Positions 1 through 34,403 of a stretch of 34,403 nucleotides of DNA are shown here, piece by piece. A program made the translations under genes and the position numbers. Each line of letters begins with the position of its first letter. Positions within the stretch are counted from its first letter, which is position 1. Under the pieces are notes generated by a model. It was not told the DNA's origin. It searched no databases and saw only the letters and a list, made by a program, of their open reading frames with translations. Location: positions 1 to 34,403 of the forward strand of contig JAEUMM010000455.1 of NCBI GenBank assembly GCA_016792645.1, given 5' to 3'. The stretch comes from Alphaproteobacteria bacterium (GTDB lineage Bacteria > Pseudomonadota > Alphaproteobacteria > Micropepsales > Micropepsaceae).

Positions 1-995
1 TGATCCGGCAGTACAATCTGCAGCGTGACGAACTGATCGCCGGCCGGTTGGATCGCGTATCCCGGAATACCCTTGCCCTTAAGCTTGAACACCTGACCCG
101 CATTCGCACCGGGCGGTATGACCATCACGACCGGTCCGCCCAAGGTCGGCACCTTCACCTTCGCCCCGTGCAATGCTTCATTCAGCGTGATCGGCAGGTC
201 GAGGTGGATGTCGTGGCCCTCGCGGCGGTAGTAGGGATGCGCCTCGATCTTGATCGTGATCATCGCGTCGCCGGCCTGGCCGCCGGGAATACCCGGCTCG
301 CCCAAACCCTTGAGGCGGATCGATTGGCCGTCCCGCACGCCGATCGGAATCTTCACGTCAAAACGCTTGCCCGCCGGCAACTTCACGCGCCGCGTGCCGC
401 CCAGCGCCGCTTCCTCGAACGTGATCGACAGGTCGTAGTGACTGTCGAGGCCCTTGCCCGGCGTCGGCTTCTTTCGCGCGCCGCCGGACCGCTCGCCGAA
501 GAATTCCGAGAACAGATCTTCGACCCGGCTCTTCTTCGGCTCGCTCGCCGAGCCCGATCCAAACGCGCGTTCGAACGCGTTGCGGAAAGCCGAACTCGTC
601 CCGTCGCCGTTCGTCTGCGCACCGTTCGTCTGAGCGCCGTTCGTCTGCGTTCCGTTGGCGTGCCCGTTGACGTGGGCGCCGTTGGTGCCGTTCTTTGCCT
701 TGGTGGCGGTCTCGGCGTGTTCCTTTTGCGGCTCTTCTTCCGGCTCCCGCCGCGGGACATACCCGTGGCGCGGGTTGCCGTGCGCGTCAATCTCGCCGCG
801 GTCGTAGGCCTTGCGCTTCGACGGGTCGCCGATCACCTGATAGGCGATCGAAAGATCTCTGAAGCGCTTGCCCTTGTCGGACGCGCCTTCGCTGGTATCG
901 GGATGGAATCGCTTCGCCAGCGAACGAAAGGCCGACTTGATGTCGTCCTCACTCGCCGACCGCTGAACGCCGAGTACTGAATAGGGGTCATACAT
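1..995 (-). CDS. DnaJ-like co-chaperone (class II/CbpA type), 3' end cut by window edge
   Basis: A J-domain protein that would stimulate the ATPase of DnaK and deliver substrates to it in the cytoplasm. The start ATG at 995 gives MYDPYSVLGVQRSASEDDIK, and the diagnostic HPD is visible in RFHPDTSEG near residue 32. The J domain ends around residue 70 at YDRGEIDAHG. It is followed by an Asn/Gly-rich linker (about residues 100-130) and an FxxAFxxxF segment with a DLFSEFFGE motif. The frame then stays open into a DnaJ C-terminal substrate-binding domain, with the segment GYAIQPAGDQFVTLQIVLPD at the window edge. I saw no CxxCxGxG zinc-finger repeats, so this is not canonical DnaJ. The stop codon lies outside the window. 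No strong Shine-Dalgarno precedes the start. The upstream 130 bases are unusually AT-rich and probably hold its promoter. The family call is firm; the exact start is less so. Confidence 0.88.
   Translation of the reverse strand, partial: MYDPYSVLGVQRSASEDDIKSAFRSLAKRFHPDTSEGASDKGKRFRDLSIAYQVIGDPSKRKAYDRGEIDAHGNPRHGYVPRREPEEEPQKEHAETATKAKNGTNGAHVNGHANGTQTNGAQTNGAQTNGDGTSSAFRNAFERAFGSGSASEPKKSRVEDLFSEFFGERSGGARKKPTPGKGLDSHYDLSITFEEAALGGTRRVKLPAGKRFDVKIPIGVRDGQSIRLKGLGEPGIPGGQAGDAMITIKIEAHPYYRREGHDIHLDLPITLNEALHGAKVKVPTLGGPVVMVIPPGANAGQVFKLKGKGIPGYAIQPAGDQFVTLQIVLPD
607..693. repeat. 15-nt degenerate tandem repeat inside the DnaJ-like gene
   Basis: Units of 15 bases beginning CCGTTCGTCTG start at 607, 622 and 637 on the plus strand. 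Decayed copies of 12, 15 and 9 bases starting with CCGTT follow at 652, 664 and 679. On the coding (minus) strand they encode NGAQT-like pentapeptides in the linker between the J domain and the C-terminal domain. All units are multiples of three, so copy-number change would keep the frame. Confidence 0.8.
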
Positions 996-1127
996 CAGCA
1001 AGCGCGCTCACACGCCGAGGGGCGTCTGTTTGAAATCAATTGTTAATTGTATCTTAATAACCCACCGCTACGCACTGCCATACTACGTCGCAGGGCGATC
1101 GCGCAAATTACAAATATTTTCAAAAGG
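996..1127. other. AT-rich intergenic region upstream of the DnaJ-like gene
   Basis: This is the most AT-rich stretch near the left end. It lies between the stop of the Sel1 gene and the start of the DnaJ-like gene, both on the minus strand. It contains a small inverted repeat, CAATT-GTT-AATTG, at 1037-1049. On the minus strand a TACAAT hexamer lies close to it and could be a -10 element, but I see no convincing -35. I could not recognise a heat-shock sigma-32 promoter. It likely carries the DnaJ-like gene's promoter, unassigned. Confidence 0.35.
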
Positions 1128-2165
1128 TTAGGGTGCTTTGGTGCCGTCCGGTGCCGGCGTTCTGACCAAGGATTCAGCGATCGCCCGCTCCGCCGGGGCC
1201 AGTTGAGCGGCCACAAAGGCAAGCTCCGAGGCCGCTTTTGGATGCCCCTGATTCGCGGCAAGTTTCAACCAGCGATACGCCTCGATCATGTCTTGCCCGA
1301 CACCCTCGCCGCGCTCATAGAGCAGCCCAACGCGCAGTTGCGCATCGGCAGTGCCTCGCCCGGCCACGTTGCGCCACGTCGCGAACGCAAGCCTCTTATC
1401 CTGCGCTGCATAGGCCGTGAGTCCCGCATTCATCTGCGCAAGATCGGCTGGCGGCATCTTGGCGATCTGGTCCGCAGGCACGACATCGCCGGGCATCGGC
1501 CGTCCGGCATCGGCTGCGCCGGCCGTCGGCGACGGGGCGGGCGGCACGTTCTGTTCCGCCGTGATCTTCCCGCCGCCGCGATACGGGTCGTCTTCGTCGC
1601 CGACCGGCGTTGACGACGTGGCGGGCGCTGGCCCCATCGACGAGAGCTTCGCCTGCGCCGGGGCATAACCGTTGCGCGCCGCGCGTTCGATCAACGCGCG
1701 CGCCCGCGCCGGATCGCGCTCAACGCCGACGCCTTGCTCATACATCTCAGCGAGCTTGACCTGCGCCAGAGAAAGACCCGCCGCGGCGGCACGCGAATAC
1801 CAAGCCGCGGCCGCTTGCGGATTCTTCTCCACGCCTTCGCCGGCCAAATACATGTCGCCGACATTCGCCATCGCCGTGACGAGGCCCTTCTCCGCCGCGC
1901 TGGCGTAAAGCTTGAAGGCCTTCTTCACGTCCTTCTCGACGCCCTTGCCTTGACGCAGCAACTGCGCAGCGTTGCGCATGGCGGCCAAGTCATCTTCATC
2001 GGCAAGGTCCGACCAGATCCGATAGGCGCCGGCATAATCGCCCGAGTCATAGGCGGCGACGGCCTGATCGAACCGGGAAGCCTTCTCGGCCACCACGTTC
2101 GTCGCGCACGCGTTCAGCAGAACCGCCAACGCAACCAAAATCGCAAAACGCAAAGTTACCATCAT
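1128..2165 (-). CDS. Sel1-repeat lipoprotein
   Basis: A 345-residue exported lipoprotein built of Sel1-like (SLR) repeats. The chosen start (ATG ATG at 2165) places a signal peptide, MMVTLRFAILVALAVLLNAC, with a lipobox ending at Cys20. The longer open frame upstream has no signal sequence and runs into the pdxH promoter region, so it was not used. About four Sel1-type repeats follow around residues 35-165, recognisable from motifs such as GKGVEKD, GEGVEKN and GVGVERD. An Ala/Pro-rich linker comes next, then two more repeats near the C-terminus (GEGVGQD). Sel1 repeats are protein-interaction scaffolds, and in bacteria they are often envelope-associated. No catalytic residues are apparent and the partner is unknown. 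The gene is divergent from pdxH across 115 bases. Confidence 0.85.
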   Translation of the reverse strand: MMVTLRFAILVALAVLLNACATNVVAEKASRFDQAVAAYDSGDYAGAYRIWSDLADEDDLAAMRNAAQLLRQGKGVEKDVKKAFKLYASAAEKGLVTAMANVGDMYLAGEGVEKNPQAAAAWYSRAAAAGLSLAQVKLAEMYEQGVGVERDPARARALIERAARNGYAPAQAKLSSMGPAPATSSTPVGDEDDPYRGGGKITAEQNVPPAPSPTAGAADAGRPMPGDVVPADQIAKMPPADLAQMNAGLTAYAAQDKRLAFATWRNVAGRGTADAQLRVGLLYERGEGVGQDMIEAYRWLKLAANQGHPKAASELAFVAAQLAPAERAIAESLVRTPAPDGTKAP

Positions 2166-2216
2166 GGGGTGCGAGCGGCTCTCAATCTCATCAGCGGTGC
2201 CGCGTGGAAGGGGCGC

Positions 2217-2245
2217 GCGACAGGTCGTCTCCCGCGTCCTATATA
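2217..2245 (+). promoter_or_regulatory. candidate sigma-70 promoter for pdxH
   Basis: GCGACA at 2217-2222 and TATATA at 2240-2245 are separated by 17 bases and lie about 36 bases upstream of the pdxH start. The -10 is good and the -35 is partial. Prediction by eye only. Confidence 0.4.
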
Positions 2246-2280
2246 CTGGACTTGAGAGCAACAGCGCAGTGTGAAATGGC

Positions 2281-2910
2281 ATGGCCGACCTGAAGCCGAT
2301 AGAAGACGCCCCGTCCGAGATTCCGGCGGCCGGCGACCCCTTCGCGCAATTCGCGGAATGGTTCGCCCTCGCCGCCGCCAAGGAACCCAACGACCACAAT
2401 GCAATGGCGCTCGCGACGGTTGACGCAAGCGGCCTGCCCAACGTGCGCATGGTTCTCTTGAAGGGATACGACGCCGCCAGCTTCGTCTTCTACACGAACT
2501 TCGAAAGCGCAAAGGGCAGGGAGCTGCTCGGTGCCAAACAAGCCGCGCTCGGCTTCCACTGGAAGAGCTTGCGGCGCCAAATCCGCATTCGCGGCCCTAT
2601 CTCTGTCGTCACCGATGCCGAAGCCGACGCCTATTTCGCTTCGCGTCCGAAAGACAGTCAGATCGGCGCCTGGGCGTCGCGCCAATCGCGCGCGCTTAAG
2701 GGCCGCTTCGAACTGGAAACGGAAGTCGCGCGCTACGCCGCGAAATACGGCCTGACGAGAGTCCCGCGCCCGCCGCACTGGTCCGGCTTTCGCCTCACGC
2801 CGACAGAGATTGAGTTCTGGCGCGACCGCCCCTTCCGCCTGCACGACCGCCTCGCCTATCGCCGCGGGTCACCCACATCGCCATGGCGCACAGAGCGCCT
2901 GTTCCCGTGA
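2281..2910 (+). CDS. pdxH: pyridoxine/pyridoxamine 5'-phosphate oxidase
   Basis: A cytosolic FMN-dependent oxidase that converts pyridoxine or pyridoxamine 5'-phosphate to pyridoxal 5'-phosphate, the last step of PLP synthesis and salvage. It has 209 residues, close to the E. coli enzyme. Family signatures visible include [20 protein letters not shown] and [15 protein letters not shown] in the FMN-binding barrel. [10 protein letters not shown] and the [16 protein letters not shown] segment follow. The C-terminal PLP/FMN region contains [24 protein letters not shown] and a final RLFP in place of the more usual RL.P ending. The ATG at 2281 is used; an ATG six bases earlier is out of frame. The stop overlaps the start of the CDF transporter by 28 bases, implying one transcript. 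A PLP-dependent aminotransferase lies about 4 kb away but is not in the same operon. Confidence 0.95.
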
Positions 2911-3851
2911 GTGGCGCTGGCGCCACCACGTCGGCGAGGCCGGCGGTAAGCGGCGCGGAAGCCGAACGCCTGAAGCGTTTGGCAACGAACGCTGCTGTCG
3001 CCGTTGCCGCAACGCTCATCGCCGTTAAGCTGTGGGCGTGGATTGCAACCGGCTCGGTCGCGATGTTGGCAACGCTCGTCGACTCGGCGCTCGATCTCGT
3101 CGCATCGACGCTCAACCTGTTGGCCGTTCGCCACGCCCTCACGCCCGCCGACGCCGAGCATCGTTTCGGTCACGGAAAGGCCGAAGCGCTCGCGGGGCTA
3201 GGCCAAGCCGCCTTCATCGCCGGCTCCGCGGCCTTCTTGTTGTTCGAAGCGTTGGGTGGCCTTGTTCACCCGAAGCCCGTTGAGCAAACCGTCGCCGGCC
3301 TTGTCGTCATCGCAATCGCGCTGGCGCTCACCGGGGCTCTCATCATTCTTCAGCGCTACGTGATCGCGCGAACGCGCTCGTTGGCGATCGGCGCCGATCA
3401 TCTGCACTACACCACCGACATCGCAACCAACCTCGGCGTTGTCGTCGCGCTCGTCGCAGCCGGCATGTGGGGCTGGACCATCGTCGATCCCTTAATGGGT
3501 CTCGCCATCGGCGGCGTGATCGCATACGGCGCCTACCAGATTCTGCGCGGCTCGTACGACGAGTTGATGGACCGCGAGTTCGACGACGCCGACCGTCAGC
3601 GCATCAAGGACATCGTGAATGGCCATCGCGACGTCCTTAGTCTGCACGACCTGCGCACACGCCGCGCCGGCCATCGTTCGTTCATCCAACTCCATCTCGA
3701 ATTACCGCCGAGCATGACCTTGGATGAGGCGCACCGGATCAGCGACGAAGTCGAAGACGCGATCAAGGCCGCTTTCCCCGACGCCGAAGTCCTGACGCAC
3801 CAAGACCCCGCGGGCGTCGACGAACCGGTCGTCCGTTTCGACAAGCATTAG
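2883..3851 (+). CDS. cation diffusion facilitator (FieF/CzcD-type) metal efflux transporter
   Basis: A 322-residue inner-membrane divalent-cation/proton antiporter that probably exports Zn2+ or Fe2+. The sequence shows six hydrophobic segments between about residues 35 and 225. The two metal-site pairs of the family are present: D67/D71 in LVDSALD and H175/D179 in ADHLHYTTD. This matches the DxxxD/HxxxD arrangement of E. coli FieF. A cytosolic C-terminal domain follows (about residues 230-310), with metal-binding-type histidines in the [13 protein letters not shown] and LHLELP segments. An N-terminal extension of about 30 residues, rich in Ala, Pro and Ser, precedes the first helix. The start overlaps pdxH, and the stop is followed after 4 bases by the next gene, so the three are likely one operon. 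The exact metal cannot be read from the sequence. Confidence 0.92.
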
Positions 3852-3855
3852 TCCG

Positions 3856-5385
3856 ATGGACCAGAGCGCGATCGTAGAGTGGCTCCGCGCCGGACGGCCT
3901 TGGGACAAGATACCGAAGGTCGAAGAGACGCACGCGGCCTATGTCTTTCTCGTTGGCGAACAGGCGTTCAAGCTGAAGAAGGCGGTCAACCTCGGCTACC
4001 TAGACTTTTCGACGCCGGAAAAGCGCCGGCACGTCCTCGAACGCGAACTGAAACTGAACCGCCGAACGGCGCACGAGATGTACCGCCGCGTGCTGCCCAT
4101 CACCGAGCGCGACGGTCAACTGGCGCTGGACGGGCAGGGACGCACCGTCGACTTCGTGTTGGTCATGAACCGCTTCGCCGACGGCGCGCTGCTGAGCGAC
4201 TGGGCCGACAGCGGCAAGCTCGACATCGCGATGGTCGAAAAACTCGCCCACCACATCGCCGCCTTCCACGCCGCCGCCGAACCCGTCTCGAACATCGACT
4301 GGCCCCGGGCCGCCGCGCGCATCGCCGACGAAAACCTGCGTGACATCACGGATCAGCCCGCAGTCTTCGACCCGGCCTCAGTGCCGGCCCATGCCGCCAA
4401 CCGCGCTCGCGTGCATGATGCCGCACGCGTGACGCTGCAGCGCCAGTCGGGTGCGGTTCGTCATTGCCATGGCGATCTGCACTTGCGCAACGCGTTCGTC
4501 GAACACGGCCGTCCGGTGCTCTTCGACTGTATCGAATTCGACGATTTCTATGCCAACATCCCGCCGCTCTACGATCTCGCATTCCTCATCATGGATCTCT
4601 GCGCGCGTGACCTAAAACCTCATGCGAACCGCGCCCTCAACGCATGGACGATCGATCAGCCGCCGACGCGTTGGCATGGTCTGCTCGAAGACCTCGCGGC
4701 GCTGCCCGCTTACCTCACCTGGCGCGCCGAAATTCGCGCCAAGACCGAAGGCCGCAGGTCTGGCGCGGCCGGTATCGCGCGCCATTACTTCAATCTGGCG
4801 TGTGAGTTCGCCGCGCCGTCGCCGCCCGCGTTGATCGCGATCGGCGGGCTCTCGGGCACCGGCAAGTCGACTCTCGCTCGCGCACTCGCGCCGAACACCG
4901 GTCGCGCCCCCGGTGCCATCCATCTGCGCACGGACGAGATCCGCAAACGCCAAGCCGGCGTCAGCCTCGACGCACATCTTGCGCCCGCCGCCTACGCGGC
5001 CGAACGCAGTGCCCGCGTCTACGCCGCGATGGAAGATCTCGCCGGCGCGGCGCTGCGCGCGGGCCAAGCCGTCATCGCCGACGCCGTCTTCGCCCGCGCA
5101 GACGAACGCAAAGCCATCGAAGCCGTCGCCGCAAGCGTGGGCGTACCGTTCATCGGCCTTTGGCTCGAAGCGCCGACGCCGATGCTCGAAACGCGCCTCG
5201 ACCGCCGCACCGGCGACGCCTCGGACGCCGACAAGGCGGTCCTGCACCGCCAGCTGACTTACGACCTGGGCGCGATCACCTGGACGAAACTCGACGCCGG
5301 CCAAGCTGCTCACGCGCTCGCCGAGGCGGCGCGCAGGCACGCCGCTCACGGAGCAGCCGGCGCGGCAGGCTTGTCGCCGTCATAG
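3856..5385 (+). CDS. two-domain protein: APH-like kinase fold plus P-loop kinase
   Basis: A 509-residue cytosolic fusion. Residues about 20-310 form an aminoglycoside-phosphotransferase/choline-kinase-like domain. The segment FKLKKAVNLGYLDFSTPEKR contains the likely ATP-lysine, HGDLHLRN at 205-212 is the catalytic loop, and the acidic FDCIEFDD follows at about 223-230. Residues about 325-500 form a P-loop kinase with a Walker A GLSGTGKST at 331-339. The architecture matches the COG2187/COG0645 pair, often annotated as a bifunctional APH/ATP-binding protein. Its substrate is not known to me, and there is no reason to call it an antibiotic-resistance gene. It follows the CDF transporter by 4 bases. 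Its 3' end overlaps the convergent hydrolase gene by 40 bases. Confidence 0.85.
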   Translation: MDQSAIVEWLRAGRPWDKIPKVEETHAAYVFLVGEQAFKLKKAVNLGYLDFSTPEKRRHVLERELKLNRRTAHEMYRRVLPITERDGQLALDGQGRTVDFVLVMNRFADGALLSDWADSGKLDIAMVEKLAHHIAAFHAAAEPVSNIDWPRAAARIADENLRDITDQPAVFDPASVPAHAANRARVHDAARVTLQRQSGAVRHCHGDLHLRNAFVEHGRPVLFDCIEFDDFYANIPPLYDLAFLIMDLCARDLKPHANRALNAWTIDQPPTRWHGLLEDLAALPAYLTWRAEIRAKTEGRRSGAAGIARHYFNLACEFAAPSPPALIAIGGLSGTGKSTLARALAPNTGRAPGAIHLRTDEIRKRQAGVSLDAHLAPAAYAAERSARVYAAMEDLAGAALRAGQAVIADAVFARADERKAIEAVAASVGVPFIGLWLEAPTPMLETRLDRRTGDASDADKAVLHRQLTYDLGAITWTKLDAGQAAHALAEAARRHAAHGAAGAAGLSPS

Positions 5386-6752
5386 ACGATCGGCCCGGAC
5401 ACCGTCAGCTGCGGCTGCTTGAAGTGGATCCAGTCCACCAAGAGCGGGAAATAACCCGGCGAGAATCCCGTCTCCACCCGCGTGCCGTCCGGCTTCTGAA
5501 TGAACTCGATGATGCCGTGATCCGCATTGGGGAACATCACGACGTCCAGATTGGACCGGCGCGCCTGCACGTCGCGCAGGATCTTCAGCGTGTTGGCGCT
5601 CGGCGCCGAACTGTCGCGTCCCGCAAGCACCCACAGATGCGGCCCCTGATAGGCTTGCAGCGCGGGCAGCGGATCGTATTCCCATGACGTGCCGACATCG
5701 AGCCACGGTCCAACGATCTGGATGACCCAGTTGGGCAGCCCCAACAAGTACCCGGTGTACTCGCCGTTGACCTTCTCGTACCACGGCTCCTTGCCGTATT
5801 TGGCGCGCACCGCGTCGAGGTCTTCGTAGCCGTCCTTGAAGCGCGACAGCATGATCTTTCCGGTCGCGTCGGTGATCTCGCGCGCCTTCGCGATCACGTC
5901 TTCGCCGTAGCCGGCGCCGCGCAGATCGTCGAAAACCTCTTCGCGATCCTCGGCCAGCACGCCTTCGGCCAGTCCGAACCCGACGACGACGAAGTCGGTT
6001 TTCACCTTGCTCGCGGCGAGCGGCAGGATCCACCCCGCCTGACTACCGCCTTGGAATCCGACCTCGCGGGCAAGCGCACCTGCCGTCTTGCGCGCCGTGG
6101 TCAACGCCGCCGCCATGTCGTCGGCGAGCCAGTGGAAGTTCTGCGAGTACGTGCCTTCGGATTGGCCCGTGCCGCGCTTGTCGAACACGAAGACGCCGAT
6201 GCCGTTCGCGGGCAAGAGATATTGCAGCCGGTTGAACAGAACGGCGGAGTCGCGCTCCGACCCGTGCCCTAGCACCGCAACCGGCACCGCGCCCTCGACG
6301 CGCGGCATGACAAGCCGCCCGTAGAGCTTCAGTCCGTGACTGACGAACGTCGCTTCCGTGATGTCGAAGGTGTTGCGGCGGCCTTCGTTGTCGTCAACAG
6401 CGCCCGCGCCGCGGATGCGCACCACGCCGTCCGTGCACGAGCCGAACTCGACGCTCGCCCCGGGCGTCACGTCGCCCGTCCACCCGCGCGACATCGTGAA
6501 GGTGGTCGGCATGTCGCCCGCGTCCGGCGCCGGGTCGAGCTTCCACGTTTCGCCGCTCATGAGTGTAAGACGCAGCGACCGGATCCCCGTCGTAGGCGTC
6601 ACCGAGCCAATGAGGCCGTCGCTGAAATCATAGCCGCCATAGTAACAGGCCAGACGCGCATCGGGCTTGGGCTCGTAGAAGAAATAGACCCAAACCCCAA
6701 GCCCAACGAATCCCAAAAGGATCGGTATCAGCAGCAGACGTCGAAGCCACAT
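5346..6752 (-). CDS. membrane-anchored alpha/beta hydrolase
   Basis: A 468-residue serine hydrolase of the alpha/beta fold. The start ATG at 6752 is preceded by GAGGGA at good spacing and gives MWLRRLLLIP. The first 26 residues form one hydrophobic anchor, so the enzyme probably sits on the periplasmic face of the inner membrane. Residues about 30-130 are an N-terminal domain I do not recognise. The hydrolase core starts near 135. It contains an oxyanion-type LGHGSERDS, the FDKRGTGQSEG segment, a nucleophile elbow GFQGGSQAG with Ser237, an acid candidate Asp380 (GRDSSAPS) and His412 (NADHGIIEF). The core resembles acyl-peptidase or esterase-type hydrolases. It lies 26 bases downstream of the aminotransferase and is probably co-transcribed with it. 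The substrate is unknown. Confidence 0.85.
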   Translation of the reverse strand: MWLRRLLLIPILLGFVGLGVWVYFFYEPKPDARLACYYGGYDFSDGLIGSVTPTTGIRSLRLTLMSGETWKLDPAPDAGDMPTTFTMSRGWTGDVTPGASVEFGSCTDGVVRIRGAGAVDDNEGRRNTFDITEATFVSHGLKLYGRLVMPRVEGAVPVAVLGHGSERDSAVLFNRLQYLLPANGIGVFVFDKRGTGQSEGTYSQNFHWLADDMAAALTTARKTAGALAREVGFQGGSQAGWILPLAASKVKTDFVVVGFGLAEGVLAEDREEVFDDLRGAGYGEDVIAKAREITDATGKIMLSRFKDGYEDLDAVRAKYGKEPWYEKVNGEYTGYLLGLPNWVIQIVGPWLDVGTSWEYDPLPALQAYQGPHLWVLAGRDSSAPSANTLKILRDVQARRSNLDVVMFPNADHGIIEFIQKPDGTRVETGFSPGYFPLLVDWIHFKQPQLTVSGPIVYDGDKPAAPAAP

Positions 6753-6778
6753 GTTTCGTCCCTCAAGCTGCCGCGCGG

Positions 6779-8161
6779 TCAATCGCGCAACTTCTCCCGC
6801 CTGACCCACGCTTCCGTCTTGTCCAGCGCGCGGGTGAAACGGTCGAACATCTCGTCGATCTCCGCCTCCGTGATGATCAACGGCGGACAGAACCCCAACC
6901 GGTCCGACAACATACCACGCGTGAAAATACCTTCCTCCTGCGCGAACGCGGCACAATTCATCGCGACCGCCTTCTCGGCGGCGAAATTCCGTTTCGTCGC
7001 CTTGTCCGCCACCAGTTCCACGCCGCCGAGCAGTCCGACGCCGTCCGCTTCGCCCACCAGTGGATGCTCGCGCAAACGCCGCAACCGCTTCAAGAAATGC
7101 GGCGCCACCCGCCGCACATGCCCGATGATGTTGCGCTCTTCATAGATTTTCAGCGTCTCGATCGCGACCGCGGCCGCCACCGGATGTGCGCTGTAGGTGA
7201 AGCCGTGCCCGAACGTCCCGATCGCGCGGCTCTGGTCCAGCATCGCCTGATACATGTCCTCATGCATCAGCATCGCCGAGATCGGCAGATAAGCCGACGA
7301 CAGCGCCTTGGCGCACGACAGTGTTTGCGGTCGCATGTTGAACGTCTGCGCGCCCCAGTAGTTTCCGGTGCGCCCGAACCCGCATATCACCTCATCGTCG
7401 ATCAATAAGATGTCGTACTTGGCCAGGATCGGCTGAATGCGATCGAAATACGTCGCCGGCGGAACGATCACGCCGCCCGCGCCCATCACCGGTTCCGCGA
7501 TGAACGCGGCAATCGTGTCGGAACCTTCGCGCTCGATCAGCGCCTCGAGATTGGCGGCCATCCGCGCCGCAAAATCGTCGTCGCTCTCGCCCGGCTCGGC
7601 ATTGCGATACGCGTGCGGACAATCCGCGTGAAGGATGCCGGCGAACGGCAGATCGAACGCGCGATGATTGTTCGGCAAGCCGGTGAGGCTCGCGCTTACC
7701 AGCGTCACGCCGTGATAGGCCTTCGTGCGCGAGATGATTTTCTTTTTCTGCGGCTTGCCCTTCGCGTTCCAGTAGTACCAGGCAAGCTTCACCTGCGTGT
7801 CGTTCGCCTCGGATCCCGAATTCGCGAAGAACACCTTCGACGCGGCGAACGGCGCCACCTCTTTCAATTTCTCCGCAAGCTCAATCCCCGGCTCGTGGCT
7901 GCGCCCGGCGAAGATGTGCGAATAGGGCAGATGCCGCATTTGTTTCGCCGCCGCTTCGACGAGCCGCTCCTCGTTGTAGCCGAGGCTCACGCACCACAGC
8001 CCCGCCATCGCGTCGATATATTCGCGGCCGTGACTGTCGAAGATATAGACGCCCTTGCCGCGCTCCAGGATGACGGGTCCAACTTCCCGATGCCGGGCGA
8101 GGTTGGTGTACGGATGTATCAGCGCTTCGACATCGCGCGCCTGAGCATTGGTCAGAGGCAT
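6779..8161 (-). CDS. class III PLP-dependent aminotransferase
   Basis: A 460-residue cytosolic omega-aminotransferase of the beta-alanine/GABA/putrescine:pyruvate group. It is full length for the family. Key positions are visible: the phosphate-binding NSGSEAND around 114-121, KAYHGVT at about 147-153, Asp256 in LLIDDEVICGFGRTG (contacts the PLP pyridine nitrogen), and Lys285 in SCAKALSSAYLP (forms the Schiff base). The N-terminal PYTNLARHREVGP and GLWCVSLGYNEE segments are typical of (S)-omega-transaminases. The substrate cannot be fixed: amino acids, diamines or taurine-like compounds are all possible. It is divergent from the acyl-CoA ligase and is followed after 26 bases by the hydrolase. 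Confidence 0.92.
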   Translation of the reverse strand: MPLTNAQARDVEALIHPYTNLARHREVGPVILERGKGVYIFDSHGREYIDAMAGLWCVSLGYNEERLVEAAAKQMRHLPYSHIFAGRSHEPGIELAEKLKEVAPFAASKVFFANSGSEANDTQVKLAWYYWNAKGKPQKKKIISRTKAYHGVTLVSASLTGLPNNHRAFDLPFAGILHADCPHAYRNAEPGESDDDFAARMAANLEALIEREGSDTIAAFIAEPVMGAGGVIVPPATYFDRIQPILAKYDILLIDDEVICGFGRTGNYWGAQTFNMRPQTLSCAKALSSAYLPISAMLMHEDMYQAMLDQSRAIGTFGHGFTYSAHPVAAAVAIETLKIYEERNIIGHVRRVAPHFLKRLRRLREHPLVGEADGVGLLGGVELVADKATKRNFAAEKAVAMNCAAFAQEEGIFTRGMLSDRLGFCPPLIITEAEIDEMFDRFTRALDKTEAWVRREKLRD

Positions 8162-8352
8162 GGACGCTCACTCGGTTGCTTCGGTGTCGACGGTTGACCG
8201 ACGTGTCGGGCCGGGTCAAGCGACGATGTGACCGCGCTCACGAGGCCGCGCCGATCCGCGGGATCCGAACCTCCGTATTGTCCCCCTGCCGCGCCGCACA
8301 TAAGATCGGCCCAAACGGGGGCTGAACGGCCCGCCAGCTATTGGAGGAACGA

Positions 8353-9996
8353 ATGCTCGGATCTATGCAGGATTGGCCCTTGGTGGTGCCCTCGATCCTG
8401 GATCACGCGGCCCATTTTCATGGCGAGCGCGAGGTCGTCAGCCGCTCGGTTGAGGGGCCCATCGTCCGCACCAACTACCGCCAAGTCCACAGCCGCGCCC
8501 GCAAGGTCGCAAAGGCGCTCACCCGGCGGGGCATCCGCCTCGGCGACCGCATCGGCACGCTCGCCTGGAACACCGGCCGCCATATCGAAGCCTGGTACGG
8601 CATCATGGGGATCGGCGCGGTCTGTCACACCATCAACCCGCGCCTGTTCCCGGAGCAGATCGTCTACATCATCAATCATGCGAACGATCGCATGATGTTC
8701 GTCGACCTGACCTTCGTCCCGATCCTGGAGAAAATCGCCAAGCAGATCGACGGCGTCGAAACCTTCGTCGTCCTGACCGACAAGGCGAACATGCCAAAGA
8801 CGACGCTTCGCAATGCCATTGCGTTCGAGGATCTCGTCGGCGACGTCGACGACGATTTCAGCTGGGCGAAGTTCGACGAGAACACGGCCGCCGGCCTCTG
8901 CTACACCTCCGGCACGACGGGGAACCCGAAAGGCGTGCTCTACTCGCATCGCTCGAATGTCCTGCATGCGATGGCGGTGAATACGTCCGACTGCATCGGT
9001 GCGAAGTCGACCGATACGCTTCTGCCGGTCGTGCCGATGTTCCACGCCAATGCGTGGGCAACGACATTCGCCTGCCCGATGAACGGCACCAAGATGGTGA
9101 TGCCCGGCGCAAAGCTCGACGGACCGTCGGTGTACGAACTGCTCGACAGCGAGAAGGTCACCATCAGCGCCGCGGTGCCGACCGTGTGGCAGATGCTCCT
9201 CGCCCATATGGAGGCGAACAATCTGAAGCTGCCGCACCTACGCAAGGTGATGATCGGCGGTTCGGCGTGTCCGCCGTCGATGATCGAAACCTTCGAGAAG
9301 AAATACGACGTCGAAGTGATGCATGCTTGGGGCATGACGGAGATGTCGCCCGTCGGCACCATCGGCTCGTTCAAATCCGGCATGGAAGACCTGCCGTGGG
9401 CGGAACAGCTGAAGGTGAAGTCGAAGCAGGGCCGCGCCATGTACTCGGTCGAAATGAAGATCACCGACGACGACGGCAAGGATTTGCCCCATGACGGCAA
9501 GACCTTCGGTCATCTGATGGTGCGCGGCCCCGCGGTCGCGCGCGCTTATTTCAAGGGCGAAGGCGGACGCCACGGCACGGACTCGATCGTCGACAAAGAC
9601 AACTGGTTCGACACCGGCGACGTCGCAACGCTCGACGAACTCGGCTTTATGCAAATCACCGACCGCGCAAAGGACGTCATCAAGTCGGGCGGCGAATGGA
9701 TCTCCTCGATCGACGTCGAGAACATCGCCGTCGGCTGCCCCGGCGTCGCGCAGGCCGCGGTGATCGGCGTTGCTCATCCGAAATGGGATGAGCGCCCGCT
9801 CCTCATTGTCGTGCGCAAGGCCGACGCCAACGTGACGAAGGCCGACATGCTGAAATACCTCGACGGCAAGATAGCCAAGTGGTGGATGCCCGACGACGTC
9901 GCCTTCGTGAACGAAATCCCGCTGACCGCGACCGGCAAGATCCAGAAGACGACGCTGCGCCAGCAATTCAAGGACTACAAGCTGCCGGCCGCCTGA
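8353..9996 (+). CDS. fatty-acyl-CoA ligase of the AlkK/DmdB type
   Basis: A 547-residue ANL-superfamily enzyme that would activate a carboxylate to its CoA thioester through an acyl-AMP intermediate. The start ATG at 8353 follows GGAGGA with ideal spacing; a TTG at 8341 would contain that site in its coding region and was rejected. The P-loop [12 protein letters not shown] lies at about 184-195. The AMP-binding WGMTEMSP, the [11 protein letters not shown] hinge region and KSGGEWIS follow, and the catalytic Lys529 is in TATGKIQKT. The N-terminal [10 protein letters not shown] plus [22 protein letters not shown] segments are typical of medium-chain and methylthiopropionate-CoA ligases. The true acid substrate is not determinable here. 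The gene stands alone and ends at a strong terminator. Confidence 0.92.
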
Positions 9997-10014
9997 TCGG
10001 CGAATGAAAAACAA

Positions 10015-10044
10015 AAAGGGGCGCGCCACGCGGCGCGCCCCTTT
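10015..10044. terminator. bidirectional rho-independent terminator
   Basis: A perfect 13-bp stem, AAAGGGGCGCGCC (10015-10027) and GGCGCGCCCCTTT (10032-10044), with a 4-base loop. It is A-rich on the left and T-rich on the right, so it can serve both the ligase (plus, ends 9996) and the CsgG-like gene (minus, ends 10064). Confidence 0.88.
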
Positions 10045-10063
10045 GCATTTGCGCGGCCGTTGG

Positions 10064-11008
10064 TCAGCGCAATGGCTCGAGATCGGTGTTCTTCACCCAG
10101 CCCTGATTGCCGTTCTCGTCTTCGACCTTCCACCACAAGCCGTCCTTCTCGCCCAAGGGATCGACACGCGCGCCGGCAGGCAGCTTTCGAACGACCGCCG
10201 AACCCGGATCCGGGAAGCGGTGCATTTTCGTGGGCCGGATTGTCTGATAGGCCTGCTCAGGCGCCGCATCCGAAGCATTGTCCGGCAGCGAACCCAAATT
10301 CGCGACCAAGCCCTTGTACGCCTCAAGAAACGCGAGCGAGATGACCTGGCCGATCTCCGTATCTTCGTAACCGCCGCCGACCACGCCGCCGAAGCCGCCC
10401 CATCCCCCGGCACCCGCGCCGAGTGCGAACGACACGTCGGTCTTCTTCGCCTTGCCCTCTTCGACGGCTTTCGTTTCAGAGGTGCGAACATCCGTGACCG
10501 ACAGGATCGCCTGGGCCTCCAGATCGCGCGTCTTCAACCCGCCGCCGATCGCGCCGCCGACGGGCCCGCCAATGATCCCGCCCACGATGCCGCCGGCCGC
10601 TGAACCGCCCGTATCGCGGTCGGCCGCAACGACTTCGGCGACAAGAATGTAGTCGGCCGCGCGAACCTGTCCGCCGCCAACATTCGACTTCTTCTGCAGC
10701 GATCCTTGCTTGCCCAGGTCGCGCTCCCGCTGCGCAGCATCAAACCCTGCGCCGCGATCGACGAGCACGAAGCAACCCGAGCGTTGTACGTAGAGCTTCA
10801 AGAGCTTCTGCGGCGATTGCAGGTCGTACTCGTTCCAGCCCTTGCGGTCGCCGTCGACGATGGTGATCGCACCCAACGACCGCTCGCATTTCGGAATCTC
10901 CGGTCGCTTGGTGTCCTCGGCCTGCACGGACGTGGCCGAGATAACCATAGCAAACACGGCGCAAAGCGCCGGCAGCCCAAAGCCGCCACGCCGATCAATT
11001 CGTCCCAT
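10064..11008 (-). CDS. exported CsgG/HfaB-like protein with C-terminal SH3 domain
   Basis: A 314-residue exported protein. The signal peptide ends near Ala30 (ISATSVQA). There is no lipobox cysteine, unlike CsgG and HfaB, which are lipoproteins. Residues about 40-245 resemble the CsgG-type domain: LGAITIVDGD, KLLKLYVQRSGCFVLVDRG, then ADYILVAEVVAADRD, and a final SLAFLEAYKGLVANLG helix. Two glycine-rich stretches interrupt the fold, GGIVGGIIGGPVGGAIGGG (about 137-155) and one near 196-213. They fall roughly where CsgG has its membrane-spanning hairpins. Residues about 250-314 look like a bacterial SH3 domain ending in GNQGWVKNTDLEPLR, which often contacts peptidoglycan. Start support is a G-rich site (GGGGG) about 7 bases before ATG 11008. 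No curli or holdfast genes are nearby. The function is inferred from fold only. Confidence 0.75.
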   Translation of the reverse strand: MGRIDRRGGFGLPALCAVFAMVISATSVQAEDTKRPEIPKCERSLGAITIVDGDRKGWNEYDLQSPQKLLKLYVQRSGCFVLVDRGAGFDAAQRERDLGKQGSLQKKSNVGGGQVRAADYILVAEVVAADRDTGGSAAGGIVGGIIGGPVGGAIGGGLKTRDLEAQAILSVTDVRTSETKAVEEGKAKKTDVSFALGAGAGGWGGFGGVVGGGYEDTEIGQVISLAFLEAYKGLVANLGSLPDNASDAAPEQAYQTIRPTKMHRFPDPGSAVVRKLPAGARVDPLGEKDGLWWKVEDENGNQGWVKNTDLEPLR

Positions 11009-11044
11009 AGTCTAACCCCCAAAAAATACGCAACCCCCGCGCCT

Positions 11045-11074
11045 GATATACACGTAACGCCGACACACCGGCAA
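11045..11074 (-). promoter_or_regulatory. candidate sigma-70 promoter for the CsgG-like gene
   Basis: On the minus strand TTGCCG (11074-11069) is followed after 18 bases by TATATC (11050-11045), about 36 bases before the start codon. Prediction by eye. Confidence 0.4.
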
Positions 11075-11161
11075 TCCGAGGCCGCAAAACGTCGCCTTGC
11101 GCGAGAGGGAACGGCGGCCCAAACTCCCATGAGGCTAGAAACAGAGCCGGGGGAGACCGCA

Positions 11162-11887
11162 ATGAAAGATTGGCTCGGGCGCTTGGCGCTCATCGCTGGC
11201 GTCATCGCCGCCGGACTCGTCCTCGCAGCCGGACCGTCTCATCGCTTCGGCTACTTGGATTGGATGCCGGCCCTCGGCCTGTTGGGCTATGGCGTCTACG
11301 CGGCAATGGGTGCCGGCGCACTAGCCGTGCTGTGGCTCATCTTCGCACTCATCGGCCGATCGGCTTCAGGTTGGGTGACGATCGTGATCGCACTCGCCTT
11401 GGCCGTCGGCGCCGCGGCCGGTCCCATAGGCATGCGGATGACGGCGGCAAGCCTGCCGTTCATCCACGACATCACCACCGACACGGCAGAGCCGCCGGCC
11501 TTCGTCGCGCTGAAGCCTGCGCGCGATGCGGCCTTCAACGGCGGCGATTACAAGACCGATCCCGCGGAGCAGCAGAAGGGCTATCCCGACATCCAGCCGC
11601 TGATTGATCCCGCGACCCCGCCCGCCGACATGTTCAAGCGCGCCGAAGCCACGGCGCGCGCGATGGGGTGGGAAATCGTTGCCGCCGTTCCGCAAGACGG
11701 TCGCATTGAAGCCACCGACACCACCGCATGGTGGGGCTTCAAAGACGACATCGTCATTCGCATCCGGCCTGAAGGTGAAGGCTCGCGTCTCGACATCCGC
11801 TCCATGTCGCGCGTCGGCAAATCCGATCTCGGCAAGAATGCGGATCGCATCCGCAAATTCTTCGCCGCCCTCAAGGAAACGAAATAG
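11162..11887 (+). CDS. DUF1499 family membrane protein
   Basis: A 241-residue protein. The start ATG at 11162 is chosen because GGGGGAG lies 6 bases upstream and the protein then begins with a membrane segment. Earlier in-frame starts would add an unrelated basic leader. Three hydrophobic segments cover about residues 7-22, 34-60 and 68-88. The remaining 150 residues form a soluble DUF1499 domain, recognisable from YPDIQPLIDPATPPADMFKR, MGWEIVA, IEATDTTAWWGFKDD and the SRLDIRSMSRVGKSDLGKNA motif. The family is widespread in proteobacteria and has no established activity that I know of. The stop at 11887 lies 4 bases before the next gene, so the two are probably translationally coupled. Confidence 0.85.
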   Translation: MKDWLGRLALIAGVIAAGLVLAAGPSHRFGYLDWMPALGLLGYGVYAAMGAGALAVLWLIFALIGRSASGWVTIVIALALAVGAAAGPIGMRMTAASLPFIHDITTDTAEPPAFVALKPARDAAFNGGDYKTDPAEQQKGYPDIQPLIDPATPPADMFKRAEATARAMGWEIVAAVPQDGRIEATDTTAWWGFKDDIVIRIRPEGEGSRLDIRSMSRVGKSDLGKNADRIRKFFAALKETK

Positions 11888-11891
11888 CAGC

Positions 11892-12833
11892 TTGACCACA
11901 CCGCACAAAGCCGCCGACCTTCACGTCGAACTCCCGAATCTGACGACGGATCGCAGTTACGATCCGGCCTACGAAACGTCGGTCGAGATCTCGCCGCTGA
12001 TCCGTCGCGTTCTCGCGCGCAATCCGAACGCCTTCACGTTTCACGGCACCGGCACCTATATCGTCGGCCGCGGGAAGGTCGCGGTCATCGACCCGGGCCC
12101 CCTGATCGACGAACACGTCGAAGCTTTGAAGGCGGCGCTGAAGAACGACGTCGTCACGCACATTTTGATCACCCACACCCACAACGACCATTCGCCGGCC
12201 GCCGCGCCGCTGAAGGCGGCAACCGGCGCCAAGACCTACGCCTTCGGCCCGCACGGCGCGGGCAAGAAAAGCGAAGGCGTCGATGTGGAGGAGGGCGGCG
12301 ATATGGACTTCCGCCCCGACGTCACGATGCGCGACGGCGACGCGATCGAAGGCGAAGGCTGGACGTTCGACTGCGTCTACACACCCGGCCACACCTCGAA
12401 CCACATGTGCTTTGCCTTGCACGAGGAACGTGCGCTCTTCTCCGGCGACCACGTCATGGGCTGGTCGACGACGGTCATCGCGCCGCCCGACGGCGACATG
12501 GCGCAGTACCTCGCCAGCCTCCGGAAACTCACGACGCGCGACGACCAAATCTACTACCCGACCCACGGCAACGCCGTGAAGAACCCGCAGCGCTTCGTGT
12601 CGAAACTCATCGAACACCGCCACGCCCGGGAACGTCAGATCGCGGTCTGCCTCAAGGACGGCCTCACGCGCATCCCCGACATGGTGGCCGTCATTTATTC
12701 CGAGATCGACAAGCGCCTACACCCCGCGGCCGCGATGTCGGTGCTTGCCCACTTGCGGCACATGGTGGCGACCGGCCGTGCCGTAACGGACGGTCCTGCA
12801 ACCGCCGCGAGCGTCTATCGTCCCGCGACATGA
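11892..12833 (+). CDS. MBL-fold metallo-hydrolase, LACTB2-like
   Basis: A 313-residue cytosolic metallo-beta-lactamase-fold enzyme. The start is inferred as TTG at 11892, four bases after the DUF1499 stop, with an AAGGA in the end of that gene; no ATG occurs before the metal site. The metal-binding motif THTHNDH gives H95, H97, D99 and H100. YTPGHTSNH supplies the next His and FSGDHVMGW the bridging Asp. YPTHGNAV supplies the last His. The C-terminal 80 residues (RERQIAVCL, RIPDMVAVIYSEID, AMSVLAHLRHMVATGRAV) form a winged helix like that of human LACTB2, an endoribonuclease relative. It is complete for the family. The substrate, RNA or a small ester, cannot be decided. It is probably co-transcribed with the DUF1499 gene and possibly with the GST 62 bases downstream. 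Confidence 0.88.
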   Translation: MTTPHKAADLHVELPNLTTDRSYDPAYETSVEISPLIRRVLARNPNAFTFHGTGTYIVGRGKVAVIDPGPLIDEHVEALKAALKNDVVTHILITHTHNDHSPAAAPLKAATGAKTYAFGPHGAGKKSEGVDVEEGGDMDFRPDVTMRDGDAIEGEGWTFDCVYTPGHTSNHMCFALHEERALFSGDHVMGWSTTVIAPPDGDMAQYLASLRKLTTRDDQIYYPTHGNAVKNPQRFVSKLIEHRHARERQIAVCLKDGLTRIPDMVAVIYSEIDKRLHPAAAMSVLAHLRHMVATGRAVTDGPATAASVYRPAT

Positions 12834-12895
12834 GTTGACACGCCGCCCGCCGGTACGCCTCACTGCGCCTTCAAAAATTCCATGGGAGGAAACCA

Positions 12896-13507
12896 ATGAA
12901 ATTCTACAACTCGATCGGACCCAACCCGCGGGCCGTGCGCATGTTCATGGCCGAGAAGGGCTTGAAGGTTCCGACGGTCGAAGTCGACTTGATTAAAGGG
13001 GAAAACCGTCAGGACGCGTACAAGCAAAAGAACAACGCCGGCCAAATGCCCTGCCTCGAACTCGAAGACGGCACGACGATCAGCGAGATCACCGCAATCT
13101 GCGAATATCTCGAAGACACGAATCCGAAGCCCGCCCTGATCGGTTCGACGCCGAAGGAAAAGGCGGAGACGCGCATGTGGACGCGCCGCATCGATCTCAA
13201 CATCGTAGAACCGCTGGCCAACGGCTTCCGCTACAGCCAGGGCCTGCCCCTGTTCAAGGATCGCATCCCGACCGCGCCCGAAGCCGCCGACGGTCTGAAG
13301 CGTATCGCGCAAGATCGCATGCTGTGGCTCGACAAGATGGTAGCCGGCCGCCAGTGGATTTGCGGGGACAGGTTCAGCTACGCCGACATCCACCTCTTCG
13401 CCTTCCTCGATTTCGGAAAGCAGGTCGGCCAACTGTTGAACCCGGAAGCCAAGACGATCGCCGCCATCTACGACCGCGCCGGCGCGCGCCCAAGCGCAAA
13501 GGCATAA
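12896..13507 (+). CDS. glutathione S-transferase
   Basis: A 203-residue cytosolic GST with thioredoxin-like N-terminal domain (about 1-80) and all-helical C-terminal domain. The N-terminus MKFYNSIGPNPRAVRMFMAE contains the usual first strand and helix. The cis-proline segment is GQMPCLELEDG, and the glutathione gamma-glutamyl site is ISEITAICEYLE. The C-terminal domain has the conserved FSYADIHLFAFLDF helix-capping motif. The start is firm, with GGGAGG 6 bases upstream of ATG 12896. Bacterial GSTs of this kind conjugate or reduce electrophiles; the substrate is unknown. It lies between two MBL-fold genes. A glyoxalase II-like partnership with an MBL enzyme is possible but not shown. Confidence 0.9.
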   Translation: MKFYNSIGPNPRAVRMFMAEKGLKVPTVEVDLIKGENRQDAYKQKNNAGQMPCLELEDGTTISEITAICEYLEDTNPKPALIGSTPKEKAETRMWTRRIDLNIVEPLANGFRYSQGLPLFKDRIPTAPEAADGLKRIAQDRMLWLDKMVAGRQWICGDRFSYADIHLFAFLDFGKQVGQLLNPEAKTIAAIYDRAGARPSAKA

Positions 13508-13527
13508 GGCGCCGCGCTCACGCCCAA

Positions 13528-13668
13528 GTGATTGGTCGCCTCTTCTGGTGGATCTACACGGCTGTGTGGGCCGCGCTCGCTATCAGCATCGTGATCCTGA
13601 CGCTCGGCCGTCTCGTCTCAACCCATGAGGCCGGGGAATCTGGCCGCGCGCCCGTCACGTCCATGTGA
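13528..13668 (+). CDS. possible 46-residue single-pass membrane peptide
   Basis: A GTG-started frame (13528-13668) encodes MIGRLFWWIYTAVWAALAIS and 26 more residues. One continuous hydrophobic helix spans about residues 4-26, followed by a polar tail. It fills the gap between the GST and the exported MBL gene. There is no convincing Shine-Dalgarno and the frame is an extension of a longer non-coding frame, so it may be chance. The concentration of hydrophobic residues right after the start is the only positive evidence. Confidence 0.35.
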   Translation: MIGRLFWWIYTAVWAALAISIVILTLGRLVSTHEAGESGRAPVTSM

Positions 13669-13723
13669 CTGGATCGGCGCCGCCGGCCCTGCTCGCATCC
13701 CGCGCGAACAGGGGACAAAGACC

Positions 13724-14836
13724 ATGATCGCGCTCGCACGCGCCACGTTCGTTACGGCGCTCCTTCTCGTCCTCGCGGCACACGCGCACGCGAAGAACGA
13801 TCTCTTCGATCTCGAGTGGAAGGAACTCGCGCCCGGCGTCCACGTCGGCCAACGCCCTGACCCGATGCGCTATCCCGTCGTATGCAACACCGTGATCGTG
13901 ATCGGCAGCGACGGCGTTCTCGTCTTCGATGGCGGCGGCTTCCCCACCCAAGGCGACCAAGTGGCCGCGAAGGTGAAAGCGCTGACGCCCAAGCCCGTGA
14001 AGTTCATCGTCATCAGCCATTGGCACGGCGACCATAACCGCGGCATCTCACCGATCTTGGACGCCTACCCGGGTGCCCAAGTCGTCGGCCACGAATTCAC
14101 CAAGGCCGCGATGCTCGGCGCACCGATGCAGCGCATCCACAAGGCCGAAGTCGCCGGCGACGCCCGCGACACCGCGGAGGCGATAAGGAAGGCTCTGGCC
14201 GACAACAAATTCCTCGACGGCTCGCCCCTGGATCCGGCCGAGCGGCCCTTCTTCGAACGCTTCGTCGCCGACAACGTCGCGCATCAAGCAGAGCTTGCGC
14301 GCATGAAGATCACGCCGCCCACGATCGTTTTCGACAAGGAACTCTACCTGAAACTCGGCGACCGCACGGTCGAACTGCGCCATTTCGGCCCCGCCAACAC
14401 CAAGGGCGATGCCGTGATGCTGCTGCGCGACGCCGGCATCGTCGCGTCGGGCGACATCGTCGTGGCGCCGATCCCCTATGCGTTCGGCAGCTATCCCTCG
14501 AACTGGGCGGACGTGTTGAAACAAATCAAAGCCACAAAGTACCGCGTTCTCGTGCCCGGCCACGGCCCGCTCCAAAGCGATGCCGCCTACGTCGACCTCT
14601 TGATCGAAACCCTGCAAAGCGTCGCGCATCAAGTGAACGCGCTTGTCACGCAGGGCAAGTCGCTGGACGATATCTCCAAGGCGGTCGACTTCGCCAAAGT
14701 CGAGCAACGCTTCACAAGAAACGATCCGATCTTGAAACGCTTCTTCGATCTGTTCTTCAAGCAACCCGTCATCCCCGCCGCCTACAATACAGCGAAAGGC
14801 ATCGAGAACGAGAAGCTGACGGAAGACGCAAAGTAG
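13724..14836 (+). CDS. exported MBL-fold metallo-hydrolase
   Basis: A 370-residue periplasmic metallo-beta-lactamase-fold protein. The start ATG at 13724 has GGGG about 9 bases upstream and gives a signal peptide MIALARATFVTALLLVLAAH, probably cleaved after AHA near residue 23. The longer upstream frame lacks this. The motif SHWHGDH gives H99, H101, D103 and H104. SGDIVVAPIPYAFGSYPSNW supplies the bridging Asp and VPGHGPL the last His. At the position usually occupied by a His in GxxHTxGD, this protein reads GPANTKGD. The region between the sites carries an insertion (about 130-200). It resembles SoxH/quinoprotein-relay-type exported MBL proteins more than true beta-lactamases. It is convergent with the acyl-CoA synthetase, with 11 bases between the stops. 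Confidence 0.85.
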   Translation: MIALARATFVTALLLVLAAHAHAKNDLFDLEWKELAPGVHVGQRPDPMRYPVVCNTVIVIGSDGVLVFDGGGFPTQGDQVAAKVKALTPKPVKFIVISHWHGDHNRGISPILDAYPGAQVVGHEFTKAAMLGAPMQRIHKAEVAGDARDTAEAIRKALADNKFLDGSPLDPAERPFFERFVADNVAHQAELARMKITPPTIVFDKELYLKLGDRTVELRHFGPANTKGDAVMLLRDAGIVASGDIVVAPIPYAFGSYPSNWADVLKQIKATKYRVLVPGHGPLQSDAAYVDLLIETLQSVAHQVNALVTQGKSLDDISKAVDFAKVEQRFTRNDPILKRFFDLFFKQPVIPAAYNTAKGIENEKLTEDAK

Positions 14837-14847
14837 GGCGGAATCGA

Positions 14848-16401
14848 CTAGATTCTCCGGCCGGCCTTCTCCCAATATGGATCGCGCAATTTGCGCTTGA
14901 AGATCTTGCCGGAATCCTCGCGCGGCAACTCGCCGCGGAACTCGACGATCTTTGGCACTTTGTATTTGGTGAGGTGATCGCGCAGATAGGACTTCACGTC
15001 CGTTTCGCTGATCTTCGCGCCCGGTTGCGGCTGCACGAAAGCGGCGAGCGCTTCGCCGAACTCCGCGTCCGGAATACCGAACACCGCGCAATCGGCGACG
15101 CCGGAAATTTTCAGAATCTCCGCCTCGATCTCTGCGGGATAGATGTTCACGCCGCCGGAGATCACCATGTGATTGCGCCGGTCGCAGAGAAACAAGAAGC
15201 CGTCCTTGTCGACATAGCCGATATCGCCGACGGAGATCAGGCCGTTCCGCTCCGCCTTCGCGCGCTTGGCATCGTCGCCGTGATAGGTGAAATCGCCGCC
15301 GGTGGTCAGCCGCACGTAGACATCGCCGGCCTCACCGGTGGCGGCCTCCTTCCCGGCGTCATCGAGAATGACAAGCTTCACGTCCGGCTGCGCGCGCCCG
15401 ACGGTACCCGGATGTTTGAGCCATTCGTCTGCCGTGCAAAACACGACCGCGCTCGTCTCCGTCGCGCCGTAATATTCGTTGATGATCGGCCCCCACCATT
15501 CGATCATGCCGCGTTTGATGTCGGGCGGGCAGGGCGCCGCCGCGTGCACGACGAATTTCAGCGACGACAAATCGTATTTCGTCTTCACGTCGGCCGGCAG
15601 TTTCATCAACCGCACGAACATCGTCGGAACCATGTGCAGATGCGTGACGCGATGCCGCTCGATCAGCTGCAGCAACTCCTCCGGATCGAACCGCGGCTGA
15701 AGGATCACGTCGCCGCCCGTCCGAACCGCATAGCCGCCATAGGCGTTCGGCGCCGAATGATACATCGGCCCCGTCACGACGGTGATGATGCGCTCTGGCT
15801 TCTGCGCCACCAGCACCTGGTCGAATCCGAATGCGCGCGCGATCAGCTTTGTCAGCGCCAGAGTCTGCGCTTCGGTTGGCGGGAAGCGACGCACACCCTT
15901 TGGCCGCCCGGTCGTGCCCGACGTATAGATGATCGCCCCCGGCGGCTGGATCGCTGCCGGCGTGTGGCGCGGAAAGCTCTCGATCCAGGCGTCCCATACC
16001 TTCACACCCGGCCGCATGGCGCAGGCCTCCGGCGAAAGCTGATAGGCGGCCGCGATCTCAGGCGGCGTATCTACGGCCAAGATCGGAACGCCGGCCGGCG
16101 TCGCGGCCAAGGCCACGGACAGGAGGTCGGTATGAACCACCACCGCTTTGGCCCCGGAATCCGAGATGATGTAACGCGCTTCCTCCGCCGTGAAATGCCA
16201 GTTCACGGGAACCGAATACGCGCCAAGCAGGCCTGCCGCCATCCCAGCTTCAAAGAAAGCAAAGTCGTTGCGCAGAAACAGCGCGACCCCATCGCCGGGG
16301 CCAACGCCGATTGAAGCAAACGCCGACGCAGCGCGTTCGGCCCGCTCTTGAAGTGAAGCTAGCGGCAGCTCGCGCGCGCCGCTGATCAGTCGTCCGGACA
16401 T
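14848..16401 (-). CDS. acyl-CoA synthetase (ANL superfamily)
   Basis: A 517-residue AMP-forming acyl-CoA ligase. The ATG at 16401 (MSGRLISGARELPLASLQER) is preferred over an in-frame TTG at 16452. The P-loop IIYTSGTTGRPKG lies near residues 157-169, EYYGATETSAVVF forms the A5 motif, and VGDIGYVDKDGFLFLCDR leads to the hinge. MVISGGVNIYPAEIE forms A8, and the catalytic Lys499 is in EDSGKIFKRKL. The segment RRFPPTEAQTLALTK after the P-loop is typical of FadD4-like and bile/steroid-type ligases, but that does not fix the substrate. It is divergent from tamA across about 98 bases. It has no obvious pathway partners next to it apart from the other acyl-CoA ligase 5 kb away. Confidence 0.9.
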   Translation of the reverse strand: MSGRLISGARELPLASLQERAERAASAFASIGVGPGDGVALFLRNDFAFFEAGMAAGLLGAYSVPVNWHFTAEEARYIISDSGAKAVVVHTDLLSVALAATPAGVPILAVDTPPEIAAAYQLSPEACAMRPGVKVWDAWIESFPRHTPAAIQPPGAIIYTSGTTGRPKGVRRFPPTEAQTLALTKLIARAFGFDQVLVAQKPERIITVVTGPMYHSAPNAYGGYAVRTGGDVILQPRFDPEELLQLIERHRVTHLHMVPTMFVRLMKLPADVKTKYDLSSLKFVVHAAAPCPPDIKRGMIEWWGPIINEYYGATETSAVVFCTADEWLKHPGTVGRAQPDVKLVILDDAGKEAATGEAGDVYVRLTTGGDFTYHGDDAKRAKAERNGLISVGDIGYVDKDGFLFLCDRRNHMVISGGVNIYPAEIEAEILKISGVADCAVFGIPDAEFGEALAAFVQPQPGAKISETDVKSYLRDHLTKYKVPKIVEFRGELPREDSGKIFKRKLRDPYWEKAGRRI

Positions 16402-16499
16402 TTCAGAACCCACCGTGTTTGAACTGTAACGACGCGCCGCACGCTCTGACAAGTCGCGCGTGCGACGCCGCGGTCATTAACCCGCCGTAAACCGCGAAC

Positions 16500-18503
16500 A
16501 TGGCAACCGGGTCTATGTATAGCCCGGGGTTTCTGTTTGTGCGCGCCGTTCGCAGCGTAGGCATCGCCGTCGCCGTCCTCGCGCTGGGCGGTATCGCTGC
16601 ACAGTTGGCGTTCGCACAACCCGACACGAGCGAACCTGAGGAACAAAAGCCGGCGACCACCGAAGACAAGCCGCCCGAAGCCCCGCCGGGCCTTGCCCCC
16701 GAACGCCCCGAAATCGTCTACACCTACGAACCAACGCTCAAGCTCGACGGCGCAAGCGACGAGGAGCAGGAGCAGATCGAATCCGCCGTCCGTTCCGCGT
16801 CGCTCCTGTTCAACTTCGTCGAAGAACCCCTGGACTCCGCCAGCGTCCTCTTCACGCGCGCACGTCAGGATCGCCAGCGCATCGGCCGCGCGCTGAACGC
16901 ACTCGGCTACTTCGGTCCGCGCGTCAACATTACCATCGGCGGCGCTGGCATCGACGACATCGCGCGCGAGGACGCCTTCGCCGCCAACCCGCCCAGTGGA
17001 AAAATCCCGGTCGAGGTCACGGCCGTCCCCGGGCCACTGTTCACGTTCGGCAAAGTCACCGTCGCATCGGTGCCGGGGGCGTCGTCCGAACCGTTGAACT
17101 TGCTGCCTCAAAACGCAAGCGGCCTCATCGAAGGTCTGCCCGCCCGTTCGTCCGAAGTCGCTGCGGCCAACGCGCGGCTTGTGACGCTGCTACGCGAAGA
17201 AGGTTATGCGCTCGCCGCCGTCGTCGGCCGCGAAGCGGTTGCCGACCATCAGACCTCGAAACTCGAAATCAATTTTCGCGTCGATCCGGGCGCGAAGGCA
17301 CAGTTCGGCACGGTCTCGATCAAAGGCAACGAAACGGTCGAGACTGACTTCTTGGCGGGCCTCGTCACCTTCGAACCGGGTGATGAGTTCAAGGCCGCGA
17401 CTCTCGACGACTACAAAGCCGAACTCGAACGTCTTTTGGTCTTCAACTCAGTCGCAATCGAAGAAGCCAAAAGCCTCGACGCCGACGGCCGTCTACCGGT
17501 CACCGTCGTGGTCAACGAGCGCAAGCTCCATGTCGTCGGCGTCTCTGCCAGCTACTCGACGCTCGAAGGTGCGGCACTCGGCGGCTACTGGATGCATCGC
17601 AATCTGTGGGGCCAGGCCGAACAGCTGCGCATCGACGCCACCTCGTCGCGCCTGTTCTCGAACGGCGTCAAGGATTACGAATACGGTCTAAGCGCCGCGC
17701 TGACGAAGCCTGCCTTCCCAACCACGCGCGACGACCTGATCCTCACGTTGGCGGCAAAGCGCGAACGCCCCGACGCTTTCCAGCGCGACGCCGTTCTGTT
17801 CGACACCCGCATCCGCCGCCGCTTCGACAAGATCGTCCGCGGCGAGGTCGGCATCACCATCATCCAAGCGCACGAAGTCGACGCGCTCGGCGAACGCGAC
17901 CGATCGACGATTCAATTGCCCGCAGCGCTCGCCTACGACTCGCGCGACAACATCCTCGATCCGACGAAAGGTCTGCGCGCCAGCGTCGGCGTGCAGCCGA
18001 TCATCAATCTCACGCAAGGCAACGGCATCGCCTCGCGCTTCGACGCCGCCGCCTCGACCTATTGGCGCTTGGAGGAAGATGGCGAAACCATCCTCGCCAC
18101 CCGCGTCCTCATCGGTTCCAGCATCGCGGCCGACGTCACCGATCTGCCGGTCGACCTGCGTTACTTCGCCGGCGGCGGCGGTTCCGTTCGTGGTTACGAA
18201 TATCAGGCATTAAGCCCCCGCAACGCGATTAACCAAATCATCGGTGGACGAAGCGCCGCCGAAGGATCGGTCGAACTGCGCTCGTGGTTGTGGGATGATA
18301 TCGGCGTCGCCGCCTTCGTCGATGCCGGGTCCGCTTCGTCCGCGAACTTTCCCGACTTCGAGGATGTCGGCGTCGGTGTCGGTATAGGAGCGCGTTACCG
18401 CACGCCGGTGGGTCCGATCCGTCTTGATATCGCGGTTCCTCTTGACCCGCCGCCGGGCGACTCCGAATTCGGCATCTACGTAGCACTGGGTCAGGCGTTT
18501 TGA
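16500..18503 (+). CDS. tamA: TamA, outer-membrane Omp85 component of the translocation and assembly module
   Basis: A 667-residue outer-membrane protein of the Omp85/BamA family. With TamB it would move autotransporters, and possibly phospholipids, to the outer membrane. A signal peptide covers the first 39 or so residues (cleavage near AFA-QP). A Pro/Glu-rich spacer is followed by POTRA domains. These include VEVTAVPGPLFTFGKVTV and KAQFGTVSIKGNETVETDFL, with LVVFNSVAI-like strands to about residue 340. The C-terminal beta-barrel (about 350-667) contains the Omp85 signature GGGGSVRGYEYQALSPRN, with the VRGY loop motif. It ends in GIYVALGQAF with a terminal Phe. The size fits alphaproteobacterial TamA. 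A second ATG at 16515 is possible. tamB follows immediately. Confidence 0.93.
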   Translation: MATGSMYSPGFLFVRAVRSVGIAVAVLALGGIAAQLAFAQPDTSEPEEQKPATTEDKPPEAPPGLAPERPEIVYTYEPTLKLDGASDEEQEQIESAVRSASLLFNFVEEPLDSASVLFTRARQDRQRIGRALNALGYFGPRVNITIGGAGIDDIAREDAFAANPPSGKIPVEVTAVPGPLFTFGKVTVASVPGASSEPLNLLPQNASGLIEGLPARSSEVAAANARLVTLLREEGYALAAVVGREAVADHQTSKLEINFRVDPGAKAQFGTVSIKGNETVETDFLAGLVTFEPGDEFKAATLDDYKAELERLLVFNSVAIEEAKSLDADGRLPVTVVVNERKLHVVGVSASYSTLEGAALGGYWMHRNLWGQAEQLRIDATSSRLFSNGVKDYEYGLSAALTKPAFPTTRDDLILTLAAKRERPDAFQRDAVLFDTRIRRRFDKIVRGEVGITIIQAHEVDALGERDRSTIQLPAALAYDSRDNILDPTKGLRASVGVQPIINLTQGNGIASRFDAAASTYWRLEEDGETILATRVLIGSSIAADVTDLPVDLRYFAGGGGSVRGYEYQALSPRNAINQIIGGRSAAEGSVELRSWLWDDIGVAAFVDAGSASSANFPDFEDVGVGVGIGARYRTPVGPIRLDIAVPLDPPPGDSEFGIYVALGQAF

Positions 18504-18506
18504 GTG

Positions 18507-21500
18507 ATGAAGCTATCGAAGTGGTTCCGCCGCACGCTCATTGTAGTGGCGCTCGTCGCGGTGGGAGTGGGCGGCCTCTACGCCTTCCTACAATCGCGAC
18601 CGGGGCGTGACGCCGTCGACAGCCTGATCGAAAGCCTAGCCTCGTCCGACAATCTGAAGATCACGATCGACGGCCTCGACGGCACGCTTCCAGGCGCACC
18701 GCGCGCCGCAAAAGTCACCATCGCCGACGCCAAAGGCCCCTGGCTCGTTTTGCACGAAGTGTCGCTGGATTGGAGCCCGTTGGCGCTCATCGGCGGCGAC
18801 ATCGTGGCCGAGAATGTTTCGGTGAAGCGCCTCGAGTGGCTGCGGCTTCCGGTCGATAGCGGAGATTCAAGCGACAGCGGCGGCATTCCGTCGCTTGCCA
18901 TCGAAAAACTCAACGTCGCCACCGCAGTGATTGCGCCGGCGGTGGCCGGCCAAGGTGGCTCGTTCAGTGTCGCCGGCTCAGCAAACACGCGCAACACGGC
19001 CGAGCGTGCCGCGGTGTCCTTGCATATCGTGGAATTGAACGGCGGCGCGGCCCGGGTTGACGTTGATCTGAACTATGAGTCCGCAAGCAACGTTTTCGAC
19101 GTGGTCGCGGCGATAGAAGACAGTCCCGGCGGCACCTTGACCACAATGCTTGACCTGCCGGCCGATGCCTCGCTCCTCGTGCGGCTGCAAAGCGAAGGGT
19201 CGCTGGACGATTGGCGCGCAAATTTGCGGGCCACCGGCGGCAGCGCCTTGGGCGCGAACGGCAAGGCCACCATCGTGCGTCGGGGCGAATGGCGTGAGCT
19301 GAAACTGTCGCTCACCTCCGACATCACCGACGTGGGCCCGGAGAGCTTACGCCCGCTCTACAACGGGCACAGCACGATCGAGATCGTTGCCGCGCGCAGC
19401 GACTCCGGCGCCTTCCGCGTCGGACGTCTCGATGCGACGACCCCCGCGCTAACTCTCACCGGCAGCGGCACGTTCGATCCGAACACCCAGCGCGCGGAAG
19501 GCAGCGCCGCGCTCACAGTCCCGCGTGGCGACGCGATCGCGGCGCTCATCGACGGCGCTGCCGATTGGCGCGACCTGACGCTGACGGCAAAAACCGAAGG
19601 CGTCTGGCCGATCCCTTCCATCGTCGTCGACTTGCGCGCCGTCGACGTCGCCGCCGAAGGTCTCCGCGCGTCGGCTGTCTCCGGCCGCATCGTCGCCACA
19701 CCAGACCGCCGCTGGGACGATGAAAACGTCGCGGTCGCATTCGCCGTCAACGCCGACGCGGCCGAGATGGTGAGCGATGACGAAACGATCCGCGACCTCC
19801 TTGGTCCATCGGCGACGCTGACGTTCCAAACGATGCTCATCGACTGGCAGCGCCTATCGGGCATGGCCGGCGAATTGAAGACGACATCCAGCAGCCTGCG
19901 CTTTGCCGGCGATGCAGACGCGAGCGCCTTGAACGGCGTGGTGTCATTTGACGCGCCGAACCTCACGCAAGCGGGCTTCCGCAGCGGCGCGATCGCGCTC
20001 AACGCAACGATCGAAGCCAATCTCGAAAGCTCACGCTGGACGGTGGATGGTAGAGGCACCGCAACCGATGTGGCGTCGGGCGGCGCGGTCGACGCGCTCC
20101 TCGCCGGTAAGCAAGACATGACGTTCGCGCTGCAAACAACCGGGCCGGGCCAGATGCAGTTGTCGTCGCTCTCATTACGCGGCGAGCGCCTATCGCTGAT
20201 CGCCAGCGGCGACGTCATCCGCGACGCGCTGAACCTCGACGCAGAAGCCACGATCACAAACTTGAACACGCTGTCGGCGGAACACGAAGGCCGCGCCGGC
20301 CTCGATGTCCACATCGCCGGCACGACACGGGCGCCGCGCCTCAGCGGCAGAGCGACACTGGGCACGGGCAAGCTCTTCGGCCGCGCCGTCCAGACGCTAG
20401 GCATCGACCTCGCCGAAGCCGACGACAAGGGCATGAGCCGCCTGACGATCAAGGGCGATTACGACCAGCGTCCGGTCGACGGGACGGCCAGCATAGCCTG
20501 GCGTCCTGAAGGCGGTGCACGTATCGAAGCGCTGGACCTCGTACTCGATACGTTGACGTTGAAAGGCGACGCCACCGTTGCGGGCGCCGGCCTGATCGAC
20601 GGCGCGTTCGCCATCGACGCTCGCGACCTCGCTCAGATCGCGCCGTTCATCCGCATCAACATGGAAGGCGCGCTGGCGGGAACGTTGCGCTTCAACGCCA
20701 TCGGCGACAGACAGTCGCTCAACCTCGCTCTCACCGGCCCAAGCTTGGCCGTCGAAGGCGCGGCATTCGACGGCGTCGCGATAACCGGGATGATCGCCGA
20801 CCTCTTCGGGAACGCTGCGCCGAGCCTCCGCGTCAAAGCGGCGTTCGCCGATTTCGACGGTTTCGATCTTGAAGCCGTCGACGCAACGGCGAGCGGCCCG
20901 CTCAGTGCGCTGCAGGTGAACGCCAAAGCACAGCGTGCGGGCACGGCAATCTCGACCCGCGCGACGCTAAGGTTGGAAGCCAAGCCGAACGTGATCTCGC
21001 TTGCTGCTCTGCAACTGACGCGCGGCGACAAGACCGCGCGCCTCGCAAACCCGATCGACATAGCGATGCGCGACGGCCGCATCTTGATCCCGACGACGCG
21101 CATCCTGGCTGGCGGCGGCAGCATCACCCTTGCGGGCGATGCCGGCACGACGATGGACATCGGTCTGACCGCAACATCGTTGCCGCTTTGGGTCGCGGCC
21201 TTCGCGACCGATCCTCTGCCGGTCACCGGCACCGCGTCCGGCACCGCGCGCATTCGCGAAGCGGGCGCGACGACGTTCGACATGAAAGTCGTCAACCTCG
21301 CGCCCGAAGCCGATCCGCGCATCGTGCGCAACGTGACGCTGACCGCGACGGGCAAGACCGATCGCAGCGGCGTCGACTTCAAGCTCACGCTGGCCGATCC
21401 CGCCCGCACGTCCTTCCAGGCAACGGGCCGCGTGCCCTTCGCCGAAGCCGGGCCGCTCAACGTCAACGTCAACGGCAGCGCGGATCTCGCGCTCGCCAAC

Positions 21501-22751
21501 GTCTACCTCTCCGTCACGGGTGACCGTGCGCGCGGCACAATGACGACGTCGGCGCGCATCACCGGCACCCGTGCGGCCCCGCGCATCGAAGGTACCGGCA
21601 AGATCACGAACGGCTTTTTCCGCAGCGCTTCGTCGGGTTTCGAGCTTCGCGATTTCAGCGCCGATTTCGTCGGCTCCGAACGCCGCGTCGCCGTAAACGC
21701 GATCGCCGGTAAGGCCGCCAACGGCGGCGCCATCTCAGGCCGCGGGGAAATCAGTCTCGATCCCGCCAACAACTATCCTATGAATATATCGGTCAACGCC
21801 AACGACGCGCAGCTCGTCTCGACCGAGCTTACGACCGTCATCGCCGACGTCGATGTGCGCATGACGGGCGGCCTGACCGCGAACGGGACGATCACCGGCA
21901 CCGCCGACGTCGAGCTTTGGGAAATTCGCCTGCCGCAGCGCCTATCGCGCCCGCTGACGCCGATCCGCGTCAAACACGTCAACGCGCCGGCCGACATCGC
22001 CGCCACGTTGCCGCAAGAAGCCGTCGAAGAAGAGGCCCAATCGTCGCTGACCATCGGCCTCGACGTCACCGTGCGCGCGCCGCAACGCGTGCATGTCCGC
22101 GGCCAAGGCATCACCGCCGAATTCGGCGGACAGGTGAAAGCGAGCGGTTCCGTCGACCGGCCCGAAATCAACGGCCGCTTCGATCTGCGGCGCGGCACCG
22201 TCGAATTGCTGAGTCAGCGTCTGGCGCTCACGCGCGGCCGCATCACGTTCGCGGGCGACATCGTGCCGCTCATCGACATCGTGGGCGAAGTGCGCAAGTC
22301 CGACGTCACCGCGTCGATAGGCGTCAAAGGCAGGGCGACCACGCCCGAAATCAGCCTGACGTCGACGCCGACCCTGCCGCAGGACGAAATCATGTCGCGC
22401 ATCCTCTTCGACAAATCGACTCAACAACTCTCGGCCTTCGAAGCGGTACAGCTCGCCGGCGCCATCGCGCGCCTTTCGGGCCTTGCAAGTGGCCCGGACA
22501 TTCTCGATCGACTGCGCACGTCACTCGGGATCGACAGCCTCAGCGCCGTCACCGACACGGGCGGCGGCACCGCGCTCAGCGCCGGCGGCTATGTCGGCAG
22601 CGGCGTCTATCTGGGCTTCGTCCAAGGCACCGACACCGCCGCGGGCCGCGCGACCGTCGACATCGACCTCACCGAGGACATCAAGCTCCGCGGCGAGGCG
22701 GGTCCATCGGGCGACACGCGTCTCGGCGTGGTGGCGGAGTGGGAGTATTAG
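18507..22751 (+). CDS. tamB: TamB, inner-membrane-anchored translocation and assembly module protein
   Basis: A 1414-residue AsmA/TamB-family protein that spans the periplasm from an N-terminal inner-membrane anchor to TamA. The anchor is the hydrophobic segment TLIVVALVAVGVGGLYAFL right after the start. The bulk consists of repeated beta-strand units rich in Gly, Ala, Thr and Asp, as expected for a lipid-carrying beta-taco. The DUF490 domain occupies the last 350 residues. It is recognisable from QRLALTRGRITFAGDIVPLIDIVG, TPEISLTSTPTLPQDEIMSRILF and the C-terminal RLGVVAEWEY with its aromatic end. ATG 18507 is preferred; a GTG directly before it (18504) adjoins the tamA stop at 18501-18503. 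The gene's stop overlaps the convergent histidine kinase stop by 4 bases. Confidence 0.93.
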   Translation: MKLSKWFRRTLIVVALVAVGVGGLYAFLQSRPGRDAVDSLIESLASSDNLKITIDGLDGTLPGAPRAAKVTIADAKGPWLVLHEVSLDWSPLALIGGDIVAENVSVKRLEWLRLPVDSGDSSDSGGIPSLAIEKLNVATAVIAPAVAGQGGSFSVAGSANTRNTAERAAVSLHIVELNGGAARVDVDLNYESASNVFDVVAAIEDSPGGTLTTMLDLPADASLLVRLQSEGSLDDWRANLRATGGSALGANGKATIVRRGEWRELKLSLTSDITDVGPESLRPLYNGHSTIEIVAARSDSGAFRVGRLDATTPALTLTGSGTFDPNTQRAEGSAALTVPRGDAIAALIDGAADWRDLTLTAKTEGVWPIPSIVVDLRAVDVAAEGLRASAVSGRIVATPDRRWDDENVAVAFAVNADAAEMVSDDETIRDLLGPSATLTFQTMLIDWQRLSGMAGELKTTSSSLRFAGDADASALNGVVSFDAPNLTQAGFRSGAIALNATIEANLESSRWTVDGRGTATDVASGGAVDALLAGKQDMTFALQTTGPGQMQLSSLSLRGERLSLIASGDVIRDALNLDAEATITNLNTLSAEHEGRAGLDVHIAGTTRAPRLSGRATLGTGKLFGRAVQTLGIDLAEADDKGMSRLTIKGDYDQRPVDGTASIAWRPEGGARIEALDLVLDTLTLKGDATVAGAGLIDGAFAIDARDLAQIAPFIRINMEGALAGTLRFNAIGDRQSLNLALTGPSLAVEGAAFDGVAITGMIADLFGNAAPSLRVKAAFADFDGFDLEAVDATASGPLSALQVNAKAQRAGTAISTRATLRLEAKPNVISLAALQLTRGDKTARLANPIDIAMRDGRILIPTTRILAGGGSITLAGDAGTTMDIGLTATSLPLWVAAFATDPLPVTGTASGTARIREAGATTFDMKVVNLAPEADPRIVRNVTLTATGKTDRSGVDFKLTLADPARTSFQATGRVPFAEAGPLNVNVNGSADLALANVYLSVTGDRARGTMTTSARITGTRAAPRIEGTGKITNGFFRSASSGFELRDFSADFVGSERRVAVNAIAGKAANGGAISGRGEISLDPANNYPMNISVNANDAQLVSTELTTVIADVDVRMTGGLTANGTITGTADVELWEIRLPQRLSRPLTPIRVKHVNAPADIAATLPQEAVEEEAQSSLTIGLDVTVRAPQRVHVRGQGITAEFGGQVKASGSVDRPEINGRFDLRRGTVELLSQRLALTRGRITFAGDIVPLIDIVGEVRKSDVTASIGVKGRATTPEISLTSTPTLPQDEIMSRILFDKSTQQLSAFEAVQLAGAIARLSGLASGPDILDRLRTSLGIDSLSAVTDTGGGTALSAGGYVGSGVYLGFVQGTDTAAGRATVDIDLTEDIKLRGEAGPSGDTRLGVVAEWEY

Positions 22752-24337
22752 GTCGGCTTCGCGAGCGGCAACTTCAAGGTTGCGCGCAAGCCGCCTTCGC
22801 TTCGATTGCGCAGCACAAGGTCGCCGCCGTGCCGCTCGGCAATCGCGCGCGCGATGGTGAGGCCCAGGCCGTGCCCGCCCGTCTCGACGCTGCGCGACTC
22901 TTCCAACCGCACGAACGGTTTGGTCACGTGGCTCAGCTTGTCGTCGGGAATCCCAGGGCCGTCGTCGTCGACGCTGATCTCGACAACCCCGTCGCCCGTC
23001 GCCATCGACACGCGCGCCCGCTCGCCATAGCGCACGCCGTTCTCGATCAAGTTGCGCAACGCCCGTCGCAATTCGCTGGCGCGTCCCTCGACGCGCGCGG
23101 CGGGTAGTGTCGCGAACGTGACCGGACTGCCCGTATCCGCAAGATCGTCGCACACCGCCTCGATCAGTGAAGGCAGATCGACCGGCCGCGTCGGCTCGCC
23201 GCTCTCGCCGCCGCGCGCCGCCGCAAGGGCAGCCTCCGTCAACCGCTCCATCTCGCTCAACGACGACAGCATGCGCCCCTGCAACTCCGGATCCTTGATC
23301 AACTCGGTGCGAATGCGCAGCGACGCAATCGGCGTCCGCAAATCGTGCCCGACCGCCGACAGCAACGCGCGCTGATCCTCGATCAAACGCCTCAGCCGCG
23401 CCGCCATCGTGTTGAACGCGCTCGCCGCAGCCCGCACATCCTGCGGCCCCTCCTCGGGCGCCAGGAACAACGCATCGCCGCGCCCCAGCCGCTCCGCTGC
23501 GGCGGTCAACCCCGCGATCGGGCGCGCCACACGTCCTGCGGCCCACACGGCGGCAAACGCGACCAGCACGACGGCAAGAACCCCCGTCAGAATCATCGGC
23601 CACATCATCGACGGCACCGCCGGCGGCAAAGCGGAAACGTTGAGCCACAACGCCGGCCCCATCGCGACCGAGATGTCGAGTCTATCCGGCGCATTCTCGC
23701 GCGCGGCGGCGGCGGGCGGCGTCGCGGCAAACACCCAGTCCGGCCCTCCCGTACCGGGTGCCGCTGGCGCAACGGCGACAACAGGCGGGATCGGCGGCAC
23801 AGGCGGCACCGGCTCGGGTGGTTCAGGCGGCATGACGCGTGGATGCTTCGACATTTTCAAGCGGCGCATCCGTTCGACCGCCTCGATAGGCACAACCGTC
23901 GGACCGTTGCCGGTGATGATGATCGTGTGCCGCCCGTCGACTTTCTCTTCGAATTGCTCGAAGCGGAACGTTTGGAATGCGTCCTCCCACGCCACACGCA
24001 CGTCATCGGCATCGGTGTCCGTGCTGCGTGCCAGCGCTCGGCTTAAGCGTGCGGTGCGTTGCTCCTCGGCGACCAATGGCGCGCTCCCGAAGCGCACAAG
24101 GAACGACGGCCCGCTTGCCGTCTCTTCGATCGTCTGCCGAGTCTTCTCGTCCGCATCCTTGGCGAGGCTGACGATGCCGGCCGTGCGCCGGAACGCTTCC
24201 GCTTCATGCAACGCCGAACGTAAGAACGTCTGCTGGCTGGCTAGCAACGCGACCGACGCCAGCTGCGAGACGATCAGCGCACCAAGCACGATCAGCACGA
24301 ACCAACCACGAACCGTCCGCGGTGACAGCCAGCTCAT
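22748..24337 (-). CDS. EnvZ/RstB-type sensor histidine kinase with proline-rich periplasmic segment
   Basis: A 529-residue inner-membrane sensor kinase. ATG 24337 is used because it overlaps the regulator's stop as ATGA, a classic coupling arrangement. Transmembrane helix 1 is about 11-33 and helix 2 about 246-268. The periplasmic region (34-245) includes a segment reading VMPPEPPEPVPPVPPIPP (168-185) before the second helix. An HAMP domain follows (ARPIAGLTAAAERLGRGD), then the phosphoacceptor His331 in SAVGHDLRTPI. The N box is NLIENGVRYG (429-438), G1 is DDDGPGIPDD, and G2 is GGHGLGLTIA. All catalytic elements appear intact. The signal is unknown. The partner regulator is encoded just upstream, and a divergent EF-hand gene lies beyond it. 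The same proline motifs recur in the EF-hand protein. Confidence 0.92.
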   Translation of the reverse strand: MSWLSPRTVRGWFVLIVLGALIVSQLASVALLASQQTFLRSALHEAEAFRRTAGIVSLAKDADEKTRQTIEETASGPSFLVRFGSAPLVAEEQRTARLSRALARSTDTDADDVRVAWEDAFQTFRFEQFEEKVDGRHTIIITGNGPTVVPIEAVERMRRLKMSKHPRVMPPEPPEPVPPVPPIPPVVAVAPAAPGTGGPDWVFAATPPAAAARENAPDRLDISVAMGPALWLNVSALPPAVPSMMWPMILTGVLAVVLVAFAAVWAAGRVARPIAGLTAAAERLGRGDALFLAPEEGPQDVRAAASAFNTMAARLRRLIEDQRALLSAVGHDLRTPIASLRIRTELIKDPELQGRMLSSLSEMERLTEAALAAARGGESGEPTRPVDLPSLIEAVCDDLADTGSPVTFATLPAARVEGRASELRRALRNLIENGVRYGERARVSMATGDGVVEISVDDDGPGIPDDKLSHVTKPFVRLEESRSVETGGHGLGLTIARAIAERHGGDLVLRNRSEGGLRATLKLPLAKPT

Positions 24338-25059
24338 GCGTGCTCCACCAGGCTTGCGAACAAGTATCCGGCACCCCACGCCGTCTTGATCAACTTCGGA
24401 TTGCGCGGGTCATCTTCCAGCTTGCGACGCAGGCGGCTGATCTGCGTGTCGATGCTACGGTCGAACACCTCGTCCGCACCGCGTCCCTTGATGCGATCGA
24501 GCAGTTGGTCGCGCGTCAGAACGACATTCGGATGTTCGAGGAACGTGGCCAGCAGCGCATACTCCGTCGAACTCAACGACACGACGACGCCGTCGCGTCC
24601 CACGACCTGGCGCTCCGGTCCATGCAGCACCCATGCGCCGAAGCGCACCCGGTTGCCGGTCTTCGGCCGCTGCCCCGGCGGCAGCTCATTCGTACGTCGC
24701 AGCACCGCGTGAATGCGGGCCAGCAATTCGCGCGGGCTGAACGGCTTCGTCACATAGTCGTCCGCGCCGACTTCAAGCCCGACGATGCGGTCCAGTTCTT
24801 CCGTCCGCGCACTGAGGAAGATCACTGGCGTGCCGCGATGCTCGCGCACGCTGCGGCACAGACTGATGCCGTCTTCGCCCGGCATCATGATGTCCAGCAC
24901 GACAAGATCGATCTCGCGTTGGCTCAACACGCGTCGCGCTGACGCGGCGGATTCCGCCATCGTCACCTTCAATCCGTTGTCCTGCAAATAGCGCGACAAC
25001 GCATCGCGAATATCGCGATGGTCATCGACGATCAGAACATGCGGCGACGCGTCAGCCAT
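24334..25059 (-). CDS. OmpR-family response regulator
   Basis: A 241-residue cytosolic regulator. The receiver domain (about 5-120) has the acidic pair D12/D13, phosphoacceptor Asp56 in VVLDIMMPGEDG, the switch region SAR at 83-85, and Lys105 in VTKPFSP. The winged-helix output domain (about 140-238) shows STEYALLATFLEHPN, LTRDQLLDRIKGR, FDRSIDTQISRLRRKLEDDP and TAWGAGYLF, the standard trans-activation pattern. It would be phosphorylated by the downstream kinase, whose start codon overlaps its stop. Targets are unknown. The divergent EF-hand gene across a 192-base gap is the obvious first candidate. Confidence 0.95.
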   Translation of the reverse strand: MADASPHVLIVDDHRDIRDALSRYLQDNGLKVTMAESAASARRVLSQREIDLVVLDIMMPGEDGISLCRSVREHRGTPVIFLSARTEELDRIVGLEVGADDYVTKPFSPRELLARIHAVLRRTNELPPGQRPKTGNRVRFGAWVLHGPERQVVGRDGVVVSLSSTEYALLATFLEHPNVVLTRDQLLDRIKGRGADEVFDRSIDTQISRLRRKLEDDPRNPKLIKTAWGAGYLFASLVEHA

Positions 25060-25103
25060 GAGCCCTCACCACCGACATTAGATCGGCCACAGGCAGAGCG
25101 AAG

Positions 25104-25122
25104 GTGAAGTGAATGTAATGTG
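25104..25122. promoter_or_regulatory. quasi-repeated AT-rich segment, possible response-regulator site
   Basis: The segment GTGAAGTGAATGTAATGTG reads as head-to-tail 5-base near-repeats (GTGAA, GTGAA, TGTAA, TGTG). It sits in the divergent gap between the regulator and the EF-hand gene. OmpR-type regulators bind direct repeats, so this is a candidate operator, but the repeat units are weak. I found no convincing -35/-10 pair in this gap. Confidence 0.25.
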
Positions 25123-25251
25123 TGCCAAAGTTTGTCGCCCCCCGGGGGCTGAAGCATTGCGCCACGACTCCTCCGCGTACAGACAAATCCGCGTGACACG
25201 CCGCGCCGACTGTCGCCGCACGATCAAGAAGCGATCGAAGGAGCTTGAGTC

Positions 25252-25767
25252 ATGAGTTTGCGAGTGGTGGCGATACTAGCCGGTGCGGCGCTGATGCTGG
25301 CCGGGCCCGCGTCTGCGGGAGAGAAGACGAAGCACAAACATAAGCACAAAGAGGTCGAACGCACCTGCGTCTGCACCATGGGCCACGGCCCCGGCATCGC
25401 ACCCATGGCGGCGATACCGGCGGTACCGCCCATCCCGCCGGTCCCGCCCGTGCCGCACGGCGCGTGGCAGATGCACATGGGTCACCCCGGCAGCGCGAAT
25501 GTGATGGTCTTGCGCGACGGCGACGACGAGCGCGTGGTGATCGTGCGCAAGCACGGCAAGCGCTTCCGCGACAGCGCCGACCAAAACAACGACGGCGAAG
25601 TCTCGCGTCGGGAGTTCATCAGGCGCGCCGAAAAGCACTTCAAGGAGCGCGACCGCGACGGCGACGGCAAACTCGACGCTGACGAAATGGGTCCGCTGCA
25701 GTTCGAAGTCCCGATGCCGCCGGAGCCGCCCGAACCACCGGAAGCGCCCGACCCCGAAGACGATTGA
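25252..25767 (+). CDS. exported EF-hand protein with proline-rich segments
   Basis: A 171-residue exported protein with a signal peptide (MSLRVVAILAGAALMLAGPA, cleavage near residue 22). The start is firm: AAGGAGC lies 8 bases upstream of ATG 25252. After a Lys/His run (KTKHKHKHKE) come a CVC pair and a Met/His/Pro segment (about 40-80). Two canonical 12-residue EF-hand loops follow: DQNNDGEVSRRE (110-121) and DRDGDGKLDADE (134-145). All of their chelating positions are filled, so Ca2+ binding is likely. The C-terminus is acidic and proline-rich (MPPEPPEPPEAPDPEDD). The central AVPPIPPVPPVP and the terminal MPPEPPEP recur in the periplasmic part of the neighbouring kinase. A role as a periplasmic accessory to that sensor is an inference. 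It could also be a simple calcium buffer. Confidence 0.85.
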   Translation: MSLRVVAILAGAALMLAGPASAGEKTKHKHKHKEVERTCVCTMGHGPGIAPMAAIPAVPPIPPVPPVPHGAWQMHMGHPGSANVMVLRDGDDERVVIVRKHGKRFRDSADQNNDGEVSRREFIRRAEKHFKERDRDGDGKLDADEMGPLQFEVPMPPEPPEPPEAPDPEDD

Positions 25768-25793
25768 CCCTCAACACGCGTAACCGGACGCCA

Positions 25794-25812
25794 CCGCGGG
25801 TCGCGCCCGCGG
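25794..25812. terminator. candidate hairpin between convergent genes
   Basis: A perfect 7-bp stem CCGCGGG/CCCGCGG with a 5-base loop in the 53-base gap between the EF-hand gene (plus) and the exported Cys/His protein gene (minus). It lacks a clear T-run on either strand, so it may be only a weak or Rho-assisted terminator. Confidence 0.4.
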
Positions 25813-25820
25813 CGGCGCTC

Positions 25821-27506
25821 TTATTTCGCCGTCGGCGCGCCCGGCGCAATGACGGGCGGCGCGGCGGGACGCGGCACGCCACCCTGGCTGATCATCATGA
25901 CGAAGTAACCGCGCGCGTCGACATCGGGCGCCGTCGCGACGCCGCGCCCTGGCCCCGGACCTTGCTTCAGTTCGGACAAGGTGAAATCCATCCGCGCGTC
26001 ATACGTGCGGTCGATCTGATTGCGCAGATATTGCTCGGCCGCATACCACTCGGTCTTCACCGGGTCGTCGAGGCACGTCATGGCCTCCGCCGGCTGCGTC
26101 GCTCCCCAACGCCGCTCGATGCAGTGATACGGATCGAACGACATCGCGAACATGCGCCGCCGCACTTCCTCGTAGCCAAGCTGCACCGGCGTTCCGTTCG
26201 ACCGCAGATACGTGATCACGCACGCATTGGCTTCCTGGTCGTAAGCCAAAAGCAGATCGGTCAGCAGGTTCGTGCCCTGATAGTGCACGCGCTTGTCGCC
26301 GACGGCGTGCCACTCGACGAAGCGTTGGACCTGATCGCGCAGTTCCTTGAACGAGGCTTTCAACCGCGCGTCGCGTGACGGCGTTGAGAACTCTTCCCAC
26401 TCGCCCTCGGTGCCGTAGATGTTGGACGGCAGTCGTCCGGGCTGCGGTTTCAAATGAATGCGGTTCTGGATCGCAAGATCCACCGCCTCGGCGCGATAGC
26501 GGATATCATCGCAGTTCGCGCGGATCATATTGCGAACCTCCGCCAGCGGTTCGAACGCCAGCGACCCGCCGCCCATCATCGCGCGCACATAGTCGTAATA
26601 GTCGACGTTCTGTCCTTCGAGAACGAACGGTCCGCTTGACCACTCGCGGTCCTCGGTGCGCGCGACGTTGCCGAAGAATTGCTCCACCGAGTAATCGGGA
26701 AGGTCCGCGTTCTTCGCGAAGACGACGCGTCCGCCGACTAGCACGCTCTCCGGCGTGCGCACCGCGCCTTCGAGTTTCAGCGGGCGCCAATTCTTGAACC
26801 CTGCACCCATACCAGGCGACGAGCGCACAAATTTGCGTCCATACGTCCCGCGCGTCAGCGAATTGTCCGGATGCGCGTCCATAAACAGAATGCGGCCGTC
26901 GTCTTCGACTTCATAGACGACCGCCACATGCCCGTTCGGATCGTAGAGAACCGATCCCGGCTTGATGGACTTGCGGTCGATCCGTGTCGGATAGAGATCC
27001 GTGCTTTCCATGTCGGGATGCAGCCGGTACATCGCCGACGAGATTGTGTTGCGCAGGTCGGTGAGCAACGCCGTGCCGCTGGTCGATCCGGTGAGAACAT
27101 CGCGCCGGCTGGCGATTTCATTGCCGCGCACCGTGTAGCGGATATCGCGCGTGCCGCCCTTGGGGCTCACCGCGTTGATGTACGAAAACGGCAGCCCGCG
27201 CTTCCAGGCGTAATAGCCGCGCAGGAAATAGGGCAGGTCGGCGCAGTCCGCGCGCCAATAGGCGCCTGGCGGATCGGAGCGCGCAAACGGGTTGGCGGGA
27301 TTCTTCAGGCACTGATCGATTGTTCGGCAATTCGCGCGGCCCAGCGCTTGAATGAACTCGGCATAGCCGCGCTCATCCGCGTCGGTCCAGGCGTCGCGCA
27401 GAACGCGGTAGCTCAGGCCGTCCTGCGCCGAAGCAGCTCCAATGAGCCAGGGCGCAAGCGCAACCGAAAGACAGACAGTCAGAAGTCCCGCCCAGATGCG
27501 GCGCAC
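25821..27506 (-). CDS. exported protein with papain/NlpC-like Cys-His arrangement
   Basis: A 561-residue exported protein. The start chosen is GTG at 27506, with GGGGGA about 9 bases upstream. It gives a textbook signal peptide (MRRIWAGLLTVCLSVALAPW, cleavage after GAASA near residue 27). The upstream GTG at 27626 would bury this. The segment WRADCADLPYFLRGYYAWKR has Cys88 at the start of a helix. GSVLYDPNGHVAVVYEV has His193 in a strand, and LFMDAHPDN follows with Asp210. This order fits a papain-like fold peptidase or amidase such as NlpC/P60 or CHAP. The C-terminal 300 residues are not recognised; they are rich in charged and aromatic residues and contain several Cys. It ends in a Pro/Ala tail. 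The catalytic assignment is an inference from spacing. Confidence 0.68.
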   Translation of the reverse strand: MRRIWAGLLTVCLSVALAPWLIGAASAQDGLSYRVLRDAWTDADERGYAEFIQALGRANCRTIDQCLKNPANPFARSDPPGAYWRADCADLPYFLRGYYAWKRGLPFSYINAVSPKGGTRDIRYTVRGNEIASRRDVLTGSTSGTALLTDLRNTISSAMYRLHPDMESTDLYPTRIDRKSIKPGSVLYDPNGHVAVVYEVEDDGRILFMDAHPDNSLTRGTYGRKFVRSSPGMGAGFKNWRPLKLEGAVRTPESVLVGGRVVFAKNADLPDYSVEQFFGNVARTEDREWSSGPFVLEGQNVDYYDYVRAMMGGGSLAFEPLAEVRNMIRANCDDIRYRAEAVDLAIQNRIHLKPQPGRLPSNIYGTEGEWEEFSTPSRDARLKASFKELRDQVQRFVEWHAVGDKRVHYQGTNLLTDLLLAYDQEANACVITYLRSNGTPVQLGYEEVRRRMFAMSFDPYHCIERRWGATQPAEAMTCLDDPVKTEWYAAEQYLRNQIDRTYDARMDFTLSELKQGPGPGRGVATAPDVDARGYFVMMISQGGVPRPAAPPVIAPGAPTAK

Positions 27507-27774
27507 GCCCAATAATCCCCCGTAGCGCACCGTTTTATTTTTCAAGCTGAGCGAGTGGGGAGGTTGCGTCAACCGGCGGGTGAAATCCCCATGCCCGATC
27601 TCTGCCAGGGGTGGCCGACGGGCCACGTTTTCGTGACGTCAACGCTTTCGGCGTAGTATTAACCCTTTGCGGCGCTTGACTAGTATGAGCTTGTCACTAT
27701 ATGCCTCTCCATGATACCGAAAACAGTCAGTCTCCGAGTTTGGCATTGCCCAGGCGGCCGACCGGGAGGGCGCA
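27507..27774. other. intergenic region between divergent genes
   Basis: About 268 bases separate the exported Cys/His protein gene from padR. A perfect inverted repeat GTGGCC-GACG-GGCCAC sits at 27611-27626, followed by GTTTTCGTG. A good plus-strand promoter lies at 27676-27703. No gene was found here. Confidence 0.5.
27676..27703 (+). promoter_or_regulatory. sigma-70-like promoter for the padR operon
   Basis: TTGACT at 27676-27681 and TATATG at 27698-27703 are separated by 16 bases, about 72 bases before the PadR start. This is the best -35/-10 match in the window. Because PadR proteins usually repress their own operon, an operator may overlap it, but I could not define one. Confidence 0.55.
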
Positions 27775-28146
27775 GTGACTTCCGCCGACACGCACCTAAA
27801 GAAGTTCCGCAAGGAGCTGCATAGCGGCATCGCCGCAATGGTGCTGCTGGCACTCCTGGAGAGGACGGGCGGGGAAATGTACGGCTACCAGATCGCCAAA
27901 GAAATCGGCGCCAAGGCTGGCGGCGATTCCTTCTTGAAGCAAGGCGCGATCTATCCCGTCCTTCGCTCGCTTCACGCCGCAGGCCTTCTCGAAAGCAGGG
28001 TTGAAGTCTCGATGTCCGGCCCGCCACGGCGCTACTACGCCATCTCGACCAGCGGCCGCGAGGCGCTGCAAGCATGGCGCGGTGTGTGGACCGACCTCCG
28101 CGAATTTGTCGACGGTCTCATCGGATCGGGAGGCGCCAATGGCTGA
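27775..28146 (+). CDS. PadR-family transcriptional repressor
   Basis: A 123-residue winged-helix DNA-binding protein. The start is GTG 27775 with GGGAGG 5 bases upstream. The PadR domain is clear: GIAAMVLLALLERTGGEMYGYQIAKEI forms the first helices, and KQGAIYPVLRSLHAAGLLES is the recognition region. PPRRYYAISTSGREALQAWR forms the wing and start of the dimerisation helix. The short C-terminal helix places it in the small PadR-s2 group. Its stop overlaps the next gene by 8 bases, so it is coupled to the HAAS protein. In many bacteria PadR regulators pair with HAAS-domain membrane proteins, and this fits that pattern. The ligand is unknown. Confidence 0.92.
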   Translation: MTSADTHLKKFRKELHSGIAAMVLLALLERTGGEMYGYQIAKEIGAKAGGDSFLKQGAIYPVLRSLHAAGLLESRVEVSMSGPPRRYYAISTSGREALQAWRGVWTDLREFVDGLIGSGGANG

Positions 28147-29053
28147 TGTGAACGCCGCCGCCGCGCCCCAAAGCATCAAGGCCTATCTCGACGCGCTGAA
28201 GGTCTGCCTCAAAGGCCAGCCCCCTGCGCTCATCCAAGACGCTCTCGCCGACGCCGATGAATACCTCCGCGCCGAGCAAGCCCAAGCCCCCGAAGAATCC
28301 GAAGCGCAAATTCTTGCGCGCATCGTCGAAACCTACGGAACGCCACAGGAAGTGGCCGAGGAGTACATCGCCATGGATGACGCCATCAAAAGCCCGTTCC
28401 CGGCTCGTGCCGACGAAGAGGCTTCCGGCAAAGGCCCTGGCCTGTTCGGCGTCTTGGTTGATCCGCAGTCCTACGGCGCGCTGATCTATATGCTGCTGTC
28501 GCTCGCCACCGGCGTGTTCTATTTCGCATGGGCGCTCGCCGGCACGATCCTCTCGGTCGTGTTTTCCATTTTCATCTTCGGTATTCCGCTCGCCATTCTC
28601 TTTATCGGGTCGGTGCGCGTGATCAGTTGGGTCGAAGGCCGTGTCGTTGAGGCGCTGCTTGGCGTCCGCATGCCGCGGCGCCTGCCCACGCAGGAAACGG
28701 GCGGTTCGCTTTGGACACGTATCAAGCGCGTGATGGCGGACGGCCGCACATGGGGGTCGCTCTTCTACATGATCCTCCAATTCCCGCTCGGCTTGTTCTA
28801 CTTCCTCACCGCGACGCTCATCGGCACAGCCTCGGGCGGCATGATCGTGAGCTCGATCTACGAGCTCGCGACGCAGAAGAACGTGGTGCGCCTCGACAAC
28901 TATCCCGAGCTCGACGCGCTGCTCAACACGCCGCACGGCCTGGTTGGTGCTGCGCTGGTCGGGTTCCTCGGCATCCTGTTCCTGCTCCATCTTGCCCGCG
29001 GCATCGGCTTCATCCACGGCAAGATCGCCGAGGCGCTCCTCGTGCGCGCCTAA
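28139..29053 (+). CDS. HAAS-type/sensor-domain membrane protein
   Basis: A 304-residue membrane protein with GGGAGG just before ATG 28139. Residues about 10-82 are an all-helical HAAS-like domain: IKAYLDALKVCLKGQPPALI, then ADADEYLRAEQ and ILARIVETYGTPQEVAEEYI. The rest is two related transmembrane units: about 108-178 (DPQSYGALIYMLLSLATGVF) and about 201-300 (DGRTWGSLFYMILQFPLGLF). These two stretches align with each other, so the sensor region arose by internal duplication. No enzyme motif is present. The HAAS domain could contact the co-encoded PadR to link a membrane signal to repression. That is established knowledge for the domain pairing and inference for this protein. Confidence 0.8.
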   Translation: MADVNAAAAPQSIKAYLDALKVCLKGQPPALIQDALADADEYLRAEQAQAPEESEAQILARIVETYGTPQEVAEEYIAMDDAIKSPFPARADEEASGKGPGLFGVLVDPQSYGALIYMLLSLATGVFYFAWALAGTILSVVFSIFIFGIPLAILFIGSVRVISWVEGRVVEALLGVRMPRRLPTQETGGSLWTRIKRVMADGRTWGSLFYMILQFPLGLFYFLTATLIGTASGGMIVSSIYELATQKNVVRLDNYPELDALLNTPHGLVGAALVGFLGILFLLHLARGIGFIHGKIAEALLVRA

Positions 29054-29073
29054 GGCGAGAGTTCATCGCGCTT

Positions 29074-29103
29074 TCAGGGGCCGCCGCGCGGCCCCTTTTT
29101 CTT
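29074..29103 (+). terminator. rho-independent terminator of the padR-HAAS operon
   Basis: A perfect 9-bp stem AGGGGCCGC (29074-29082) and GCGGCCCCT (29086-29094) with a 3-base loop, then TTTTCTTT. It lies 20 bases after the HAAS gene and before ppk2. Confidence 0.88.
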
Positions 29104-29154
29104 TGCAGCGAAATCCGCTCAAAGTCCCGATCCGGTAACGAGAGTGGAACGATC

Positions 29155-29952
29155 ATGGCCAAAGGCAAAGACAAGCCCGACAACGGCGGTAAAATCTCCG
29201 ACAAGGAGTACGAGGCCCAGCTCTACGAACTGCACGTCCAACTCGTAAAGTTCCAGCGCGATCTCATCGCGAACGGCCGCAAGGTCGCCGTCGTGATCGA
29301 GGGGCGCGACGGCGCCGGCAAGGACGGCACGATCAAGCGCATCATCGAACACATGAGCCCGCGCGAAACCCGCGTCGTCGCATTGGGCAAACCCAGCGAC
29401 CGCGACCGCACGTCATGGTACTTCCAGCGTTACGCGCCCTATCTGCCCGCGGGCGGCGAGTTCGTGCTCTTCAACCGCTCCTGGTACAACCGCGCCGGCG
29501 TCGAGCGCGTGATGGGTTTCTGCGACGACACCGAATACAAGTGCTTCCTGCAGGAAGCGCCGCAATTCGAGTCGATGCTCGTGCGCTCCGACATCAAACT
29601 CGTGAAGTACTATCTCGATATCTCGAAGGCGGAGCAGAAGGAGCGCCTCGCCGCGCGCCGCGCCGATCCGTTGAAGCAGTGGAAGATCAGCCCGATCGAC
29701 GCCGCCGCCATCAAGAAATGGGACGCCTACTCCGAGGCCCGCGACGCGATGCTCACGCGAACGACCCACGACGACGCGCCCTGGCATGTGGCGCACGCCG
29801 ATGTGAAGAAGGTCGCCCGCCTCAACATCATCCGCCACCTGCTGGGCAGCCTGGACTACAAGGGTAAGGACGAGAAACTGCTGAAGGTCAATCCGGCGAT
29901 CGTCTTCCCCTTCAGCGAAAAGGCTCTCGCCCAAGGCCTCCTCGCGCACTGA
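29155..29952 (+). CDS. ppk2: polyphosphate kinase 2 (PPK2 family)
   Basis: A 265-residue cytosolic PPK2 that transfers phosphate between polyphosphate and nucleoside diphosphates. The start is ATG 29155, after the terminator. Earlier in-frame starts would extend into the previous gene's end and were rejected. Walker A is EGRDGAGKDGT (about 49-59). The lid and Walker B region includes RTSWYFQRYAPYLP and FNRSWYNRAGVERVMGF (106-122). The KQWKISPIDAAAIKKWDAY segment and the APWHVAHADVKKVARLN motif are family hallmarks. The single-domain length fits class I or III enzymes; the preferred nucleotide cannot be told from sequence by eye. It lies convergent to the TPR gene with only 4 bases between stop codons. 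Confidence 0.95.
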   Translation: MAKGKDKPDNGGKISDKEYEAQLYELHVQLVKFQRDLIANGRKVAVVIEGRDGAGKDGTIKRIIEHMSPRETRVVALGKPSDRDRTSWYFQRYAPYLPAGGEFVLFNRSWYNRAGVERVMGFCDDTEYKCFLQEAPQFESMLVRSDIKLVKYYLDISKAEQKERLAARRADPLKQWKISPIDAAAIKKWDAYSEARDAMLTRTTHDDAPWHVAHADVKKVARLNIIRHLLGSLDYKGKDEKLLKVNPAIVFPFSEKALAQGLLAH

Positions 29953-29956
29953 AGCG

Positions 29957-31033
29957 TCAGGGGATTGGCTTCATCGTGTAGGACTCGCGCGACGGCTTGG
30001 GCGCGTCGGCAGGCTTCGCGTCTTCCGCGGCCTTGGTTGGTTCGGCGGGCTTCTCGGGCGGCGGCGTCGCTGCTATGTCGGGCGCGCCCTGAACTTCGGT
30101 CGTGGCCGGTGGCAGCTGCGCGGCAGGCGCCGGCACCTGAGCGGCAACGGGAGCCGGCGGCGCGATAGTGGGCGCCGTTTGCGGCGGCAACACGCGCGCG
30201 GGTTCGAACCCGCTCGCGGCGCGCATCTGCGGCGGCGGAATGCCTTGCGAGGTCATACGCGCCACAACGCCGGAGTCGATGGTCATCGCCTGCGTCATGT
30301 CGGTCTGCCCGCTCACCACGTCGCCGCTATAGACCTTGGCGACGCCGCGTCCATAGATTGCCTCGACGCTCGCCGTCGAAATCGAAATCGCGGCCGAATA
30401 GTCGGCGATCGCGTTCGCCCACTGATGCGCCCGCACATAAGCGTGCCCGCGCTGCGTCAGCGCCGTCACATGATCCGGCTTGATCTCGATCGCGCGTGAA
30501 AGATCGCGAAGCGACTCCTCATACTTGCCGACCGAAGCCAGCGCGATTCCGCGCCCCGCAAGCGCATCAGCGTCGCCCGGCGTCAGCGCCAGCACGGCGG
30601 TGAAGTCGGTGATCGCCGACGGTGTATTGCCGCTGATGCGGTGCGCCACCGCACGGTTGAACAACGCCTGCGCATAGTCTGGCCTAACCGCCAGGGCATC
30701 GCTGTAGTCGCTGATCGCACGGCCAAAATCGTTCTTCGCGATAAAAGCATTACCGCGATTGTAGAAAGCCGTCGCCTTGGCATCTTTCGTCTGACGCTGT
30801 TTGAGCAGCGCGCTGCAGCCGCGAATCTGATCATCCGCGGTGACCATCATCCCGCCGTTGCACAGCGTGTTGCTGTCGCGCTTGTCGTTCGGCGTCGGGT
30901 CTGTCGACAAAGGCATTTCGGCGGAGGTCGCCGAGCTCTTCGATCGGGAGCGCTTGCGCTTGGCCGCGTCCGCATCGGCCGCGACAAAAGCAAAAAGGGC
31001 CGCAATCGCGACCAACACGAACAGGCGTTTCAT
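29957..31033 (-). CDS. exported TPR-repeat protein
   Basis: A 358-residue exported protein. ATG 31033 has GGGGA about 8 bases upstream and gives a signal peptide MKRLFVLVAIAALFAFVAAD (cleavage near ADA, residue 23). A basic Lys/Arg/Ser stretch follows. Four or so tetratricopeptide repeats cover about residues 85-235, each visible from patterns such as AFYNRGNAFIAKNDFGRAIS, ALFNRAVAHRISGN and ALTQRGHAYVRAHQWANAI. The last 100 residues are low-complexity Pro/Ala/Lys, ending in SRESYTMKPIP. TPRs are protein-binding scaffolds, and no enzyme motif was seen. A tRNA-like GGGTTCGAACCC lies within its codons and is not a tRNA. Confidence 0.85.
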   Translation of the reverse strand: MKRLFVLVAIAALFAFVAADADAAKRKRSRSKSSATSAEMPLSTDPTPNDKRDSNTLCNGGMMVTADDQIRGCSALLKQRQTKDAKATAFYNRGNAFIAKNDFGRAISDYSDALAVRPDYAQALFNRAVAHRISGNTPSAITDFTAVLALTPGDADALAGRGIALASVGKYEESLRDLSRAIEIKPDHVTALTQRGHAYVRAHQWANAIADYSAAISISTASVEAIYGRGVAKVYSGDVVSGQTDMTQAMTIDSGVVARMTSQGIPPPQMRAASGFEPARVLPPQTAPTIAPPAPVAAQVPAPAAQLPPATTEVQGAPDIAATPPPEKPAEPTKAAEDAKPADAPKPSRESYTMKPIP

Positions 31034-31115
31034 GGCAGTATCCCCTGAGGCCCCCATTGCCGCAGGACGCGCGTGCAAAATCAAGGGGGCAGGGGTCACA
31101 AAGAAGCCGCCGCAA

Positions 31116-31146
31116 GCGGCGCCCAGGGGTCCAGTCCGGGCGCCGC
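31116..31146 (-). terminator. candidate terminator downstream of the diiron gene
   Basis: A 9-bp perfect stem GCGGCGCCC (31116-31124) and GGGCGCCGC (31138-31146) with a 13-base loop, located 45 bases after the diiron gene's stop on the minus strand. The following bases are only moderately T-rich (TTGCGGCGGCTTCTTTG), so its strength is uncertain. Confidence 0.4.
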
Positions 31147-31190
31147 TGCGGGGCTGGCCCTTTAGCGGGCGAGGCGCGAGCCCCGCGCCG

Positions 31191-32315
31191 CTATTCGGCA
31201 GCCTGTCCGAACACGTGACGCCCGGCGTTAATCAACTTCAGACCCGCGATGCCTTCGGCGGCGATCGCATCGCCCACCATCTCGTCACTTTCGGTTCTCA
31301 GTTCCTCGACGTCGACATAGGTCGCGTAGATCGACGCCGTACGCTTGGTGATGATCCCGGCCTTCAGCAGCGTCTTGACCAGCACGCGGAAGATGTTGGT
31401 GGACTCTTTCATCTCCTGGCGGATCGTGTCGTCGGTCACCGCTTCCATGAACGCCGCCTGCACACGCTGCCAGTCGAGACCGACAAGCGCATAGACCGGC
31501 TTCTTCTGCTCGGGGGAAGCGAGGTTGAACAGCAACGTCTGGAACACTTGCGCCGCCCAGTCCTCGATCATGTCGCGCTCGGCTGCGTCGAGCTTCGGGA
31601 TCGTGCGATCAGCCCAGATCTTCCCGAACTTGTGGTGGAACGCCTCATCCGTCATCGCGAGCTGCACCAGCCGCACGAGCAGCGGATCGCGCCCCATCGT
31701 GTAGAAGGTGGCGAACGCGCCCATGGCCAGCCCTTCGACCATCAGCTGCATGCCGACGATCTTCTTCCAGGCGAATTCGGACGTGACCATCTCGGCGAGC
31801 AACCCGCCGAGCGCCGGTCCGACCGCGCAAGGCTTGCCCCAGCGCGCTTTCACATAGCGCGCGAAAGCGGTCACGTGACGCGCTTCCTCGCGTGCCTGGT
31901 TGGCGGCGTATTCCTGTGCGCCCGGATCGCGAAGAATGTTGCAGAGCGAAGCCGACAACGACAACGCCCCTTGTTCGCCGTGCAGCACAGACGACAGCGA
32001 CCACCACGTCTCAAGATTCGCGAGTTTCACCCGCTTGCCTTCGTCCAACTCGTCCCAGACGGACGTGCGCGCCACCGCAACCAGCTTCGGATCGACGAGA
32101 TAATCCCGCTCCATGTTGAACGGCGCGGTGAAGTCGATGTATTTGGTGTCGAGCGGATCCCAGAAATGATCGTGGGTCGCCGAGATGATCTTGTCGAACG
32201 CCGACGTCCGCTTGTTGTAGCGGTCGACATTCATGAGGGTTTGAAAGTCGCCCGGCGCGACGGTGTCGTAAATCTCGTCTCGGGTCAGCTGCCGGCCGTG
32301 AATATCCCGCGTCAT
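31191..32315 (-). CDS. ferritin-like diiron protein, probable oxygenase of unknown substrate
   Basis: A 374-residue cytosolic all-helical protein. ATG 32315 is supported by GGAGG 7 bases upstream. The canonical diiron ligand order is present: E114 (LHGEQGAL), E144 and H147 (REEARH), E194 (MVEGLA), then E224 and H227 (MTDEAFHHK). The 29-residue spacings between each Glu and its ExxH match ferritin-like carboxylate-bridged diiron oxygenases, including R2, AurF, toluene monooxygenase and acyl-ACP desaturase relatives. I could not place it in a characterised subfamily. It lies downstream of a VOC enzyme and a GST on the same strand, suggesting oxidative attack on an organic compound. A perfect inverted repeat frames its start, and an FNR/FixK-like box lies 52 bases upstream. 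Confidence 0.78.
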   Translation of the reverse strand: MTRDIHGRQLTRDEIYDTVAPGDFQTLMNVDRYNKRTSAFDKIISATHDHFWDPLDTKYIDFTAPFNMERDYLVDPKLVAVARTSVWDELDEGKRVKLANLETWWSLSSVLHGEQGALSLSASLCNILRDPGAQEYAANQAREEARHVTAFARYVKARWGKPCAVGPALGGLLAEMVTSEFAWKKIVGMQLMVEGLAMGAFATFYTMGRDPLLVRLVQLAMTDEAFHHKFGKIWADRTIPKLDAAERDMIEDWAAQVFQTLLFNLASPEQKKPVYALVGLDWQRVQAAFMEAVTDDTIRQEMKESTNIFRVLVKTLLKAGIITKRTASIYATYVDVEELRTESDEMVGDAIAAEGIAGLKLINAGRHVFGQAAE

Positions 32316-32351
32316 GAAGTGCCTCCGTGATGAAGACATTCATGACGCGGG
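32306..32351. promoter_or_regulatory. perfect 13-bp inverted repeat across the diiron gene start
   Basis: CCCGCGTCATGAA at 32306-32318 and TTCATGACGCGGG at 32339-32351 are exact reverse complements with a 20-base spacer. In the minus-strand mRNA the start codon AUG lies in one arm and the GGAGG Shine-Dalgarno in the loop. It could act as a translation-controlling hairpin or as a DNA operator. The two arms and the arrangement are seen directly; the function is inferred. Confidence 0.75.
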
Positions 32352-32366
32352 CGTCAGTTTCGCGCT

Positions 32367-32380
32367 TTGATTTAGGTCAA
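32367..32380. promoter_or_regulatory. FNR/FixK-like box upstream of the diiron gene
   Basis: TTGATTTAGGTCAA fits the TTGA-N6-TCAA core of FNR/FixK/Anr-type sites and matches TTGAT-N4-ATCAA at 9 of 10 positions. It lies in the gap between the VOC gene stop (32393) and the diiron start (32315). A class II arrangement would put the transcript start near 32332. Confidence 0.55.
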
Positions 32381-32392
32381 AACGCCCGTTTC

Positions 32393-32881
32393 TCAGGCGT
32401 GAGCGGGCTTCTCGCGCTGCCAGGCGTCCAGCACCGCCCGCGCCCCATTCGTTTTCGGGTCCATCGCTGCCTCGTGGTCCGGCCGCTTCGCCGTCAGCTC
32501 GATCACATAGCCGTTCGGATCGCGGAAATAGATCGAGTCAACGAAGTGGTGATCCGAAATCCCGCGCACATCCATGCCGGCGGCTTTACCTTTCTCGAAC
32601 ATGCGCTTCAGATCCGCTGGCGTCACTTCAAGCGCAATGTGCAAATCGAAATCCGCCTGCTTCTTGAACGCAAACGGTTCTTCCGGCGCTTCGAAGAACG
32701 CCAGGAACGAACCGTCATCCATGCGGAAGAAGGTGTGCAGCACATGCGCTTTGCGCCCCGTCTTCGTCTCGCCGATCGCAAGGCTGTGCGTCAGCGGCAG
32801 GCCGAGGAAATCCTCATAGAACCGCCGCGTCTCTTCCGAGTCGCGGCAGCGATAAGCGTTGTGGTGCAGCCCTTTGATCAT
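32393..32881 (-). CDS. VOC-family metalloenzyme (glyoxalase/extradiol dioxygenase superfamily)
   Basis: A 162-residue cytosolic protein of the vicinal-oxygen-chelate superfamily, preceded by AGGAG at good spacing (ATG 32881). The two beta-alpha-beta-beta-beta modules are visible. Candidate metal ligands are His6/His7 (GLHHNAY), Glu in FLAFFEAP, His in DLHIALEV and Glu in YVIELTAK. DPNGYVIEL is the usual VOC C-terminal signature. The members of this superfamily include glyoxalase I, dioxygenases and fosfomycin-resistance enzymes, so the reaction is unclear. It lies 9 bases downstream of the GST and is probably co-transcribed with it. Confidence 0.85.
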   Translation of the reverse strand: MIKGLHHNAYRCRDSEETRRFYEDFLGLPLTHSLAIGETKTGRKAHVLHTFFRMDDGSFLAFFEAPEEPFAFKKQADFDLHIALEVTPADLKRMFEKGKAAGMDVRGISDHHFVDSIYFRDPNGYVIELTAKRPDHEAAMDPKTNGARAVLDAWQREKPAHA

Positions 32882-32890
32882 CGAAGGCTC

Positions 32891-33559
32891 CTAGATGTGA
32901 ACGTAAGACGGCCCCTTGATCGCGCCGGCCCATTGATAGACCGCGCCGTTCGTCGCCTGCCAATTCGGCCGCGACTGCATCCGGTCGTACCATTTGCGGA
33001 TGTTGGGATAGGCCTCAAGCGTGCAACCGACGGTCTCGCCCAGCGAAATGATGCCCGACCCGAAATAGTCGGCCAGCGTAATCTCTTTCCCGCAAACATA
33101 CGGTTTCGTCGCCAACCACCCGTCGAGCACTTTCAGAAACTGCTCGGAATGCGTCTTCGACGTCGCGACAACCGCCTTCTGCGCCGCTTCGTCGGCAAAT
33201 TTCAAATGAGCGAGGATCTGCGGATAGCACATGCCGTACCCGAACGCGTGATAGAAGCCGGTATTGAACCAATCCATCATCTCGTTCACATGCGCCCGCG
33301 CCTTCAGGTCCTTCGGATACGCCGGCGAATTCACGCTATCGGCGAGATACTTCAAAATCGCCGAACTCTCCGTCAGCCGGAACGATCCGTCCTCAAGCAC
33401 GGGCACATGGCAATTCGGATTGACCGCGGCGAAGTTCGGATCGAACTGCTTGCCCGACATCAAATCGATGACTTCGTATTCCAGCTTGATGCCGGCATCG
33501 GCGGCAAAAAACATCACGGGCCGGCACGTCGTGGACGCCGGAAACGTATAAAGCTTCAC
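32891..33559 (-). CDS. glutathione S-transferase (theta-like)
   Basis: A 222-residue GST. The start is inferred as GTG 33559 (VKLYTFPASTTCRPVMFFAA) with GGGAGAG 7 bases upstream; the longer upstream frame adds a basic, unrelated leader. The N-terminal thioredoxin domain has the S/T/C-rich active-site segment ASTTCRP. The cis-Pro segment is NCHVPVLEDG, and the ESSAILKYLAD motif binds the glutathione gamma-glutamyl group. The C-terminal helical domain contains EITLADYFGSGIISL. It resembles theta-class enzymes such as dehalogenating GSTs. It is first in the GST-VOC run leading to the diiron gene. The substrate is unknown. Confidence 0.88.
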   Translation of the reverse strand: MKLYTFPASTTCRPVMFFAADAGIKLEYEVIDLMSGKQFDPNFAAVNPNCHVPVLEDGSFRLTESSAILKYLADSVNSPAYPKDLKARAHVNEMMDWFNTGFYHAFGYGMCYPQILAHLKFADEAAQKAVVATSKTHSEQFLKVLDGWLATKPYVCGKEITLADYFGSGIISLGETVGCTLEAYPNIRKWYDRMQSRPNWQATNGAVYQWAGAIKGPSYVHI

Positions 33560-33701
33560 GAATGTCTCTCCCAAAGTGGCGCGGCCGTGGCCCCGGCCGT
33601 CGTGGCGCTCATATAGACATCGCCGGATCGCCCCGCAAAGCACGCCCGCCGCGAAGTGATGACGGCTACAGCCCAAGCGCGAAACGTGTATCTTCCGTCT
33701 C

Positions 33702-34388
33702 ATGTTCGAACATCTGTTTGACCGCAACGACGGCTTCGACACCTTCCGCCTGGCGATTGCCGGCACGTCGTTGGCCGTCTCGCTGATCTATTTCGCCTTC
33801 GCGGACAGCCCGTCGTCGCCGCTCAGAACGACACTGAAGACGCTGTCGATCGGCACGCTCGCGATCCTGCCGTGGACCTATCTCGGCACGACGGGCGCGA
33901 ACCCGCTCTTCATCTTAAGCCTGGCCCTCGCGCTCTCCGCGCTCGGCGATCTCTTCCTCGCCCTGAAAGATCAGCAGCGCTTCTTCCTCTATGGCCTGGG
34001 CACGTTCCTCGCCGCGCATGTCGCGTATCTCGCCGCGTTCCTGCCGCACACGCAGACGCCAAGCGGCAACGCCCTCATCGCGGTCCTCGCGACGCTCGCC
34101 GCCGCAAGCGCGTTCCTCGCGGTGCTGCTCCCGCGTCTTGGCAAGATGAAGCTGCCGGTCGTCGCCTACTTTGCGGTGATCATGGCAATGGCCGCGGCCG
34201 CGTGGTCGATCCCGAACGCGTCATGGATGCTGGGCGCGGGCGCCGTGATCTTCGCGCTCTCCGACTCGCTGATCGCCCAGCGTAAGTTTCTGCAGCCCTT
34301 CCCAGGCCACCACCTCGCCGTCTGGACGACATACGTCGCCGCACAGCTGATGATGACGTTGGCCTACCTTCACGTCATCATTCCCTGA
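33702..34388 (+). CDS. YhhN-family (lysoplasmalogenase-like) membrane protein
   Basis: A 228-residue multi-pass inner-membrane protein with about seven to eight hydrophobic helices filling most of its length. The YhhN pattern is seen in ALALSALGDLFLALKDQQRF, YGLGTFLAAHVAYLAAF and AGAVIFALSDSLIAQRKFL. These carry the conserved acidic Asp residues (LGDLFLAL, FALSDSL) expected in the active site. Animal TMEM86 relatives cleave the vinyl-ether bond of lysoplasmalogens; the bacterial role is less clear. It is divergent from the GST across about 140 bases, and ATG 33702 has no strong Shine-Dalgarno. Its stop region forms the ribosome site of a possible next gene. Confidence 0.85.
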   Translation: MFEHLFDRNDGFDTFRLAIAGTSLAVSLIYFAFADSPSSPLRTTLKTLSIGTLAILPWTYLGTTGANPLFILSLALALSALGDLFLALKDQQRFFLYGLGTFLAAHVAYLAAFLPHTQTPSGNALIAVLATLAAASAFLAVLLPRLGKMKLPVVAYFAVIMAMAAAAWSIPNASWMLGAGAVIFALSDSLIAQRKFLQPFPGHHLAVWTTYVAAQLMMTLAYLHVIIP

Positions 34389-34395
34389 GGCATCC

Positions 34396-34403
34396 ATGCA
34401 CGA
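34396..34403 (+). CDS. possible start of the next gene (cut by window edge)
   Basis: An ATG at 34396 follows GAGG, which overlaps the yhhN stop codon, with 6-base spacing. Only two codons are visible, so nothing can be said about the product. Confidence 0.35.

Follow-up and report, generated by a model that had tools for sequence, protein, structure and literature searches.

The window, by which we mean the whole stretch of 34,403 nucleotides analyzed here, comes from a draft genome that is 82% complete and consists of 496 contigs. On its minus strand lies a gene for an AurF-type diiron protein, whose product has 374 amino acids from the ATG at 32315 and begins MTRDIHGRQLTRDEIYDTV (MTRDIHG...); when the N-termini are aligned, the relative L065 begins MTREI. 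Two genes of the same strand are found upstream, a GST gene (33559-32891) and a glyoxalase gene (32881-32393), and the end of the latter is separated by 78 nt from the diiron start codon. The features of the gene and of its start region are as follows.

31191 to 32315, minus strand: gene for an AurF-type diiron (ferritin-like) protein, an open reading frame with a match to Pfam AurF (PF11583, E 1.3e-12) and an N-terminus that aligns with those of relatives.
32306 to 32318, no strand: gene-side arm of the 13-bp inverted repeat, spanning the start codon and first codons.
32315 to 32313, minus strand: start codon ATG, placed by the sequence and the alignment of N-termini, inside the gene-side arm, where Met-Thr-Arg is encoded.
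32322 to 32326, minus strand: GGAGG, a Shine-Dalgarno-like site recognized from the sequence and predicted to be paired if the RNA carries both arms.
32332, minus strand: putative transcription start of a class II (-41.5) FNR promoter, placed by applying the -41.5 rule (PMC7713065) to the position of the box, which gives a 17-nt leader with GGAGG.
32339 to 32351, no strand: promoter-side arm of the 13-bp repeat, made up of the operator's proximal half and four bases that flank it.
32343 to 32356, minus strand: operator palindrome TGACGCCCGCGTCA of the form TGACG-N4-CGTCA, recognized by its conservation across related loci and by the count of sites in its own genome.
32367 to 32380, minus strand: FNR/FixK-type box TTGACCTAAATCAA (also written TTGATTTAGGTCAA), recognized by its conservation in the clade, by modules of fixed spacing and by an FNR homologue in the genome.

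The 13-bp inverted repeat is real but most likely not itself the functional element. Its arms, CCCGCGTCATGAA at 32306-32318 and TTCATGACGCGGG at 32339-32351, are complementary at 13 of 13 positions across a 20-nt spacer, and a check of coordinates and complementarity bore out an earlier note on this DNA, which had described exact 13-base arms around a 20-base loop with GGAGG, with the start codon (Met-Thr-Arg) in one arm. The same note was right that such a repeat is improbable by chance, as a dinucleotide-shuffled window contains 0.04 perfect repeats with arms of 13 bp or longer and a spacer of 3–30 nt, compared with two in the real window. The other of these two, likewise of 13 bp, lies at 10015-10044; it has a 4-nt loop and AAA/TTT flanks and is likely a transcription terminator. 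What the note had missed were the palindrome TGACGCCCGCGTCA (32343-32356), which overlaps the repeat, and the FNR-type box TTGATTTAGGTCAA (32367-32380). The repeat at the start codon is almost unique to one genome, and is most likely a by-product of a protein-binding site, in a promoter of an oxygen-responsive type, rather than a conserved RNA switch.

The palindrome TGACG-N4-CGTCA emerged as a recurrent element when the DNA preceding related genes was compared across 60 genomes related to that of the host. A wider scan of the genome contigs yielded 79 loci and 78 starts with sufficient upstream DNA, that of the window gene included. The motif was matched at 10 of 10 positions in 43 of these 78 loci and at 9 or more in 67, as compared with 0 to 1 of the 78 for each of three control palindromes at the same threshold (≥9/10). 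Many of the remaining loci are the second genes of tandem pairs. The host genome itself has 15 sites of the motif versus 0 of the reversed pattern, and all three of its AurF-family genes carry the operator, one of them twice. Conservation of the upstream arm, by which the earlier note proposed to judge its hairpin, is indeed found, but the arm is conserved as half of an operator and not as one side of a stem. Likewise, the fallback that the dyad may be an operator was correct in that an operator is present and mistaken as to its extent, which is the 14-bp palindrome at 32343-32356 rather than the dyad of 13, 20, and 13 bases. In several genomes, AurF genes with the operator (L062, L066, L070, and L071) adjoin large MMPL/RND-type transporter-like genes.

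The operator is accompanied by a second element. The box at 32367-32380 has the TTGA-N6-TCAA form of an FNR/FixK promoter, and its center lies 24 bp upstream of the operator center. In a tree of 80 proteins, the window gene falls within a clade of nine (support 100/99), and in each of these nine an FNR box and the operator are 23 or 24 bp apart; among the 71 other rows, a box within 400 nt is present in L077 only, on the opposite side of the operator. The same pairing recurs in a second, divergent AurF group (26–39% identical), where 16 of 19 upstream regions contain both FNR box and operator, 12 of them at a spacing of 23 or 24 bp and four at 17 bp. The 25 modules of box and operator belong to L001, L072–L075, L081, L100, L135, and L138, plus 16 of L177–L195. 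In addition, the genome encodes an FNR homologue (L196; PF13545, E 4.2e-21) with a cysteine cluster (ACITCPARKSDIC) and an ETVSR recognition helix. Judged by eye, the divergent AurF gene in G000:C221 (L063) and G002:C10 (L069) is flanked by a small ferredoxin-like gene on one side and by a gene of repeated PAS-like sensor domains on the other; that of G002 is also near apparent respiratory-oxidase genes, a setting that would agree with control by oxygen.

We consider it likely that the gene is preceded by an FNR-type promoter containing a second operator, and that the 13-bp repeat is incidental to this arrangement. An activator of the FNR/FixK family would bind TTGACCTAAATCAA (32380-32367) in the class II position, and transcription would begin near 32332, within the 20-nt loop, as the class II geometry suggests. 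Most FNR boxes of the alphaproteobacterium Sphingopyxis granuli TFA are at -41.5 (PMC7713065), and the putative centering of the present box at about -41.5 derives solely from the short distance between operator and ATG, since the operator ends only 27–36 nt before the ATG in the window gene, L195, L187, and L183. At these genes, so short a distance disfavors a promoter on the downstream side of the operator and fits a class II FNR promoter. Two other layouts were rejected: with a promoter downstream of the operator, the arrangement of the FNR-less paralogues, the start for the window gene would fall within the coding region, and with a class I FNR box (-71.5) it would fall inside the gene for the window gene, L195, L187, and L183. 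A separate regulator would bind the palindrome TGACGCCCGCGTCA (32356-32343) at about -24 to -11, and because this site overlaps the -10 region, the regulator most likely represses. Repression would suit both operator positions, that at the window gene and that in the FNR-less paralogues, where a CTTG/TAnnnT promoter follows about 6 nt after the operator. However, from its location in these paralogues an activator could work equally well, which counts against the model, as does the weak -10 match in the window (CATGAA). A simple scan for sigma-70 promoters found none. The proximal half of the operator (CCCGCGTCATGAA) would happen to complement the first codons (TTCATGACGCGGG) in one lineage, which would produce the 13-bp repeat; since the putative start at 32332 falls in the loop, the upstream arm would belong to the promoter and is probably missing from the normal mRNA. 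The arrangement resembles the class II FNR/FixK promoters of S. granuli TFA (PMC7713065) in its TTGA(C/T)-N4-(G/A)TCAA box, in a position fitting -41.5, in its short leader, and in the presence of a cysteine-bearing FNR homologue in the window genome. Unlike them, promoters of the window type have a second conserved operator 17 or 23/24 bp downstream, and the start considered here is a predicted one.

It would be tempting to read the repeat as an RNA switch at the start codon, either a thermosensor or a device controlled by a ligand or protein, given the strong predicted stem over the AUG. The region folds with -39.6 kcal/mol (z-score -4.2), and in the predicted fold the stem extends past 13 bp, as UGUCUUC pairs with GGAGGCA and the loop shrinks to 5 nt. 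At 37 °C, in an RNA with both arms, the predicted probability of being unpaired is 0.003 for GGAGG and 0.001 for the AUG, such that the ribosome site, which the earlier note had placed open in the loop, would be closed together with the start codon. Nevertheless, we find a switch of this kind very improbable. Both AUG and GGAGG remain paired in silico up to 75 °C, at which the AUG is unpaired with a probability of just 0.015; the window has no Rfam match to a riboswitch or known leader RNA family; and the upstream arm is probably untranscribed. Moreover, FNR box and operator are retained in the closest gene, L072 (80% identical), but its start is ATGTCGCAG and it has no start-codon repeat. The other clade members, L074, L075, L081, and L100 among them, do not have the repeat either, apart from L073 with a partial match of 11 of 12 and a 35-nt spacer. 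The starts of L072 (ATGTCGCAGCCC), L074 (ATGAACGCA), L081 (ATGCACAAA), and L100 (ATGGCTGAG) do not match their own operators. The RNA thermometer and the protein-bound switch that the earlier note had suggested were given up on these grounds, the thermometer for a stem that stays closed and a repeat without conservation or compensatory changes, and a known RNA family was rejected for the missing Rfam match. Across 73 loci, the longest complement between operator and start has a mean length of 5.04 nt in true pairs, compared with 4.88 nt in swapped ones; as true pairs are not above swapped pairs, family-wide selection for pairing is absent. The 13 nt of the window are the lone outlier, the maximum among about 5,250 swapped pairs being 10, and remain an outlier even given the operator, which makes pure chance a strained explanation. 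The outlier may reflect chance helped by shared GC-rich words, or a template-switch mutation. Template switching perfects weak repeats and can create hairpins (PMC8794818; PMC7202029). That a quasipalindrome mutation of this type turned a less complete complementarity of operator half and start codon into the perfect repeat is a reasonable possibility, although we hold it at somewhat below even chances: L073 displays an imperfect state of 11 of 12 and pure chance is strained, whereas the perfect state occurs in one genome only and the event is beyond reconstruction. This account is compatible with the promoter model, as it explains the origin of the repeat and not its function.

Other readings give the gene-side arm a role of its own. 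RNA entering from the upstream GST and glyoxalase genes would carry both arms, and the stem might then hide the ribosome site and AUG, leaving the diiron protein to be made only from the transcript of its own FNR promoter. Start-codon-sequestering hairpins of IS10 and IS200 act in this manner against read-through transcripts, and the long RNA of the window would likewise bury AUG and ribosome site: it folds with -36.8 kcal/mol and an unpaired probability of 0.00 for the AUG, compared with 0.38 for an RNA from 32332. The upstream gene of the same strand ends 78 nt away, and a scan for terminator-like sites on the minus strand found none between the genes. However, unlike the IS10/IS200 hairpins, the window repeat is not conserved, one of its arms is accounted for by the operator, and read-through is hypothetical here; no relative has the same feature, and L072 both lacks the start-codon repeat and has a different upstream layout. 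We regard such insulation as unlikely, and as slightly less likely still a combination in which, in the lineage of the window, an operator half-site was co-opted as a hairpin arm with a double function: at the DNA level it would be an operator of the gene's own promoter, and in read-through RNA it would block translation. More doubtful again is an operator of three half-sites, in which the regulator of the palindrome would also bind the gene-side arm through an additional half-site, TGACGCGGG, at the start codon. TGACGCGGG does equal an operator half, and L073, L135, and L138 also start with ATGACGC, but any Met-Thr start gives ATGAC, the half-site is lacking in L072, L074, L081, and L100, and the spacing to the operator differs (42, 59, and 87 bp).

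We thus favor the promoter model, in which a tempting claim of an RNA switch is replaced by a testable one. According to this model, an FNR box and a TGACG-N4-CGTCA operator at fixed spacing would control two groups of AurF-type diiron genes in alphaproteobacteria, and an operator beside a start codon can mimic structured RNA. The protein that binds the operator would reveal the signal that governs AurF-type iron enzymes, besides presumably low oxygen. Two candidates for this protein were rejected: a LuxR-type quorum regulator, as PF03472, the LuxR autoinducer domain, had no match in the AurF-bearing genomes G033, G067, G073, G082, and G087 (95–98% complete), and a TetR-like gene adjoining the diiron gene in G018 (L064), whose own promoter lacks the operator. 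No recurring neighbor regulator gene was seen in ten neighborhoods, judged by eye from reading frames, and literature searches returned nothing for the operator motif and only unrelated papers for LiuR.

Operators of the LiuR type (MerR family) have the form TTGACGT-N2-ACGTCAA, and share with the AurF sites identical TGACG...CGTCA half-sites and spacing. In the AurF sites, by contrast, the inner positions are mostly C or G instead of T/A, and no MerR gene is linked to them. Elsewhere in the host genome, a TGACGTTTACGTCA site precedes a MerR-like gene (L032); in G000:C28:10074 (L032, position 1501) a TTGACGTTTACGTCAA site stands immediately before this gene, which resembles LiuR autoregulation, and the 14-bp site of L032 is also present in G002, G013, and G018.
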